Source: Candidatus Krumholzibacteriota bacterium
GTDB taxonomy: Bacteria; Krumholzibacteriota; Krumholzibacteriia; JAJRXK01
DNA: 64,000 nucleotides
Reading direction: 5' to 3'
Assembly: GCA_029262065.1 (NCBI GenBank)
Contig: JAJDAC010000027.1
Coordinates: 372,001 to 436,000, forward strand
In this document: piece by piece, positions 1-64,000 of the stretch
Layout of the letters: each line of letters opens with the position of its first letter
Numbering within the stretch: position 1 is the stretch's first letter
Notes under the pieces: generated by a model
What the model saw: the letters and a program-made list of their open reading frames with translations, nothing else
What the model was told of the DNA's origin: nothing
Database searches by the model: none
Made by a program: the position numbers and the translations under genes

Positions 1-1
1 C

Positions 2-400
2 GCGCAGTTGCTACGTGAATATTCGCCAACCGCCTGGCCGATCGACGGCCTGGTTCGGCGAGAGTTTGTACCTGGCGAAGACCGTCACCCCGGGCTGGCC
101 ATCGATGCTGCAGCCGAATCCGCGGTTCAGGCCGCGGGTCGCGGACGGGTGATCGAGGTCGGTCACAACGAGAAACTGGGCAATTTTGCCGTTCTCGACC
201 ACGGATTCGGATTTACCACGGTTTACGCCCGCGCGGAACGGATCGTGGTCGAGCCTCATCAGAGGGTGGATCGTGGCCAGATCATCGCCTATCTTGGTAC
301 TTCCAATCTGGGTAGTGAGGCCCAGCTCTACTTCGAGATCCGGGTGGATGGCGAGCCCGTGAATCCTCGGAGCTACTTGAGAACCGAGAACAGTCGCTGA
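2..400 (+). CDS. Degenerate LytM/M23 peptidase domain protein, 5'-truncated by window edge
   Basis: The reading frame is open from base 2, so the N-terminus lies outside the window. The visible 130 residues form the C-terminal LytM (M23) beta-sheet domain: HPGLAID matches the first zinc motif (H-x(n)-D), followed by VIEVGHNEKLGNFAVLDHG and the closing GEPVNPRSYL. The second zinc motif, normally H-L-H-F-E, reads Q-L-Y-F-E here, so both histidines of HxH are gone. The domain is therefore probably a non-catalytic regulator (EnvC/NlpD-like) of cell-wall hydrolases rather than a peptidase. It is followed 35 bp later by a bactofilin gene, a pairing known from other bacteria where bactofilin scaffolds localise M23 proteins to shape the wall. 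Family assignment is secure; loss of activity is inferred from the missing ligands. Confidence 0.8.
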   Translation, partial: AQLLREYSPTAWPIDGLVRREFVPGEDRHPGLAIDAAAESAVQAAGRGRVIEVGHNEKLGNFAVLDHGFGFTTVYARAERIVVEPHQRVDRGQIIAYLGTSNLGSEAQLYFEIRVDGEPVNPRSYLRTENSR

Positions 401-435
401 GCGCCCCACGGCCGGCTCAGCAGGAGGCATACGCG

Positions 436-891
436 ATGTTTGGCAAGGATCAGGAACAGGGCGGCGCGCCGGCAGCCAGCGACACCCGCAGCACATCCAT
501 TTTGGCCCAGGGCTGCAAGTTCAAGGGCGAGGTCGAGGTGCAGGGGACCTTCCGCATTGAAGGCGAGTTCGAGGGAACCATCAGCAAGCCCAGCTCGCTG
601 GTGGTTGGTAAGACCGGCGTCGTGAAGGCCAGCGTGAAGGTCAAGAGCGCGATCATCGGCGGCAAGGTCTTCGGCGACATCGAGGCCGAAGACAAGATCG
701 AGCTGCAGGGTGGAAGCCACGTCGAGGGCGATATCAAAACCCGTCGATTGGTTATTGATGAGGGTGTGTTCTTCGAGGGGAACTGCTCCATGGGCAGCGC
801 CGAGCAGCGCAAAGCCGCCCACGCAAGCCGCGCGGAGTCCCAGGTGGGCACTCCCAGCAGCAAGCAGCAGAAGACCGCAACGGGCGTGTAG
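436..891 (+). CDS. Bactofilin (DUF583) cytoskeletal protein
   Basis: The 151-residue protein has a disordered Ala/Gly/Gln-rich N-terminus, then a bactofilin beta-helix core (about residues 20-120) with short repeats such as KFKGEVEVQGTFRIEGEFEG, VVGKTGVVKASVKVKSAIIGG and IELQGGSHVEGDIKTRRLVI, and a polar tail. Bactofilins polymerise without nucleotide on the inner membrane and position cell-wall enzymes. The start is set by an AGGAGG Shine-Dalgarno 6 bp upstream of the ATG. It lies directly downstream of a degenerate LytM gene, consistent with a wall-shaping module. A T-tailed hairpin follows at 922-951. Confidence 0.9.
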   Translation: MFGKDQEQGGAPAASDTRSTSILAQGCKFKGEVEVQGTFRIEGEFEGTISKPSSLVVGKTGVVKASVKVKSAIIGGKVFGDIEAEDKIELQGGSHVEGDIKTRRLVIDEGVFFEGNCSMGSAEQRKAAHASRAESQVGTPSSKQQKTATGV

Positions 892-921
892 CCCGCCAAA
901 TCAACTTTGGTTGATATGAAA

Positions 922-951
922 GCGGCGGTCCCAGAAGGGGCCGCCGTTTTC
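922..951 (+). terminator. Rho-independent terminator after bactofilin gene
   Basis: The stem cggcggtccc / ggggccgccg (one G-T wobble) closes on an AGAA loop and is followed directly by TTTTCTT. It ends the LytM-bactofilin unit. Confidence 0.8.
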
Positions 952-955
952 TTGG

Positions 956-1672
956 TTATCCATCAATCGAAATGCGTGGGACGTGAGGTTCAAGGTCGTC
1001 CAGACAGCTCCTGTAGAGGCCAACGGCGGCCGAGAAGCTGGAGTGGTCGGGAGTCGTCTTCAACGCCCTCAGCATACGCAGGCAGTCCGCCGACTGGCCC
1101 AGGTGGGCGTAGTTGGCCGCGGCCAGAACCACGACTTCGCCCGAGTCGGGAAAGCGGTCCCTCAACGGTGCCAGCTGGAGCAGGCTGTCCAGGAAGGCGC
1201 CTTGCTCGAGAAGATTGGCCGCCCAAAGCAGACGCAACCCGGGGTGGGTCGGGTCTTCCCGCAGCTCTCGACGGACTCCATCGGCGGCAACAGGCACGTC
1301 GCCAGCCAATCTTTCGAGCAGCCCCGGTCTAGCCTTCCGACGTAGTTGCCACACCCGCAACGCCAGCGCGGTCGGCGCAATGATCAGCGTCGTGATCGCG
1401 CCACCGAACAACAGAAACGACGCGCAGAACAGCGCCACGAGCACCGGCGCGACGATCCTACCCGTGGGTCTTTCCGCGCGGAACGCCACGGGCAACAACT
1501 CAACCCAATTGGAAACGCCGAAGTCTTCCGGGCGCCGGGGCAGGACGCGCGGAGCACGGGCTCTTCCCCGCGCCGCCAGTTCCAGGACATGCGAAGCCAG
1601 CGGGCTGTTGGGGCCACGTCGGGCGGAAATACGAGGGCCAGCGATGGCCCGAAGGGTCACCGAACGGTGCAT
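956..1672 (-). CDS. Hypothetical membrane protein with two central hydrophobic segments
   Basis: About 238 residues. A basic N-terminal region (HRSVTLRAIAGPRISARRGP) is followed by a central hydrophobic hairpin (IVAPVLVALFCASFLLFGG, ITTLIIAPTALALRVWQL) and a soluble alpha-helical C-terminal half resembling TPR-type helices (HPGLRLLWAANLLEQGAFLDSLLQL, VLAAANYAHLGQSADCLRML). The ATG at 1672 is chosen because a GGGAGG Shine-Dalgarno sits 7 bp upstream; a longer frame to 1759 lacks one. It faces the bactofilin gene and shares its terminator region. No family is recognised. The C-terminal half suggests a protein-interaction role at the cytoplasmic face of the membrane. Confidence 0.6.
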   Translation of the reverse strand: MHRSVTLRAIAGPRISARRGPNSPLASHVLELAARGRARAPRVLPRRPEDFGVSNWVELLPVAFRAERPTGRIVAPVLVALFCASFLLFGGAITTLIIAPTALALRVWQLRRKARPGLLERLAGDVPVAADGVRRELREDPTHPGLRLLWAANLLEQGAFLDSLLQLAPLRDRFPDSGEVVVLAAANYAHLGQSADCLRMLRALKTTPDHSSFSAAVGLYRSCLDDLEPHVPRISIDG

Positions 1673-2076
1673 GTGCATACCTCCCATTGTCCATCGCGGG
1701 GCAGGGAGGAACCCGCGTGTTGTGCGGGACGGGTCGGGCCGTGCGGAGCTGGACTCCACGCAGGGACGGAGAGAGATGGTGCGCTAGGCCAGACCGAACG
1801 ATGGACTACCCACTAAACATGGTGAATCGGCCGGATCGGCGCAAGGGGAACACCCACAACGTGAAGATTGGGCGTATGCGACCGTGTGGATCACGGATTT
1901 GAGGTGGTCGAAGATTACCCAACGGATGACGTCAACGTCGTGGACAGCCTATAATCAGCGGAGGTGCCGGGCCTCTCCCGCGGTCGTCCGACGGGACGAC
2001 CCTATCCGGCGCCTGTTTGCACGCGTGCTCTATAACGACGCCCGGACATTTCCGGGCCACAGGAGGAAAGAACAAC
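1673..2076. promoter_or_regulatory. Divergent intergenic region with candidate promoter and leader hairpins
   Basis: No coding region is supported. A TATAAT hexamer at 1950-1955 with ATGACG 18 bp upstream (1926-1931) is a plausible sigma-70 promoter for the downstream exported-protein gene. The leader after it holds two hairpins: GGTCGTCC/GGACGACC at 1982-2001 and CCCGGA/TCCGGG at 2041-2056, the second just before the ribosome binding site. Confidence 0.35.
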
Positions 2077-2760
2077 ATGCGCTTGCTAAAGAGCCTGTCC
2101 CTCGTAGCCATTTTGGCCCTGGTTTTCGCGTTGCCTGTCCAGGCAGCCGTAATCAGTGAGATTCGGATCGATCAGCCCGGTAGCGACATCGACGAGTACT
2201 TTGAACTCACCGGCACCCCAGGCGAGAGCCTGGATGGATTGACCTACGTCGTCATCGGCGACGGCGCCACGGCCTCGGGCACGATCGAAATGGCGCTGGA
2301 CCTGACCGGCAGCTCGATTCCCGCCGACGGCGTGTTCCTGGCCGCCGAGTCCACGTTCAGCCTGGGTGGAAGCGTCGACCTGACGGCCAGCCTGAGCTTC
2401 GAGAATGGCGACAACGTCAGCCACTACCTGGTCCGCGGTTTCACCGGCGCGCTCGGTGACGACCTCGACGTAGATGACGACTGTGTCCTCGACTCCACGC
2501 CTTGGGCTGGCATCGAAGATCAGATCGCCCTGCTGGAAGAGGCCAACCCCCCGACCGGAACCGAGTGCCACTACGGTGCCAACACGATCGGCCCCGACGG
2601 CACGTTCGTACCGGGTCACGTGTACCGCTGCCCCAACAATGTTTGGGTCATTGGAGAATTTGATCCCGCGCTCCTCGATGACACGCCTGGCGTTGGCAAC
2701 ACCAACTGTCCCGTCGGCACCCGTCAGGAGAGCTTCGGTACCGTGAAGAGTCGCTTCTAG
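2077..2760 (+). CDS. Exported lamin-tail-domain (LTD)-like protein
   Basis: This 227-residue protein starts at an ATG preceded by AGGAGGAAAG. It has a clear signal peptide (MRLLKSLSLVAILALVFALP, cleavage after VQAA). The mature protein begins VISEIRIDQPGSDIDEYFEL and continues with SLDGLTYVVIGDG and DGVFLAAE. This spacing is typical of the LTD beta-sandwich found in secreted surface proteins and extracellular nucleases. Three or four cysteines in the second half (DDDC, TECH, YRCP, TNCP) could form disulfides. No catalytic domain or sorting tail is attached. Monocistronic: own leader upstream, strong terminator downstream. Confidence 0.75.
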   Translation: MRLLKSLSLVAILALVFALPVQAAVISEIRIDQPGSDIDEYFELTGTPGESLDGLTYVVIGDGATASGTIEMALDLTGSSIPADGVFLAAESTFSLGGSVDLTASLSFENGDNVSHYLVRGFTGALGDDLDVDDDCVLDSTPWAGIEDQIALLEEANPPTGTECHYGANTIGPDGTFVPGHVYRCPNNVWVIGEFDPALLDDTPGVGNTNCPVGTRQESFGTVKSRF

Positions 2761-2794
2761 ACCGTAGCTGTAAAGCAAACGTGTCTCGACACGA

Positions 2795-2834
2795 AGAAAC
2801 GGGCCTCGCTAACGCGGGGCCCGTTTCGTTTTCA
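2795..2834 (+). terminator. Rho-independent terminator after LTD-like gene
   Basis: GAAACGGGCC..CGC and GCG..GGCCCGTTTC form a long GC-rich stem around a TAA loop, followed by GTTTTC. Confidence 0.8.
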
Positions 2835-2865
2835 TCGAACCCCCGCTCATCGTAGTATTGTTGCC

Positions 2866-3777
2866 ATGCCAGATATCGTCCTCCGCGGCGCCACGCCTCG
2901 CGACAGCGATGCGGTGGCCAGCCTTGTTACTTCGCAGGATGACCTACGCCAGGTCTCACCGCGCGACACGTTCCCTGTAAACGGTGCGGACGTGGATCGC
3001 TGGCGCGGGGTCGGCGCGGCCTTCGTGTTGTCGCGCGGTACCGAAGTGTTGGCCTACGGTGAGATCAACCGCGACCCCACCCGGCGCTACCGCTACTGGA
3101 TCGGCCACGTCGTCGTGAGTTCCGCGCGGCGCAACGCGGGTCTGGGCAAACACCTCATAAGCGCACTGACCATCTACGCGCTGGATCGATTGGGCGCGGG
3201 CGAAGTGTGGATCGGTGCGTTCGACGACAACCCCGCGGCGTTGCGTTGCTACCTGCGGTGCGGGTTCGAAGAACGTTCAAGGCGGACCGTCCTGGGGCGC
3301 ACGCTGGTAGACCTCAGCTACCGCCAACCCATGTCGACCCGCGTCCTATCGCGTAGAGTGGTCGCCGCGCTGTCGGTGGCGTTCGCGGGTCTTTCCACCG
3401 CGCTGTTGCCGGCCGAAGCGCGCCTGTGGACCCTGAACGCGACGGGCGAACAACCGCTGTTGGTATTCGCGAGCGCCTGCGCGGTGGCCGGAATCCTGGG
3501 ATGGATCCTGTGGTACGTGTTACCGCGGAAGGGGACGTCGCCCACCGAGCGGTATCTGATGCCCATGATCCATGGCGTCCTGTTGGCCATGAGTGGCGTG
3601 CTTTGCATGGTTCTGCTGGTCCACGCCGCGGGGACCACGACGAGCACGAGAATTACGCAGGATCTTGCCGACGCCTTACCCACGGCGTCGCTGTTTGGCC
3701 TGGGTTGGGGGACGCTACTGATGCTGGTCGATCAGCTGCGCGTTCGCATGGCCGTGGACCGCAACTTCAACCCTTGA
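2866..3777 (+). CDS. GNAT-type N-acetyltransferase fused to a four-helix membrane domain
   Basis: Residues 1 to about 150 are a GNAT fold: the IVLRGATPRDSDAVASL start, then HVVVSSARRNAGLGKHLISAL carrying an R/Q-x-x-G-x-G/A-type acetyl-CoA pyrophosphate loop (RRNAGLG), then DDNPAALRCYLRCGFEERSR, the usual last strand and helix. Residues about 160-300 are unrelated and contain four hydrophobic segments (VVAALSVAFAGLSTALL; VFASACAVAGILGWILWYVL; MIHGVLLAMSGVLCMVLLV; FGLGWGTLLMLVDQL). Such a C-terminal membrane domain is unusual for GNAT enzymes and would tether the enzyme to the inner membrane. The substrate cannot be deduced. The last 11 bp overlap the convergent DUF2461 gene. Confidence 0.75.
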   Translation: MPDIVLRGATPRDSDAVASLVTSQDDLRQVSPRDTFPVNGADVDRWRGVGAAFVLSRGTEVLAYGEINRDPTRRYRYWIGHVVVSSARRNAGLGKHLISALTIYALDRLGAGEVWIGAFDDNPAALRCYLRCGFEERSRRTVLGRTLVDLSYRQPMSTRVLSRRVVAALSVAFAGLSTALLPAEARLWTLNATGEQPLLVFASACAVAGILGWILWYVLPRKGTSPTERYLMPMIHGVLLAMSGVLCMVLLVHAAGTTTSTRITQDLADALPTASLFGLGWGTLLMLVDQLRVRMAVDRNFNP

Positions 3778-4507
3778 TGGCCTTCTTCATCCGGCGCTTC
3801 CAGTCGGGGCGGGGGTCGCTGCAAAACGTGTACAGCGGATACAGTCGGTTGAACGTGTCCTGGAGTTCAGACACGAATGACCCCGGCGTGAGTCGCGAAC
3901 TACCAATGTGCAGGTGCCGACTCACTACCCAGCCCAACGTGTTATCCCAGCCCACGCCGCGTTCGGGAAAGGCCTCGACCTGGCGCATGCCCAGGCGACC
4001 GGCGGCTCGCGCGTAACGATGAAAATTGAATCCGCGCCGCAGGTACGCCGCCTTGATGTATTCATCCAGGAGTTGTAGGTCGGATTGCAGCCGCGGCCGA
4101 AACACCGTGGCGATCCGCGCCCGACGGTTCACACCGAAGTCGTAGATCGAAAAACCCATGCGCACGCCCTCGGGGTCGATTCCAACGTACAGCGTGGCGT
4201 CGGACAGCCGCTTGAGTTCGGTATTCCAGAAGTACGCGTAGAGGCTGGTCTTGTAGGGCGGCGTGCCGGGTGGAACCTGGGTTCCGCGTTCGAGCAGGCT
4301 CAGGTGTGGAGCGACATCCTCACCGGGCGCCAGACTCGGGTCCAGCTCGGTCATGAACGGCCGCATCTCTTCGACCAGTTCGCGGAACGGCTTGAGTACG
4401 TGTTCCTCCAACGCCGACTCGTTTTCCTCGAACCAGGCGGGGTCGTTGTTCTCCTTCAGATCCTTGAAGAACTGGAAAGACTCGTCGTGAAAGCCCGAAA
4501 ACTTCAT
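3767..4507 (-). CDS. DUF2461 family protein
   Basis: The 246-residue protein opens MKFSGFHDESFQFFKDLKEN followed by NDPAWFEENESALEEHVLKPF, the signature of DUF2461 (TIGR02453). Later motifs PPYKTSLYAYF, LYVGIDPEGVRMGFSIYDFG and LGWVVSRHLH fit the family. Its biochemical role is unknown. The ATG overlaps the stop of the upstream esterase gene by four bases (ATGA), so the two are probably translationally coupled. The frame extends upstream, but the coupled ATG and the family start agree. Confidence 0.85.
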   Translation of the reverse strand: MKFSGFHDESFQFFKDLKENNDPAWFEENESALEEHVLKPFRELVEEMRPFMTELDPSLAPGEDVAPHLSLLERGTQVPPGTPPYKTSLYAYFWNTELKRLSDATLYVGIDPEGVRMGFSIYDFGVNRRARIATVFRPRLQSDLQLLDEYIKAAYLRRGFNFHRYARAAGRLGMRQVEAFPERGVGWDNTLGWVVSRHLHIGSSRLTPGSFVSELQDTFNRLYPLYTFCSDPRPDWKRRMKKAIKG

Positions 4508-5562
4508 GCCGGCTCCTGAATGGTGGACGCACTCGCGCTCAGGGCGCGGGCGATGCGGGGCAGAGATACGTCGTAACGGTACTGAAGACCACTGTGGTCG
4601 TCGTCGAACTCTTCGTAGATGTGCGACACGTCGAGCGCCGAGAGTCGCTGGTTCAGTTGGCGGGCGCCAAGGTGCAACGCGTACTGATCGCGCGTGCCGC
4701 AATCGATCATCAACAACTTGGCGCGGCGTAGCGCGTCGGCGTGCGAGCTCACCATGTTGACCGGATCCCAGGCGAGCCAGCGATCCCATACTTCCGGAAT
4801 GACCTCACCGGTGTGGACATCGAACGGTAGCGAGAACCCGTGTGGCTGCGATGGGTCGGGGGAGTAGGCGGCGGCGCACCCCATCCACATGAGCGTGTGA
4901 CCCTGTGTAAATGTACGCGGCTCCTTGGCCATGAAATCGCGCAGGAACGCTTCGACGCGCTCGGCCTCGTTTCCCTTATAGCGACCCAACACCCCCACCG
5001 CGGTGGGAATGTCGCGCAGGATACTGTGCACGAAGCCAGCGTCACCGGAATGACACACCAAGGCGTTGAAGACATTGGGGTGGCGCATACCCAGGGCCAG
5101 AGTTCCGAAGCCGCCGCTGGATTTTCCGCACAGGCCGCGGCCATGACTTTCGGCCGTTGTCTTCAGGTCGGACTCGATGGCCGCGGTTACCTCGGTCACC
5201 AGGTAGTCTTCGTAGCGACCGCAGGCGCCGTTGACGTACTGGCTGCCGCCCAGGGTCGTCATGCAGTCGACCCCCACGAAGATGACTTCGGGCATCCCTC
5301 CGGCGATCAGCCGGTCCAGGCGTAGATGCAGGGGGTCGGTGAAGGTGCCGGGCGCGAAAAAGTGCATCCCGGTGCCCGTATAGCCACTGAGACCATAGAT
5401 GACCGGATATCGCCGATCATCGGTCGGGTCGTAACTGGGCGGAAGGTAGACCGGATGTTGACGAAATGTAGGATCGCCGTACCGGTTGCCGGCCAGAACC
5501 TCGCTGTCGAAGCCAACGAAGACCAGCCGACCTGCGCCCGTGGGATACTCGGCAGATATCAC
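4504..5562 (-). CDS. Putative esterase, alpha/beta hydrolase of the esterase D/Fes type
   Basis: 352 residues. The order of elements is that of PF00756: VYLPPSYDPTDDRRYPVIYGLSG (oxyanion strand), VIFVGVDC, the nucleophile elbow GKSSGG (Ser about residue 148), then CGTRDQYALHLGARQL (candidate acid) and a late DDDHSGLQYRYD (candidate His). No signal peptide is seen, so it is likely cytoplasmic. The start is a GTG without an obvious Shine-Dalgarno and is the least certain part. It lies 30 bp downstream of a HIT-family gene on the same strand and overlaps the following DUF2461 gene. The ester substrate is unknown; S-formylglutathione hydrolase is a relative but cannot be asserted. Confidence 0.82.
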   Translation of the reverse strand: MISAEYPTGAGRLVFVGFDSEVLAGNRYGDPTFRQHPVYLPPSYDPTDDRRYPVIYGLSGYTGTGMHFFAPGTFTDPLHLRLDRLIAGGMPEVIFVGVDCMTTLGGSQYVNGACGRYEDYLVTEVTAAIESDLKTTAESHGRGLCGKSSGGFGTLALGMRHPNVFNALVCHSGDAGFVHSILRDIPTAVGVLGRYKGNEAERVEAFLRDFMAKEPRTFTQGHTLMWMGCAAAYSPDPSQPHGFSLPFDVHTGEVIPEVWDRWLAWDPVNMVSSHADALRRAKLLMIDCGTRDQYALHLGARQLNQRLSALDVSHIYEEFDDDHSGLQYRYDVSLPRIARALSASASTIQEPA

Positions 5563-5592
5563 GGAAGAACGAAACCTCGAATGATTCTGGGC

Positions 5593-5940
5593 TTACCCCG
5601 GCGGCCACTGCATTTCCCGGCCACCCAGGAGATGCACGTGGAGATGGGGAACTTGTTGACCACCCTGGTCTCCAGCATTGATCACCAGGCGAAATCCCGG
5701 CTCCACAAGGCCCTCCTGGTCGGCGATTTCACGCGCTACCACCATCAGGTGGCCCAGAAGGGCTTGATCTTCCCGGGAAGCTCCTTGGATTCCCACGAGG
5801 GGCTTCCGGGGAATGATCAAGATGTGGACGGGTGCCTGGGGATTGATGTCCCGAATGGCGAAACAGGAGTCGTCCTTGTGGACGAAATCGCCCGGGATAT
5901 CTCCATCGATGATCTTGGTGAACAGAGTCTTCTCGGACAT
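5593..5940 (-). CDS. HIT family nucleotide-binding hydrolase (HINT type)
   Basis: The 115-residue protein starts MSEKTLFTKIIDGDIPGDFV and carries IRDINPQAPVHILIIPRKP and the histidine triad HLHVHLL near the C-terminus, all diagnostic of the HINT/PKCI branch of HIT proteins that hydrolyse nucleoside phosphoramidates or similar substrates. The ATG at 5940 is preferred over an upstream start because GGAAG lies 5-9 bp before it and it matches the family N-terminus. It probably leads a three-gene operon with the esterase and DUF2461 genes. Confidence 0.92.
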   Translation of the reverse strand: MSEKTLFTKIIDGDIPGDFVHKDDSCFAIRDINPQAPVHILIIPRKPLVGIQGASREDQALLGHLMVVAREIADQEGLVEPGFRLVINAGDQGGQQVPHLHVHLLGGREMQWPPG

Positions 5941-6023
5941 TGGCTTCCGTGCCTCGAATATCAGGTGAACTGTGAGCATATCACAGTTCCTGCGGGATTT
6001 CCGGGCATGAGGCGCGGGCGGTC

Positions 6024-6986
6024 CTAGGGGCCCAGAATGCGGGCCAGGGCCTTTTCGTCGACCTGCAGGAAGGTGCCGGCCAGACGAGGCGTCAGTACGC
6101 GCCAGTTTTCACCCCGTTCGAAGATGGCGTGGAACATGGGGATGGCGACTTCCAGCTCACCTGCGTTGGCCAGGGCCACGGCGTGCCAGAACTTGGCCTC
6201 GAGGTTGTCGCCCAGGATAGCCTCGGCCTCGCCGTACGCGGCCTTGGCAGCGTCGATGTCACCGTGCTCCATGGCCAGGTCGCCACGATTCATCGCGTCG
6301 TATCCCTGATGCACGCGGTACAGGCGTTGCAGTTCGGTTACCGGGTCGGTGTGGTCGTCGACTCGCAGGTCGACCACCGTGTCGGCCCAGGCGCGTCCGG
6401 TCGACTCGCCCTCGACCACGATGATCGCGGCCGATTGCATACCGCGGATGTCGCCACCCTCACCCTCGGCGGCGACCAGGGCGGCCAACATACGCACGGC
6501 GAGAGTTCCGCGGGTGTTCTCGAACGCGCGCGCCATGGCGGCGGGAACGGTGTCGTTGGCCATCAGGTTGGCTTGCACCGAATAGTTCTCACCCGACGCG
6601 TGCCCCGCCTCGGGAATGCATCCGTCACCGGTGTGCACGGAAACGTTTCCCTGCCCATCGATCATCGCCACCTGACGGATTTCCGGTGCGTTGTCGGCCA
6701 GCAACAACCCGCGCAGCGTTTGTTCCGCCGAGCGTCCCGCGCGCATCATGTCCAGCCCCAACGGTCCGTAGGTTACATCCACCAACGACTGGGTGGCCAC
6801 CGCACCCACGCCGGCCTCGGCCCACGCCACGATCGAACCCACACTGAACCAGTGTGACTGCACCGCCACGCCCAGCTGTCCGGTGTCGGCATCGCGAGCC
6901 ACGATGGAGTACGTAGCGTGGCTGGAATTGGATTTGGCAACGAGAAGAAGGAACGCGAAAACGACGAACCGAAAGCGTCGGAGCAT
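6024..6986 (-). CDS. Exported DUF1028 family protein with C-terminal helical repeat
   Basis: The 320-residue protein has an N-terminal signal sequence (RRFRFVVFAFLLLVAKSNSSHA). The DUF1028 core follows: ATYSIVARDADTGQLGVAVQ, AGVGAVATQSLVDVTYGPLG, VAMIDGQGNVSVHTGDGCIP and HASGENYSVQANLM. DUF1028 proteins have an Ntn-hydrolase-like fold with the processed core beginning around TYSIVARD. The last 90 residues (AMNRGDLAMEHGDIDAAKAAYGEAEAIL..., FWHAVALANAGELEVAIPMF) look like a pair of TPR hairpins. An AGGTGG sequence precedes the ATG. Substrate unknown. Confidence 0.85.
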   Translation of the reverse strand: MLRRFRFVVFAFLLLVAKSNSSHATYSIVARDADTGQLGVAVQSHWFSVGSIVAWAEAGVGAVATQSLVDVTYGPLGLDMMRAGRSAEQTLRGLLLADNAPEIRQVAMIDGQGNVSVHTGDGCIPEAGHASGENYSVQANLMANDTVPAAMARAFENTRGTLAVRMLAALVAAEGEGGDIRGMQSAAIIVVEGESTGRAWADTVVDLRVDDHTDPVTELQRLYRVHQGYDAMNRGDLAMEHGDIDAAKAAYGEAEAILGDNLEAKFWHAVALANAGELEVAIPMFHAIFERGENWRVLTPRLAGTFLQVDEKALARILGP

Positions 6987-6994
6987 GGAGCCAC

Positions 6995-7411
6995 CTAGAG
7001 GTTGCGCAGCATCCAGAGCAGAACGACTGCGGTGAGACCCAGCACCACACCGGCGCGGGCCATCGTGCCAAAGGCAATGGCGGGCATGGTCAATGCGCGC
7101 GATCGCACGGAACCTTCATTCATCGCGATCTCACCGGGCAACAACGCCATGGGCTCGGCCATGCTCACGCACAGTTCGGTCAAACCACTACGTGGTCGTT
7201 CGATGCGATCGTGGCCATCGTGCGGGTCCACGGTGTCTTCACAGGCGCGGGCAAATGCCGCGACCTGCGCGCGCTCTTCGGGGTGCGTCAGCAGGCGCTC
7301 CACCACTTCCTTGGTGAGGATTTCGATAAGGTCGCCGTCGGCCCAACTGACGAGCATCTCGTTACCCACCGGTTGATCGCGCGAGTATCCCCATTGTTTC
7401 GGTGCGGCCAT
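6995..7411 (-). CDS. Small protein with C-terminal membrane anchor, possible partner of the upstream sigma-like factor
   Basis: The 138-residue protein has a polar, acidic N-terminal domain (WADGDLIEILTKEVVERLLTHPEER; FARACEDTVDPHDGHDRIERP) and one hydrophobic segment at the very end (ARAGVVLGLTAVVLLWMLRNL), the layout of a tail-anchored inner-membrane protein. The ATG at 7411 has GTAGGAG eight bases upstream. It lies 10 bp downstream of a sigma-70-like gene, so a membrane anti-sigma role is a reasonable guess, but no zinc-finger motif is present. No family recognised. Confidence 0.6.
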   Translation of the reverse strand: MAAPKQWGYSRDQPVGNEMLVSWADGDLIEILTKEVVERLLTHPEERAQVAAFARACEDTVDPHDGHDRIERPRSGLTELCVSMAEPMALLPGEIAMNEGSVRSRALTMPAIAFGTMARAGVVLGLTAVVLLWMLRNL

Positions 7412-7421
7412 GGTTGTTCTC

Positions 7422-8180
7422 CTACTGTTGCTGGAGTGCGGCGGCAACCTTGCGGTCGTCGCCGGTTTCCATGGAGCCGGAAGCGTAGAGTTGCTTTACG
7501 AAATGCTGCACGACGGCGTGTTTCTGGCCGTGGTCGAGGTCCCACGCATCGGCGACCGCGCGGATGGGTTGCATGGAGTCGACCAGACGATCGAGTAGCG
7601 ACTGCACCCGCTCGGGCGATCCCAGACGGAACAGGTGATCCAACTCGCGCAGGGTGAGTCCCTGTTCGTAACGCATTCCCAACAACAGCCGGTCTTGTCG
7701 GTGCAGGATGTGGATGACGCGCTTCATCGCGGTGGAGAAGCGGTCGCCTTCCTTGTGGATCAGGTCGGATACACGTGGCTCGAGCTCGGGCACCAGGCCA
7801 TCGTTGTCTTTGCGCAACAGCGCCGCCGCATCCACGGGATTCTCTCGTTCGCTGCGTCGGTCCGCGAGCACGCGAGCGTTCTGGGTCAACCGGAGCAATA
7901 GGCTTGGCCACTTGCCGTAGCCAATGTATTCGCGCACCACGGCGAAGTCGGTGTCGTGGAGTTCGGCGAAAACCTCGCGCGTGGCTTCCTCGGCCATGGC
8001 TTCGCCGTTGCGTAGATCATCGGCCAAGCGCAAGGCCAGCGTGTACACCACGGGCATGCTGGCCTCGACCAGTTCAGGCCAGTGGGCCTGGGGGTCCTGG
8101 CGCGCGCGTTGGACCAGACGTTGGAAATCGACCCCGCGTAGCTTGGGGTCGCGCTGAAGAAGACGGTCGAGGTGCCTCAT
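7422..8180 (-). CDS. Sigma-70-like (ECF-type) factor, divergent
   Basis: 252 residues. Residues about 45-105 match region 2 of ECF sigma factors (MPVVYTLALRLADDLRNGEAMAEEATREVFAEL ... YGKWPSLLLRLTQNARVLADRRSE). Residues about 165-215 resemble region 4 (DRLLLGMRYEQGLTLRELDHLF, SPERVQSLLDRLV). An added C-terminal helix follows (DLDHGQKHAVVQHFVKQLY). Similarity is partial, so the protein could be a specialised or degenerate sigma factor. The start MRHLDRLLQRD was chosen where the family-like sequence begins; longer upstream frames are not preceded by a ribosome site. The next gene 10 bp downstream encodes a membrane-anchored protein. Confidence 0.6.
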   Translation of the reverse strand: MRHLDRLLQRDPKLRGVDFQRLVQRARQDPQAHWPELVEASMPVVYTLALRLADDLRNGEAMAEEATREVFAELHDTDFAVVREYIGYGKWPSLLLRLTQNARVLADRRSERENPVDAAALLRKDNDGLVPELEPRVSDLIHKEGDRFSTAMKRVIHILHRQDRLLLGMRYEQGLTLRELDHLFRLGSPERVQSLLDRLVDSMQPIRAVADAWDLDHGQKHAVVQHFVKQLYASGSMETGDDRKVAAALQQQ

Positions 8181-8259
8181 GGGCGCATACTCGCTGGGAA
8201 GGGGCCTTGGCCAACATCGATGGACGGTCCTATGATGCCCCCACCGGAGGATTTTCGCC

Positions 8260-8463
8260 ATGGCCGAGCGCAAGAACGAAGCGGAAGACCCGACGAAGGA
8301 GCCGGCCGAGACCGGGGCGGCGCATCGGTTCAAGTTCGCTCAACGATGGGAAAAGAAGCGCCAGCAGCGCAACCTGTCGAAGGCATGGTCGCTGTTGGCC
8401 CTGGACCTGGCTCTGATGCTGATCATCGTTGCCCTCACGACCTATCTGGTCAAGCAACTGTAG
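8260..8463 (+). CDS. Small single-pass membrane protein
   Basis: The 67-residue protein has a charged N-terminus (MAERKNEAEDPTKEPAE), a basic stretch (KFAQRWEKKRQQRNLSK) and one C-terminal membrane helix (SLLALDLALMLIIVALTTYLV). The preceding GGAGGATTTTCGCC supplies a Shine-Dalgarno. It is divergent from the sigma-like gene and immediately precedes tRNA-Gln. No family recognised. Confidence 0.6.
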   Translation: MAERKNEAEDPTKEPAETGAAHRFKFAQRWEKKRQQRNLSKAWSLLALDLALMLIIVALTTYLVKQL

Positions 8464-8486
8464 AGCAGTTACTCTGGTGACCAGGC

Positions 8487-8560
8487 TGGGCGGTCGTCCA
8501 AGGGCAGGACCCCAGGTTTTGGTCCTGGTGATGGGGGTTCGAATCCTCCCCGCCCAACCA
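8487..8560 (+). tRNA. trnQ: tRNA-Gln (anticodon TTG)
   Basis: A full cloverleaf is visible. The acceptor stem TGGGCGG pairs with CCGCCCA. The anticodon stem CCAGG/CCTGG encloses loop TTTTGGT with anticodon TTG at 8519-8521. The T arm GGGGGTTCGAATCCTCC is intact and CCA is encoded. TTG reads CAA (glutamine). Confidence 0.95.
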
Positions 8561-9045
8561 CCAAATCTTCAACGCGCCGCCTACGACCGGCGGCGCGAAT
8601 CCAACGACTGAAATGATATTGAGTAGAGGAAGGATAATCCCGGCCGTGAATGGCCCAGGGCCATTCGATGGATTCCACCCGAAACGCAGTGCGGGCGAAA
8701 CGCTCCCATCCCATCGTCGACGCTCCCGAATCGAGTTCGGTCGGCCGGGTTATCGTGTTCCTTACGGGACACACCAGATGCGAGCACGGCACAGGTGATA
8801 TTCAGTTGGCTCCCTGACTGTCCACTTCAGCAATGCTTGTTCCAGTGCGCAATAAATCCCATTTCGCGTAGAAATCGATGAAAAAGCGCCCGAATCAGTC
8901 CTAAGGAGGCGTTTTGGGTGGCTAATTCTGTCCGGTATCTCGGATCACCGCCCGGTTTTCGGCCACTACTGGCCCGTTGATCTGCACGCGTACTATCTGG
9001 AAGGGGACCAGGGCAAACTTTCTTCTTATGTAAGTTTGCTGTCGC
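8561..9045. other. Gene-poor stretch between tRNA-Gln and the ATP synthase promoter
   Basis: No gene of normal size is supported. A strong hairpin GCGCCGCC/GGCGGCGC lies at 8574-8596, just after the tRNA, with no T run; it may be a processing or termination site. A TAAGGAGG at 8903-8909 precedes a possible 20-codon frame starting GTG at 8918 and ending at 8980; whether it is translated is unknown. A dyad GCAAACTT/AAGTTTGC at 9013-9039 sits immediately upstream of the atp promoter and could be an operator. Confidence 0.4.
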
Positions 9046-9073
9046 TTGACGTAGCCTGGGCCCGGCTTATACT
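9046..9073 (+). promoter_or_regulatory. Sigma-70 promoter of the atp operon
   Basis: TTGACG (9046-9051) and TATACT (9068-9073) are separated by 16 bp, close to consensus, and lie 69 bp before the first gene of the ATP synthase operon. The dyad at 9013-9039 abuts the -35 box. Confidence 0.65.
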
Positions 9074-9141
9074 TCTTCGCTGTTTGCAGGCAGAAGCTGG
9101 CTGGCGAATCGGTGAGCTCCAGCCCTTCTGAGGAACCCAGA

Positions 9142-9390
9142 ATGAATGGGAAGAAAGGCCCCGGACGGCTCCAGAAGCGGGCCGCAACCATGCGGGGCGT
9201 TGGGTTTTACACGGTCATTCCCACCATGATGGTGGTCGGGCCGGTGTTTGGTTATTTAGTGGGCGCTTGGCTCGAGCGCCGGGTCGGGTACGCCCCGTGG
9301 GTCAGCTTCGCGGGGGTCGTGCTGGGTGCGATAGCGAGCGTGCGGCAGATCGTCTTGATCATGAAAAGGGCCAGCGAACGCGAGCGATGA
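9142..9390 (+). CDS. atpZ: AtpZ/AtpI-family F1Fo-ATPase accessory protein
   Basis: The 82-residue protein has two membrane helices (FYTVIPTMMVVGPVFGYLVGAWLE and PWVSFAGVVLGAIASVRQIVLIM) joined by a short basic loop, the pattern of the putative F0F1-ATPase subunit PF09527. These proteins help assemble the c-ring or handle Mg2+. The ATG at 9142 is chosen because GAGGAA lies 7 bp upstream; a GTG 30 bp earlier has no such site. First gene of the atp operon. Confidence 0.8.
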   Translation: MNGKKGPGRLQKRAATMRGVGFYTVIPTMMVVGPVFGYLVGAWLERRVGYAPWVSFAGVVLGAIASVRQIVLIMKRASERER

Positions 9391-9426
9391 CTCGCCCAAC
9401 CAGATTTCTGAAGTAGACCCCACCCA

Positions 9427-9906
9427 ATGTCCATCCAATCCCTCCCAGCCACCGCGGTCGACGCCGCGTTCCTCAGGCGGGTCTACGTGTACAGCCTGGT
9501 ACTCGCGGGTCTGGCTGCGCTGGTGTTGGCGCAAACGGTCAGCCGGCCCTGGGGCCTTGGCTTTGCCGCCGCCGGGGTGTGGAGCGTCGCCAACTTCTGG
9601 GCTCTGGAGCGACTGATGCGAATGGGCGTGGGTCCGGGTCCCAAGGACCCCGTCGCCATCATGATCGCCGGCGCCGTGAAGGCCCCGGTGCTGTACGGCC
9701 TGGGCGCGGTCATCGTGGTCTTCGGCAAGTTTCCTCCGCTATCGCTCATCGCCGGTTTCTCGGTACCCATGACAGTGCTGGTGCTCAAGGTGATTGGTCG
9801 TATTCTGTCTGCGAAGATGAACGCTTCCAACGAACTCGTTGGTACTGGTCTTTCGGACCAGGGAAGCCAATCGCAGGTACATCCCACTCAGGCGCGAGAA
9901 GGATGA
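9427..9906 (+). CDS. atpI: ATP synthase subunit I-like membrane protein
   Basis: The 159-residue protein has four predicted helices (VYSLVLAGLAALVLAQTV; GLGFAAAGVWSVANFWAL; IMIAGAVKAPVLYGLGAVIVVF; LSLIAGFSVPMTVLVLKVIG) and a polar tail. Length, topology and position between atpZ and atpB fit AtpI, a c-ring assembly chaperone; sequence signatures are weak in this family, so the call depends partly on context. Its stop overlaps the next start (ATGA at 9903-9906). Confidence 0.7.
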   Translation: MSIQSLPATAVDAAFLRRVYVYSLVLAGLAALVLAQTVSRPWGLGFAAAGVWSVANFWALERLMRMGVGPGPKDPVAIMIAGAVKAPVLYGLGAVIVVFGKFPPLSLIAGFSVPMTVLVLKVIGRILSAKMNASNELVGTGLSDQGSQSQVHPTQAREG

Positions 9907-11018
9907 TCGAGTTCATGAAGCGCGGAATGAATCTCCGGCGGCCGATGCTCGTGCTGTCTCTGTTGACGGCGGCGTTTCTGTTGGCGTTTCCGGCGGCAGT
10001 CCAGCTTGCTCATGCGGAAGATGCGCACGCGAGCGACGCGACGGCCGTTTCCCAGACCGACGATCACGCTCAACCCGACGACTCGGGTCACGGCGAAGGT
10101 CCGGCGCACAGCGAACCTCATGGTGACGCTGACCCGCACGGCGATGACATACACGGCGGAGAACACGGCGAAGAGCATCACGCCGAGCACGGCGAGCACG
10201 TCGAGCTTCCGCACACGCTCATGCTTCTGCGAGCGCTGGGTATCATTCCCAAGTACGACCACGCCAAGGTCGAAGCCGGCGGAAGCTATCTGACCAGCGG
10301 CGCCGGCATTGGCGCCTGGGTCCACGTGTTCGAAAACACATTCTTTGCGCTGTTGGCCTCGCTGGTCATCAGCCTGGTGTCCATCACCGTCTACAACAAG
10401 CGCGAGGTCTTGCCTGGCCGTCTGCAGGCCCTGGTAGAGCTCATCGTTGAAAACGTCGACAACATGATGACCACGATCATGGGCCCCATAGGTCGCAACT
10501 ACACGCCGTTCGTGGGCACCATTTTCGTCTACTTGTTGTGCATGAACTACTCGGGGCTCATTCCGTTGGGTAAGGCGTCCACGTCGACGTTCCTGAACAA
10601 CTTCAGCGTGGCGCTGATCGTGTTCTTGTTCGTGCAGTACACGGGTATTCGCAAGAACGGGATCGGCGGCTACCTCCATCACCTTTGCGGCTCGCCCAAG
10701 GATATCACCGGTTGGTTGTTGGCACCGCTCATGTTGTTTCTCGAGCTGTTCGGCGAGTTGATCAAGCCGGTCAGCCTGAGCCTGCGTCTTTTTGGAAATA
10801 TTTTTGGCGAAGACATGCTGCTGGTGATCTTCGCGTTGTTGGGAGTTGTCCTGGTGTCGGTGCTCGGAATTCCGGGCCTCGATGGTAACGTGGGCATTCC
10901 CTTGCACCTTCCCTTCCTGATGTTGTCGATGTTGTTGGGTTTCATCCAGGCCATGGTGTTTTCGCTGCTTGCGGCGGTCTACATCTCCATGATGTTGCCC
11001 CACGACGACCATCACTAA
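9903..11018 (+). CDS. atpB: F1Fo ATP synthase subunit a, with exported His/Asp/Glu-rich N-terminal extension
   Basis: Subunit a forms the proton half-channels beside the c-ring. The core (about residues 110-371) carries NYSGLIPLGK, FLELFGELIKPVSLSLRLFGN with the essential arginine, and FIQAMVFSLLAAVYI. Before it is a signal-peptide-like segment (NLRRPMLVLSLLTAAFLLAFPAA) and about 70 residues with some 14 histidines and many Asp/Glu (DSGHGEGPAHSEPHG; GGEHGEEHHAEHGEH), predicted to lie outside the inner membrane. Comparable leaders occur in some Bacteroidota-type AtpB proteins. The start at 9903 overlaps the atpI stop; ATG at 9915 is an alternative. Confidence 0.92.
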   Translation: MIEFMKRGMNLRRPMLVLSLLTAAFLLAFPAAVQLAHAEDAHASDATAVSQTDDHAQPDDSGHGEGPAHSEPHGDADPHGDDIHGGEHGEEHHAEHGEHVELPHTLMLLRALGIIPKYDHAKVEAGGSYLTSGAGIGAWVHVFENTFFALLASLVISLVSITVYNKREVLPGRLQALVELIVENVDNMMTTIMGPIGRNYTPFVGTIFVYLLCMNYSGLIPLGKASTSTFLNNFSVALIVFLFVQYTGIRKNGIGGYLHHLCGSPKDITGWLLAPLMLFLELFGELIKPVSLSLRLFGNIFGEDMLLVIFALLGVVLVSVLGIPGLDGNVGIPLHLPFLMLSMLLGFIQAMVFSLLAAVYISMMLPHDDHH

Positions 11019-11094
11019 GGGATGTTGGAATTCGGTCGTCGGCAACGAGGTCGGCGGTCGGAGTTGATGAGAACGGAACGAAAGGAACAAGACA

Positions 11095-11322
11095 ATGGAG
11101 CTTCTGGGACTCGCCCTGCCTTTGGGCGTCGGCCTGGCCGCGATTGGAAGTGCCTTCGGTCTCGGTATGGCCGTAAAGGGCGCCATGGAGTCCATGGGTC
11201 GTCAGCCGGAGGCCATCGGTCAGATCCAGACCGCCATGATCATCGGTTGTGCCTTCATCGAGGCTCTGACGATCTACGCGCTTCTTACCGTGATTCTTCT
11301 GATGGGTAACCTGAGCGCCTAG
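11095..11322 (+). CDS. atpE: F1Fo ATP synthase subunit c
   Basis: The 75-residue hairpin has two membrane helices joined by the polar loop GRQPEA. Helix 2 has the ion-binding glutamate in IIGCAFIEALTIYALL. The residues after Glu are A-L rather than S/T-T and helix 1 lacks the coordinating Gln, so a proton-driven rather than sodium-driven ring is expected. AAAGGAA precedes the ATG. A strong hairpin follows before atpF and may help set the high c-subunit dosage. Confidence 0.95.
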   Translation: MELLGLALPLGVGLAAIGSAFGLGMAVKGAMESMGRQPEAIGQIQTAMIIGCAFIEALTIYALLTVILLMGNLSA

Positions 11323-11380
11323 CTCGTTTCCCTGGACGGCTACACGTTCGGACGTCCGTTCCTTTCGAAGTTGGTTTTGC

Positions 11381-11404
11381 CCCGGGGCGCTTGAGCGCCC
11401 CGGG
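11381..11404 (+). terminator. Intercistronic GC hairpin between atpE and atpF
   Basis: CCCGGGGCGC and GCGCCCCGGG form a perfect 10-bp stem with a TTGA loop. No T run follows (ACAGTCG), so it is more likely a partial attenuator or a 3'-end stabiliser for the atpZIBE message than a full terminator. Confidence 0.55.
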
Positions 11405-11466
11405 ACAGTCGCCAACTCGATCGCGGTCGTCATGAGTGCGGATTTTTTCAGCGCCAAGGATATTCC

Positions 11467-11982
11467 ATGGAAGCACTGACGCAGGGCTTATTTCTCAAGG
11501 ACATCGTCGCGTTGCTCGTGACGAACATCCTTGCGTTCATTCTGCTGCTGCTGATTCTCAGAAAGTTCGCGTGGGGTCCCATCCTCAAGATGTTGGACGA
11601 CCGTCGCGACAAGGTTCAGGGCGACTACGCCACGGCGAAGGCCAAGGTCGACGAGGCCGAAGGACTGCGTCAGGGCTTTGAAGACAAGCTGGACGACATC
11701 AAGGGTCTCGAGCGCGAACGCGTGCAAGAGGCCGTGAAGCGGGGCGAAAGCATTGCCGCCAGCCTGGAACGAGCGGCGCGCGACAAGGCCGAAGACATTC
11801 GTGAGAAGGGTCATGCCGACCTCGACCGCGATGTGGCCACCGCGCGACTCGAATTGCGTGAAACGGTCGTAAGCATGACGATCACGGCGGCCGAGAAGCT
11901 CGTGAAGGAAAAGCTCGACGATGCCAAGCATCGTCAGTTGATCGAGGACTTCATTTCGGGCCTGGGGGATTCGCGTGCCTAG
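11467..11982 (+). CDS. atpF: F1Fo ATP synthase subunit b
   Basis: The 171-residue protein has one N-terminal membrane helix (DIVALLVTNILAFILLLLIL) followed by WGPILKMLDDRRDKVQGDYA and a long charged amphipathic helix, the standard peripheral-stalk architecture. AAGGAT lies 6 bp before the ATG. It overlaps atpH by 8 bp. Confidence 0.93.
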   Translation: MEALTQGLFLKDIVALLVTNILAFILLLLILRKFAWGPILKMLDDRRDKVQGDYATAKAKVDEAEGLRQGFEDKLDDIKGLERERVQEAVKRGESIAASLERAARDKAEDIREKGHADLDRDVATARLELRETVVSMTITAAEKLVKEKLDDAKHRQLIEDFISGLGDSRA

Positions 11983-12520
11983 CGAAGTCGTCGCCGGTAG
12001 ATACGCCGAAGCGCTCATGGGCGCGGTAACGGATCCGTTGGTCATGCAGGCCATCAACGAAGAGCTACGCCAAGTAGCCGACATCGTTGAAGGACACCCG
12101 CAGTTCAAGACGTTTCTCGAGGGTCCAAGCGTTCGTACCCAGGACAAGCACGGCCTCATGGCCAAGCTGTTCAAGGCCGAACTGAACCCGCTCACCATGG
12201 ACTATCTGCGATTGTTGATCGACAAGGACCGGATAGATCATCTGGAACCGTCGTCCACGATCTTCCAGCGCCTGGTCGAGACCAAGCGTAACCAGGTGAG
12301 GGTCGAGGTTACTACGGCGGTTCCTTTGCCGGCGGACATGGCCGACCGTCTGAAGCGACGTCTCGATGCTATTACGTCCAAGGACACCATTCTCGAGCCC
12401 AGAGTCGATCCGCGGATCGTGGGCGGAGTGATTGTGAAATTCGAAGAGCGCGTGATCGATGGCAGCATCCGCACGTCGCTGACCGACATCAAAAAGGATC
12501 TGATGGCCGCCAATCTGTAG
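11975..12520 (+). CDS. atpH: F1Fo ATP synthase subunit delta
   Basis: 181 residues starting at GTG inside the end of atpF. EVVAGRYAEALMGAV at the N-terminus, NPLTMDYLRLLIDKDRIDHL in the middle and RIVGGVIVKFEERVIDGSIRTSL at the C-terminus are the usual OSCP/delta signatures. Delta joins the peripheral stalk to the top of F1. Confidence 0.93.
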   Translation: MPSEVVAGRYAEALMGAVTDPLVMQAINEELRQVADIVEGHPQFKTFLEGPSVRTQDKHGLMAKLFKAELNPLTMDYLRLLIDKDRIDHLEPSSTIFQRLVETKRNQVRVEVTTAVPLPADMADRLKRRLDAITSKDTILEPRVDPRIVGGVIVKFEERVIDGSIRTSLTDIKKDLMAANL

Positions 12521-12541
12521 GCCGTTCGAAGGAGATTCGCC

Positions 12542-14050
12542 TTGAAGCTGCGTCCCGATGAAATCAGCTCCGTACTTACTTCGGAGCTCCAACAGTACAG
12601 CCAGGAGCTCAACGTCGAGAGCGTGGGCACCATTCTGCAGGTCGGTGACGGTATCGCGCGCATCTACGGACTGCGCGACGTCATGGCCGGTGAGCTGGTG
12701 GAGTTCGAGAACGGCATCCAGGGCATGGTGCTGAACCTCGAAGCAGATTCCGTCGGCTGCGCCATCTTTGGCAGCGACCAGCATATCAAAGAAGGCGACA
12801 CGGTCCGGCGTACCGAGAAGATTGCCTCGATCCCCGTGGGCGAAGCACTGCTTGGCCGCGTGGTGGATCCGCTGGGAAATCCCACCGATGGCAAGGGTCC
12901 CATCGCCGCCACCGAGACTCGTTTGATCGAGTTCAAGGCGCCCGGCGTGCTCGACCGTCAGCCGGTGACCGAGCCGCTGCAGACCGGTATCAAGGCCATC
13001 GATTCCATGATCCCCATTGGCCGCGGCCAACGTGAGTTGATCATTGGCGATCGCCAGACCGGCAAGACGGCGATCATCCTGGATACCATCATCAACCAGA
13101 AGAACACCGACGTTCACTGCATCTACGTGGCCATTGGTCAGAAGGCCTCGACGGTCGCGGGTGTGGAACGCGAGCTGCGCGAGAACGGCGCCATGGAATA
13201 CACCACCATCGTGGCGGCCAACGCATCGGACCCCGCACCCATGCAGTACATCGCGCCCTACTCCGGCGCGGCGTTGGGTGAGTACTTCCTGTTCGGCGGC
13301 AAGCACGCCGTCATTTTCTACGACGATCTTTCCAAGCAGGCCGCTGCGTACCGCCAGCTGTCGCTGCTGCTGCGTCGCCCGCCGGGCCGCGAGGCGTTTC
13401 CCGGCGACGTGTTCTACACGCATAGCCGGCTGCTCGAACGCGCCGCCAAGATGAGCGACGAGAAGGGCGGCGGTAGCCTTACGGCGCTGCCGGTCATCGA
13501 AACGCAAGCCGGCGATGTGTCGGCCTACATTCCCACCAACGTGATCTCCATTACCGACGGTCAGATCTTCCTGGAGAGCGATCTGTTCTTCTCGGGTCAA
13601 CGGCCCGCGGTGAACGCCGGTATTTCGGTGAGTCGTGTGGGTGGTAACGCGCAGACCAAGGCCATGAAGAAGGTGGCTGGTCGTTTGCGGTTGGACCTGG
13701 CCCAGTACCGCGAACTGGCTGCGTTCTCGCAGTTTGCCAGCGATCTGGACAAGGCCACGCAGGCGCAGTTGGCGCGTGGTCAGCGCGTGCTCGAGATCCT
13801 GAAGCAGGACCAGTACAAACCCATGGCCATGGAGAAGCAGGTCACCATCATCTACGCGGTCATCAACAGCCACGTGGATCATGTGCCGGTGGAAAAGGTC
13901 GTGGAGTACGAGAAGCAGTTCCACGTGTTCATGGACGACAAGGGCAGCGACGTACTGCATCAGATTCGCGAAGTCGGCGTGCTGAACGAAGAGATCGAAG
14001 GCGCGTTGAAGACCGCCATCGAGCAGTTCAACGCGCAGTTCCAGGCCTAG
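12542..14050 (+). CDS. atpA: F1Fo ATP synthase subunit alpha
   Basis: 502 residues, normal family length. It starts at TTG with AAGGAGA upstream; the first residues [15 protein letters not shown] fit the family. Walker A GDRQTGKT is at residues 169-176. The alpha signature [17 protein letters not shown] and [11 protein letters not shown] are present. Non-catalytic nucleotide-binding subunit of the F1 hexamer. Confidence 0.97.
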
Positions 14051-14068
14051 GTAACGTAGGAGTCGCCG

Positions 14069-16376
<2,308 letters not shown>

Positions 16377-16377
<1 letters not shown>

Positions 16378-16811
16378 TGTCGACCACGCCGTTTCAACTG
16401 AGCATCGTTACGCCTGAGCGAACCATCTATGAGGGTGAGGTTACTTCGGTGACCTTGCCCGCTACCGATGGTTACGTTGGGATCTGGGCGAATCATGCAC
16501 CCATGGTTGCCGCCATGCGGGCCGGGGTGCTGACGTTTGATACCGTGAAGGCGCAGCACTCGGGTGAGATGTGGGCGGTGGGCCAGGGGTTCTGTGAGGT
16601 CTCCGATAACCAGTGCATCGTGCTGGTCGATTCAGCCCAGGCTGAAGGGGAGATCGACTACGACTCGGTGCGCGCGCATCTGGCGCGGCGGAAGAAGGAA
16701 CTGCGCGAGCATCTTGCCGATCCGGAGTTTGACGCGGAAGTGGCGGAGCGGGAGATTGAGGAAGATGAGGCGATGCTGCGGGTTGGGTTCTTGCGGGGGA
16801 GCCGGGGGTAG
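16377..16811 (+). CDS. atpC: F1Fo ATP synthase subunit epsilon
   Basis: 144 residues from a GTG overlapping the atpD stop. The beta-sandwich (FQLSIVTPERTIYEGEVTSVTLPATDGYVGIWANHAPMVAAM) is canonical and is followed by a two-helix C-terminal domain (LARRKKELREHL; EVAEREIEEDEAMLRV). It couples F1 to the c-ring and may inhibit hydrolysis. Last gene of the operon. Confidence 0.93.
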
Positions 16812-16835
16812 CCGTTCTCTTTCCGAGTCTTTTGG

Positions 16836-16864
16836 AACGCCCGGCCAGTTTGGCTGGGCGTTTC
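16836..16864 (+). terminator. Rho-independent terminator of the atp operon
   Basis: AACGCCCGGCCA and TGGCTGGGCGTT pair with one bulge around a GTT loop, followed by TTCTGTC. It lies 24 bp after atpC. Confidence 0.8.
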
Positions 16865-16878
16865 TGTCTCGGAGAACC

Positions 16879-16896
16879 ATGGGACCCGGGTCCCAT
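16879..16896. repeat. Intergenic palindrome, copy 1
   Basis: Perfect 18-bp palindrome ATGGGACCCGGGTCCCAT. Identical copies occur at 19428, 31661 and 45194, always between genes. Copies 1 and 2 bracket the protease/lipoprotein/DUF2059 trio. There is no T run, so it is not a simple terminator; a protein-binding or REP-like element is possible. Confidence 0.8.
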
Positions 16897-16986
16897 ACAG
16901 CCTCGCTGTCGGGAAGAGTCGTCGCTTTCAACGCCAACCCCCTTCTGCTACCCTCCCAGTCAGCTCTTTACCCAGAGGAGTCTGCA

Positions 16987-18477
16987 ATGCGCCCAATTCT
17001 GATCTTCCTAACCCTACTATTGTTCGCCACCTGTGTCCCTCAGGCCCACGCCCAACGCGCATTCAGCGAAGAAACCCAGGTCTTCCGCGACGTCCGCGAC
17101 GGCGTCTTCACGGTCTACAGCGAATACGGCAAAGGCACGGGGTTCCTCGTCAGTGCCGACGGCCTGGTAGTCACCAACGCTCACGTACTCTCGACGTCCG
17201 ACCGCATCCGCGTGGTCCTGGATCCTGGTCTCAAGGTCGAGGCCACGATCGTGCACGCCGACGAGAAGAAGGACCTGGCCATACTCAGAGTGCACACTTC
17301 GTTTGTGCACGATCGACCGGTCCTGGCACTTTCCGACGGCGCGGATGGCTACGTCGAAGTGGGAGAGCGGGTTCTCGCCATTGGCTCGCCGCTGAACCAG
17401 GACCGCGTTCTCACCAGCGGTATCGTGAGCAAGGTGGAAGAGGGCGCCATCATTGCCGACGTCAACATCAACCCGGGCAGCTCTGGTGGGCCGTTGCTGA
17501 ATCTGGCGAGCGACGTGGTTGGCATCAACACCTTCGGCGACGTGGCCGCTCGCGGCCAGGGCCTCGCGGGGTCCATCAGCGTGAGGGAGTTGCATCGCGT
17601 ATTGGAGAAGGCTCGCACCAAACTCGACACAGCCGAGGAACCCTCAACTGCTAAGTATCCCTGCATGCCCGACCGCGCCTACCCGGTGCGAGCACTGCAA
17701 GACGCCGTGACGCGTTTCGACTACGTGAGCAGCTTCGAAGAGGAAGAGCATGTCTTCGGCCGTCCCGGGCGCACGAAATCCGATCACGCTCGAGGCGCGT
17801 CGGGGGCTCAACCTTTCAGGATGGAACTCGGCGGCTTCGAGATCCTTGTCTTCACTCCGCCTCGGCTCTACTACGTGGTCAAGAGGCGGGAAATCGACCG
17901 TGCTGAGCGAGCCGGCCGTCGCTCGGAAGAGGCGCGCGAGGACGCAGACGTTTTCGGAGATCTCCGTGAATGGGGACAATATGCGGGCGGATGGACACCT
18001 ACCGTGATGTTCGTGGTCATGCCCAAGTTGGGACAAACCGGTTCCAGCGTCTTCGGCAATATCATATCCGGCATCGCCAGTGGCATCACAGGGATCAGTA
18101 CTGGGTCACATTCGGAGCTGGAATTCAAAGGCGACGTGGCCGAGTTCGATCTCTACGAAGACGGGGAGATGGTGTCCGACCTTCAGCGCGGCGTGACCTG
18201 GATTCCGCTGGATTTTTCAACGGGCGGGTTCTACTCGGCGAGCGGTAAAGACCTGGCTCGCATGGGAGTCTTTCAATACTCAGCCGAAGACTTCGCGGTC
18301 GACGAAAACGGCCTCTGGCCCGATATCGATGTCTTCGTTCGCTCCTCAGACGAGGACGCCCCGCGCCGGATGACCCTGCCGCCGGGAGTTGTGGAAGCCA
18401 TTCATGCAGACTTCGACGAGTATCGCTGGTCCCTTCAGGCCGCGCAGGCCCCTCTGGTAGTGAAAGGGGCGAACTGA
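16987..18477 (+). CDS. Exported trypsin-like serine protease (S1C/DegP-type) with unknown C-terminal domain
   Basis: 496 residues from an ATG with AGAGGAG upstream. The signal peptide (MRPILIFLTLLLFATCVPQA, cleavage near AHAQ) is followed by a chymotrypsin-fold domain with triad motifs VVTNAHVLS (His), KKDLAILRV (Asp) and INPGSSGGPLL (Ser), and ERVLAIGSPLN. There is no PDZ domain. Instead, residues about 220-496 form an unrecognised region containing a hydrophobic Gly/Ser/Ile segment (GSSVFGNIISGIASGITGIS). It probably acts in envelope proteolysis or sensing. The stop overlaps the next lipoprotein start (TGATG). Confidence 0.85.
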   Translation: MRPILIFLTLLLFATCVPQAHAQRAFSEETQVFRDVRDGVFTVYSEYGKGTGFLVSADGLVVTNAHVLSTSDRIRVVLDPGLKVEATIVHADEKKDLAILRVHTSFVHDRPVLALSDGADGYVEVGERVLAIGSPLNQDRVLTSGIVSKVEEGAIIADVNINPGSSGGPLLNLASDVVGINTFGDVAARGQGLAGSISVRELHRVLEKARTKLDTAEEPSTAKYPCMPDRAYPVRALQDAVTRFDYVSSFEEEEHVFGRPGRTKSDHARGASGAQPFRMELGGFEILVFTPPRLYYVVKRREIDRAERAGRRSEEAREDADVFGDLREWGQYAGGWTPTVMFVVMPKLGQTGSSVFGNIISGIASGITGISTGSHSELEFKGDVAEFDLYEDGEMVSDLQRGVTWIPLDFSTGGFYSASGKDLARMGVFQYSAEDFAVDENGLWPDIDVFVRSSDEDAPRRMTLPPGVVEAIHADFDEYRWSLQAAQAPLVVKGAN

Positions 18478-18854
18478 TGCGTATCCAAGTCCTGAACCCA
18501 ATTTGCCTGGTGCTTGTTGGCATTGCCATCGCAGCTCTCTGCGTCGGCTGCAATGGCAAGCCGCCCGTCCGAATCGTCGACATCGACCCAGCTTCACTGC
18601 AGGTGGGATCGTCCGCCCTCGACGTGCGTGCCCTGTACGGCTCCCCCGAACACGCCTACACCATGGAGTTCGGACAAGAAACCGACCACATCTGGGACGG
18701 TGTGGTCTGGGAGTACAAGATGGGAAACAATCCAACGTACGTATGGACACAGCGCCCGCTGAAGGGGCGGTTGGTCTTTGCCGTAGCTGGCTCCGATACG
18801 TTGCTCAACCACTGGGATCTCGAGCGACCGGTCGCTCCGGCGCGAGTTCAGTAG
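18477..18854 (+). CDS. Small lipoprotein, SmpA/OmlA (BamE)-like
   Basis: 125 residues. A signal peptide ends in a lipobox (ALCVGC, lipidated Cys at about 24). The mature part has SLQVGSSALDVRALYGSPE, resembling the LxxGxxxxxVxxxxGxP motif of BamE/SmpA-type proteins, then WEYKMGN and RLVFAVAGSD. Overlaps the protease stop by one base, so it is likely co-translated and outer-membrane associated. The fold call is moderate; true BamE function is not implied. Confidence 0.65.
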   Translation: MRIQVLNPICLVLVGIAIAALCVGCNGKPPVRIVDIDPASLQVGSSALDVRALYGSPEHAYTMEFGQETDHIWDGVVWEYKMGNNPTYVWTQRPLKGRLVFAVAGSDTLLNHWDLERPVAPARVQ

Positions 18855-18894
18855 CGACAATCAGACGTTGTCGCATGCCAAAAGGAAAGCGCCG

Positions 18895-19401
18895 ATGATA
18901 CTCAACCGCCTCTCGTCAATATTCTGTGTTCTGATTGCGTTGCTCACCGCCTCACCTGCGCCCGCCCAGCAAGACACCGACCCCGAACTCCGCCAGCTGG
19001 CCACCGAACTTCTCGACGCCATGGGCTCCTTCCGAATGATGGAAGAGATGTTCGACCAAATGGAGAGCCCGTTGGCCGACCAGTTCTCCTCCGAACTGTC
19101 CGACCAGGAAAAGGAACGATTCCGCGAGACCATGCGCGGGTTCAAAGACGGTTTCGTGGAAGTAATGGTTGGCCCGGGAGGCCTGGTCGATGTCATGGCG
19201 CCCATCTACGCGAAGCACTTCACCAGCGAAGAGATGCGCGAGGCCATCGCGTTCTATTCGTCGCCACTGGGCAAGAAGATGACCGATATGAGTGGGGAGT
19301 TCGGTCGCGAGATGATTGAGGCGTCCATCTCGTGGGCGCAAACGGGTATACCCAAGCTCATCGAGGGCATGGTCAACGACGTGCGTGAAGAGGCATACTA
19401 G
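18895..19401 (+). CDS. Exported DUF2059 family protein
   Basis: 168 residues. Signal peptide ILNRLSSIFCVLIALLTASP with cleavage near PAQQ, then ELRQLATELLDAMGSFRMMEEMF and VMAPIYAKHFTSEEMREAIAFYSSPLGKKM, which is the DUF2059 signature. The ATG at 18895 has AAAGGA 7 bp upstream, better than a TTG at 18868. Function unknown; often periplasmic. Third gene after the protease, 40 bp from the lipoprotein. Confidence 0.82.
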   Translation: MILNRLSSIFCVLIALLTASPAPAQQDTDPELRQLATELLDAMGSFRMMEEMFDQMESPLADQFSSELSDQEKERFRETMRGFKDGFVEVMVGPGGLVDVMAPIYAKHFTSEEMREAIAFYSSPLGKKMTDMSGEFGREMIEASISWAQTGIPKLIEGMVNDVREEAY

Positions 19402-19427
19402 GGCAAAGACCTGTAGCTGATTGTGCC

Positions 19428-19445
19428 ATGGGACCCGGGTCCCAT
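19428..19445. repeat. Intergenic palindrome, copy 2, with downstream T-tailed half-site
   Basis: Second ATGGGACCCGGGTCCCAT. Here GACCCGGG (19432-19439) can alternatively pair with CCCGGGTC at 19472-19479, which is followed by TTTTTT, giving a long-loop terminator for the DUF2059 unit. The rest of 19402-19617 shows no gene. Confidence 0.75.
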
Positions 19446-19617
19446 AGCTGATGGTGCACCGATTGCTCTTTCCCGGGTCTTTTTTGACGAAACCTGTCAT
19501 GCAAGTAAGCGATCTTTCCTCTGGGGTATGCCTGTCCATCATTCACAACACGCGCGCTTCTACTCGCGCCTGCGTTTCAATTGGTCTTCCCCAGCCGGCT
19601 GCCAAATCTTGTTCACG

Positions 19618-21723
19618 CTAGCGAACTAGTACCAACGACTTGTCATACGGCCTCGAGCCAATAACTACCCGGGCGTAGTAGACACCCGACGGCGCCGAAT
19701 TCTGGCGCTCGTCGACGCCCCTCCAGGTAACAACGTAGTTGCCTGGTGCTTCCCAGCGCGGGGACTTCAAATTCCTTACGAGCCTACCCGCAACATCGTA
19801 GATGGCGACTGCCACACTGGCCGGCTCGGGCAGTGAATACTCGATGTTGACTATAGGATTGAAAGGGTTTGGATACGGTTCTGAAACCCGCGGATGGTCC
19901 AATGCGGCTGTATTGGTGGCTTGTCCTACGACCAGGACTACAGATTGCGGCTCGTAGCGAATCGAAACCGGAACACCCTCTGACTGAACGTTGGCGAAGG
20001 AGCCTGAAACTGATTCCGCAACAATTAGGATGAGCTCCGTCCCGGGGGGTGGAATTGTCCCTCCGGCGAACTGGACCTCCAAAGTTCCGTCTACGACAAC
20101 CGGGCCTGAAACGACGATCTGGTCGAGACTCGCCCCCAACTCATCAAGGTCAAAGCAAGCAATACCACCAGGCTCCAAGGCCAGTGCACCGTCAATGGAG
20201 AGCGTTCCCTTGCGCGTATCTGCACAACCCAAGTCTGCAGATACTGCCTGTCCCAGATCACCTGGGCTCACGAGGCCATGGTTCGTAAGATCTCCCGCCA
20301 GACTGCCATTGCCCGACAGCACTCCACCCGCGCGCACCTCTACAGAGTTAGCCTGGACGTGGCCTCCGTCTGCAATCTGCAGGTGCGCTTGTGAGCCGGA
20401 CGCGAACGCAACAATGAGCTCATCTTGTACGGCGTAAGAACTACTTGACCCGCGCACTTGAAGGACGCTTTCTGACACGCTTCCTGTTCCGAGCCGCGAG
20501 CGGGAGGACACTGTAACGACACCACCATCTTCAACTCTCAGACTTGACGATCCGGCACCCCCGTAGATCCATCCATTGACATCCCACTGCGAGCCGAGCC
20601 CCGAAACCGATACGTCCGCTTCTGAGCCTACGAATTGCCCGGTAACAGCGTTGTTGGAGAAGAGGCGACCTCCATCGACTACTTCGACCAGAGCTGATCC
20701 TTCTCCGCCGATTCTCATGTTGGCATTGCAGGTCCATCGACTCCCTAGTCCGGAAACTGTCGCGGTCCCGCTTGAGCCTGGAAACTCAGCGATGAACATG
20801 TGGGAGCCGCTCGTGACAGTTCCTTCGTTTGTGATCATGAGCTTGCCGACGCCGGCGCGGCCTACGATCAATCCCGCGGAAGGCGCCCAGCTCGATCCAG
20901 GGTCTGAGACAGTCACACTTCCGAAGGAACTCTGAATGTCAACTGCCAGAGTACTAACTCCGGAGATGGTACTAACGGAAGAGCCGGAAAGAATGTTGAC
21001 CACTCCATCGCCTTGGTTGCCTATCTTCATCGATGAATGGGTTGCCACTGTTTCGTTCTGAAATGTTGCAACTCCGACACCGCCCAAGAAACCCAATCTG
21101 AGCAGCCCCGTTGCGTTGTTCCAGACGAGGTCGTCTACCGTCAAGACTCCCGAGGTTCCCTGCTCTACGGCCACAATCACGGTGTCTGTATTCCAAACCC
21201 CGCCCTGCCCGAATATTTCTAGTTCGGCCGCGCCGGGCAAGCCCGTAGTTTCAACTATCTCACCGATCTCTACAGAGAATGATCCGGTGTCGCGAAGCAA
21301 TGTGTAGGTCTGTCCCCCTAGGTCGAACACGAATCTCCCTGATTCAACCCGCAATCGATCATTAGTTGCGTCGCCAGCCGGAGAGGAAATCGGATCATCG
21401 GGTCCACTGTACGATCCAAAGTAGACGATGCTGGCAGGGTCCGAGGCCAAACAAGGATGTGGTCCGAAGACAGCTATCTTGTCGGACCCTGGAGTCCCCA
21501 GAACTGGATACCAATTCGCTGCGTAGTGAAAAGAACCACTGGTGCCCTGGCCTGACTGGTAGCCGGTCCACGGCACCCAATTGTTGGGCCAAATGGCCGG
21601 GCAAAACGGCGAGGCCGGACACTCGCCGCAGCCAGGAGGAAGATCTTGGGCCACTACATGGGACGGAACGTGTACCAGTAGGTAGAGTATGAAGGTAATG
21701 GACCATCCGCGTTTCATTCTCAA
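19618..21723 (-). CDS. Surface protein: autotransporter-type repeat stalk with FlgD/T9SS-like sorting tail
   Basis: 701 residues. Signal peptide WSITFILYLLVHVPSHVVAQ. About residues 220-480 hold irregular 40-residue beta-helix repeats with the theme T.SGLGSRW ... IGG.GSA.VEV.DGG, as in passenger domains of autotransporters and PEP-CTERM-associated repeats. A closing section (GVLSGNGSLAGDLTNHGLVSPGD ... LEVQFAGGTIPPPGTELILIVA) is typical of the end of such stalks. No outer-membrane barrel follows. Instead the last 85 residues are a sorting domain (SEPYPNPFNPIVNIEYSLPE, VAIYDVAGRLVRNL, SGVYYARVV), implying export by a T9SS-like route. Confidence 0.82.
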   Translation of the reverse strand: MRMKRGWSITFILYLLVHVPSHVVAQDLPPGCGECPASPFCPAIWPNNWVPWTGYQSGQGTSGSFHYAANWYPVLGTPGSDKIAVFGPHPCLASDPASIVYFGSYSGPDDPISSPAGDATNDRLRVESGRFVFDLGGQTYTLLRDTGSFSVEIGEIVETTGLPGAAELEIFGQGGVWNTDTVIVAVEQGTSGVLTVDDLVWNNATGLLRLGFLGGVGVATFQNETVATHSSMKIGNQGDGVVNILSGSSVSTISGVSTLAVDIQSSFGSVTVSDPGSSWAPSAGLIVGRAGVGKLMITNEGTVTSGSHMFIAEFPGSSGTATVSGLGSRWTCNANMRIGGEGSALVEVVDGGRLFSNNAVTGQFVGSEADVSVSGLGSQWDVNGWIYGGAGSSSLRVEDGGVVTVSSRSRLGTGSVSESVLQVRGSSSSYAVQDELIVAFASGSQAHLQIADGGHVQANSVEVRAGGVLSGNGSLAGDLTNHGLVSPGDLGQAVSADLGCADTRKGTLSIDGALALEPGGIACFDLDELGASLDQIVVSGPVVVDGTLEVQFAGGTIPPPGTELILIVAESVSGSFANVQSEGVPVSIRYEPQSVVLVVGQATNTAALDHPRVSEPYPNPFNPIVNIEYSLPEPASVAVAIYDVAGRLVRNLKSPRWEAPGNYVVTWRGVDERQNSAPSGVYYARVVIGSRPYDKSLVLVR

Positions 21724-21735
21724 CTCCCTGTCATG

Positions 21736-22257
21736 TCAAAACGTGACGTCGAACTCGCCTGCACATAGCTGACGCCGATCCCCGAAAATGCTGTCTGGAA
21801 ATCCGGCACGATCACTCAGATCACCGGAGAAAGTGCCCTTGAGACGAGTTCCATCGAACTCTGTCACCTGGGCCGACCCAGTGATCAATCCCGACGGGCT
21901 ATAGATTTGATTCGGCGGTGTGCTGTTGCGATCCCATTCGGCGTACATGATGGCAACCGCTGTCGTTGAGTTGTCCAAGGCCAGATCAAACTCAGTAGGA
22001 ACCTCGGAAAGCTCGGGAAAACTGAGGTGAATTGAGTATTCGATCCCTCGAATACTCTGCACGGTGTCTATTACGTAGTTTGCTCCGGGAATCGAGCTGC
22101 GCAACGCTCCGACTTTGGCCGTCGCGAAGTCGACCGTCTGATCCTCACTCTTGATCGATAACGAGACGTGACCCTGGCCCACCCTTTCGCCGGGATCGTC
22201 GCTATCACAAGCAGCCGACATTGTTAGCAGGGCGACCAAGAGAATGTACTTCGACAC
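21736..22257 (-). CDS. Hypothetical lipoprotein
   Basis: 173 residues with a short signal peptide and lipobox (TMSAAC, Cys about 17), followed by an acidic spacer (DSDDPGERVG) and a beta-rich domain (HVSLSIKSEDQTVDFA, GIEYSIHLSFPELSE, AVAIMYAEWDRNS, RLKGTFSGDLSD). No family recognised. It lies 12 bp upstream of the surface-stalk gene on the same strand, so the two probably share an mRNA. Confidence 0.7.
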   Translation of the reverse strand: MSKYILLVALLTMSAACDSDDPGERVGQGHVSLSIKSEDQTVDFATAKVGALRSSIPGANYVIDTVQSIRGIEYSIHLSFPELSEVPTEFDLALDNSTTAVAIMYAEWDRNSTPPNQIYSPSGLITGSAQVTEFDGTRLKGTFSGDLSDRAGFPDSIFGDRRQLCAGEFDVTF

Positions 22258-22324
22258 TGTTGAACCCCTCCTCTTGAACCAGAAGTGATCTTGTTATCGA
22301 GCGGGAATGTCCCGAAGACTCCTC

Positions 22325-22702
22325 TCACTCGGCGATTTCCGTGCGAATAGAGTTGGCACGCACAATGGCGGCAGCCAACGCGCTTAACTTCGCATCAGCT
22401 TCTCGAACGTAGGGATGACTGAGCCCTACGAGCGCCGCTTGCCTGTTGGCGTAGTTGCGGATTGTTCGATAATCGACTCGCCATGCGGCAACCGACTTCT
22501 CAAGGTGCGGAAGCGATCGGCTTCCGCCTCGAAGCAGAGTTCTTGATGATTCAGAAATCGTATTGGGGTCATTCGAGTAGAGGCTCCAGGATGCAGCCTC
22601 AAGACCCCGTTCTTGACCCAAGCCGCAGCCAAGCGCTAGAACCAGGCACACCAGCACCGCGGCTCGGGCGGGACGTGCCCTCCCTCTGTAGATACCAAAC
22701 AC
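22325..22702 (-). CDS. Hypothetical small lipoprotein
   Basis: 125 residues. A basic N-terminus, hydrophobic stretch and lipobox (RAAVLVCLVLALGC, Cys about 26) precede a helical domain (SSRTLLRGGSRSLPHLEKSVAAWRVDYRTIRNYANRQAAL; READAKLSALAAAIVRAN). No family recognised. Same strand as the two genes downstream and 67 bp from the next, so possibly the head of that operon. Confidence 0.55.
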   Translation of the reverse strand: MFGIYRGRARPARAAVLVCLVLALGCGLGQERGLEAASWSLYSNDPNTISESSRTLLRGGSRSLPHLEKSVAAWRVDYRTIRNYANRQAALVGLSHPYVREADAKLSALAAAIVRANSIRTEIAE

Positions 22703-22913
22703 GGGAAACCTACCTCGCCATCTGAAGCCTTGGTTGCTCGCTACCCTGCGTAGCTGTCTAGATCATGCATCTGAAGTAAACGTCTGCTGGACCGACGTAA
22801 CGTGACAATTAAGTTGAAGAAAGTTCGGGCTCGAACGCATCCCAGAAGCGGCCTTATACTGGCTGCTTGGGCGCCTGGGCGCGCTATTCTCGGGCTAGAA
22901 GACGGGGGAACCT

Positions 22914-25900
22914 ATGCCTGGTGATCGAAACGGCTATGAGGTCTTTGCGAGATGGATCCTGCTGCTGGTCGTGAGTGTCGCAATGGCGCCCTCGGCGCAG
23001 GCTGGAATAAAGAAGCAGCCTGTGACTCGACCAATCGATGAGAACATTCCATGGGCGTCCGGAGTGCTGGTAAATGACTTCGTTGCTGAATCGGACCGGG
23101 CCACGATCATATTCGAGATGTTGGATAGTTCGGGAAGCATCGACAATGTCCTGGTTGTTCCAAAGAGTGACTACCTCGCCGGAACCGTCGGACCAGTACA
23201 GAGCATCGGCGGACAAGTAGACAGCACCCTCTCGTTCTTCTATTTCTCACCGCCTTCAGTGTCAGGGTTTCCGTTGGCATCACTCTTCGATTCTGGCGCC
23301 GAAGGGTGGACTGTGACCAACGGGGACTGGCTCGAGGGCCCTCTGGCCCCGCGCACCGTTGATTTGATCCCATCAGATTGGATCGGTGGGGCGCTCTCCT
23401 TCTCGGGAAGCGCGGGAATCACCGTCGAGAACCTGGTCCCCGGTGACGACTACGTGCTCTCGTTTTGGTGGAGAGCGGGCACGGGAAATCTGCAGTTCAA
23501 CCAATTCGTCATGGAGGCCATTGTCGACTTCGCTCCAGACGCCTACCCGCCGGTCCTGAGCCAGATCGCCGAACTACAAGGTTTCGCCGGGGTGACGTTC
23601 TGCGATGTCGACCGGTCGGGGACCGGGGAGCTTCTGGCCTTCGATCAGTTCCAGGGCGATCTCCAATTGTTGGAACTTCCCGATCTGACAGTGCCGACTC
23701 GTCTCAACACATTTCCTTCGCTGTCTGGTGATTTCGCGTGCGCGACAGACGCGGACAACGACGGAGACGATGACTTCTACATATTGCAACGCGACCAAGT
23801 ACGCTTCGTCGAGAAGACCAACAACTGGAAGTTTGCGTCGGGTTCGATACACAACCTCACGGTTAGCGGCGGCACCAGTTACTCCGGCTTGGTTCTTAGC
23901 GACGCCAACTGTGACGGCTTTCCAGACGTCGTCGTTTTCGGAACCTACACGTCCACGTCCACTCGGATTCTCATCTACGACGATCAGACAGGCACATTGG
24001 TCGATCAGACACCGAGTTCGGTTCAGGCCGTCAACTCTGTGTACCATGCTTCGCTAGCTGACTTCGATAACGACGGAATTCCTGAAGTCGCCTTGGCTGC
24101 CTACGATGGCATCTACATGTTGAAAGCTCCCAGTGGGCTTCCCTGCAATACCCTGGAAGCATTTCAAGTTGCACCCAGCGCGGGTGGCAATCCATATACC
24201 CAAGTCGATTGGGTCGACGTCGACGAGGACGGCGACATGGACTTGCACGCTTACGCCAACCAAGCCGGAAACTGGGTGATCTATTCACATAACGGAGTTC
24301 TGGGTCCCCCTTCACAATTGGCCGGAACTGCTCCGAACAGGATGCTGTCCAACTGGGGCGACATGAATCGAGACGGTCGTTTGGACATGATCGGCCTGAG
24401 CGTGAACGCCATGGCGGAATCAGTAACTCTCAGCGACAACACGTACTCGCTGCTTCCGACATACGGCATAGATGCACGAACCGGGGGCTTCTTCGACTAC
24501 GACCACGATGGCGATGATGATCTGATCTACTCGGATGACGATCTCACCGTCATGAACTCACTATCTGACCAACGCGAATCTCACAATTGGATTGAGTTTT
24601 TTCTGGAAGGCAACCCGGGTTTGTCTGCATTGGGCGCGTCCGTAGTGCTTGAAACCGGAAATGGGACGCTGGCGCGCCGACTTCATTCCGGAGACGGTGT
24701 AGCGAGAGCGATGCTTCCCAACCGCCTGAAGTTTGGATTGGGCAATGAGTCGGTGGCGCAGAATGTGTCCGTCTCGTGGCCCGGAGGGGCCCAAACCAGC
24801 CTGGGGACACTAGATGCGAACCGCACGTACTACGTAGCCGAAGGCTGTACCAACCTCTGTCCAGACTATCGGTTTGACGACTCTCAATGGGTACAATCCA
24901 TGGGAAGCGTTTGGGTAGATTTCGACCAAGATGGCGACATGGACTTGTTCGTCTCGTCCTGGGAGTCGCCAGATCGACTCTATGAGAATGACGGCACAGG
25001 GAATCTCCAGCTGACGAACCAGTCGGCGCTGCAGATTTCCAACAACACCCGGAGCTTCGCCTGGGGCGACTATGACAACAATGGTTACCCCGACCTCTTC
25101 ATTGGCGGTCGAGGCCAGAATCGGTTGCTGAAGAATGTCACCGGAAGCCTGACCGACGTTACTCCTCCGAACGTGGCTGGAGATCCGCTGGACGAAGCAT
25201 TCTCTCCCTGCTGGGCTGACTACGACAGGGATGGGGATCTTGACTTGTACGTCTCATCCGTCATGGAGAGCAAACTGTTCCGGAACGAGGGCGGAGACAC
25301 ATTCGTAGATGTCACGCCTAGCGCCCTCGCGGAGTCAGATCAGTCCAAAGCAATGTGGGTCGACTACGACAACGATGGGTGGATGGACCTGTATAGGATG
25401 TACCGCAACGCGCCAAATCAGATGCTCCGCAACCTGGGAGCGGGTGCTTTTCAAGAAACGCCCGCGAACGGCCTTCAGTACTCCGGAAATGCAAGTTCTG
25501 CCTCCTGGGCCGACTATGACAATGACGGGGATCTGGACGTATACCTGGCGAACCTGGGTACCGACGTCTTGCTCCGAAATGATTCTGGCGTGTTCGTTTC
25601 CGTCGCCTTTCCTGTTCCCGCCCTGGGCGACGAATCTCTCGCCGCCCACTGGTTCGATATCGACTATGACGGAGACTTGGATCTGTACATAGCGGGGGGA
25701 AACGCGACGGCGAACCGATTGCTTCTGCAGCAGAACGGTTCCTTCGTCGAGCAACCGTCCTTTCCCGCCAGTACGCGGCGTGCTTCGCGCAGCGCGTCGG
25801 CCTGTGATACCGATTCAGACGGCGACCTGGACCTATTTGTGTCGACTGTGCAGGGATTCGACCTGCAACTGGAAAGCAGCGGCTACACCAACGGTGCGAA

Positions 25901-26480
25901 CTGGCTAGAGATCGCCCTCGAAGGCACTGTATCGAACAGGTCCGCCATTGGCGCGCGAATATCCGTAGAAATTGATGGAGAGGTACAAACGAGAGAGGTT
26001 ACCGGCGGCGCCGGATTGAGTGCGAATTCGTCTCTCCGTCAGTGGATCGGGCTGGGTTCTTCTCCTAGTGCGGTGAATGTCACGGTCGACTGGCCGTCAG
26101 GAGTTTCGGCCCTCTACGCGGGGCTGGCCAAGAACCAACGGCATTTCCTGGTAGAAGAGTCTCCCACCGGGGTGATCGAACCAGAGGAAGAATTGGAGAC
26201 TACCCGTTTCTCCTTCCGGGTTTCACCCAACCCAATGCATGCAGGGACAGTCGTGTATCTGGAACTGCCTGCGCCCGAGGCTGTTTCGGTTGTTGTGTAC
26301 AACCTTCGAGGCCAACTTGTTAGATCCTTTCAGCACAGGCTGCTGCCGGCGGGGTCCCACCAGATTGGATGGGACGCCACTGACAATTCAGGTCGCGGGG
26401 TTGCTGCGGGCGTCTACTCACTGCGAGTCACCGCCGGAGGCAATCGAGCAACTCGCCAGATTACTGTGCTGGGCCGCTGA
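22914..26480 (+). CDS. Large FG-GAP/VCBS surface protein with two ASPIC/UnbV domains and a sorting tail
   Basis: 1188 residues with an N-terminal signal region (WILLLVVSVAMAPSAQA). An unassigned beta domain (residues 30-200) is followed by two arrays of FG-GAP/VCBS propeller blades with Ca-binding loops such as DADNDGDDDFYI, DYDNDGWMDLY and DYDNDGDLDVYL. Each array closes with an ASPIC/UnbV domain (about 555-640, NWIEFFLEGN...LGASVVLETG; about 994-1078, NWLEIALEG...IGARISVEIDG). The C-terminal 90 residues are the FlgD/T9SS-type tail (VSPNPMHAGTVVYLELPAPE, VVYNLRGQLVRSF). A cell-surface adhesin or carbohydrate-binding role is likely. It converges on the anti-sigma gene with only 2 bp between stops. 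Confidence 0.87.
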   Translation: MPGDRNGYEVFARWILLLVVSVAMAPSAQAGIKKQPVTRPIDENIPWASGVLVNDFVAESDRATIIFEMLDSSGSIDNVLVVPKSDYLAGTVGPVQSIGGQVDSTLSFFYFSPPSVSGFPLASLFDSGAEGWTVTNGDWLEGPLAPRTVDLIPSDWIGGALSFSGSAGITVENLVPGDDYVLSFWWRAGTGNLQFNQFVMEAIVDFAPDAYPPVLSQIAELQGFAGVTFCDVDRSGTGELLAFDQFQGDLQLLELPDLTVPTRLNTFPSLSGDFACATDADNDGDDDFYILQRDQVRFVEKTNNWKFASGSIHNLTVSGGTSYSGLVLSDANCDGFPDVVVFGTYTSTSTRILIYDDQTGTLVDQTPSSVQAVNSVYHASLADFDNDGIPEVALAAYDGIYMLKAPSGLPCNTLEAFQVAPSAGGNPYTQVDWVDVDEDGDMDLHAYANQAGNWVIYSHNGVLGPPSQLAGTAPNRMLSNWGDMNRDGRLDMIGLSVNAMAESVTLSDNTYSLLPTYGIDARTGGFFDYDHDGDDDLIYSDDDLTVMNSLSDQRESHNWIEFFLEGNPGLSALGASVVLETGNGTLARRLHSGDGVARAMLPNRLKFGLGNESVAQNVSVSWPGGAQTSLGTLDANRTYYVAEGCTNLCPDYRFDDSQWVQSMGSVWVDFDQDGDMDLFVSSWESPDRLYENDGTGNLQLTNQSALQISNNTRSFAWGDYDNNGYPDLFIGGRGQNRLLKNVTGSLTDVTPPNVAGDPLDEAFSPCWADYDRDGDLDLYVSSVMESKLFRNEGGDTFVDVTPSALAESDQSKAMWVDYDNDGWMDLYRMYRNAPNQMLRNLGAGAFQETPANGLQYSGNASSASWADYDNDGDLDVYLANLGTDVLLRNDSGVFVSVAFPVPALGDESLAAHWFDIDYDGDLDLYIAGGNATANRLLLQQNGSFVEQPSFPASTRRASRSASACDTDSDGDLDLFVSTVQGFDLQLESSGYTNGANWLEIALEGTVSNRSAIGARISVEIDGEVQTREVTGGAGLSANSSLRQWIGLGSSPSAVNVTVDWPSGVSALYAGLAKNQRHFLVEESPTGVIEPEEELETTRFSFRVSPNPMHAGTVVYLELPAPEAVSVVVYNLRGQLVRSFQHRLLPAGSHQIGWDATDNSGRGVAAGVYSLRVTAGGNRATRQITVLGR

Positions 26481-26482
26481 GC

Positions 26483-27304
26483 TTATGGGTCCCAAGTCAG
26501 ACGAATCGAATAGATGGGTCGCCCATCGGAGACTACCTCTAGAGTGTGGGCTCCAACCAAAGGGCCATCTGTAGAAGGCACGATCGAAAATGCGGGAATG
26601 AGCCCGGTTTCGCTTGATGACTCCAGGAACTGCGACCAAATCAGCCGGCCTTCCGAATCCAACAATCGTGCGGTCACCGCGACCTCGTCATCGATCGGCA
26701 GGCTGGGTAACTGAAACAGCTGGGCTATGTTGTCGCGCTGCTGCGGAACGTTGACCTCGCCTGCAGAGCCCCGAGACGACGAGGGCAGCTCAATCGTAAC
26801 AGGATCGGGAGAACTCCATGGCCCGAGAAAAGCGATCAATAGGATCGCAGCTAGGCTGAGCGCAGACGCGCCACCGAACGTCCAAGTTCGAAAGAACGGG
26901 GCCTTAGGCTGCGCTTCATCGCGAGAAACGCTGGAGGCCGGGGGTTCCAATTCAAGCATCGGCGATTCGAGGTGAGGAACTTCGGACAGAGTTGGATCGC
27001 CACCTTGATTTGCGACAACGCGACGGCAACTAGCACATTCCTCAAGATGTTGCCTGACCCCCAGGCGCTCTAGGCCAGCTAGTTCGCCCGGCTCCCATGG
27101 CACAAGCAGACTCTTGGGTATGTGCGGTGTCCCCATGGTACGAAAGTGCTCAGCTTTGGCGTCAAAGCGAGCCGCTAACTCGCGGTAAGCCTCTTTGGAC
27201 TCGAGTAGGCGTTCGACTTCTAGGCGATCCGCATCGTCCAGCATCCCTAGCCGAAACAGCGGGAATACTGAGGCGAACCAATCTTGTTTTGCCTCATTAC
27301 TCAT
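26483..27304 (-). CDS. Membrane anti-sigma factor (zf-HC2-like) with periplasmic beta domain
   Basis: 273 residues. The cytoplasmic N-terminal half contains a zinc-finger-like H-x3-C-x2-C (HLEECASCRR, about residues 85-94) as in anti-sigma factors. A membrane helix (FGGASALSLAAILLIAFLGPW, about 143-163) is followed by a periplasmic beta domain (VAVTARLLDSEGRLIWSQFLESS; THTLEVVSDGRPIYSIRL type). It overlaps the ECF sigma gene upstream by 8 bp, so sigma and anti-sigma are co-translated. It probably sequesters that sigma factor until an envelope signal or proteolysis releases it. Confidence 0.78.
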   Translation of the reverse strand: MSNEAKQDWFASVFPLFRLGMLDDADRLEVERLLESKEAYRELAARFDAKAEHFRTMGTPHIPKSLLVPWEPGELAGLERLGVRQHLEECASCRRVVANQGGDPTLSEVPHLESPMLELEPPASSVSRDEAQPKAPFFRTWTFGGASALSLAAILLIAFLGPWSSPDPVTIELPSSSRGSAGEVNVPQQRDNIAQLFQLPSLPIDDEVAVTARLLDSEGRLIWSQFLESSSETGLIPAFSIVPSTDGPLVGAHTLEVVSDGRPIYSIRLTWDP

Positions 27305-27854
27305 TGTCGTCTCTCAAGAAGATCATTTGGTCTTCGAACCAGTCTCTATCGACCTTCAGCGCTTCCTCGAGGTAGGACTTACAACGCTTCCATCGTTTGC
27401 TGGCGTCGTTCGCCGATATTCCCAGCTGAGAGGAGATTTCGACGAACGTGACATTAGGGTCAAGGTAGGCGACTAGAAGTTCTGAACAGGACCGATTCAC
27501 GCGTTGTTTGTCATGGTAGCGGAAGAACGTTTGTACTTTGAAGAGCCACCGGTCCCAAAGATCTTCGTAGTCGGGAGGCTTCTTGCTTGCCACTTGTGCT
27601 GACTGCTCCTCTGGAACAGTCTCGATGCGCTTGGCATCCAGGTGGTCTTTGATTGAGCATTGCGCAGCTTTGTAGAGCAAGCCGTGCCAGTTGCGCGCGG
27701 TTTCGCCATAACGAGCTGCCATGTCCACGGCCCGCACGCATGCGTCCTGGAACACATCGTCGACATCGCTAGGGGGGATCTTTTGCCGAACCAAGTTTCG
27801 GAGGTATGCCAGCCGATCGGGGGTTGTCCAGCTTTCATCTGCAGGTCGCGGCAT
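27297..27854 (-). CDS. ECF-type RNA polymerase sigma factor
   Basis: 185 residues starting at an ATG with GGGGAGA 6 bp upstream (a GTG at 27887 is less likely). Region 2 is RLAYLRNLVRQKIPPSDVDDVFQDACVRAVDMA...NWHGLLYKAAQCSIKDHLDAKR; region 4 is SCSELLVAYLDPNVTFVEISSQLGISANDASKRWKRCKSYLEEAL. It is co-translated with the anti-sigma gene and divergent from a TPR-CHAT lipoprotein gene 92 bp away, suggesting that this CHAT gene is a target. Confidence 0.85.
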   Translation of the reverse strand: MPRPADESWTTPDRLAYLRNLVRQKIPPSDVDDVFQDACVRAVDMAARYGETARNWHGLLYKAAQCSIKDHLDAKRIETVPEEQSAQVASKKPPDYEDLWDRWLFKVQTFFRYHDKQRVNRSCSELLVAYLDPNVTFVEISSQLGISANDASKRWKRCKSYLEEALKVDRDWFEDQMIFLRDDNE

Positions 27855-27878
27855 CGAGATCTCCCCGGGGTGGGATTG

Positions 27879-27888
27879 AGTGTACACT
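27879..27888. promoter_or_regulatory. Palindrome in the sigma/CHAT divergent promoter region
   Basis: AGTGTACACT is a perfect 10-bp palindrome midway between the divergent ECF sigma and TPR-CHAT genes. It is a candidate operator serving both; no promoter hexamers are clear. Confidence 0.3.
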
Positions 27889-27945
27889 AGAGATCAATTC
27901 CGTCTCGCTAGAGAAACGTCTCCGTCGAAGGCAAGGAGTGACATT

Positions 27946-30861
27946 TTGAGATGGCCTGATTGGCACGCATCAACCCCCCCGATTTTGGCTGTCTTGGTCG
28001 GGGCACTTCTCTGCGTGAGCTGTGCACCCGGTGACAACGGCTCGGCATGGGACGCCGTCGAAGATCCAGCCACGGAGTTTTCCGAGCTTCTGCTCACACT
28101 TGCTGAAAATCAAGACCGGGAACGGATCGAGAAAGAGACTGACGCGTTCCTCGACTGGGCAGGCGGCCAGGACGATATGGGCCGGGCGTTAAAGGCTGCG
28201 GGCGAGGCTGCTGCGGAAAGTCCCGCCTGCTGGCCCGCGTCTTTTCGGCTCCTGGAGTTGGCCACCATGCAGTTGGAGAAGGAGCAGCTGTGGGTTGATG
28301 CCTGTGACGCGGCATCGAGTGCGTCTTCGCTAGCCAACTTCCTCGGCAACCCAGTGAACGAGATAGCGATGTCGCGGCGAGCACTCTCTCTTGCGCAACG
28401 GCGCGCTCCCGAGAGCGCAGATGACTACATGAAGGAGCTCGGCATAAGTTTTGTCAATGCTGGCGAGGCAGACTCAGCTTTCGTTTACCTTGAGCCGCTT
28501 CTCAAAGGCAAAGATGTTTCGCCGAGTAACTTGGATCTGGCGAATGCGCTGGCCGAAGCGTATCGCAGGCGTGGAGACTACGCCGCATCAATTGAACTCC
28601 ACAAGCGAGTTGCGGCTGTATCGTTGGCCGACCCAAGTTTGGTTGCCTGGGAGGCCTCCGCGTACAACAACATCGCCGGAATCCTAGTCGATCAAGGTGA
28701 CTACTTTCAGGCCGGCGACGTTTTTCGCCAAGCCGCCCAATGCTGGACTGCCGTGGCCTCTGACTACAGCATTAGCTACGCCACTACGATGTTGAATCTC
28801 GCCGAGATTGCGCGAGCTTCGGGCCGTCCTCGGCTAGCCCTAGCGGAACTGAACCGCTGGGAAGAGTTCGCCCAAAGTGAGGGACTACCAATTGGACATG
28901 ACATCTCAACCTGGTTCGCGATTTGTAGAGCGCGGTGCCAAGCGGACCTTGGTGAGGTCGAGGCCGCACTGCAAACCCTTCAGCATGCGGCGTTGCGAGA
29001 ACTTCCCATGGTTGGCGAGACGCGATGCGCCTTGCTCCTTGAGTTGATGCGAATTGCGAATGGTGAGGGTGAATATGGTATCGCATCCGATGCTGTCCTT
29101 GAGATCGAGTCGCTTGGAACGCACGTTACGCCACGCCAGTCGCTCGATGCCAACCTGTTGGCCGTAGAGGCCCACCTTGGAAACGCCGACGTCCCCGCCG
29201 CTCAAGACGCCCTGAACAGGATCGAACGAGATCGTGAGAACCTAGATGGTTTTCCTGGGGTTCGGTCCCACTACCTGTTGGCCAAGTCTCGGGTTCTTTG
29301 GGTGTCTGGGAATCGCGAGGCAGCGTTCATGGTAGCGAACGACGCATTCCGGGCTGCGCTGAATACAGTCCATCTCGTAGAGGGATCTCCATATTCGATC
29401 TCGAGTTTTGTTGATCGCTTCCGAGATGTGTACGAGCATCTTATGGACTTGTCCCATGCGCTTGGGCGGCCCTACGAGATGCTTGAAGCCAGCCAAGGTT
29501 TTTCGGCGGGAGCACTTGCAATCTCGGCTTGGCGACCACGGAACTATGAGGTCTCGGTGGAACAGGAGCAACGCTCCAGGCTCATGCTGAGGCGAAGGAG
29601 TCTCGAAACCACAGAGATCAATCCAGGGGAACTGGAGGCCGTTCTCGACTCACTTGGGGTGTTGGAACTCGAGGCCACCAGAAGGCAAGCGAGACTGGGA
29701 TCCACGGATGCCACGTCTGTTTCCTGGCAATCTCCACCGCCGCTAGATTGGCGCGAAGAGCATCGTCGGGCACGAAGTAAGCGGGCGGTGGTTCTCAGCT
29801 ATACGATCGGATCTCACGCCTCTTCGGTTGTGGCCTACGGGTATGGCTTCGAGAACCCGGAAGTGTACGAGTTGGTTTCCGGGCCGCATTCCAAAGATGG
29901 TAGCAGAATATTTAGCCGTGCTGAGTTGCGAGTCTTGGTTTCAGCTCTCTATCCGACACCCGGAATGCCGGGGTCAGAGATCGACACTGTGCCCGAACGG
30001 CAGCAGCTATTCCATGCCCTTGTGCCTTCGGCACTCACAACCAAACTGAGAGACGCCGCACGAGTTCTGATACGACCGGACTTTGGAATGGAAGCTATCC
30101 CTTGGGCGGCGCTCATTGTTCCGGCGTCGGGGAAGCGCTGCTGGCTAGATGAGTTCCCGCCAACGGCACTCTACTTTCCCGTTGCGAAATCGGCAGCTAG
30201 CGAAAAGTTGCCCGGAAAGATGTCCGTGCTCAGTGTGGCCAACCCAGACTTCGGGTCGGCCCTTGCTCCTTCGGGCTCAAGGCAGACCCTTGGACCTTTG
30301 CCCCACGCAGAGCGCGAGTCCGAGTACATCGAATCCGTATGGCCGGGGACTGTGGAGCGGCTCAGTGGTTCCGATGCCACCGAACTCGCGGCACGAGAGC
30401 TCATGCGCGACGGTTTCGATGTGTGGCATTTCGGGACTCATGGTGTCTACAGGCGAATCGGAGACACCATTGACGCATATGTGGCGTTAGCACAGTCCGA
30501 GGGTGCTCGATTACCTCAGGCCGATGGCTACTTGGAGATTCACGAAATACTTGGTTTGAACGCCGAAGGACGGTTCGTGGTGTTGGCGGCATGTCAAACC
30601 GGCCTGGGGGATTGGAATGCTCCGATTGGTGCTGTCACACTTGCGCGTTCGTTCTTGTCAGCTGGCGCAGCTGGGGTCTGTAGTGCCCTGTGGACTGTTG
30701 ATGATCGGGGAATGTCTGAGATTGTATCGGGGATGTTTGAGGGCGCCGCGAAGGGGAGCGACTGGCTGGATGCTCTCTGGGAACACCAGCGTGGAGCGAG
30801 AAAAAGGCAAGGAGATTGGGGCGTATGGGCGGCGGTTATGATCTCAACTTCCCAAGTGTGA
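27946..30861 (+). CDS. TPR-CHAT lipoprotein (caspase-like peptidase), CHAT copy 1
   Basis: 971 residues from a TTG with AAGGAG 8 bp upstream. This start gives a neat lipoprotein signal (PPILAVLVGALLCVSC, Cys about 26). Residues about 70-480 are TPR-like helical hairpins (LANALAEAYRRRGDYAASIELHKRV; YNNIAGILVDQGDYFQAGDVFRQAA). The C-terminal 300 residues are a CHAT domain with WHFGTHGVYR (His about 832) and VVLAACQTGLGDWN (Cys about 883), so the caspase-type dyad is intact; SFLSAGAAGVCSALWTVDD is the usual post-catalytic motif. It would act on the periplasmic side. Divergent from an ECF sigma/anti-sigma pair. Peptidase targets unknown. Confidence 0.87.
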   Translation: MRWPDWHASTPPILAVLVGALLCVSCAPGDNGSAWDAVEDPATEFSELLLTLAENQDRERIEKETDAFLDWAGGQDDMGRALKAAGEAAAESPACWPASFRLLELATMQLEKEQLWVDACDAASSASSLANFLGNPVNEIAMSRRALSLAQRRAPESADDYMKELGISFVNAGEADSAFVYLEPLLKGKDVSPSNLDLANALAEAYRRRGDYAASIELHKRVAAVSLADPSLVAWEASAYNNIAGILVDQGDYFQAGDVFRQAAQCWTAVASDYSISYATTMLNLAEIARASGRPRLALAELNRWEEFAQSEGLPIGHDISTWFAICRARCQADLGEVEAALQTLQHAALRELPMVGETRCALLLELMRIANGEGEYGIASDAVLEIESLGTHVTPRQSLDANLLAVEAHLGNADVPAAQDALNRIERDRENLDGFPGVRSHYLLAKSRVLWVSGNREAAFMVANDAFRAALNTVHLVEGSPYSISSFVDRFRDVYEHLMDLSHALGRPYEMLEASQGFSAGALAISAWRPRNYEVSVEQEQRSRLMLRRRSLETTEINPGELEAVLDSLGVLELEATRRQARLGSTDATSVSWQSPPPLDWREEHRRARSKRAVVLSYTIGSHASSVVAYGYGFENPEVYELVSGPHSKDGSRIFSRAELRVLVSALYPTPGMPGSEIDTVPERQQLFHALVPSALTTKLRDAARVLIRPDFGMEAIPWAALIVPASGKRCWLDEFPPTALYFPVAKSAASEKLPGKMSVLSVANPDFGSALAPSGSRQTLGPLPHAERESEYIESVWPGTVERLSGSDATELAARELMRDGFDVWHFGTHGVYRRIGDTIDAYVALAQSEGARLPQADGYLEIHEILGLNAEGRFVVLAACQTGLGDWNAPIGAVTLARSFLSAGAAGVCSALWTVDDRGMSEIVSGMFEGAAKGSDWLDALWEHQRGARKRQGDWGVWAAVMISTSQV

Positions 30862-31105
30862 ATGGTCGTAAATTGGGCACCCCGGTCAGAATTCAAATAC
30901 CATCCGACACTGAGCAACGTCTTCGCGATCATCTCGCTCAATCTCGGGAAAGCGATTTCCGAGGCATCCAACAGCTGAAGTCGGAGGGTGGTGTGGCACT
31001 TCGATCGCGTCGCTGGTTGTCGATCGGCGAAGGCATGGGACGAGTGGCCCGTGATACCTCAAGTGCTGAGACGGTTAAAGTTGTGAATTGTGACAGTCGC
31101 TCTCC

Positions 31106-31567
31106 CTACTCGGACGAGACACTTCGCGAGCCGACAACAGACCCACCCACGACGTACCGCCCCGCCCCCGTCAACAACAGCGCAACGTAGACCCCCAACA
31201 ACTCCAGCGCATGCGACGCGCCCAACCAACCCGCGTTCGGACTCTCCGGTGGCATCTTCACGTGCACCACAACCGCGACCACCATGGTGAATGCCAGCAT
31301 TGCCGCCGCGGGTCTAAACAGAACACCTAGCACCAACAGGAGCGACCCGATCGCTTCGGCGAACGCAGCCAGGAACCCCCAGAACGTCGGCGCGAACGAA
31401 ATTCCCAGGTTGCCCATGGACCCGCCGATCTGAGCCCAGAGTTCTGGACCTCCGACCAACTTGTCCCAACCATGGAAACCAAGCATCGACAGGCCGATGA
31501 CTAAGCGCAGTACAAGCAGACCCACATCCAGGTTGATGGGACCGCGATCAAGGATTCGTTCGAGCAC
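31106..31567 (-). CDS. DoxX family membrane protein
   Basis: About 153 residues, four membrane helices (VGLLVLRLVIGLSMLGFHGWDKL; FWGFLAAFAEAIGSLLLVLGVLF; AMLAFTMVVAVVVHV; ALELLGVYVALLLTGAGRYVV), the DoxX pattern. The GTG at 31567 is preferred because AAGGGGAA lies just upstream; an upstream TTG at 31585 has no site. DoxX proteins are quinone- or redox-linked inner-membrane proteins of varied roles. Separate from neighbours, palindrome copy 3 lies in its upstream region. Confidence 0.85.
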   Translation of the reverse strand: MLERILDRGPINLDVGLLVLRLVIGLSMLGFHGWDKLVGGPELWAQIGGSMGNLGISFAPTFWGFLAAFAEAIGSLLLVLGVLFRPAAAMLAFTMVVAVVVHVKMPPESPNAGWLGASHALELLGVYVALLLTGAGRYVVGGSVVGSRSVSSE

Positions 31568-31655
31568 AGGATTCCCCTTCAGCAAAGAGAGCAGGACATC
31601 CCGGACAGTCTATCGGCGCCAGAGGCGCATTGGCAACGGGGCTATTTGGCAAAGA

Positions 31656-31683
31656 GGGCTATGGGACCCGGGTCCCATAGCCC
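31656..31683. repeat. Intergenic palindrome, copy 3 (extended to 28 bp)
   Basis: The 18-bp core at 31661-31678 is extended by GGGCT / AGCCC to a perfect 28-bp palindrome. It lies 38 bp beyond the stop of the lipoprotein gene at 31717, exactly the spacing seen for copy 4 and the paralogous gene at 45250. Confidence 0.8.
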
Positions 31684-31716
31684 ATCTCCGACATAGAGTC
31701 GGACTAAACTGCCGAA

Positions 31717-32427
31717 TCAGCTAACGCTGCGCACCAGGTCATCGACCAACTGCTCCCGCTGCAGCTGCGTTTCATCAGAAGTGCCCCGCACCACCGGAAA
31801 GAGGAGGGCGAGATCGATTTGTACCGCCGGGACACACGTCGGAGGCGGAACGATCAGGGAATGGTAGCAGTAAACGATAACAACGACGTCGATGGGCCGA
31901 ACGTCGACCTCGGTCTTGGCGATGTCGTCAAAACCGGTCAGCGCGGCCTCGGCCAACATCTTCACCCGGGCGCTCGACAACGCTGCAAAGCCGCCATCTT
32001 TTGCGATCTCCAACAGGACGCTATCCTGCAAGCCAACAACCTTCTCGTTGCTGGCGGGGGTCGCTAGCAGGATCAACAGACCTGATTCGTCGAGGAGGCG
32101 CATCAATTGAGGCCTGTCGCCGGTCTCGGTGGCACTCTTCAGTCGATTGAAGAAGCCAGGGTCGATCTCATCGATACGATCGATCATGGTTTCCTGCGCG
32201 TTTCGCAGGTCCTCGCGCTGTGCCTCGTTCAGGTGGGTCGCCGTCTGCGCGAAGTCTTCGGCCACGAGGCCGCCCTTGGCCGCGGGGCCGTAGCCCAGCA
32301 TGGCTCCGCGGAAATAGTCCTTACCCGACAGGTCGGCCTTGATTTCGGGCGATACATGGTCGCTGCCACAACCGGACGCGAACACGGCAACGATGAGAAT
32401 AATGGATAGTACGATCTTATTGGACAT
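31717..32427 (-). CDS. Hypothetical lipoprotein, paralogue A
   Basis: 236 residues. Lipobox FASGC (Cys about 20) after MSNKIVLSIILIVAVFA. The mature part has DLSGKDYFRGAMLGYGPAA, EAQREDLRNAQETMIDRIDEIDPGFFNRLKSA, a His/Cys patch in VVVIVYCYHSLIVPPP and a C-terminus PVVRGTSDETQLQREQLVDDLVRS. A close paralogue (about three quarters identical by eye) is at 45250-45960, and the leaders are also similar. Phe/Gly features and weak similarity to peptide-cyclisation-type leader regions are not enough to name a family. Function unknown. Confidence 0.75.
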   Translation of the reverse strand: MSNKIVLSIILIVAVFASGCGSDHVSPEIKADLSGKDYFRGAMLGYGPAAKGGLVAEDFAQTATHLNEAQREDLRNAQETMIDRIDEIDPGFFNRLKSATETGDRPQLMRLLDESGLLILLATPASNEKVVGLQDSVLLEIAKDGGFAALSSARVKMLAEAALTGFDDIAKTEVDVRPIDVVVIVYCYHSLIVPPPTCVPAVQIDLALLFPVVRGTSDETQLQREQLVDDLVRSVS

Positions 32428-32543
32428 CAGTTCTGTTCCTTTAGAAGAATGAAAATGCCAAAACACAATTGGGCGCGAGGTCCGAATGAGCGGATCTCGA
32501 CGCAGCGCGCCATCTCGTAGGAAGGAGGCGAGAGCACGATCTG

Positions 32544-32577
32544 GGAATAGGTGCACGCCCGGCCCTATTCCGTGCAC
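32544..32577 (-). promoter_or_regulatory. Interleaved dyads upstream of lipoprotein A
   Basis: GGAATAGG/CCTATTCC (32544-32551, 32564-32571) and GTGCACG/CGTGCAC (32551-32557, 32571-32577) are interleaved a-b-a'-b', which as RNA could form either of two hairpins or a pseudoknot. The same arrangement is conserved at 46074-46107 upstream of paralogue B. Here it also lies just after the kinase gene stop. Confidence 0.5.
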
Positions 32578-32592
32578 TGTATGGGCGTTGAT

Positions 32593-34221
32593 CTAGCTCT
32601 GCGGCTGGATGACCGTGGCGTCCACCAACGTGGGGGCCGAAGCATCATCAATGGTCAGCAACTCCGCTCCGTGGGTATTCCACCATTGGCGCGCATCGTT
32701 GGCACTCCAACCGCTCGCCAGCCCCGTCGACTCGAGCTGCGCTCGCAGTTCAGCCACCGACCCCGGCCGCGCGCCAGGATTCTTGTCCAACCCACGCATC
32801 AGGATCGACTCCAGTTCAACCGGCACCGCCGCTACGATCTCGGAAGGAGCCGTCGGCGCCACTTCTCGATGCAACCGCAGCATCTCCGTAACGTTCGTTG
32901 CGGCGAATACCGGCCGGCCGGTGAGGACCGTGTAGCCCACGGCGCAAAGTGAATAGATGTCGGCGGCAATCGTACCACCGCGGCCTTCAACCACCTCGGG
33001 GGCCATGGTCTCGGGGGTGCCGCTGAGGCTGCGTTCGGGCCCAGCGTCGACGGCCCGTACCAATCCGAAGTCCAATAGTTTTACGGTGTCCGGTTCACCA
33101 CCGCGTTCGCACAACATGATGTTGGCTGGCTTGATGTCGCGGTGAACCAGTCCGTGGGTATGCGCTTCGTGCAACGCTCCACACAGGCATTCCAGAATGC
33201 GCGCCACCCGGGCCGCCGGTATGGGACCGGTCTTCTCGACGACATCGCGCAAGGAGGCACCCTGCAGGTACTCCATTGCGTAGTAGAAGACGCCGTCGGC
33301 GGTACGTCCGTAGTCGTAGATGGAGATCGTGTTCGGATGCGAGAGGCGACTCGTCTGGCGTACCTCTTGTTCAAAACGAAGCAATGCCGCTTCACTGGCC
33401 AGGTCTGGTCGCAACAACTTGATGGCGGTGGGGCGCTTCATCATGGAGTGCTCGGCCAGGTACACCTCGCCCATGGCGCCTTCGCCGATACGCTTGCCAA
33501 TGCGGTACTGGCCGAGATGTCGCGCGTCGTACGAAGTTCGACGTAGCCCCAGGTTCACACGGGACGCGACCGCCGCGATCGCCGCTGCGCTCCAGAGCAG
33601 CACCTGGTTCTGCACCAACATGTCATTGAAGTGCGCCTGGGAAAAGGGGTCGTCGGGCCGCGCCAACGAGGCGCCCGCTTTCAGTTGAATCGCCAAGACA
33701 CCCAACGCGGCGGGGGCGGCGAACAGCAGGGTGCGCCGCGCCGTGCTTGGCACCAGCACCGCGCGCGCCAGCACGAACAGAATCAGAAACGGCACCACCA
33801 CCGGAAAACCCGGGAACGCGAAGAAGTGAAGCTTCTGGTACAGAACGAGAGTGGGCACCACCAGCGCCTGCAAGAACACTCCGTCCAGAACCGACAGGGT
33901 TCCCAGGCCCCAGTGCCGCCAACGCAGAACCCCGTACAGACCGCCCGAAAGCACGATCAACAGGAACACCATGGCGTTGGGAAACGTAGTGGTGAACACC
34001 CGTAGTGCGTTGGCGAGTCCCCGTCCACTGGAAGACAGGCTGAAAATGAACAGCACCCCCAGGCTCAAGGTGATGATCGCCATCGATCCCGTCAGCACAC
34101 GCAGCCGACCCTGTAGGTGCGCGCGAGATTCCTCGGAGAAACCGGGACTACCCAGTGATTGACCGGCGTGCAGGGTTGGCAAGGGATGACTCCAACAGGC
34201 GGCGAAGACGGTGGCGTTCAT
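32593..34221 (-). CDS. Membrane Ser/Thr protein kinase (PknB/Hanks type) with N-terminal membrane domain
   Basis: 542 residues. Residues about 40-225 contain five or six hydrophobic segments (SMAIITLSLGVLFIFSL; AMVFLLIVLSGGLYGVL; LVVPTLVLYQKL; VVPFLILFVLARAVLV; LLFAAPAALGVLAIQL). A complete Hanks kinase domain follows: GEGAMGEVYLAEH (P-loop), AIKLL (ATP lysine), HRDIKPANIML (catalytic loop, about 358), LLDFGLVRA, MAPEVVEG. In most bacterial kinases the membrane part follows the kinase; here it precedes it. No PASTA or TPR sensor is attached. Substrates unknown. Divergent from the secreted protein/BlaI/M56 operon. Confidence 0.9.
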   Translation of the reverse strand: MNATVFAACWSHPLPTLHAGQSLGSPGFSEESRAHLQGRLRVLTGSMAIITLSLGVLFIFSLSSSGRGLANALRVFTTTFPNAMVFLLIVLSGGLYGVLRWRHWGLGTLSVLDGVFLQALVVPTLVLYQKLHFFAFPGFPVVVPFLILFVLARAVLVPSTARRTLLFAAPAALGVLAIQLKAGASLARPDDPFSQAHFNDMLVQNQVLLWSAAAIAAVASRVNLGLRRTSYDARHLGQYRIGKRIGEGAMGEVYLAEHSMMKRPTAIKLLRPDLASEAALLRFEQEVRQTSRLSHPNTISIYDYGRTADGVFYYAMEYLQGASLRDVVEKTGPIPAARVARILECLCGALHEAHTHGLVHRDIKPANIMLCERGGEPDTVKLLDFGLVRAVDAGPERSLSGTPETMAPEVVEGRGGTIAADIYSLCAVGYTVLTGRPVFAATNVTEMLRLHREVAPTAPSEIVAAVPVELESILMRGLDKNPGARPGSVAELRAQLESTGLASGWSANDARQWWNTHGAELLTIDDASAPTLVDATVIQPQS

Positions 34222-34244
34222 TGTATCCAGACGGACTCGACTTA

Positions 34245-34316
34245 CCTAGGTTCCAAACTTTCCTTTTTTGGGGCTTGCCAAACCTAGTAAGAATTTCCTA
34301 GGTTTATGTGCAAGCC
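34245..34316. promoter_or_regulatory. Extended dyad in divergent kinase/BlaI-operon promoter region
   Basis: AAACCTAG (34280-34287) and CTAGGTTT (34298-34305) form a dyad that is extended by GGCTTGC (34272-34278) and GCAAGCC (34310-34316). A further CCTAGG lies at 34245-34250. Three CCTAG units before an operon encoding a BlaI-type repressor suggest its operator, though the sequence differs from classic TACA/TGTA BlaI boxes. Confidence 0.45.
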
Positions 34317-34356
34317 GAAACTCGCCGAACGCCGCACACCCAGGAAAGGGAATTTC

Positions 34357-35235
34357 ATGATTCGCCAAAGCGCTGTGTTCGCGCTGCTCGCGGCTGCCGC
34401 GACAGCAACCTTGATTGCCGCACCGTTCGCCAACTCCGAAACGCCCCCCATGCCATCGGAAGCACCGGTGGTCATGCCGGGTGATCCCCAACTCGATGGC
34501 TCGCGCGTTCCGCTCTACAGCGGAGTTACATTCGTCATGGGGCGTGCCGACAAAGCGGGGCCCCTGAAGAAAGGCGAGAAGATCAAGGCGGGGGCATACC
34601 AGACAATGTCGCTCGAAAGAAAGACAGTCGATGGGCGCGACATCCTTGTACGCAGTTTCTCAGTAAAACGGGCCGGAGACGACCAAGCGGTGGCCCACGG
34701 CGAAATCCGACTCGACGCAAAGACACTGCAACCGCTGGGCTCGCGTATTGTACAAGGCGGCCAGACCATGGAATTCGAGTACGATTGGGACGCCTACGTA
34801 GTTCGGCAAACCCCCGCTCCGGCCGAGGGCGCTGAAGTCTCAACCGACATCATCTTGCTCGAAGCCGGCGCCCACGAAACCTGGATGGCCGCGCTTCCCT
34901 GGAAGAAGGGCTACACCGCGCGCATTCCGGCGATCATGGCGGGTGGCGGCGGCAAGTGGTGGGCCGTGCCGCGCGTCGTGGGCAGCGAAAAAGTCGATCT
35001 GGGCGACGGCAAGTCGCGGGATGCATGGGTCATCGAACTCGACTGGTGGGGTATGGGCAAGGACCACGGACAGTACACCGCTGGCGGTGGCGCCAACGAC
35101 ACAGCGGGCCCGGGCGGAAAGTACTGGGTCTTGAAAAAGCCCGCGTCCGGGTATCCGGCCGTGGTTCGGATCCAAACTGAAATCGATGAGCAGTCGGATT
35201 CGGTCATGCAGATCCAGGGCGGAGCCGACGGTTGA
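34357..35235 (+). CDS. Exported hypothetical protein, first gene of BlaI-M56 operon
   Basis: 292 residues from an ATG with AGGAAAGGGA upstream. Signal peptide IRQSAVFALLAAAATATLIA, cleavage near PFANSE. The mature protein is beta-rich (VPLYSGVTFVMGRADKAG; QTMSLERKTVDGRDILVRSFSV; GGQTMEFEYDWDAYVVRQ; AWVIELDWWGMGKDHG; YWVLKKPASGYPAVVRIQTEI). The layout, with conversion of a measured substrate and a late repeated strand, resembles DUF3108-type periplasmic proteins only loosely. It overlaps the BlaI gene by four bases (TTGA), so its level is probably set by that repressor. Confidence 0.75.
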   Translation: MIRQSAVFALLAAAATATLIAAPFANSETPPMPSEAPVVMPGDPQLDGSRVPLYSGVTFVMGRADKAGPLKKGEKIKAGAYQTMSLERKTVDGRDILVRSFSVKRAGDDQAVAHGEIRLDAKTLQPLGSRIVQGGQTMEFEYDWDAYVVRQTPAPAEGAEVSTDIILLEAGAHETWMAALPWKKGYTARIPAIMAGGGGKWWAVPRVVGSEKVDLGDGKSRDAWVIELDWWGMGKDHGQYTAGGGANDTAGPGGKYWVLKKPASGYPAVVRIQTEIDEQSDSVMQIQGGADG

Positions 35236-35627
35236 GCGCGCGAAAGAAATCATCGCGGCCGACCGACGCCGAGCTGGAGCTGCTGCAGGTGCTTTGGTCG
35301 AAAGGACCCAGCACGGTTCGCGAAGTACACGACATCGTAGGCGAACGGCGCGGCGTAACCTACGCCACGGTGCTCAAGCTACTGCAGATCATGGCCACCA
35401 AGAATCTGGTTACGCGGGAAACGGACTCCATGACGCACGTCTACAAGGCCAGTTCATCGCGTCGCGCCATGCAGCGCCTGCTTGTGGCCGATCTGGTCGA
35501 GCGCGCGTTCGAAGGGTCCGCGACCAGCTTGGCCGTGCGGGCACTGGAGGGCCGGCGCAGTACACCCGAGGAGTTGGACGAGATCCGTCGTCTCCTCGAT
35601 GAGCCGAAGCGAAAGAAGCCGACCTGA
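35232..35627 (+). CDS. BlaI/MecI-family transcriptional repressor
   Basis: 131 residues from a TTG that overlaps the upstream stop. The winged helix TDAELELLQVLWSKGPSTVREVHDIVGERRGVTYATVLKLLQIMATKNLV is diagnostic. The C-terminal dimerisation helices end EELDEIRRLLDEPKRKK. Family members are inactivated by cleavage triggered by a BlaR-type M56 protease, which is encoded immediately downstream with a one-base overlap. Likely target: the dyad at 34245-34316. Confidence 0.92.
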   Translation: MSARKKSSRPTDAELELLQVLWSKGPSTVREVHDIVGERRGVTYATVLKLLQIMATKNLVTRETDSMTHVYKASSSRRAMQRLLVADLVERAFEGSATSLAVRALEGRRSTPEELDEIRRLLDEPKRKKPT

Positions 35628-36970
35628 TGTACGAATTTGCGTTGGTCATGGGCTGGGCCCTTGCCCACATGATCTGGCAAGCGATCGTAGCTGGATTGCT
35701 GTTTGTGGTCATGCGCGGTGTGCTTGGGCCACGGGGCCGTCATGCATTGGGGCTCGGGCTCATTGCTGCGCTCTTGGTCCTGGCGGCCACGAACGTGTCA
35801 CGCGGAATCGTAGATCAGAACGTAGCGGCGGCGCGGCCGGATCAAGCCGGTGTGTTCGCGAGCCAGACTGTTCCTGAGGTTTCCGTCGTGCCAGGTCCTT
35901 CGGCGGAAGCGGCCCCCGGAGCCATGGCAAGTTTCGTTGGTGACCACATCCACTGGGCCATCGCCCTGAGCGCGTTCTGGGCGGCAATAGCGCTGTTCTC
36001 CATGGTGCGACTGCTAGGCGGGTGGTTGGTTCTCCTGCGTATTGCCCACCAGGGTAGGCCCTTGCCAAAGGACCTTTCGTCTCTGCTTGACGTACGCATT
36101 CAGCAGCTCCCCCGCCGACGGGATGTGCGAGTTCGGATGACCTCGCGCATGCGCGTGCCGACAGTCGTGGGTGTTGTCAATCCCACGGTACTCATCCCTG
36201 AAGAGCTCCTACGCCGACTCTCGCACGCCGAGATCGAAGCCATTGTCGTACACGAACTGTCACACGTAGCCCGCCACGACGTTGCGACCAACCTCCTTCA
36301 GCATGTCGCGGAAGCGTTGTTGCTCCGGCACCCCGTCGTCGGGTGGTTGTCCCAGCAGATACGGCGTGATCGTGAGCTTTGCTGCGACGCGCTCGCCGCC
36401 CGTTGGCTGGGTCACCGAACCGTGTTGGCCCGGGGGCTGGCCAAAGCCGAATTCGTGCGTTGCGGAGAGGCGTTTCCCGCGGTCGCGGCGACCGAGGGCG
36501 ATCTGGTTTTCCGAATACGCAACCTCGTGGATCCAACCGAATGTTCAGTTCGAAGGCCACTGGGGCTTGGCTCGGCGGCACTTGCGGTGCTTCTGACGTC
36601 GTTCCTATTGCTGCCTTTGATGGAAGCCCCGCCCGAAGCAGCTCAGAACGTAGTCGCACTTTCGACCGAGGTCGCGTTGGAGGGGTTGGACCCGATTTCA
36701 CTCGTTCGCGGGCTACCTGTTGTCGGGTCGCCACGCTGGGAACGCGAGTACATGGGCCTCCGCTACCGTTTTGCGTCTCAGGGTTCCCGAAACAAATTCG
36801 ATAGCGATCCCACTCGCTTTGCCGCGGTGAATCCCAAACACTGCCCGATCGATGGCAAGGATATAAAACCAGACTGCCATCGAGTGGTAGACGGGCGCAT
36901 CGTGCTCTTTTGTTGCTCGAACGCCCTCCGGCTTCCCGAGCAGCTCATCGTTCGGGCCCTTACCAGGTGA
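35627..36970 (+). CDS. BlaR1-like M56 membrane metallopeptidase with YHS-like C-terminal domain
   Basis: 447 residues. Four or so membrane helices surround the M56 peptidase: VVHELSHVARHD (HExxH, about 209-213) and RDRELCCDALAARW (third ligand Glu about 250). After the last helix (GLGSAALAVLLTSFLLLPLME) the usual penicillin-binding sensor is missing. Instead the tail (about 375-435) reads GLRYRFASQGSRNKFDSDPTRF, then CPIDGKDIKPDCHRVVDGRI and LFCCSNA, closely resembling YHS metal-binding domains. A metal (copper-like) or redox signal is therefore more likely than beta-lactam. It probably cleaves the co-encoded BlaI repressor. Confidence 0.82.
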   Translation: MYEFALVMGWALAHMIWQAIVAGLLFVVMRGVLGPRGRHALGLGLIAALLVLAATNVSRGIVDQNVAAARPDQAGVFASQTVPEVSVVPGPSAEAAPGAMASFVGDHIHWAIALSAFWAAIALFSMVRLLGGWLVLLRIAHQGRPLPKDLSSLLDVRIQQLPRRRDVRVRMTSRMRVPTVVGVVNPTVLIPEELLRRLSHAEIEAIVVHELSHVARHDVATNLLQHVAEALLLRHPVVGWLSQQIRRDRELCCDALAARWLGHRTVLARGLAKAEFVRCGEAFPAVAATEGDLVFRIRNLVDPTECSVRRPLGLGSAALAVLLTSFLLLPLMEAPPEAAQNVVALSTEVALEGLDPISLVRGLPVVGSPRWEREYMGLRYRFASQGSRNKFDSDPTRFAAVNPKHCPIDGKDIKPDCHRVVDGRIVLFCCSNALRLPEQLIVRALTR

Positions 36971-37120
36971 GTCGAGGCGCCCAAGCCACCTAAGTTGCGA
37001 TCGGCAACACCGGTCACACAGAGCTACAAAGCCCTTCGCAAATCGCAAAACCGTAGGCGTCAATCCACAAGCTCCTCGCCCCGGTGATTTGCCATTATTT
37101 GGGCAGTACGTATCGAGACA

Positions 37121-37162
37121 TGACCCATATGGGGTCATTCCACCATTGGCATAGAAACTGCG
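37121..37162 (+). promoter_or_regulatory. Candidate sigma-54 promoter with adjacent dyad for the pilin operon
   Basis: TTGGCAT at 37146-37152 and CTGCGG at 37158-37163 place GG and GC exactly 10 bp apart, the -24/-12 rule for RpoN. A dyad TGACCC/GGGTCA (37121-37137) lies immediately upstream. Sigma-54 control is common for type IV pilin genes. The rest of 36971-37218 shows no gene. Confidence 0.5.
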
Positions 37163-37218
37163 GAATACCGTATTCGGAGCCTCAAGATCCGATTCTATTT
37201 GCCGATAAGGGCCGTCAC

Positions 37219-37605
37219 ATGAAATTGTCCTTAGACAACAACCGTGGTTTCACCCATGTGGAATTGATGATCGCTCTGCTCGTCTTCGGGCTCGGAGTTT
37301 TGGGACTGGCTCAGGCGCTCCCGAACGGAATGCAACTCCGTGATCGCGCCCGCCGGATGAGCGTTGCGACCGCACTTGCCCAACAGCAGGTGGAGTCGCT
37401 TCGCAATCTCCCGTTCACCCACGCAAATCTCGCAGCCGGTGGTCATGTCGACGCTGGCAATCCCGTAGACGGTGCCTACAGCCGAAGCTGGACCGTGGTC
37501 GACAACGACCCCGTCGTTGGAATGAAACGCGTCTCCGTCGTCGTTTCGTTTCCCACGAGCAGCCCGGATAGCACCGCCGCGTTTACTACGTTGATCGTAC
37601 GGTGA
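37219..37605 (+). CDS. Type IV minor pilin, PilV-like
   Basis: 128 residues from an ATG with ATAAGGG upstream. The prepilin leader ends RG|FTHVELMIALLVFGLGVLGLAQA with Glu at +5, the class III pilin signal cut by PilD. A short globular domain follows (SYSRSWTVVDNDPVVGMKRVSVVVSF type), like PilV pseudopilins. First gene of a five-gene unit; 59 bp to the next. Confidence 0.85.
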   Translation: MKLSLDNNRGFTHVELMIALLVFGLGVLGLAQALPNGMQLRDRARRMSVATALAQQQVESLRNLPFTHANLAAGGHVDAGNPVDGAYSRSWTVVDNDPVVGMKRVSVVVSFPTSSPDSTAAFTTLIVR

Positions 37606-37664
37606 TTGCAATGCCGGGCGTGAATGTCGGGCACTCGAAGTGTCCGTAACAGAGTGGAGTTGAA

Positions 37665-40601
37665 ATGAGTGGTACAAGACCTCTCCCGTACCGCGACGAG
37701 CGTGGTTTTACCGTGGTCGAGATGGCTGTCTCGGTTTTGGTGTTCAGCCTGATCATCGTTACCGCGTTCAACCTCATGGCCAACCTGGGACGCGCTACGG
37801 TGCGAAACGACACCATGGCCAGGACCCAGTCGAACGCACGCGCGGCCCTGGATCAGCTGGCTAGCGACCTTCGGTCGGCCGGTGCTGAAATCGACTACGC
37901 CGGGGGCCAACGACGCTTCGTATACGCGGATCCCTATCAGATCATGTTCAACGCCAACCTGATGCCCCTACTCGACACCAACGGCAACGGTCTCCCCGCG
38001 GCCATAGAGGTGAGCGCATCGAACGCTGGCGTACCCAGCGATGCCAACGCACTCTACGTTCCCAACAACGCCTTTGGTACCGGTGCGGAAACGGTTGTTC
38101 TCAGTCTCGATTCCAACATGGACGGCGTCGTGAACTCAGCGGATCGCGCAGACGACGACGAGGAAGACTCCGAGAACCCGCGCGACTACGTGCTGTACCG
38201 CGGCGTGTACGGTTGGGATGGAACCGCCAACCAGGTCAACCGTCAGAAGGTGGCCGTTGTACGCGGCCCCGAGCCCGACGGCAACGGCAATCGTCCGACG
38301 CCGCTGTTCCAATACCTGATTGATACCGACGACGATCGGGCTACCGCCCCCGTGTTGTTCGGAGATGGCAACGGCGATGGCACCCTGTCGCAAGCCGAGA
38401 TCGCCACTCTGGCGCCGCTTACGACCGCCGCAATTGCTCGCATCGAACGAATCCTCATTGGGGTCACGGCCGAGCCCGCCAACCCCGATGCGCGTGTCAT
38501 GCAGAACGACGGTTATCTGGCGGTTGAATTGAACACGGAGATCCAGGTGCGACAGGAGCCCCGGACTACGGCCGTTGTCCACGGCACTGTATTCCGGGAC
38601 ACCAACAGCGATGGCATCATGCAGGTCGGGGAGCCCACGATCTCCGGCGTCGAGATCCGTTCGAGTTCCGGCCGATCGGCCACATCAAATTCCAGCGGCC
38701 AGTACGTGCTTACGCTGTCTCCCGGTCAGATGACGATCACCGAAATCGACCCTACCGGTTACGCATCCAGTACGTCGAATGTCGTATCGGTCGACCTCTA
38801 CGCGGGCGCGTTTCAGCAGGTGGACTTTGGTGACTACTCCTCGAGCGGCATTGGCGCTGCGTACGGAGTGGTGTTCCACGACGAAGACGAAGATCAGGTC
38901 CAAGACGCCGAAGAGAGCGGTTTGGGCGGCGTGAAGGTCTACGCCGACACTGGCGAACAGACCTACAGCAATGCCGACGGTTCGTATTGGTTGGACGTGC
39001 CGGTGGGCACGCGAATCATTTCGCAGGTCGATGAAGAGGGTTTCATTTCCACCACGCCCAGCAGCGTAGAGGTGGTTCTGGATTCCAATGGCGACACGGC
39101 CGAAGCGAACTTCGGCGACAAGGAAGCCGACGATACGGGCACGATCCAGGGCTACGTCTTCCTGGATGAGAACCAGAACGGAATGCGCGATGGCAACGAA
39201 GGTGGTGTGCCGGGAGCCGAGATTTTCGCCGATGCCTATACCACCGAGAGCGACAACCAGGGCTTCTTCTCGATGACCGTTCCGACCGGGAATTATTCGG
39301 TAAGCGAGGTCGATCCCCCCGGCTACACATCTACTACGACCAACCGACACAATGGTGTCAACGTGGATGCCGACGAGGTTATCAATCTGTACTTCGGCGA
39401 CATGATCGAAGAAGACATTGAATTCGACGTGATCGAGTTGGCCGATACCGAGCGCGCGCTCTCGATCGAAAGTGGCGATCTGGGCGAGGACAACCGTGGC
39501 GACGCCGATCTGGTTCTTGGGACGCGGTTCTCCGGTGGCCAGAACAACCTTCTGGTGTGGGAGAACGAGCGTCGAAACAGTCGCACGCCCAATTCCGCGA
39601 TCTTCGATAGTTCGCCGGCCTACAGCCGACCCAACTCGGCTGATGTCACCAACCTGTCGATGAACGACTTCAACGGCGACTCCGAAGTGGACGCCATGAC
39701 GGGACTGTCGAATCCGCTCGGGTCCGACGTCAATATCTGGCTGAATGTGAGCGGTGGTCTGCCCGAGGCGCCCAACGCCCAGTACACGGCATCCAGCAGT
39801 CAAACCGTGGCGGACTCCCGCGTGGTCGATTTCGATAAGGACGGGAACCTGGACTTTGCAATCGCCGTTATCGAGGGCGAGTTCACGGGACACGTCGAAG
39901 TCTGGCGCGGTGACGGTTCCGGGGCCTTCTCCTATCAGGCCACAATCTCCGCCGGCGTGAGCGGCACTTTGGGCAGGGTCACGGCTCTCGATGTGGGCGA
40001 CATCAACGGCGATGGCTGGGACGACCTGGTGGTTGGTGCGGTCGACTACACCCAGCAGAGCACAGTACACGCGTTCCTACAGGTTCCGGCGATGGTGTCC
40101 TTTGGAACCTACATTCCGTTCCAGTCATTTTCAGTCTACGGATCGATCAACGACCTGGCGCTGGTGGACATGGTTGAAGACGGCGATGGCGATCTCGACC
40201 TATTGATTGCCTCCGAGCATTGGGACACCGCGGGTGGCATCGAGCAGTGGAACATGGGCTCGGATTTCCGATTCGGTATGGTCACCGAATCGGGCCGGTC
40301 CATGGACGACTGGATGCCCACGGGCGGTTCTCCCGTTGCCATGCGAATGGCGAATCTGGACAACGATGTGTTCCCCGACATCATCGTGGGAACGCGCACC
40401 GCATCCTACGAGGGCACCGTGGAAATCGCACGCACGTTCGGCTTCATGCCCAGCGCGCCGCAGTTGATTACCGAGAGCTCCATCGGAACCGTGATGACCA
40501 TGACCGTGAATGATTTCAACCTGGACAATGCCGCTGACCTCGCGGTTGGTACCCAGAACTCGGGCACCTCGGGCAAAGTGTTCATTTTCTACCAGCAGTA
40601 G
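37665..40601 (+). CDS. PilW-like minor pilin fused to three SdrD_B-like domains and an FG-GAP propeller
   Basis: 978 residues. The prepilin signal (RG|FTVVEMAVSVLVFSLIIVTAF) and PilW-like helix and head (NARAALDQLASDLRSAGAEIDY) occupy about 1-300. Three SdrD_B/carboxypeptidase-like beta modules follow at about 303, 395 and 491, each opening V.G.VF.D.N.DG..D..E and closing YTSTT..VV.VD. From about 588 to 978 there is an FG-GAP beta-propeller with Ca loops (DFNGDSEVDA, DFDKDGNLDFA, DINGDGWDDLVVG, DGDGDLDLLI). Ordinary PilW is about 300-350 residues, so two thirds of this protein is an added adhesive tip-like part, by analogy with PilY1. Confidence 0.85.
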   Translation: MSGTRPLPYRDERGFTVVEMAVSVLVFSLIIVTAFNLMANLGRATVRNDTMARTQSNARAALDQLASDLRSAGAEIDYAGGQRRFVYADPYQIMFNANLMPLLDTNGNGLPAAIEVSASNAGVPSDANALYVPNNAFGTGAETVVLSLDSNMDGVVNSADRADDDEEDSENPRDYVLYRGVYGWDGTANQVNRQKVAVVRGPEPDGNGNRPTPLFQYLIDTDDDRATAPVLFGDGNGDGTLSQAEIATLAPLTTAAIARIERILIGVTAEPANPDARVMQNDGYLAVELNTEIQVRQEPRTTAVVHGTVFRDTNSDGIMQVGEPTISGVEIRSSSGRSATSNSSGQYVLTLSPGQMTITEIDPTGYASSTSNVVSVDLYAGAFQQVDFGDYSSSGIGAAYGVVFHDEDEDQVQDAEESGLGGVKVYADTGEQTYSNADGSYWLDVPVGTRIISQVDEEGFISTTPSSVEVVLDSNGDTAEANFGDKEADDTGTIQGYVFLDENQNGMRDGNEGGVPGAEIFADAYTTESDNQGFFSMTVPTGNYSVSEVDPPGYTSTTTNRHNGVNVDADEVINLYFGDMIEEDIEFDVIELADTERALSIESGDLGEDNRGDADLVLGTRFSGGQNNLLVWENERRNSRTPNSAIFDSSPAYSRPNSADVTNLSMNDFNGDSEVDAMTGLSNPLGSDVNIWLNVSGGLPEAPNAQYTASSSQTVADSRVVDFDKDGNLDFAIAVIEGEFTGHVEVWRGDGSGAFSYQATISAGVSGTLGRVTALDVGDINGDGWDDLVVGAVDYTQQSTVHAFLQVPAMVSFGTYIPFQSFSVYGSINDLALVDMVEDGDGDLDLLIASEHWDTAGGIEQWNMGSDFRFGMVTESGRSMDDWMPTGGSPVAMRMANLDNDVFPDIIVGTRTASYEGTVEIARTFGFMPSAPQLITESSIGTVMTMTVNDFNLDNAADLAVGTQNSGTSGKVFIFYQQ

Positions 40602-40619
40602 GATGCAGGGGCGTATGCG

Positions 40620-41912
40620 ATGAGACACCAAACAAGAACCGTGATGCGCGAGATCCAGGATCAACTGGACAACGAACACGGCGCGGCACTGGCCATTGTT
40701 ATCATGCTTCTACTTGGTCTGGCCGCCATGGGCGCGTCCACGGTCATGATCAGCTCGACCGACTACGTGGTCGCAGGAAACGACCGGGCCAGGCAGGCGG
40801 CTCTCGACGTAGCCGAGGCGGGTATCTCCGAGGCGGTTCTGCGATTGGGCCTGCGTCCGGGCACGATGGTGAACGTGGGTGGCGGCGCCTTCGATGCTTC
40901 CATCCAGGACCCTTCTGATCCGCCCGACCCCAACTGGAGTACCCGTATCTATCTGACCGATCCGGGTGCCGTGCCTCCCTCGGCGGGGTCGAATTTTTCC
41001 ACAGCCTCGGTCCAGGGTGCGGCCGCCGACCTCCAATATTCGCACGCCTCCGATCCCAACCAGGCCCTGATCATCCAACACAAGCTGCGTGATTTCGACG
41101 GTGACGGCACCGACGAGGTCGTGTTGTACGATGCGTCGAGGATTCCGCCGGAGAATCCGTTTACCGGCGACCCCGTCGAGCGTGTCATCGTAGGCGGCGT
41201 TTCGGGCTCGGCCCGTCGCCAGGTTCTGGTCGACGCCATCCGGTTTCCCATATCGCCCAATGCAACCGCCGCGCTGGCGTGCGACGCCGAAGTGGATCTG
41301 CGAGGAAATGTAACGGTGTGCGGACGCAATCACCGCGTCGATACTCCCCCCGGAACCAGTTTGCCCTCGTGTTCGCCAAACTGGGATGAGGCAGACGGTC
41401 ACCTGCCGGCGGTCATGACCACGGGAGACCCCGTGGGTACCCGGGGCAGCACGGATCTTTTGGGTAATCCGGTTCCCATCGACGACGACGCCAACAACAC
41501 CTTTCTGAGCCTGGCCGAAGCGCTCGGCGTGAGTCAGAGCGACGTGGATGACATTCTGGCCAATGCCGACTACTTCTCTGAAGCTGGCACCTGGCCGCGT
41601 GAAGGCATTACCTACATCAATGGCGACGCCCGGATTACCGGAGGAGGTAGCGTAGGCGAAGGCCTCATGTACGTTACCGGTGATCTCGATATCGCCGGCG
41701 GATTTACCTGGCGTGGACTGGTTTACGTCGAGGGCGATCTGAAGTGCACCGGCAACGGATGGATCCTGGGAGGCGTCATCGTCAGAGGCGATAGTCCCAT
41801 CGGCGTTGATTTTGGTGCGGGTTCGCCGGCCATTCTCTACAGCTACGACATGATCCAGCAAGCGCTGAGCTCGTCCATGCGGTACATCGTGTTGAACTGG
41901 AAGGAGCTGTAG
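40620..41912 (+). CDS. PilX-like minor pilus protein
   Basis: 430 residues. EHGAALAIVIMLLLGLAAMGASTVMI near residue 20 is the PilX N-terminal helix (no Phe at +1, as usual for PilX). NDRARQAALDVAEAGISEAVLRL follows, typical of PilX family proteins. The C-terminal part (about 220-430) is longer than usual and contains a right-handed beta-like GGGSVGEGLMYVTGDLDIAGGF...GDLKCTGNGWILGGVIV. Same operon as PilV/PilW genes; 2 bp before the next gene. Confidence 0.8.
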   Translation: MRHQTRTVMREIQDQLDNEHGAALAIVIMLLLGLAAMGASTVMISSTDYVVAGNDRARQAALDVAEAGISEAVLRLGLRPGTMVNVGGGAFDASIQDPSDPPDPNWSTRIYLTDPGAVPPSAGSNFSTASVQGAAADLQYSHASDPNQALIIQHKLRDFDGDGTDEVVLYDASRIPPENPFTGDPVERVIVGGVSGSARRQVLVDAIRFPISPNATAALACDAEVDLRGNVTVCGRNHRVDTPPGTSLPSCSPNWDEADGHLPAVMTTGDPVGTRGSTDLLGNPVPIDDDANNTFLSLAEALGVSQSDVDDILANADYFSEAGTWPREGITYINGDARITGGGSVGEGLMYVTGDLDIAGGFTWRGLVYVEGDLKCTGNGWILGGVIVRGDSPIGVDFGAGSPAILYSYDMIQQALSSSMRYIVLNWKEL

Positions 41913-41914
41913 TC

Positions 41915-42421
41915 ATGCAGCTCGGTACGTCCACGCACCGCGCACCCAGGATTGGTCGCGACCAGCGGGGCTTCAGCGCGGTCGAACTCATGGTCGTGGT
42001 GTTGATCATGGGGCTCACGATGGCCCTTGCCCTTCCCAACCTGGCGCAGTACAACACCAATCGAGCGTTGGATCAGGCGGTGGACGAAGTGGAAAGCACG
42101 CTCCGCCGGGCTCGAAGCATCGCCGTAACAAGGGCCGCGAATGTACGCGTTACCCTGAACCCGTTGGCGCGAACCATTTCGGTGGATCGCGACGACGACC
42201 AGGATGGCACCTACGATGCTCAGATCATACTGAAGAACTACTCCGATCGAGTCGACGTAACAAATGTCGACTTCAACGGCGGTGCGACGGTCGTATTCGA
42301 CTCGCGGGGAATTCCCAGCGCGAGCGGCAGCGTTCGGCTTTCGGTGCACGGCGCGGATCCAAAAGAGCTTAGACTTGCTGCCGGTAGTGGTGCGGTAACC
42401 GTGTTGAATCTGACTCCCTAG
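41915..42421 (+). CDS. GspH/FimT-type pseudopilin
   Basis: 168 residues with prepilin site RG|FSAVELMVVVLIMGLTMALALP and the GspH domain (LRRARSIAVTRAANVRVTLNP; VVFDSRGIPSASGSVRLSV). GspH/FimT proteins cap pseudopili. Short spacing to PilX-like gene implies co-translation. Confidence 0.87.
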   Translation: MQLGTSTHRAPRIGRDQRGFSAVELMVVVLIMGLTMALALPNLAQYNTNRALDQAVDEVESTLRRARSIAVTRAANVRVTLNPLARTISVDRDDDQDGTYDAQIILKNYSDRVDVTNVDFNGGATVVFDSRGIPSASGSVRLSVHGADPKELRLAAGSGAVTVLNLTP

Positions 42422-42466
42422 CCCCGGGCTCGTCCGCCCTGAAGTACTCACAGTTTCGATGTAGCA

Positions 42467-42499
42467 ACCCCGCGTGAGTAACGTGATCTTCTGCGGGGT
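42467..42499 (+). promoter_or_regulatory. Hairpin enclosing the ribosome binding site of the cytochrome gene
   Basis: ACCCCGC and GCGGGGT (7 bp, 19-nt loop) lie just before ATG 42507, and the 3' arm contains the purine-rich GGGGTGA that would serve as Shine-Dalgarno. Folding would hide the site, so translation may be tuned separately from the pilin genes. Confidence 0.4.
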
Positions 42500-42506
42500 G
42501 ATATAG

Positions 42507-45182
42507 ATGGGAACTAAGTACCGAGCCAATCAATCGGCCTTCTTGATCTCGATTTTCATTGTCGTTTTGGGCCTTCTCGTGCAGGCCCTGCCCAGCCAGG
42601 GCAGGCCGCCCATTCGACGCGATTTCTTCGATGTATATCCGTCGGCGGAAACGACGCGCCTGGGAGAACTACCCAGTAATGCCTCGCACTGTGGTGCGTG
42701 TCATTTCGACTTCGATGGAGGTGGCGCCAGGAATCCGTACGGTCTCGCCGTCGAGATTTCGATCAACTCGGGGCAACACGCTACCCGTGAGTTGGCGATT
42801 GCGGCCGTGGAGAATGACGATTCAGACAACGACGGCCAGTCGAACCTGGTCGAAATCACGGACACCATCAACTTCAACAACACTCCCACCTTTCCCGGGC
42901 TCACCGCTTCCAACCTGCCATCGGTTTCGAATGTCAACGTTACCGAGCTTCAAGGCTATCTGACGCCTGAGGGTGGGAGCGATACAACCCCGCCGGTCGT
43001 TACCGTAACCGGCCTTTCAGGCCCGGTGGCGCCGGGGACCACGCAGACCGTTCAGTGGACCGCAGTTGATCCCAGCGGTATCTCGCATGTCGATATCTAC
43101 CTTTCCGACGACAGCGGATCGAACTTCAAGCAAGTGGCGCAACTCGAGCCCGATGACGGCATGTACGACTGGTTCGTGCCCAACCTTCCGGGCACGCAGA
43201 ACGTGCTGCGAGTCGCCGCTCGCGACAACGCTGGCAACTACGGAAGCGGCGACAGTCCCGGTACGTTTGAGGTTTCAGCCGTCACTACCGGTCGTGTGCC
43301 TACCTCGCTGCGTGACTTCGACCTTCCCGGATCGCAACCTTTCTTCGGTGCTGTCCTGGCCGATCCTGACCAGTCGTGCGTGACTTGCCACGGCAACTAC
43401 GATTCGGTCGTGGAGCCCTGGTACAACTGGAAGGGCAGCATGATGGGACAGGCCATGCGTGACCCGGTGTTCCTGGCCACGTTGGCCGTGGCCGAGCAGG
43501 ACGCCCCCGCAGTGGGTGACATGTGCCTGCGCTGTCACACACCCGGCGGATGGCTGGAGGGACGTTCGGTCGACACATTGGGCGGACAACTGACGGCCAA
43601 GGACCGTCAGGGCGTGCAATGCGACTTCTGCCATCGCCTGGTCGATCCTATATATACACCGGGTGTGAGTCCCGCCGAGGATGTGGCCGTGCTCGCGGCA
43701 CTGGACAACGTTCCGCCCGCGTATGCGAACGGAGAATTCGTGGCCGACCCCAGTCCGTTGCGGCGTGGACCCTACGCCGACGCTCAGGCCAGCCACCAAT
43801 TCCTGGAATCACCGTTTCACCGTGAGTCGGACCTTTGTGGTACGTGCCACGATGTGAGCAACCCCGTGTTCGTTCCCGATGGAATGGGCGGGTACGTGCC
43901 GCAGGCGCTGGACGAGAAGCATCCGGACGGTCATCCCCAGAACATGTTCCCCGTGGAGCGCACCTACACCGAGTGGGCCCTCAGCGAGTATGCGGCCATT
44001 GGTGTCTACGCCCCCGAGTTTGCCGGTAGCAAACCAGATGGCATCGTATCGAGCTGCCAGGACTGTCATATGAGTGACACGGTCGGCAAGGGCAGCAACG
44101 TGTCGGGTAGTCCCAATCGAAGCGATTTACCGGCGCACGACCTCACCGGTGGCAACTACTTCGTGGCCGACATCCTGCCCGACTTCTTCCCGAGCGAGGT
44201 TGACGCGGGTCGGCTGGCGGCGGGCAAGCAACGCGCTATCGGCATGCTTCAGAAGGCCGCTGGCCTCACGCTTACGCCAGGGCAAGTAGGACTCAACCCG
44301 TCGGTGACCGTGCGCGTGACGAACGAGACAGGACACAAGCTGCCCACGGGGTACCCCGAGGGTCGACGCATGTGGATCAACGTGAGCGCGTACGACGCCC
44401 AGGCTGCGAAGGTGTACGAGTCGGGTGCGTATGATACGGGTACGGGCGTGTTGACGCATGACCCGGACGCGCGAATCTACGAGATCCACCCCGGCATTTC
44501 GGAAGATCTCGCGCCCGTGGTGGGGCTACCAGCCGGACCCTCGTTCCACTTCGCGCTGAACAATACGGTTCTGTTCGACAACCGCATTCCACCCCGAGGA
44601 TTCGACAACGCCGCGTTTGCCGCCGCAGGGGCGGCGCCGGTGGGACACCCCTATGCAAACGGCGCGCATTGGGATGAGGCATCGTATGTGCTGCCGGCAT
44701 CGGCCACATCGGTGGACGTGACGCTCTACTATCAAAGCACCAGTAAGGAGTACATAGAGTTTCTGCGAGACGAGAACGTGACCAACAGTTGGGGTCAGGA
44801 TCTGTACGACGCGTGGGCCGCACACGGAAAGGCGGCCCCCATCGCCATGGCCACGGAATCGGCTACGGTTTCCGTCGACCCTACCGCGGTGGACACGCCT
44901 GGGTTGATCACGTCTCTCGAGAACAGCCGACCCAACCCGTTCAACGCTTCCACGCGAATCCACTATTCGCTGGCGACCAGCGACTTCGTGAGGGTTCGAA
45001 TCTACGACGCCGCGGGACGCCTGGTCGCCACGCTGGTCGATCGTGAAATGGAACAGGGGCGGCACTGGGTAGATTGGCAGGGTCAGGACTCGCGTGGGCG
45101 CTCAGTGGGATCGGGCACGTACTTCGCCATGCTCGATACCAACGGCGAACGTCTTACTACGCGAATGGTACTGGTCAAATAG
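42507..45182 (+). CDS. Hexahaem c-type cytochrome with FlgD/T9SS-like sorting tail
   Basis: 891 residues with an N-terminal signal anchor (FLISIFIVVLGLLVQALP). Six CxxCH haem motifs: CGACH 62-66, CVTCH 291-295, CLRCH 340-344, CDFCH 372-376, CGTCH 444-448 and CQDCH 517-521. The first sits in a separate N-terminal module; an Ig-like domain (about 160-255) separates it from the five-haem core, which resembles multihaem proteins of the cytochrome c554/NrfB class. A beta domain (about 590-780) and the sorting tail (SRPNPFNASTRIHYSL, VRIYDAAGRLVATLVD) complete it. It lies at the end of the pilin unit; surface electron transfer is a possible role. Confidence 0.87.
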   Translation: MGTKYRANQSAFLISIFIVVLGLLVQALPSQGRPPIRRDFFDVYPSAETTRLGELPSNASHCGACHFDFDGGGARNPYGLAVEISINSGQHATRELAIAAVENDDSDNDGQSNLVEITDTINFNNTPTFPGLTASNLPSVSNVNVTELQGYLTPEGGSDTTPPVVTVTGLSGPVAPGTTQTVQWTAVDPSGISHVDIYLSDDSGSNFKQVAQLEPDDGMYDWFVPNLPGTQNVLRVAARDNAGNYGSGDSPGTFEVSAVTTGRVPTSLRDFDLPGSQPFFGAVLADPDQSCVTCHGNYDSVVEPWYNWKGSMMGQAMRDPVFLATLAVAEQDAPAVGDMCLRCHTPGGWLEGRSVDTLGGQLTAKDRQGVQCDFCHRLVDPIYTPGVSPAEDVAVLAALDNVPPAYANGEFVADPSPLRRGPYADAQASHQFLESPFHRESDLCGTCHDVSNPVFVPDGMGGYVPQALDEKHPDGHPQNMFPVERTYTEWALSEYAAIGVYAPEFAGSKPDGIVSSCQDCHMSDTVGKGSNVSGSPNRSDLPAHDLTGGNYFVADILPDFFPSEVDAGRLAAGKQRAIGMLQKAAGLTLTPGQVGLNPSVTVRVTNETGHKLPTGYPEGRRMWINVSAYDAQAAKVYESGAYDTGTGVLTHDPDARIYEIHPGISEDLAPVVGLPAGPSFHFALNNTVLFDNRIPPRGFDNAAFAAAGAAPVGHPYANGAHWDEASYVLPASATSVDVTLYYQSTSKEYIEFLRDENVTNSWGQDLYDAWAAHGKAAPIAMATESATVSVDPTAVDTPGLITSLENSRPNPFNASTRIHYSLATSDFVRVRIYDAAGRLVATLVDREMEQGRHWVDWQGQDSRGRSVGSGTYFAMLDTNGERLTTRMVLVK

Positions 45183-45188
45183 AACGAA

Positions 45189-45216
45189 AGGCTATGGGAC
45201 CCGGGTCCCATAGCCT
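45189..45216. repeat. Intergenic palindrome, copy 4 (extended to 28 bp)
   Basis: Core ATGGGACCCGGGTCCCAT at 45194-45211, extended by AGGCT/AGCCT to a perfect 28-bp palindrome between the convergent cytochrome and lipoprotein-B genes. It lies 38 bp beyond the stop of lipoprotein B. Confidence 0.8.
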
Positions 45217-45249
45217 CCGTTTGAACGCACATGGGCTTGAACCGGTTCG

Positions 45250-45960
45250 TCAGCTGGCGCTGCGTACCAACTCGTCGACCAACTGCTCACGCTGCAACAG
45301 CGTTTCGTCCGAGGTGCCTCGCACCACCGGAAGGAAAACCCAAAGATCGATAACAACGCTAATGGTGCATCCTGGCGGCGGAACGATCAGAGCGTGGTAA
45401 CAGTAAGTAATAACCACGATGTCGATCGGCCGAACGTCGACTTCGCCTTTGACGATGTCGTCAAACCCAGCCATCGCGGTGGTGGCGATCTCCTCGATCC
45501 GGGCGCCCGACAACGATTCAACTCCGCCATTTTGTGCTACTTCCAACAGGAGTTTGTCCTGGACGCCGACAACCTTCTCGTTGCTGGCGGGCGTCGCCAG
45601 CAGGATCAACAGATTCGATTCGTCGAGTAGCCGCATCAAGTGAGGCCTATCGCCGGCCTCGGTGGCACTCTTCAGTCGACTGAAGAAACCTGGGTCGATC
45701 TCATCGATTCGATCGATCATGGTTTCCTGCGCGGTTCGTAGGTCTTCGCGCTGCGCATCGCTCAATTGTGTTGCGGCCTGCGTAATGCCTTCGGCCACGA
45801 AGCCTCCCTGGGTTGCGGGGCCGTAGCCAAGCATGGTTCCGCGGAAGTAGTCCTTGCCGGAGAGGTCTGCTCTGATTTCGGGCGATACCTGGTCGCTGCC
45901 ACAACCGGATGCGAATACGGCAGCTATTAGAATTAGAGATAGTACGATCTTGTTGGACAT
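45250..45960 (-). CDS. Hypothetical lipoprotein, paralogue B
   Basis: 236 residues, same length and lipobox (FASGC) as paralogue A at 31717-32427. Conserved blocks: DLSGKDYFRG.MLGYGPA, AQETMIDRIDEIDPGFF, LILLATPASNEKVVG, DDI.K.EVDVRPID, VYCYH/TYCYH and the C-terminal GTSDET.LQREQLVD. Most changes are conservative, so both copies are probably under selection. The leader upstream (46080 region) is also shared. It converges on the cytochrome gene. Confidence 0.75.
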   Translation of the reverse strand: MSNKIVLSLILIAAVFASGCGSDQVSPEIRADLSGKDYFRGTMLGYGPATQGGFVAEGITQAATQLSDAQREDLRTAQETMIDRIDEIDPGFFSRLKSATEAGDRPHLMRLLDESNLLILLATPASNEKVVGVQDKLLLEVAQNGGVESLSGARIEEIATTAMAGFDDIVKGEVDVRPIDIVVITYCYHALIVPPPGCTISVVIDLWVFLPVVRGTSDETLLQREQLVDELVRSAS

Positions 45961-46073
45961 CAGTTCTGTTCCTTTGAATGAATGAGTGGCGAAAACAGTT
46001 CTATGCGAGCTCCGGATGAACGGATCTTGGTGCAACGCACTATCTCGGAGGAAGGTGGCGAGAGCGCGATCTG

Positions 46074-46107
46074 GGAATAGGTGCACGCGCGGACCTATTC
46101 CGTGCAC
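46074..46107 (-). promoter_or_regulatory. Interleaved dyads upstream of lipoprotein B
   Basis: Same arrangement as at 32544-32577: GGAATAGG (46074-46081), GTGCACG (46081-46087), CCTATTCC (46094-46101), CGTGCAC (46101-46107). The arms are identical in both copies while the spacer between them differs by two bases. Confidence 0.5.
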
Positions 46108-46153
46108 TCTTGATGGGCGGGTCGCAGCTGTCGACGCGCATGGTGCTGGTGAA
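46101..46153 (+). pseudogene. Relic of a FlgD/T9SS-type sorting tail
   Basis: In frame from 46101 the sequence reads RALLMGGSQLSTRMVLVK, matching the C-terminal strand of the sorting tails here (compare ERLTTRMVLVK at 45180). The expected stop is TAC rather than TAA/TAG, and nothing upstream belongs to such a gene. It looks like the 3' end of a lost surface-protein gene, cut at the dyad element. Confidence 0.5.
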
Positions 46154-46383
46154 GTACGACCGTCTCGATCTGCGGGTGCGGCTTCTGTCACTCCCGATCG
46201 CGGTATCCGCGGTGGCCAATTTTATGGCATACTGTCCGCACGTGGACAAAGGCGGAGGCGCGCTCCAACCGCTGATTCGACCTCCGGGCTTCCATAGGCC
46301 CTGTTCGGCCCTTTGTTCACCGCTGGGTTCCTGTCCACCCCAGCTCACGACAACCAAGACGACAACAAGGAGAAACGACTCAA

Positions 46384-49300
46384 ATGTCGAGAGTGCTTTC
46401 CTGCGCTGCCCTCATACTACTTCTAGGAATCGCGGCTGGCTGCGGCAACGATTCCGCGCCCCTGGATCTTTCCAGCGATAACAACCTCACCACCGATTAC
46501 ACCGGTGGGCTTCCCAATGTTGCCCTCCTGGCCGCAACCCAGGAAGCGATCGACTTCGAATCCCTCTCACCCGGTGAGATCGCCAGCGAGGTGTTCGGAT
46601 CCAACGGCAGTGGTCCGGTGGCCGTGTTCGGGATCAATCCCAGCTTCCCGGCCGAAACCAACGCGGCCGTCATCTTCGACTCGGCCAACCCCAGCGGCGA
46701 AGATCTCGATCTGGGTACGCCCAACCAGGACTTCGGTGGTCCGGGGGTTGGGTCCAGTGGTGGCACTGGCAGCGACTACGAAAACACGTCGCCCCAGGGA
46801 AACATCCTGATCATCGCCGAAGACCTGGTGGATGCCAACGAAGACGAACTGGTCGACGATCCCGATGACGCCGACGTGGCCGGCTCTACCGTCACCTTCG
46901 ACTTTTCGGCCCTGGGTACGGTGACCGTGTTCTCGATGGTCATCATCGATGTGGAAGCCGAAGAAGGCGCCGCGACCGTCATGTTCCTCGACGCCGAGGG
47001 AAACGAGATCGACAACGCCACGTTGCCGCAAGTAGGTGACAACGGCCTGGCCACGACACCCTTTGGTGATGGTGTGGCCAACGTAGCAAAGATGGTCGTG
47101 TCGCTAGGCGGCTCGGGTGCCATCGACGGCATCGTGTTCGAGCCTCAGGCAACCCTGGGCTCCATTGGCGACTTCGTCTGGTGCGACGAAAACAACGACG
47201 GTGTGCAAGATGACGGCGAGCCGGGAATCGAAGGCGCGACCGTGAACCTGAAGTGCGCCGGCGCTGACGGCACACTCGACACCGAAGACGACCTGACCAT
47301 GACGGCCACGACCGATGCGGACGGTGCCTACCTGTTCGACGGCGTTCCCGCCGGCGTCTGCGTGGTGTCGGTGGATCGTGGCAGCGTCGAGGGCAAGATG
47401 CCCGGCGAAAATTGCCCGACTGAGTTGGACGTTGATCTGGCCGAGGGCCAGACCTACCTCGACGCCGACTTCTGCTTCGTGGAGCTTCCGCCCAAGACGG
47501 GATCCATCGGCGATACGGTCTGGTGTGACGAGAACAACGATGGTGTGCAAGACGACGGTGAAGCCGGTATTGCCGGAGTGACCGTCAGTGTTCTTTGCGC
47601 GGGTGAGGACGGAACGTTTGAGACCGATGACGACCTGACGTTCTCGACCACCACCGATGCCGACGGCAAGTACCTGTTCTCGGGCATTCCCATGGGCGTT
47701 TGCGTCGTTTCGGTGGATCCTTCAACCGCCGGCGACAAAGAGCCCGGTGAGAATTGTCCGCTTCGTTTGGAAGTGGATCTGGCCGAAGGCGAGAACTACC
47801 TCGATGCAGATTTCTGCTTCGTGGAGCTGCCGCCCGAACTGGGTAGCATTGGCGACTTCGTCTGGTGTGACCTGAACAACGATGGTGTGCAGGACGACGA
47901 TGAGCCCGGTATCGAAGGCGTGCTCGTCATGCTGAAGTGTGCCGGCGACGACGGCGTGCTCGACACCGAAGACGATATTCGACGCACGACCACGACCGAC
48001 GCCAACGGCAACTATGTGTTCGAAGATCTGCCGGCCGGCGAGTGCTGGGTCGGGCCCGATACCACGACCGCGGGCGACAAGGTCCCTGGCGAGAACTGTC
48101 TCGACGAAGCGGCCGTGTTCCTGGAAGAGGGCGAAGACTACGTCGACGCCGACTTCTGCTTCGTTACGCCCGCTCCTCCGGCCAACAAGATCGGCGATCT
48201 GGTCTGGTGCGATCAGGATGGCGACGGTCAATATGACGATGGCGAGCCCGGCGTCGAAGGCGCCGTGGTGTTGCTTCAGTGTGCCGGCGACGACGAAGAG
48301 CTGAACACCGAAGACGACATTCGTCTTTCCACCGAAACCAATGGTGACGGCATCTACTGCTTCGAGAACCCGCCGTTGGGCAAGTGCCTGGTGATCATCG
48401 ATGTGAATAGCGTCGACGGCAAGGTACCTGGCGAGAACTGCCCGCTGGTGTGGAAGCTGAACGTGGAAGAGGGCGTGGACTATCTCGACAACGACTTCTG
48501 CTTCGTCGAGGAAGATCCGCAACCCGACCCCGGCGTCATCGGCGACACCGTGTGGTGCGATGAGAACAACGACGGGCACTTTGATGATGGCGAACCCGGA
48601 ATCGAAGGCGCGGTCGTGATTCTGCATTGTGCCGGTGCCGACGATCAATTGGGCACCGACGACGATGTGCGCGAACGCACCACCACCGACGAGCGCGGAC
48701 GTTACTTGTTCGAGCGAGTTCCCGCTGGTCGGTGCGTGGTGACGGTCGATGCCGATACCGTGGGTGACAAGGAGCCCAGCGAAAACTGCCCGCGCAAGGT
48801 CACGGTAGATCTGGCGCCCGGTGAAGAGTTCCTGGATGCCGACTTCTGTTTCGTCAACAAGCGTGACGACCAGGAAGGTTGTTCGCACGGATTCTGGAAG
48901 ACACACCTCGATGCCTGGGCCGACACCGGATACGACCCCCACCAAACCGTAGCCAGCGTGTTCGGCGAGGCTGAGGGATACGAAGGCATCGGCGACGCCA
49001 CGTTGCTGGAGGCCCTACGCTTCCACGGTGGGAATGGCGTCTCAGGCGCGGCCCGCAACCTGTTGAAGCAGGCTGTGGCGTCCCTACTGAACGCGGTCGT
49101 CCTGGACTTCCCCTGGAGCGAGTCCGAGGTCATCGACGCCGTGAACGAGTTGCTCGCGTCGGAAGACCGCCACAAGATCCTGCGCTTGGCCGACGAACTT
49201 GATCACGCCAACAACCTCGGCTGCCCGCTGGGCGGCGACGAGGATGAGTGCGACGACAAGGACGGCGACGGTGAGTGCGACGAGGATGAATGCGACGACA

Positions 49301-49416
49301 AGGACGGCGATGGTGAGTGTGACGAGGATGAGTGCGACGACAAGGACGGCGACGGTGAGTGTGACGAGGATGAATGCGACGACACGGCCGGCGATGGTGA
49401 GTGTGACGACGAGTAA
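46384..49416 (+). CDS. SdrD_B-repeat lipoprotein with GFWKTH domain and Asp-rich tail
   Basis: 1010 residues. Lipobox IAAGC (Cys about 20). Residues about 50-255 form a beta-sandwich (TVTFDFSALGTVTVFSMVIIDVEAEEG...). Five tandem SdrD_B-like modules of about 114 residues start at 259, 373, 487, 601 and 717, each IGD.VWCD.NNDGVQDDGEPGIEGA...LD.DFCFVE. A helical domain (about 838-940) starts GCSHGFWKTHLDAW, a module common in secreted proteins. The tail is four copies of a 14-residue Asp/Glu/Cys repeat. Likely an outer-membrane Ca-stiffened stalk. Two CxxC-like cysteines per module may form disulfides. Confidence 0.85.
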   Translation: MSRVLSCAALILLLGIAAGCGNDSAPLDLSSDNNLTTDYTGGLPNVALLAATQEAIDFESLSPGEIASEVFGSNGSGPVAVFGINPSFPAETNAAVIFDSANPSGEDLDLGTPNQDFGGPGVGSSGGTGSDYENTSPQGNILIIAEDLVDANEDELVDDPDDADVAGSTVTFDFSALGTVTVFSMVIIDVEAEEGAATVMFLDAEGNEIDNATLPQVGDNGLATTPFGDGVANVAKMVVSLGGSGAIDGIVFEPQATLGSIGDFVWCDENNDGVQDDGEPGIEGATVNLKCAGADGTLDTEDDLTMTATTDADGAYLFDGVPAGVCVVSVDRGSVEGKMPGENCPTELDVDLAEGQTYLDADFCFVELPPKTGSIGDTVWCDENNDGVQDDGEAGIAGVTVSVLCAGEDGTFETDDDLTFSTTTDADGKYLFSGIPMGVCVVSVDPSTAGDKEPGENCPLRLEVDLAEGENYLDADFCFVELPPELGSIGDFVWCDLNNDGVQDDDEPGIEGVLVMLKCAGDDGVLDTEDDIRRTTTTDANGNYVFEDLPAGECWVGPDTTTAGDKVPGENCLDEAAVFLEEGEDYVDADFCFVTPAPPANKIGDLVWCDQDGDGQYDDGEPGVEGAVVLLQCAGDDEELNTEDDIRLSTETNGDGIYCFENPPLGKCLVIIDVNSVDGKVPGENCPLVWKLNVEEGVDYLDNDFCFVEEDPQPDPGVIGDTVWCDENNDGHFDDGEPGIEGAVVILHCAGADDQLGTDDDVRERTTTDERGRYLFERVPAGRCVVTVDADTVGDKEPSENCPRKVTVDLAPGEEFLDADFCFVNKRDDQEGCSHGFWKTHLDAWADTGYDPHQTVASVFGEAEGYEGIGDATLLEALRFHGGNGVSGAARNLLKQAVASLLNAVVLDFPWSESEVIDAVNELLASEDRHKILRLADELDHANNLGCPLGGDEDECDDKDGDGECDEDECDDKDGDGECDEDECDDKDGDGECDEDECDDTAGDGECDDE
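47158..48861 (+). repeat. Five tandem 342-348 bp coding repeats (SdrD_B modules)
   Basis: Repeat starts are at 47158, 47500, 47842, 48184 and 48532: the first three intervals are exactly 342 bp and the fourth is 348 bp. Copies 1-3 are most alike; copies 4 and 5 are more diverged. Confidence 0.8.
49237..49404 (+). repeat. Four tandem 42-bp repeats encoding an Asp-rich calcium-type motif
   Basis: Each 42-bp unit encodes DEDECDDKDGDGEC; copy 4 has DDTAGDGEC. DKDGDGE is a Ca-binding-loop pattern like thrombospondin type 3 or dockerin repeats. Near-identical units imply recent expansion or conversion. Confidence 0.85.
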
Positions 49417-49442
49417 GCGGCTCTGATTCGCCAACAGAACAG

Positions 49443-49475
49443 AGGGCCCCGTTCTTACGAGCGGGGCCCTTTCTC
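49443..49475 (+). terminator. Rho-independent terminator between convergent genes
   Basis: AGGGCCCCG and CGGGGCCCT form a 9-bp stem with a 10-nt loop, followed by TTCTC. It serves the SdrD_B lipoprotein and may also block read-through from the opposing CHAT gene. Confidence 0.75.
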
Positions 49476-49495
49476 ATAGTGACAGGGCGAACATT

Positions 49496-52400
49496 CTAAG
49501 GCTGTCCCGTGGCGACGAACGCGGCCCAATAGTAGGGATGGGTGTCCATGTTCTCAGCGCGACGTTGGTTCAATACACTCAACGTCGCGGCCTTCACGCT
49601 GGCGCCGGTACTCTTGCCGTCCACCAAACGGGATCGGTAGAGTTCGGTCATCCAATCGCGCGTCCATGCATCGCCCACCGACCATAGGCTCATGATGACC
49701 GTGCGCGCGCCGGCCAGGCGAAACGCGCGTTGCAACCCGAATACGCCCTCGCTGCGCTGAACGTCGCCAACCCCGGTGTCGCAGGCCGAAAGTACCGCCC
49801 ACTCGGTACCCTCCAGGTCGAGCGTCGCGATCTCCTCGCCCGTGAGGATGCCGTCCGCCGCCACCGAAGTCTCTTCGGTTCGCGCGTTGGCGCCAGCCAG
49901 ACTCAGGCCGCACCGCAACATCGGGTTCTGGTTCGCCACCAAGGACTGTTCGTCGGAACTCACCAGTCCACCGACGCCGCGCACACCACGATTCTGGACC
50001 ACGCAGCTCTCGTCGAGGAAGAAGCCGTGGGTAGCCAGGTGGACAATTCTCCGGCCGCTTACCAACTTGCGAAACGCGGATTCGTTGGCCGTTTGGCCGG
50101 TCAGGCGAACGATGTTCGACGTTCCCCAAAGAGCCGCCAGCGCGTTCACCTCTTCGGCCGAGGCGGGGAGCGGTAGGAAGTCGAGCTGCGCGAAGCCGGG
50201 ACAGCTGCTTCGGTTTCCGCGTACCGCGGTTGCGTCGCTGTCGAGTTGCGCTAGTTGCGTGGTGTTGCTCTCGTTGGTATCGAAGTCTGGGTTGCCGACC
50301 ATGAACAGGCCTTCGTTGGTCGACGGCGCCAAGGGCACCAGGTCTCTTTCGGCGTTGGCGTAGTGCAGAACGTACGGATCCTCCACTACGTAGCGTTGAT
50401 CGGGCAGCGGCAGCGCGGCGAAGTTCACCAGGTGCAACGTTGCGTCGGGTACGATGAAGACGTGCTCGGCGCTTGCCAAACGATCCCGCACTGGATCCAA
50501 CGCCAGCTGACGCAGTCGTTCGCCCGCCGCGTAGACCGCCGCGCCTGCTTCTTCGGCTGATCGATCTGCCCCTTCGTAACCCTGACCTACCTCAGAGCGC
50601 CAGGCCTGGACGGCGTCGTCGATTTCCTTCGCCGATCCCAGGTCGGCGATTGAGAGGCCCTGATCGGCAGCCACCAGCACCACGTAGCGTCGGACGTGGG
50701 CAACGTAGTCGTAGGAATTCACGTACGAAAGCACCACGCTGTTTGCGGGCAGACCAGCCAGGAGATCCTTGGTCCGAAGCCGATCTCGCTCGCATTCGCG
50801 CAAGAACGGACCGCTCAAGGCCGCGAGTTTGCGTTCGATCGATTCACGTTTGCGCAACAGATCCGGTTCGGACTCGTCGTACACGCCGATCAACGCCAAC
50901 CGATTCAGCCCGTCCATGACCTCGGCGCGCTGGGCTCGAAGCTCGTTGCCCTCTTTTGATTCGAGGTCTCGTAGAATTTCCTGCCGCGCTACAAGTTCAT
51001 CCACGACCAGTGCGCGCCACGCCATGACCTCGTCCAGCACCCGATCCAGCTTGGCCTCCTGCGGGTGTTTGCTGGCCAGCGTAATCGCCGTGTCCCGGCC
51101 CACGCCGCCCGAACGTTCGGCGGCGTAGATCGTGCCCATGCCTTCGCCCAACGTGCTCAGATCGCGTTGGAGTTTTTGCCGCGCCATGTCAGAGGCGGCG
51201 AGCGCTTTGTCGAGGGCCACCTCGATGTGACCCTGATCGGCCAGGACCAGCGCCTGCGCGTTCAGAACGTTGCCCACCAACCGCGACTGGGGGCCAAACG
51301 TTGCGACCCGAATGGGCAGGCATTTGTCCAGCGCCTCGGCCGCTTCTTCGAGTCGCCCCATGGTGCGATAGGCCTGACCCAGTGGTTCGAGAATGGCGCC
51401 CACAAGTCGGTGATCGGAGCCCAACGATTGTTCGCGGATGGCGAGCGCCTCTTCGTAGTACTCGATCGCGCCACCGGCATTGCCCGTCATGCGCTCGGCG
51501 TAGGCCAACTGGTACAGAGCGTATGCTTCCATGGTGTGACCAGGACCGTGCAGCGCTCGCGTTGCGTCGCGCTGCCTCTGGAAGTACTCACGTGCCTTGT
51601 CGAAATTTCCGGTGCCGGCCTCAATGGACCCCATGCGTTCGAGGGCCACGATCATTCTCATATGGTTGGGCCCCAGGGTACGTTCTATGACACCCAATGC
51701 TCGCACACCAGCGTCGCGCGCCTCTTGCACGTTGCCCAGATTGAGATTCAACTTCGAAAGCTGAAGAAGCACGTTCGCCGTGCGGGGATCGTCTTCGCCG
51801 AACTCCCTGATACACAGTGCAAGCGACCGATCGTAGAGTTCCAGGGCCGCTGCGTACTCGTCCTGGTCGGCGTAGGTGTTGCCCAGGTTGGTGAGTGGTT
51901 GATAGAGGCGAGGGTGATCGGGTCCGAGGGCCTTTTCAAGCAGGTCCAGGGCGCGCCGATTGTATTCTACCCGCGTAGCGTGGTTTCCCCGTCGGCCCTC
52001 CAGAATCCCCAGGATGTTCAGTGCGTTGGCCACGTCGGGATGATCAGCTCCCTTGGCGGCCTCGAGCTGCGCGAGCGCTTGCTCTGCTGCTTGTTGGGCG
52101 GCATCGAAGTCGCCGCCCCGCATCAGGATCACGGCCTTGTCGACCAGGAGGTTGGCGGTACGCGGGTCGCCCGCTGGCACCTCGGTTGCGTGAATCGCCA
52201 GGGCGCGATCGATCGCGGCTTGCGAATCCTCGTGACGTGACAGAGAACGATGGGTTCGGCCCAGCCAGGTGAGGCACTCGGCCACATCAACGTGAATGGG
52301 CCCCACTGCGACTTCACGAATTTCCAGCGCACGTTCCAGATACGGAAGCGCCAGGTCGTACTCGCTGCGCAGATAGTGGAGTCGACCCAGCAGAACCAAG

Positions 52401-52720
52401 GAGTTCGCAATGGGAGGGTCATTCGCCTGGAGAAAGCCTTCACGTAGTTCGAGCGAGCGCTGCGCCAGCTGGAGGGTTTCTTCGTGTTCGAACTTCCCCA
52501 GGCCGAAGAGCGACTCAACCACTTCGTCGATGACCATGGCCGTTTCAAGGTCGCCGTTGAGGTCCTCTTGAAGAAGGGCTCGGGCCTGCTCGGCCGCCTC
52601 TTCGAACTGCGAGTTTGATCGCAGCGTGGCGATGGCTTCCAGGCGCGACTCCAGATCGCCGGCGTGGGCCACGGTGGCGAGGCATAGCCCCAGGCAGATT
52701 CCAATAAGAAGCGTTCGCAT
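49496..52720 (-). CDS. Exported TPR-CHAT protein (caspase-like peptidase), CHAT copy 2
   Basis: 1074 residues from an ATG with GGGAAGGA upstream. Signal peptide RTLLIGICLGLCLATVAHAG. Residues about 30-560 are a dozen kinesin-light-chain-type TPRs (ANSLVLLGRLHYLRSEYDLALPYLERALEI; VANALNILGILEGRRGNHATRVEYNRRAL; LYQPLTNLGNTYADQDEYAAALELYDRSL). The CHAT domain has VHLATHGFFLDE (His about 898) and LSACDTGVGDVQ (Cys about 980), then VIMSLWSVGD and HPYYWAAFV at the end, all typical. Probably periplasmic. Unlike the other two CHAT genes it has no adjacent sigma factor. Confidence 0.88.
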   Translation of the reverse strand: MRTLLIGICLGLCLATVAHAGDLESRLEAIATLRSNSQFEEAAEQARALLQEDLNGDLETAMVIDEVVESLFGLGKFEHEETLQLAQRSLELREGFLQANDPPIANSLVLLGRLHYLRSEYDLALPYLERALEIREVAVGPIHVDVAECLTWLGRTHRSLSRHEDSQAAIDRALAIHATEVPAGDPRTANLLVDKAVILMRGGDFDAAQQAAEQALAQLEAAKGADHPDVANALNILGILEGRRGNHATRVEYNRRALDLLEKALGPDHPRLYQPLTNLGNTYADQDEYAAALELYDRSLALCIREFGEDDPRTANVLLQLSKLNLNLGNVQEARDAGVRALGVIERTLGPNHMRMIVALERMGSIEAGTGNFDKAREYFQRQRDATRALHGPGHTMEAYALYQLAYAERMTGNAGGAIEYYEEALAIREQSLGSDHRLVGAILEPLGQAYRTMGRLEEAAEALDKCLPIRVATFGPQSRLVGNVLNAQALVLADQGHIEVALDKALAASDMARQKLQRDLSTLGEGMGTIYAAERSGGVGRDTAITLASKHPQEAKLDRVLDEVMAWRALVVDELVARQEILRDLESKEGNELRAQRAEVMDGLNRLALIGVYDESEPDLLRKRESIERKLAALSGPFLRECERDRLRTKDLLAGLPANSVVLSYVNSYDYVAHVRRYVVLVAADQGLSIADLGSAKEIDDAVQAWRSEVGQGYEGADRSAEEAGAAVYAAGERLRQLALDPVRDRLASAEHVFIVPDATLHLVNFAALPLPDQRYVVEDPYVLHYANAERDLVPLAPSTNEGLFMVGNPDFDTNESNTTQLAQLDSDATAVRGNRSSCPGFAQLDFLPLPASAEEVNALAALWGTSNIVRLTGQTANESAFRKLVSGRRIVHLATHGFFLDESCVVQNRGVRGVGGLVSSDEQSLVANQNPMLRCGLSLAGANARTEETSVAADGILTGEEIATLDLEGTEWAVLSACDTGVGDVQRSEGVFGLQRAFRLAGARTVIMSLWSVGDAWTRDWMTELYRSRLVDGKSTGASVKAATLSVLNQRRAENMDTHPYYWAAFVATGQP

Positions 52721-52955
52721 GAGTCCTTCCCTCTTGGACAAGGCTGCGTGGGGGCAGAACCGCACAGATACTTCTCCACTCTAGCTGAGTTCTTTGTCCG
52801 TGGGAAATCTCTCCTGACCTCCGTTCCCCCGGCGAGCCCCGGCTTGCGCCACGGTCGCGTACTTGGGTAGTATCGCCACACGCGATTCGCAACCAAAGGA
52901 CCCACAACTACGACGCGGTGAACAGCAGCTCCAGGATTCCCAGGAGAAGCCACCC

Positions 52956-54842
52956 ATGAGGTCGAAGCTCGCCCTTCGCCCGCCCGCCCCGTGCCGCCTT
53001 GGTGAGCGCACCTTGCGTCTCACGTGCGCCGTTTTTTTCCTTCTGTTGTCCGGTGCGCAAGCGCGCGCGCAAACCTGGACCTTCACCGACGTGACCACTT
53101 CCGCCGGGTTGAACTATCAACACGGCTACGTTGGTGGCGCCATCACCATGCCACAGATCATTGGCGGCGGCGTAGCCGTAGGCGACTACGACGACGACGG
53201 ATTCGACGATCTGTTTCTGGTACGCGGTGACATCGGCTCGAACCTTCTGTTCAGAAACCTCGGGAACGGATCGTTCGAAGAGGTAGCGGCGCTGGCTGGC
53301 GTTGCGTCCAGCGGAATATCGTGTGCCGGGCCGGTGTTTGCCGACTATGACGGCGACGGTTGGCTCGACCTTTTCGTGGGCGGTGTCGAAGGTACCGGCC
53401 CACAGATGTTTCGCAATCTCGGCGACGGTACATTCAACGACGCCACCTCCAGTTGCGGAATCGATTCTTCCTTCGACACGTTTTCAGCCGCGTTCGCCGA
53501 TCACGACCGCGACGGTGACCTGGATGTGTTCCTGACGCACTGGAGTGGGTTTGGTGGCACCGCCAATCATCTGTGGCGTAACAACGGAAACGGCACGTTC
53601 AGCGCTATCGATTTCCAGGCCGGTATCGTTGGCTTCGATTTGAATGACCTGAGTTTCACGCCCAACTTTGCTGACATCAACAACGACATGTGGCCCGATC
53701 TGTTGATTGCCAGCGACAAGCAGGCGTCGCAGGTCTTCCTGAACGATGGTGACGGAACGTTCACCTGCGATCAGGGAGTGTATACCGACGAGAATGGCAT
53801 GGGCGGCTCGGTGGCCGACTACGACAACGATGGCGATCTGGATTGGTTCGTCTCGAGTATCTGGGAAGCCGATGGTGTACCCGATGGCGGTTGGGGTGTT
53901 TCAGGCAACCGTATGTATCGCAATCTGGGCAATGGCACGTTTGAAGATGCGACCGACGCAGCTGGTGTTCGCGCGGGACACTGGGGTTGGGGCAGCAGTT
54001 TCGCCGACCTGAACAACGACGGTCATCTGGACCTGTTGCATGTGAACGGATGGCCGCACCCAACGTTCGACACCGATCCCGCGGTGGTCTTCGTGGCCAA
54101 CGGCGACGCTACCTTCACCGAGCGGGCGCTCGAACTTGGTCTGGCCGACACGGGTCAAGGACGAGGCGTCGCGTGCTTCGACTACGACCGCGACGGTGAC
54201 CTCGACGTGTTCATCGCCAACAACTCACAACCGCCCCGACTCTACCGCAACGACGGTGGTAACGAACAGAACCACCTGGTCGTTCGATTGAATGGACTGG
54301 CACCCAATACCCAGGCCATCGGTGCACGGATCTATGTAACCCACGGGAGCACCACCCAGATGCGCGAACTCGCGTGCGGCAGCAACTTCCTGTCGCAGAA
54401 TCCGGTGGAGGCCCACTTCGGTATGGGACAGGTCCTACAGGCCGACGAAGTCCGGATCCGTTGGCCCGGTGGATACGAGAGCGTTCTGACCGGAGTCGCG
54501 GTGAATCAAACTCTCGATTTGGATCAGCCCGGGGTGTCGTCTACGCCGGGCGCGTTCGGATCCGCGTTGCATACCCTGGAAAGCGTTGTTCCCAACCCGT
54601 TTCGACTCGACACACGCATTCGTTTCCGCCTGGCGTTCGATGAGCACGCCGAACTGAAGGTCTACGATACCGCCGGTAGGTTGGTACGGACGTTGGCCGA
54701 CGAGCATCTTCCGGCCGGGCAACACGTCATTCAGTGGAATGGAAAAAGCGACGCTGGCCATTCCGTGTCGCGGGGAATCTACCTGCTACGTTTGCATAGC
54801 CACACGCAGACCATCACCCGCAAGCTCCTGAACATCCGGTAG
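52956..54842 (+). CDS. FG-GAP/VCBS surface protein of the CRTAC1 type with ASPIC/UnbV domain and sorting tail
   Basis: 628 residues from an ATG with AGGAGAAG upstream. Signal peptide LRLTCAVFFLLLSGAQARAQ. A seven- to eight-blade FG-GAP propeller (VAVGDYDDDGFDDLFLVRGD; FADYDGDGWLDLFVGG; DHDRDGDLDVFLTHWS; DYDNDGDLDWFVSS; FDYDRDGDLDVFIANNSQ) is followed by ASPIC/UnbV (NHLVVRLNGL...AIGARIYVTHG...VRIRWPGGYESVL) and the sorting tail (VVPNPFRLDTRIRFRL, LKVYDTAGRLVRTLADE). This is the domain order of CRTAC1/UnbV proteins. Its gene is divergent from the CHAT copy-2 gene. Confidence 0.88.
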   Translation: MRSKLALRPPAPCRLGERTLRLTCAVFFLLLSGAQARAQTWTFTDVTTSAGLNYQHGYVGGAITMPQIIGGGVAVGDYDDDGFDDLFLVRGDIGSNLLFRNLGNGSFEEVAALAGVASSGISCAGPVFADYDGDGWLDLFVGGVEGTGPQMFRNLGDGTFNDATSSCGIDSSFDTFSAAFADHDRDGDLDVFLTHWSGFGGTANHLWRNNGNGTFSAIDFQAGIVGFDLNDLSFTPNFADINNDMWPDLLIASDKQASQVFLNDGDGTFTCDQGVYTDENGMGGSVADYDNDGDLDWFVSSIWEADGVPDGGWGVSGNRMYRNLGNGTFEDATDAAGVRAGHWGWGSSFADLNNDGHLDLLHVNGWPHPTFDTDPAVVFVANGDATFTERALELGLADTGQGRGVACFDYDRDGDLDVFIANNSQPPRLYRNDGGNEQNHLVVRLNGLAPNTQAIGARIYVTHGSTTQMRELACGSNFLSQNPVEAHFGMGQVLQADEVRIRWPGGYESVLTGVAVNQTLDLDQPGVSSTPGAFGSALHTLESVVPNPFRLDTRIRFRLAFDEHAELKVYDTAGRLVRTLADEHLPAGQHVIQWNGKSDAGHSVSRGIYLLRLHSHTQTITRKLLNIR

Positions 54843-54863
54843 CGACCGGAAACGAGGGTGCCG

Positions 54864-55511
54864 TCACCGTGCCAAACGCGCGGCGCGACTCGCCACTACC
54901 AATGCGGGCGCCAGGGCCAACGCGTACCACGCCCATGGAAAACGTCCGGGCATGGCCCCACCCGCTATTTGTGGAGCCTCCCACATGAAAATGGCCAGCA
55001 ACGCGATGGCACTGGCCACCACGATGCCCCAATCCAGCCGCGACATGTGCGGACTGCGTCCCTGCAGGTGCAGCCACTCGATCACGGTGCCCGCAACCAC
55101 CATGATCAGGGCAATGGCCGCGGCCGAAAGCACCGGACCCGTCCACGGCAGCGGAATGAGGAACAGGATGTCATTGGTGAACAGGCTCTCTGGCCAACCC
55201 AGCATGACCTTCAGCCATACGTAGTAGAAGATGTCCCAGACCCCGAATACTACCAGGAACACCGCGAACCGACGCCAAGCCTGCGCGAACGCCACCTGGG
55301 CCACACCGACGATCATGATGACCGTGGCCACTTCCCGCCCTATTTCCACCGCGGCCACCGGGCCCTCGATGATGACCAATGGGAATCGGAAACCGTCGGG
55401 GTAGTACAGCTGACGCAGGTACACGACCACCGCCGCTTCCAGTTGGGCCATGGCCACCGAGAACAGGACGATCCATATCCACTTGCTTCGCGCGAAGGTC
55501 GGAGTGCTCAT
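54864..55511 (-). CDS. Hypothetical polytopic membrane protein
   Basis: 215 residues with about six membrane helices (WIWIVLFSVAMAQLEAAVVVYL; VATVIMIVGVAQVAFA; FAVFLVVFGVWDIFYYVWL; GPVLSAAAIALIMVVAGTVIEWL; IVVASAIALLAIFMW; ALALAPALVVASRAARL). No family recognised. It converges on the preceding surface-protein gene; no partner is apparent. Confidence 0.75.
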   Translation of the reverse strand: MSTPTFARSKWIWIVLFSVAMAQLEAAVVVYLRQLYYPDGFRFPLVIIEGPVAAVEIGREVATVIMIVGVAQVAFAQAWRRFAVFLVVFGVWDIFYYVWLKVMLGWPESLFTNDILFLIPLPWTGPVLSAAAIALIMVVAGTVIEWLHLQGRSPHMSRLDWGIVVASAIALLAIFMWEAPQIAGGAMPGRFPWAWYALALAPALVVASRAARLAR

Positions 55512-55567
55512 ACGCCCAGAATACCGGGTAGCAAGACAGGTTGGAAGTCCTTGGCCGCAAACAAGGA

Positions 55568-55596
55568 ACGGGCCCGGAATTGGATTCCGGGCCCGT
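55568..55596 (-). terminator. Strong GC hairpin after the Cys-rich surface protein gene
   Basis: ACGGGCCCGGAA and TTCCGGGCCCGT form a perfect 12-bp stem with a TTGGA loop. On the minus strand it is followed by TCCTTGTTTG. It separates the Cys-rich gene (stop 55690) from the membrane-protein gene. Confidence 0.65.
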
Positions 55597-55689
55597 CTCC
55601 GGCGAGTGACCTCCGCTCCGAACTGGAAGTCACCCGTTCGATTGAAGCGGTCCTCCTGAACCTCGATCAGAGGGCCTCTTCAAAGCGAT

Positions 55690-57912
55690 CTACTTGACCA
55701 GAAGCATCTTTCTCGCGGTTTCACCGTCGGTCGTGGTCAGGCGATAGAAGTACGTGCCCGAACTCACATGCTGCCGCTGTTCGTCCAGTCCGTCCCACGT
55801 AACGGTATGTTCGCCGGCGGAGAGTTCACCTTCCACCAGGGTACGCACGAGTGCACCGCGCAGGTCGAACACCGCCAGTCGAGATGGTCCCCTCGTGCCC
55901 ACGTAGAACGAGATGTTCGTCTTGGGATTGAACGGATTGGGATGATTCGCATCCAGGCGCGAAGCGCGGGTGGGCAACGTGGTTCCCGTGGGCTCATCGC
56001 CGGGCCGGGATTCGTCATCTTCAGGAAAGCCGGGAAGCTCGGGCAGTGCGCCCGGCACGGGCTTCAGAATGACGACCATCTCCACGTAGGCTGGCGGTAG
56101 GAGCACGCCGGGAATTTCCATCGTCAGCGTGGATCCGCAGTTGCACCCAACGAATCCGTTGAAGTAGGCGCAGGCCGGCACGATCCACTCGTGCGGGTTG
56201 GGCGACTGGAAGTCGGCGCAGTTGCCGGACTCGCAATCGACCTCGCAGCTGTTGGGCCCACCGGTGGGGATGACGTTCAGGTCGACGATCTCGCTGGCGA
56301 CCATGAGGCCGTCCACGAGGACCTGGGCTTCGAACGAAAGGTCGTGGAACTGCGTGGGGTCGCTGACCGCGGCGTATGCCTCGAACGCTATGTCCGCGGC
56401 GCCGGTGCCGTTAGGTGTGACCTGTACATTGCGTACGCCCCGGTTCCATCCCGACGGGATTCCGCCGAATGTGGTTTGAAGCGTGTCGTCGGTCGTGTCC
56501 AGCTCGGGCGCGCCACGATCGGTCCTTACGAAGGACACGCTCAGTTCATCACCGGGATTCAGGTCGATGCCGGGAAAGTTCGGCGCCAACCAGTAGCCAC
56601 AGTCGCAATCGGCTCCACCGGGGCCCACGCCATCGAGCTTGCATAGCATGGTGTTGAATACGCCGTCGATGTACATGGGTCCACAGTTCGACCCGCACGA
56701 AGATTCGCAGCTCAAACCCGGGCCCAGCGTCGCGGCCTCGATGACGATGGGCAGCCCGGTGGGGATGCCGTTCACGGAAAGCTCTACTTGGCCAGACAGG
56801 TCCAACGTGCCCTGTGTGCCGTCCACTTCGATCGCCAACACGGGGTTGACGTCCCACTTGCCAGGTGCAGTTTCACTGCGGGCGACGCCAATGGAATGCA
56901 CGCGGCGGTTCCATCCCCCGCCGCCAGAAGGATCGTACTCGACCGTGAGTTCTATCCAACCCTTGTGGGGATCGCTGGCGGGTTCGGGAACGCTGCCGGG
57001 TACGGGTCGAAGTATGACTTCCACTATGTCGCCGGCGCCGGCACCAGGGTCGGGAAATTCCGACAGGATCCAGTAGCCGCAGTCACAATCCACGCCGCCG
57101 CCGGGGATCTGCCCGTCGATCTTGCACGTCATGGTGTTGATCACGCCGTCTACGTACAGACCGCCGCAGCCGCCGCCACAATTGGATTCGCAGTCACCGC
57201 CACCCAAACCGTCATAGCGTAGATCGATCAAGTCGGAAGCCACGGCTACGCCGTTGACCCGTAGTTCTATTTCCATATCCAGGTCCAGGGCGTAGTCGCC
57301 TGAAGCACCGATGTTGCTGACGATCAGGTGTCGATTGGCGCCCCCGGTGGTCTCCGGGGGGAGAACGGCCACTTCCCGAAGCTCTCGCTTCCAGGTGTGG
57401 GGGCGCCCATCGAACACGTGCCGGGCCAGGTCGTTGGACGTATCGATCTCCGGCATGGAAGTAGTCGTGGGAAACACGCGCAGATCAAGTGCGTCTCCTG
57501 GCTGCAGGTTCTCACCGTCGAAGCCGGCCGTGAACCAGTAACCGCAGTCGCAGTCACCGGGACCGTCTTCGTGGCAGGTCATGGTGTTGATAACGCCGTC
57601 GACGTACAGGCCGCCGCAGCCTTGGCCGCAGTTGAACTCGCAGCTCCCCTGCGGACCGTCGGTTTGAATACTGATGATGCGGCGGGGGCGACTGGTGCCG
57701 TTGACACTGAGTTCGAGTTCCAGGGACAAGTCGATGGGGGCACTGCTTCCACTGGCGTGGATGTCGAGCAGGCCAATGATCGACCAACCCCCCGCGTCGT
57801 CCGGTTGGACGGCCACCTCACGGACGGATCGATCCCACGTGCCCTGGGAAAGGGCCGGGCTCGAGAACAGCAGTATCAAACCGCATATATATAGAACCGG
57901 AATGACTCGCAT
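55690..57912 (-). CDS. Surface protein of four Cys-rich repeat modules with sorting tail
   Basis: 740 residues from an ATG with AGGAGGT upstream. Signal peptide RVIPVLYICGLILLFSSPAL. Four modules of about 140-170 residues follow (starts about 24, 175, 335, 490). Modules 1-3 share W.R.VR...V (opening), a central C.S/F.NCG..CG.LYVDGV.NTM.C..DG and DCDCGYW, then a LxPGD and V.R...V.E/P section. Module 4 has a modified Cys set. The four end in the usual FlgD/T9SS tail (NHPNPFNPKTNISFYVGTRG, LAVFDLRGALVRTLVEG). I do not recognise the module. The eight-odd cysteines per unit suggest a disulfide-stabilised binding fold. Confidence 0.8.
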   Translation of the reverse strand: MRVIPVLYICGLILLFSSPALSQGTWDRSVREVAVQPDDAGGWSIIGLLDIHASGSSAPIDLSLELELSVNGTSRPRRIISIQTDGPQGSCEFNCGQGCGGLYVDGVINTMTCHEDGPGDCDCGYWFTAGFDGENLQPGDALDLRVFPTTTSMPEIDTSNDLARHVFDGRPHTWKRELREVAVLPPETTGGANRHLIVSNIGASGDYALDLDMEIELRVNGVAVASDLIDLRYDGLGGGDCESNCGGGCGGLYVDGVINTMTCKIDGQIPGGGVDCDCGYWILSEFPDPGAGAGDIVEVILRPVPGSVPEPASDPHKGWIELTVEYDPSGGGGWNRRVHSIGVARSETAPGKWDVNPVLAIEVDGTQGTLDLSGQVELSVNGIPTGLPIVIEAATLGPGLSCESSCGSNCGPMYIDGVFNTMLCKLDGVGPGGADCDCGYWLAPNFPGIDLNPGDELSVSFVRTDRGAPELDTTDDTLQTTFGGIPSGWNRGVRNVQVTPNGTGAADIAFEAYAAVSDPTQFHDLSFEAQVLVDGLMVASEIVDLNVIPTGGPNSCEVDCESGNCADFQSPNPHEWIVPACAYFNGFVGCNCGSTLTMEIPGVLLPPAYVEMVVILKPVPGALPELPGFPEDDESRPGDEPTGTTLPTRASRLDANHPNPFNPKTNISFYVGTRGPSRLAVFDLRGALVRTLVEGELSAGEHTVTWDGLDEQRQHVSSGTYFYRLTTTDGETARKMLLVK

Positions 57913-58070
57913 TGCAGTTACCTCCTCATGGGTTATCGCTGTTCCTGAGATCACCCTGGAGATGCCGCCCGAACCCCGGTTGCTGCAGACAAATCGATGG
58001 GAGAGCATTTTTTTTCACATAGTTGTATCAATCACCACCCCGAGGGCCCCTCTTTCACCAGGAGGACACC

Positions 58071-58643
58071 TTGAAGCAGAAACGTGAACAGGCAGCGAAG
58101 CCCGAGCCCTCCAACGAGAGTCTCCTGACTCGTTGTGCGAACGGCGATGATGGCGCCTGGGCTCACCTGGTGGATCGGTACAAGCGACTCGTGTACTCGG
58201 CCATTCTGGGCTTCGGCCTCTCACCTGAAGACACCGCCGATGCTTTCCAGGATGTGTGGATCGAGCTACACCAATCCGTACATCGAATTCGGCAGCCGGA
58301 GGCGCTGGCCACGTGGCTGTTGGTGTGCGCGCGCCGCCGTGCCTACAAGCTTGCAACCAAGCAGCGGGCGAGGACGATGTGCGGTCTAAGCGAAACGCTC
58401 ATCGATCCGGGTCAGGCTCCTTCCGACGCTATCGAACGTGAGGACCGCCGACAACGAATCGAGCGTGCGCTCGTGCGCATCGGTGGCATTCAAGCCGAAC
58501 TGTTGCGACAGCTGTTTCTTACCGAACCGCGACCCTCCTATCAGGAAATTGCCAAGCGCTCGAGCATAGCGCAGGGCTCCATTGGGCCACTGCGCGCTCG
58601 CGCTATCGCTCGTCTCCGACGAATTCTCGAAAAGGAGGCATGA
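58071..58643 (+). CDS. ECF-type sigma factor, head of the CHAT-subtilase operon
   Basis: 190 residues. Start is a TTG with AGGAGG 5-6 bp upstream. Region 2 is LTRCANGDDGAWAHLVDRYKRLVYSAILGFGLSPEDTADAFQDVWIEL...WLLVCARRRAYKLATKQ; region 4 is LLRQLFLTEPRPSYQEIAKRSSIAQGSIGPLRARAIARLRRIL. The stop overlaps the next gene. The pair of helices and spacing are those of RpoE-like factors. It lies 158 bp from the divergent Cys-rich surface gene, with no clear promoter motif. Confidence 0.87.
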   Translation: MKQKREQAAKPEPSNESLLTRCANGDDGAWAHLVDRYKRLVYSAILGFGLSPEDTADAFQDVWIELHQSVHRIRQPEALATWLLVCARRRAYKLATKQRARTMCGLSETLIDPGQAPSDAIEREDRRQRIERALVRIGGIQAELLRQLFLTEPRPSYQEIAKRSSIAQGSIGPLRARAIARLRRILEKEA

Positions 58644-59095
58644 TGTCAGATCGACACGATCAATCCGGCACCGATCGGCATCTCGAAGACCTTGCGTCAT
58701 ACGCCAAGAACCGCCCAACCGACCTTTGCGCTCCGCGTCCCCGGTGGCTGATCTCCGCGCCCCAACGTCCGGAGGACGTGCGCGGTGACGATGCATCTTC
58801 CTCGTTGAGCCCGCGCACGTTTGCATATTCGTTTCCCGATCTGGATGTGGGTCTCGAAGTCAAACCTCCGCTTGGGCGCGGCCTATGGAACATCAAAGGA
58901 AAGGTGTATGTAGCATCGCCAGAAGATCAGACGGTATCGGTGTTCCTGATCGAGGACGATCACGTACTCGCAAGCTCCGGGGTTGCCGACGGCGGCGACT
59001 TCTCCATGGAAGAGCCCGCGAGTTTTGACTGGCATCTGGAGTTCCATCTGCCCAGTGGCAGCGCGATGCGCGTGGATTGTCCATTCCAACCATGA
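58640..59095 (+). CDS. Unrecognised 151-residue protein between sigma and CHAT genes
   Basis: Two ATGs (58640, 58643) overlap the sigma stop and have GGAGG upstream. The N-terminal 60 residues are polar (HLEDLASYAKNRPTDLCAPRPRWLISAPQRP) and the C-terminal half is beta-rich (GLEVKPPLGRGLWNIKGKVYV; TVSVFLIEDDHVLASSGVA; FDWHLEFHLPSGSAMRVDC). No signal peptide, membrane helix or zinc finger is visible. Its stop overlaps the CHAT start (ATGA). By position it may regulate the sigma factor or be the CHAT substrate; neither is shown by sequence. Confidence 0.75.
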   Translation: MMSDRHDQSGTDRHLEDLASYAKNRPTDLCAPRPRWLISAPQRPEDVRGDDASSSLSPRTFAYSFPDLDVGLEVKPPLGRGLWNIKGKVYVASPEDQTVSVFLIEDDHVLASSGVADGGDFSMEEPASFDWHLEFHLPSGSAMRVDCPFQP

Positions 59096-61791
59096 TAGCG
59101 CCTGGAGACTTCGAAGGCGCCTACGGCGAAGCTCTTCGCTTGGTAGAGGTCGCGCCAGATCGCGCTTTGGCCCGGGTCTCGCGATTCGGTTCGGAGCGCG
59201 GCTCCGAACTGGATACCGCTCAACACGCGCGGCTGCTTCGGCTCGAAGGACACTGCCGACTTCGGCAGGGGCGTTTTGGTCTGGCATCTGAACTGTACGA
59301 GTCTGCATTTGATGCTCAGGTTGCCGGCCACTTGAAAGAAGACGCGGGCCGAACCACGATTGCCTGGGTGGAAGCGCTCTCGCTTCACGGTTCCTTGACC
59401 CAGGCTCGTGCGGTGGCCGCCAAGGGAAGTCGCTGGATTCCGTCGGCCGACAAGCGTGCTCGGGGAGCATTGGCGACGAATCTGGGCAATGCCTACCACA
59501 ATGCTTATGACTACGTGCGAGCGCGGCGGTGCTATCGGCGTGCGTTGTCGTTGCTTGGCGAAGCGGGCGATCCTGGCGTATTCGCCCAGTACGGTTTGGC
59601 CATGGTCGATCTGCGCGAAGGGCATCTCTCACCGGCGCAATCTGGATTCGACCGCTGCATTCTGGACATGCAGGTCTTGGGGGCTACATCGTGGCAACAC
59701 CGCCCCGAGATTGGTCTTGCCACCATCGAGATCTATCGCGGCGACTGGAACGCGGGGCTGCATCGCCTCGACGCGGCGCGAGCGGTGTGCAAGCAGTCCG
59801 GCGATCAGCGAGCCCTGGCGCACATCGAGCGCGAGTCGGCCGAGCTGTTCGGTGCCCTGGGCGCTGAATCCCTGGCCATTCGTTCAGCCCTTCGGGCCTA
59901 CGGAATCTACGAAGACCTTGGGTTGAAACATGAAATCGCCGAATCGGCGTGGCTTCTCGCGCGTCTTCTCGCCACACAGGAATCGTTGGTCGACGCCGCC
60001 ACCTATCTGGAGAGGGCTCGAACGGTCTGGGCCTCGCTTTCCAACCACCGTGCTGTGTGGCGTGTGGCGTTGGAGGAGCAACGGCTGCTGATCGAAGTGG
60101 GTGCCCGTCAGAGCGTGGCCCCCACGCTGAGTCGATTGCAGATCCAGCTGGATCGCAGCGAGCCGAACGGGCTAGGGGCGGTTTGCCTTGCTCTGCGCTC
60201 TCGGGACCATCTCGAGAATCGTCGACTGGCGCATGCGATCCGTTTTGCCAAGCAAGCGCGTCGCAGAATGTCGACGGGTCGACATCGGGGTGAGCGGCCA
60301 AAGTTGGCTCTGGTGGTGGCCCGTGCCTACCAGGAGCAAGGTCTCAGGGCCAACGCGCTTCGTTGGTTGCGAACCGGAGTTGATGAGCTGGAAGTCGAGT
60401 TGCAGCAGTTTGGCGACGTGGCGTGGCGTCACGAGGTACCTGGCGCCCGGGATCCCATCTACGACACGGCCATTGAAATCCTGCTCAAAAGTGATTCTCC
60501 GGCGGCGACCTGCGCCGCGGTCAACCTGTTCTCGCGGGCTACTTCTCCGGCACTGCTGCACCAGCTCCTTTCCTCCGATGTCATGCCTCAGGTCCAGGGT
60601 CTGCGGGCGGCGTTGGATCGCTTGCGTGGCCGCCTGCTTCTGAATTCAAGTGACGACGACGGGACGCGCGGTGCTCACTTGCAGCGCGAGGCAGATCGCC
60701 TCGGAAGGAAGCTTCGGCTGGCTCTGGCTTCGAACTCGATCCACGGGGCGAAGTTGGACTCCTTGCGCGGTCTACAGGGATGGCAGGAAAAACTCGGGAG
60801 TGGTAGCAGCGTTGTAATGTACCAACGCCACGTTGCCGGGTGGCGCGCATTTCACATAACCCGAGATGGGGTGACCCGGGTTGCTCTGCCGTTAGCGGAA
60901 GCTGCCGTGGCGGAGCATGGACGTTCATTGCACCTGGTCATGGAAATTCTCGCCAGCGCGCCACCCTCACGCCGAAAATCGCTTCTCGATCGTACGCGCA
61001 ACGATGCTGCGAATGCTCTGAAGGGCCTCCGGGTCGCTCTTTGGGACCCCTTGCAAATAGAGTCGGGCAGGGTGGCGATCGTGGCCGACGGTGAGTTGCA
61101 CGAAACGCCGATCGAGAGCCTCGTCGATGGTGGTGGGAGCGGCATGCTTGGTCCGATCACCACTCGGGTGAGTCACCCCTCGTATCTGTTCGCAGCAAAT
61201 CGTGCACCCGCAAGCAGTGGTGATGCCGTTCTTCTTCACGGAGGAACCGCGGGCGCGCAGCATGAACTGGACGTCGTGCGACAAATCCTGCGAGCGTCGG
61301 AGCTTACGGTCAGAAGAACGGCCCAGTTCGATCAGCCAACCAAAAATGAATCGGCGCCCGCCGTGTTGCACGTGGCGGCGCACGGTGTGATTCACCGGAC
61401 CGAGCCCTACTTGTCGGGCTTGCAGCTTGGCCAGAGCTGGCTAGGGGCCGAAACCATTCGAAGCCGCCAGCTCGCGGGCAGTCTGGTATTTCTCTCCAGC
61501 TGTAGCTCTGGATGGTCGCGCCGTCTGCCTGGGCGCGAACTTCACGGCTGGATGAATCCGGCTCTGGCGTCGAAGGCTACGCAGGTCGTGCTGAGTTCGT
61601 GGCGTATTGATGACCATGGAGCAACCGCGTTTGCCCGCGAGTTCTATCGATCCTGGGCCCAGCATCGAGACGCGGCCGCCGCCGCGGCCGACGCGCGCCG
61701 GGCGCTGATCGCCGCGGGACACCACCCCTACACCTGGGCCGGCTTCCAGATAACCGACCTCACCAAATTCTCCTGCACGCCAAGTTCCTGA
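59092..61791 (+). CDS. Cytoplasmic TPR-CHAT protein (caspase-like peptidase), CHAT copy 3
   Basis: 899 residues from an ATG overlapping the previous stop by four bases. No signal peptide. TPR-like hairpins fill residues about 5-450 (ATNLGNAYHNAYDYVRARRCYRRALSLL; YGLAMVDLREGHLSPAQSGFDRCIL). The C-terminal CHAT domain has VLHVAAHGVIHR (His about 764) and VFLSSCSSGWSRR (Cys about 804); QVVLSSWRIDDHG and HHPYTWAGFQITD follow. The Cys motif SSCSSG is more divergent than in copies 1 and 2, but the dyad is intact. Followed after 24 bp by a subtilisin gene. Confidence 0.87.
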   Translation: MIAPGDFEGAYGEALRLVEVAPDRALARVSRFGSERGSELDTAQHARLLRLEGHCRLRQGRFGLASELYESAFDAQVAGHLKEDAGRTTIAWVEALSLHGSLTQARAVAAKGSRWIPSADKRARGALATNLGNAYHNAYDYVRARRCYRRALSLLGEAGDPGVFAQYGLAMVDLREGHLSPAQSGFDRCILDMQVLGATSWQHRPEIGLATIEIYRGDWNAGLHRLDAARAVCKQSGDQRALAHIERESAELFGALGAESLAIRSALRAYGIYEDLGLKHEIAESAWLLARLLATQESLVDAATYLERARTVWASLSNHRAVWRVALEEQRLLIEVGARQSVAPTLSRLQIQLDRSEPNGLGAVCLALRSRDHLENRRLAHAIRFAKQARRRMSTGRHRGERPKLALVVARAYQEQGLRANALRWLRTGVDELEVELQQFGDVAWRHEVPGARDPIYDTAIEILLKSDSPAATCAAVNLFSRATSPALLHQLLSSDVMPQVQGLRAALDRLRGRLLLNSSDDDGTRGAHLQREADRLGRKLRLALASNSIHGAKLDSLRGLQGWQEKLGSGSSVVMYQRHVAGWRAFHITRDGVTRVALPLAEAAVAEHGRSLHLVMEILASAPPSRRKSLLDRTRNDAANALKGLRVALWDPLQIESGRVAIVADGELHETPIESLVDGGGSGMLGPITTRVSHPSYLFAANRAPASSGDAVLLHGGTAGAQHELDVVRQILRASELTVRRTAQFDQPTKNESAPAVLHVAAHGVIHRTEPYLSGLQLGQSWLGAETIRSRQLAGSLVFLSSCSSGWSRRLPGRELHGWMNPALASKATQVVLSSWRIDDHGATAFAREFYRSWAQHRDAAAAAADARRALIAAGHHPYTWAGFQITDLTKFSCTPSS

Positions 61792-61815
61792 CCTCGTATT
61801 TCGGAAGGATCACCC

Positions 61816-63078
61816 ATGCGCATGCTTCTAACCCTATCTGTTCTCATGTTGACCCTTGGCTGTGGAGGAGTCGCCAGCGACCGACCCGAGCATCCCACGG
61901 CACCCAAGTCGATAGAGCAGCATCCCGGCAGCGGAGGAGTGGGTTCTATTCCACCGGAGCTGGAGCAGCTGTTTCCGCCGGACCAGGATGTCTACGTCGT
62001 CAGGCTTGCCCAGGACGCGAACGCGGTCACGGTGGCCAGTGAGTTGGGCCTACCATTGCTGGACTCGATAGCGGCCAACTACGCGTTGATGCAGGGTCCC
62101 GCCGACCCCAGCACCATCTTGGCTCATCCGGCCGTGTTGGATGTGGAAGAAAATCTCATGATGCAGGTGGCCGACGGTCAGGACCTCACCATGGGCTACC
62201 TGGAAGAAGACTTTGATCCGTTTCGATTGGTTGATCAGGCTGCCTTGCGAACCCTGAGAAGAAATGAATGGCCGGAGGGAGCGACCGGAGAGCGTCGCAC
62301 GGTTGCAGTGCTGGATACAGGCGTCGATCCCGATCACAGCCTATTTGCTGGACGATTGGTTCTAATACCGGAGACTTCCATGCTTACTTCCATCGCCGTG
62401 GCCGAGGGCATCGATGAAGATGGCGACGGACTTGTAGATGAAGGCGTGCACCACGGCACGCATGTGGCCGGCATCGTCGCGCAGGTTGCCCCGGACGCGA
62501 AGATCCTGCCGGTGCGCGTGCTCAACAGCGACGGGTTTGGATCGATCTACGACATCGTTCGGGGTCTGATGTACGTAAGGGAATTTGTAGGTGATCACGG
62601 TGGCATTGATGTCGTGAATCTCAGTCTTCGACTGAGCGCTTCGTCGTCGCTGTTCGATCATGTCATGGAACAGCTGACTGGTCAGGGCATCGTCGTCGTG
62701 GCGGCGGCCGGAAACTCCGAGCAGAGCGCCCCGTACTATCCGGCTTCATCGCAGTGGTCCACTGGTGTCTTGGCTACCGACAATCTCAATGCGGCCGCCG
62801 ACTTTTCCTGTGTAGGACGCAGGGTATCCATTGGGGCTCCAGGTACCGGCGTACTCAGCGCCATGCCCGACGAGAAGATGGCGGGGTTGAGTGGCACGTC
62901 CATGGCCACACCGGTCGTCAGCGCGCTTGTCGTGGTTGTACAAGAGTATTTCGATTTGTCAGCCTTCGCGGCCAAGGACTTCCTGCTTGCCGGCGGCTTT
63001 CCACTCGAGCAGACCAAGCATAGCGCGTACGGTCGGGCTGACCCATTTCGCACGTTCCAGAACCTGATCACACCGTAG
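61816..63078 (+). CDS. Subtilisin-like (S8) serine protease lipoprotein
   Basis: 420 residues. Lipobox MLTLGC (Cys about 16). An I9-like propeptide (about 55-115: DVYVVRLAQDANAVTVASELGLPLLDSIAANYALMQG) precedes the S8 domain with AVLDTGVDPDH (Asp167), HHGTHVAGI (His213), VVAAAGNSEQ (oxyanion Asn) and SGTSMATPVVSA (Ser362). All residues needed for activity are present. It would be anchored in the envelope. GGAAGGAT lies before the ATG; the 24-bp gap to the CHAT gene makes a shared mRNA likely. Confidence 0.92.
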   Translation: MRMLLTLSVLMLTLGCGGVASDRPEHPTAPKSIEQHPGSGGVGSIPPELEQLFPPDQDVYVVRLAQDANAVTVASELGLPLLDSIAANYALMQGPADPSTILAHPAVLDVEENLMMQVADGQDLTMGYLEEDFDPFRLVDQAALRTLRRNEWPEGATGERRTVAVLDTGVDPDHSLFAGRLVLIPETSMLTSIAVAEGIDEDGDGLVDEGVHHGTHVAGIVAQVAPDAKILPVRVLNSDGFGSIYDIVRGLMYVREFVGDHGGIDVVNLSLRLSASSSLFDHVMEQLTGQGIVVVAAAGNSEQSAPYYPASSQWSTGVLATDNLNAAADFSCVGRRVSIGAPGTGVLSAMPDEKMAGLSGTSMATPVVSALVVVVQEYFDLSAFAAKDFLLAGGFPLEQTKHSAYGRADPFRTFQNLITP

Positions 63079-63099
63079 ATACGCTCTGTTGCAACGCCA

Positions 63100-63126
63100 G
63101 GCCTCGGCGGATTTTCCGCCGAGGCC
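63100..63126. terminator. Bidirectional hairpin between S8 and CARDB genes
   Basis: GGCCTCGGCGG and CCGCCGAGGCC form a perfect 11-bp stem with an ATTTT loop between two convergent genes. No T tail on either strand. Confidence 0.6.
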
Positions 63127-63145
63127 CGAAGTCCTGCCATTTCTA

Positions 63146-63742
63146 CTAGCACTTGCAAGCGGTTACGATGGTGACGTTGTTGTTCTCTTTCGCTTCCACC
63201 ACGGTGTTCAGGCGATCGACCCAAGCCCCGACCTGAACGATCGAGCAACTGCCCGTACCGCCGCACGGTCCGGGGTAGTACGGATAGCTGATCGTCTGCG
63301 ATCCGCCGGCCGGAAGCTGCACGGGGATCAGAAGGTCGCCCAGGTTGCCGCCGGCCACGGACATGCTCAGGTGCGTCGTGTTCCTGGGCACCGCCGTGCC
63401 ACCGCGATTCGTCACCGTGACCTGGAAGAAGTACTGGGTGCCGCACTGGATTTCGAGCAGGGTGGGCCCGCAAAGACTGGTAGTCGATGACCAGGTGACG
63501 TTGGAAACCACCAGGTCGGGAAGGGCCAGCGAAGGTCCGCCGCCGTACGGCGGGACGTTGGGGTGAGGATCTACAGTGATGGTTGGGGGCGACTTCGCTG
63601 CCACGGTCTCTTCGGCAACGGGCTTGGGCGCCAGGGGACTTTCGGTGTCTGTGTCGCCACACGCCTGAATTGCGAAGAACGCGCCCGTCAAGAGTGACGC
63701 ACACAATACACCGCGCGCGATGGCCTGGAATTTCCGGCTCAT
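63146..63742 (-). CDS. CARDB-domain lipoprotein
   Basis: 198 residues. Lipobox FAIQAC (Cys about 28), an Ala/Pro/Glu spacer, then one CARDB (Ig-like) domain: LPDLVVSNVTWSS, TQYFFQVTVTNRGGTAVP, IPVQLPAGGSQTISYPYYPG, VDRLNTVVEAKENNNVTIV. CARDB modules are cell-adhesion or binding domains. Cysteines at LCGP, IQCG, PCGG, GSCS and CKC could pair. Converges on the S8 gene; its relation to that operon is uncertain. Confidence 0.82.
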   Translation of the reverse strand: MSRKFQAIARGVLCASLLTGAFFAIQACGDTDTESPLAPKPVAEETVAAKSPPTITVDPHPNVPPYGGGPSLALPDLVVSNVTWSSTTSLCGPTLLEIQCGTQYFFQVTVTNRGGTAVPRNTTHLSMSVAGGNLGDLLIPVQLPAGGSQTISYPYYPGPCGGTGSCSIVQVGAWVDRLNTVVEAKENNNVTIVTACKC

Positions 63743-63885
63743 ACCGAATACCTCCGGTTGAATGGTCGATCTAGCAAGGAAGAGCGACCGCGCGGTGCAC
63801 TCGTATCAAGAGAGGACGCGAGTCGTGCTCCTGATACAGATTTGTGCGCCGGCGCCCGGGTTGGTCGATTGCGGGCATACAAAAT

Positions 63886-63910
63886 CCCCGGAGGCACGAG
63901 ACCTCCGGGG
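63886..63910 (-). terminator. Rho-independent terminator for the partial minus-strand gene at the window end
   Basis: CCCCGGAGG and CCTCCGGGG form a 9-bp stem; read on the minus strand it is followed by ATTTTGT. It lies 33 bp beyond the stop at 63943. The rest of 63743-63942 holds no gene. Confidence 0.7.
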
Positions 63911-63942
63911 ACTGCAACTCGTCTGGATGTTCAGCAGTGGAG

Positions 63943-64000
63943 TTATTTCAACAACACCATCTTGCGCGTCTGCATTCCATCGGCGTTCATGAGCCGATAG
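63943..64000 (-). CDS. C-terminal end of a sorting-tail (FlgD/T9SS-type) surface protein, truncated by window edge
   Basis: Read on the minus strand, the last 18 residues are YRLMNADGMQTRKMVLLK followed by TAA, matching the final strand of the sorting tails of this window (for example YRLTTTDGETARKMLLVK at 55690). The rest of the gene lies outside the window. Confidence 0.75.
   Translation of the reverse strand, partial: YRLMNADGMQTRKMVLLK

Follow-up and report, generated by a model that had tools for sequence, protein, structure and literature searches.

The window, a stretch of 64,000 nucleotides from a Candidatus Krumholzibacteriota contig, carries on its + strand a four-gene operon coding, in this order, for an ECF-type sigma factor, a protein of 151 aa, a TPR-CHAT peptidase and a subtilisin-family (S8) protease. 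The sigma/151-aa and 151-aa/CHAT junctions are 4-base ATGA overlaps and the CHAT and S8 genes are separated by a gap of 24 nt, coordinates and junctions that agree with the earlier note on this DNA. The features of the operon are as follows:

58025–58051, + strand: GTATCA-N15-GCCCCT, a bipartite element resembling a promoter, ahead of the sigma gene and putatively used by the sigma factor
58071–58643, + strand: ECF-type sigma factor, 190 aa (Pfam Sigma70_r2, 9e-12; TIGR02937; ECF sigma chains in the PDB by profile)
58640–59095, + strand: 151-aa protein, probably a reduced, soluble anti-sigma-like regulator (family membership, position behind sigma)
58769–58786, + strand: codons of P44-E-D-V-R48-G49, where CHAT is predicted to cut after R48 (D-[VIM]-R-[GAS] motif of the linker)
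59092–61791, + strand: cytosolic TPR-CHAT peptidase, 899 aa (Pfam CHAT, 5e-28, and TPR)
61816–63078, + strand: S8 (subtilisin-family) lipoprotein with prodomain (Pfam Peptidase_S8, 2e-33)
63100–63126, + strand: perfect 12-bp hairpin after the S8 gene, terminator-like, without a clear T run (55-base region, −29.3 kcal/mol)

The terminator-like hairpin was taken as the operon end. Upstream, the divergent neighbour (55690–57912, − strand) codes for an exported 740-aa protein in which Cys-rich CDCGYW units are repeated and the C-terminus is a FlgD-like sorting domain.

The sigma gene has a TTG start, with an AGGAGG ribosome site 5 nt upstream. Its product matched the NCBIfam model TIGR02937 (sigma70-ECF) over residues 29–185 with 74.4 bits (cut-off 42.9) and is an ECF factor by the domain test (sigma2 and sigma4 only, ECF model matched); a profile search of the PDB likewise retrieved ECF sigma chains.

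No family in Pfam, NCBIfam or PADLOC was matched by the 151-aa protein, which belongs to a family of 15 soluble members with a flexible N-terminal part and an Ig-like beta domain (residues ~59–146). The AlphaFold2 model, built like the others on few sequences (3–4 in general, 3 for this protein, leaving aside homologues known from genome searches only), shows eight strands forming a beta domain from residue ~59 onwards (pLDDT ~90), preceded by an N-terminal third with little structure; a fold search with it gave generic beta-sandwich matches of weak significance (E 0.007 and worse), from which we claim no homology. Near the N-terminus, before the Ig-like beta domain, six of the 15 members carry the zinc-finger anti-sigma (ZAS) motif HxxxCxxC. 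RsrA (0.015–0.028) and a general anti-sigma model (0.00085) were matched here weakly but at the correct position, and one family member matched Pfam zf-HC2 (0.018), all zinc-finger-type profile scores of the family being below curated cut-offs. Two further anti-sigma-like proteins encoded next to sigma genes were also matched, in their zinc-finger part, by the N-terminus of the family profile. The motif and its zinc ligands are absent from the remaining nine members, the window copy among them; since the latter is the most reduced of all and has lost its zinc finger, its predicted binding to sigma is the least certain.

Between the two parts of the regulator lies a linker of low pLDDT and otherwise variable sequence, in which all 15 family members have D-[VIM]-R-[GAS]; for the four most distant regulators the alignment leaves the linker Arg ambiguous, and it was not counted there. 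D46 and R48 are invariant among the first eight regulators aligned. With its invariant Arg in front of a small residue, this flexible linker offers a candidate site of cutting by a clan CD peptidase specific for Arg, or the invariance could instead reflect structure or a contact with sigma. The earlier note had offered the 151-aa protein as a sigma regulator or a CHAT substrate: the former is favoured by the ZAS motif in the fuller homologues, while the invariant linker Arg makes the latter possible, with cleavage a prediction.

The third protein comprises a TPR solenoid (~residues 5–440) and a CHAT domain (~646–887; Pfam 98.8 bits, cut-off 24). The earlier note had described an intact His/Cys dyad and no signal peptide, and H764 and C804 are indeed invariant in 13 homologues, with neither a signal peptide nor a hydrophobic membrane segment in the protein. 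When a profile of the CHAT region was compared with solved structures, Csx29 chains were the best match (2.7e-6), followed by separase (0.007); Csx29 and, weakly, separase are the only clear solved relatives of the domain. Separase cuts after Arg. The AlphaFold model of the full protein has confident TPR helices (pLDDT ~90) and a CHAT part of low confidence, and its fold matches were mostly TPR proteins and some separase; it was therefore dropped as a guide to the CHAT domain.

The S8 protease (Pfam 116 bits, cut-off 21.8) holds up equally well as the intact lipoprotein that had been read from it, with its triad D167/H213/S362 invariant in 12 homologues and a lipobox (LTLGC), which is likewise conserved. 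Its prodomain/protease junction carries the motif DLTMGYLEEDF (residues ~124–134), which in relatives reads D-L-T-[MF]-G-F-Y-E-G-[DE]-W and also occurs in S8 genes outside the operon.

With the 151-aa protein as query, seven further copies (27–36% identity) were found in the bacterium's own genome (G000; 5.77 Mb in 59 contigs), all with a sigma gene directly upstream; at six of these seven loci a TPR-CHAT gene follows the regulator directly and an S8 lipoprotein gene lies beside the set. Among 80 genomes of the phylum, the regulator family is restricted to the family to which this genome belongs (f1), in which three loci were found in G007, two in G008 and one in G009, with a like gene set except that the G009 locus has no S8 gene nearby. 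The named relatives are Candidatus Krumholzibacteriia/Krumholzibacteriota MAGs, and one further locus occurs in a MAG labelled Gemmatimonadetes HKST-UBA01. The earlier note had named the lack of a conserved neighbourhood in related genomes as evidence against its reading; the neighbourhood is conserved at 15 loci (8 in the own genome, 6 in family relatives, 1 in the other MAG) from several genera, and the gene set recurs far beyond chance. Wherever the sigma gene is readable it adjoins the set, the regulator gene being directly 3' of it at 14 of 14 loci (at L035 sigma is cut by a contig end, and this locus was left out of the count), in line with the proposal that the set carries its own sigma factor. 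The homologues of the 151-aa protein, collected for co-occurrence as the earlier note had suggested, have a TPR-CHAT gene adjacent at 14 of the 15 loci and an exported S8 lipoprotein gene at 12 of the 14 with a readable flank. The latter lies within the operon or is oriented divergently (L015) or convergently (L011, L014), and L010 has two S8 genes; locus L012 consists of sigma and regulator (with a DIRS linker motif) only, without CHAT. Eight of the ten closest S8 genes of the own genome sit at sigma/151-aa loci. A more distant genome of another family (G006, f3) carries at L081, at low sequence similarity, the series S8, sigma, a 213-aa zinc-finger regulator and CHAT; the S8 protein there is exported without being a lipoprotein.

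In the CHAT tree, the window copy groups with G007:C6 (support 0.92), L015 with L033 (1.00) and L011 with G008:C173 (0.97), and the orientation of the S8 gene is kept in the first two pairs, not in the third. As orthologous pairs extend across genera, the paralogues are, on this tree, old and do not stem from a recent expansion. Within the own genome, pairwise distances correlate between sigma and CHAT (r = 0.82, p = 0.001) and between regulator and CHAT (r = 0.58, p = 0.04) and not between sigma and S8 (r = 0.01). Distances of sigma and the 151-aa protein correlate weakly (r = 0.28–0.30, p = 0.03–0.13). Judging from these distances, the core is sigma-regulator-CHAT, with S8 more loosely attached.

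The own genome holds 32 CHAT genes, several of them adjoining ECF sigma genes, as well as many S8 genes, and other arrangements of such genes were also observed. A protein-kinase-like gene stands between sigma and CHAT in some of its cassettes (L045, L050, L052), and at L039 (G000:C17) and L082 (G007:C62) two sigma genes surround S8 and CHAT, one of them followed by a zinc-finger regulator. The window itself has a second sigma/zinc-finger pair on the − strand (zf-HC2 at 26483–27304, weak Sigma70_r2 at 27297–27887), divergent from another TPR-CHAT gene (27880–30861), with an 8-base overlap of the starts.

No hexamer is more enriched than GTATCA ahead of the family's sigma genes (5 of 13; p = 2e-6, uncorrected for the 4096 words), and GCCCCT or a near variant follows exactly 15 nt later in the window (58025–58051) and at L013 (as GTATCC), L015, L033 and L034. 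Both the sigma and the S8 gene have the GTATCA-N15-GCCCCT-type element at L015, L033 and L034, the last being the tree sister of the window locus. The element also precedes S8 genes outside the operon (L044, L045) and some exported lipoprotein genes, and at L032 GTATCA-N15-GCCCTT stands upstream of an exported protein; among the loci checked, it is absent from the sigma genes of L012, L014 and L037 and from the S8 genes of L011, L014 and L037. The form GTATCARA-N13-GSYYHT has six matches in the 5.77 Mb of the own genome vs. none for the reversed pattern, all on contig C27 (L015 sigma, L015 S8, two other S8 and two lipoprotein genes). The looser GYATCA-N15-GCCCYT has seven matches in G007, of which four fall at the loci's sigma or S8 genes, but its control has four, so that this form is only partly specific. 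The odds of 20 (p = 5e-6) that a Fisher test gives over the predicted genes overstate the case, as the pattern was partly defined on the genes where it was later found. At L062 (1613–2618), the first of two tandem genes for small exported Cys-rich proteins (KKCSATFTCV..., KKCSRTFTCV...) lies behind a GTATCA element, and in the window two facing GTATCA sites (GTATCA...TGATAC, 63803–63837) lie upstream of a CARDB lipoprotein gene (63146–63742, − strand).

The best explanation for this gene set, to which we give about an even chance, is a self-contained cytosolic proteolytic switch of sigma, 151-aa protein and TPR-CHAT with the S8 lipoprotein as output. The soluble 151-aa protein would hold the ECF sigma inactive until the TPR part of TPR-CHAT senses a partner or signal and activates the peptidase, which would then cut the linker after Arg48 (D-V-R|G), part the sigma-facing N-terminus from the beta domain and so free sigma. 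Free sigma would transcribe its own operon and exported lipoproteins via the GTATCA-N15-GCCCCT-type promoter, the S8 protease probably being the chief of these and acting at the envelope or cell surface. As the regulator is soluble, intramembrane proteolysis is not an obvious route of release, and the gene next to its own codes for a cytosolic peptidase. There are precedents for such a step: Csx29 cuts Csx30, which inhibits CASP-sigma (PMC10028731), and CalpL cuts CalpT, releasing CalpS (PMC11417357). The earlier note had envisaged a two-compartment protease cascade with S8 as one of its steps. Given that the orientation of S8 shifts, that the same element precedes S8 genes outside the operon and that S8 distances do not track those of sigma, S8 looks like an output of sigma rather than a cascade step, and we rejected it as an obligatory one; of that earlier reading, the sigma-regulator pair and the conserved set stood and the S8 step did not.

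Zinc-finger anti-sigmas of the RsrA type respond to redox without proteolysis, and the 151-aa protein might accordingly control sigma directly as a sensor, a partner-switch or a redox zinc-finger anti-sigma, with CHAT as a co-regulated effector peptidase that cuts other proteins after sigma activation. The six members that keep the ZAS motif and the L012 pair without CHAT speak for such direct control, but the motif is lost in nine of the 15 members and the linker D-x-R-[GAS] in none, and CHAT distances track sigma more closely than regulator distances do; we consider this alternative rather unlikely.

A defence or abortive-response module, in which TPR-CHAT senses an invader and turns on sigma, with S8 and other exported proteins as effectors, seems improbable to us. 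CHAT, TPR and ECF sigma are indeed components of conflict systems that have been described or predicted (PMC10028731; PMC8195603, EACC2 with ECF sigma), and weak PADLOC matches were obtained (CHAT to BovA 4e-7; S8 to a subtilase model 2e-18 and to IetS 3e-7); however, the part of the neighbourhoods scanned showed no recognisable cas gene or other gene of known defence function, a plasmid search gave no match, the paralogues are old with orthologous pairs across genera, and the predicted targets are exported lipoproteins. With so many CHAT and S8 genes in one compact genome, unrelated genes could also have come to lie together and the element could be fortuitous, but the four gene families are found together in several genera and, at low similarity, in one other family (G006), and most of the closest S8 genes sit at these loci, so that mere co-location is very hard to credit.

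The switch proposed here is most like Craspase (Csx29/Csx30/CASP-sigma), which also joins a TPR-CHAT peptidase and an ECF-type sigma with a sigma-binding protein cut by the peptidase, and Csx29 chains are matched by our CHAT profile. To our knowledge, control of an ECF sigma by TPR-CHAT is so far known only from type III-E CRISPR, and among the papers searched none joined CHAT, anti-sigma and ECF outside CRISPR. Craspase differs in that Csx30 is ~565 aa long (vs. ~150–210 aa here) and in that no Cas7-11 or CRISPR was recognised beside our loci, in whose gene maps no candidate effector stood out; here, the cleavage motif is expected to be different, an S8 lipoprotein is added and there are many paralogues per genome. 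The Csx29 NCBIfam model scored 11.2 bits on the window CHAT (cut-off 300), and up to E = 1 the 151-aa family profile matched no PDB chain, including such Csx30 structures as are deposited. By analogy, the cassette would work like the Craspase output arm, and it is not a member of that system, because no homology to Csx30 was detectable and no CRISPR effector was recognised nearby in the gene maps.

In CalpL/CalpT/CalpS, a cytosolic protease likewise cuts a soluble anti-sigma and releases an ECF sigma, but that protease is a Lon with a SAVED sensor responding to the CRISPR signal cA4 instead of a TPR-CHAT (PMC11417357). The EACC2/TRADD-N systems (Kaur et al. 2021, PMC8195603) combine a caspase-like peptidase, an ECF sigma and a TPR protein in one neighbourhood, with TPR and peptidase in separate genes and with EACC2 and DUF1822 domains, none of which was matched here. 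The ZAS/zf-HC2 anti-sigmas (RsrA) share HxxxCxxC with six of our 15 regulators and the gene position directly downstream of sigma, whereas here a soluble beta domain is added, the zinc ligands are lost in the window copy and scores stay below curated cut-offs. In sigmaE/RseA/DegS-DegP, too, an ECF sigma is set free by proteolysis and has an envelope protease among its outputs, but RseA is a membrane protein cut by regulated intramembrane proteolysis, whereas our regulator is soluble and its candidate sensor protease lies in the cytosol.

Going further, and only tentatively, the loci, found in a little-known group of environmental bacteria, may represent a free-standing, Krumholzibacteriota-type family of caspase/separase-like sigma switches, in which TPR-CHAT peptidases would cut dedicated soluble anti-sigmas after a conserved Asp-x-Arg and each paralogue would have a sigma factor and a surface-protease regulon to itself. 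The Csx29/Csx30/CASP-sigma cassette could have been recruited from a non-CRISPR module of this kind. CHAT proteins have, as far as we know, few known substrates, though their genes are numerous (32 in this genome alone). If true, such an independent circuit in many copies would assign these orphan CHAT proteins both a substrate and an output that can be read, open the origin of Craspase to testing and provide parallel sets of protease, substrate and promoter.
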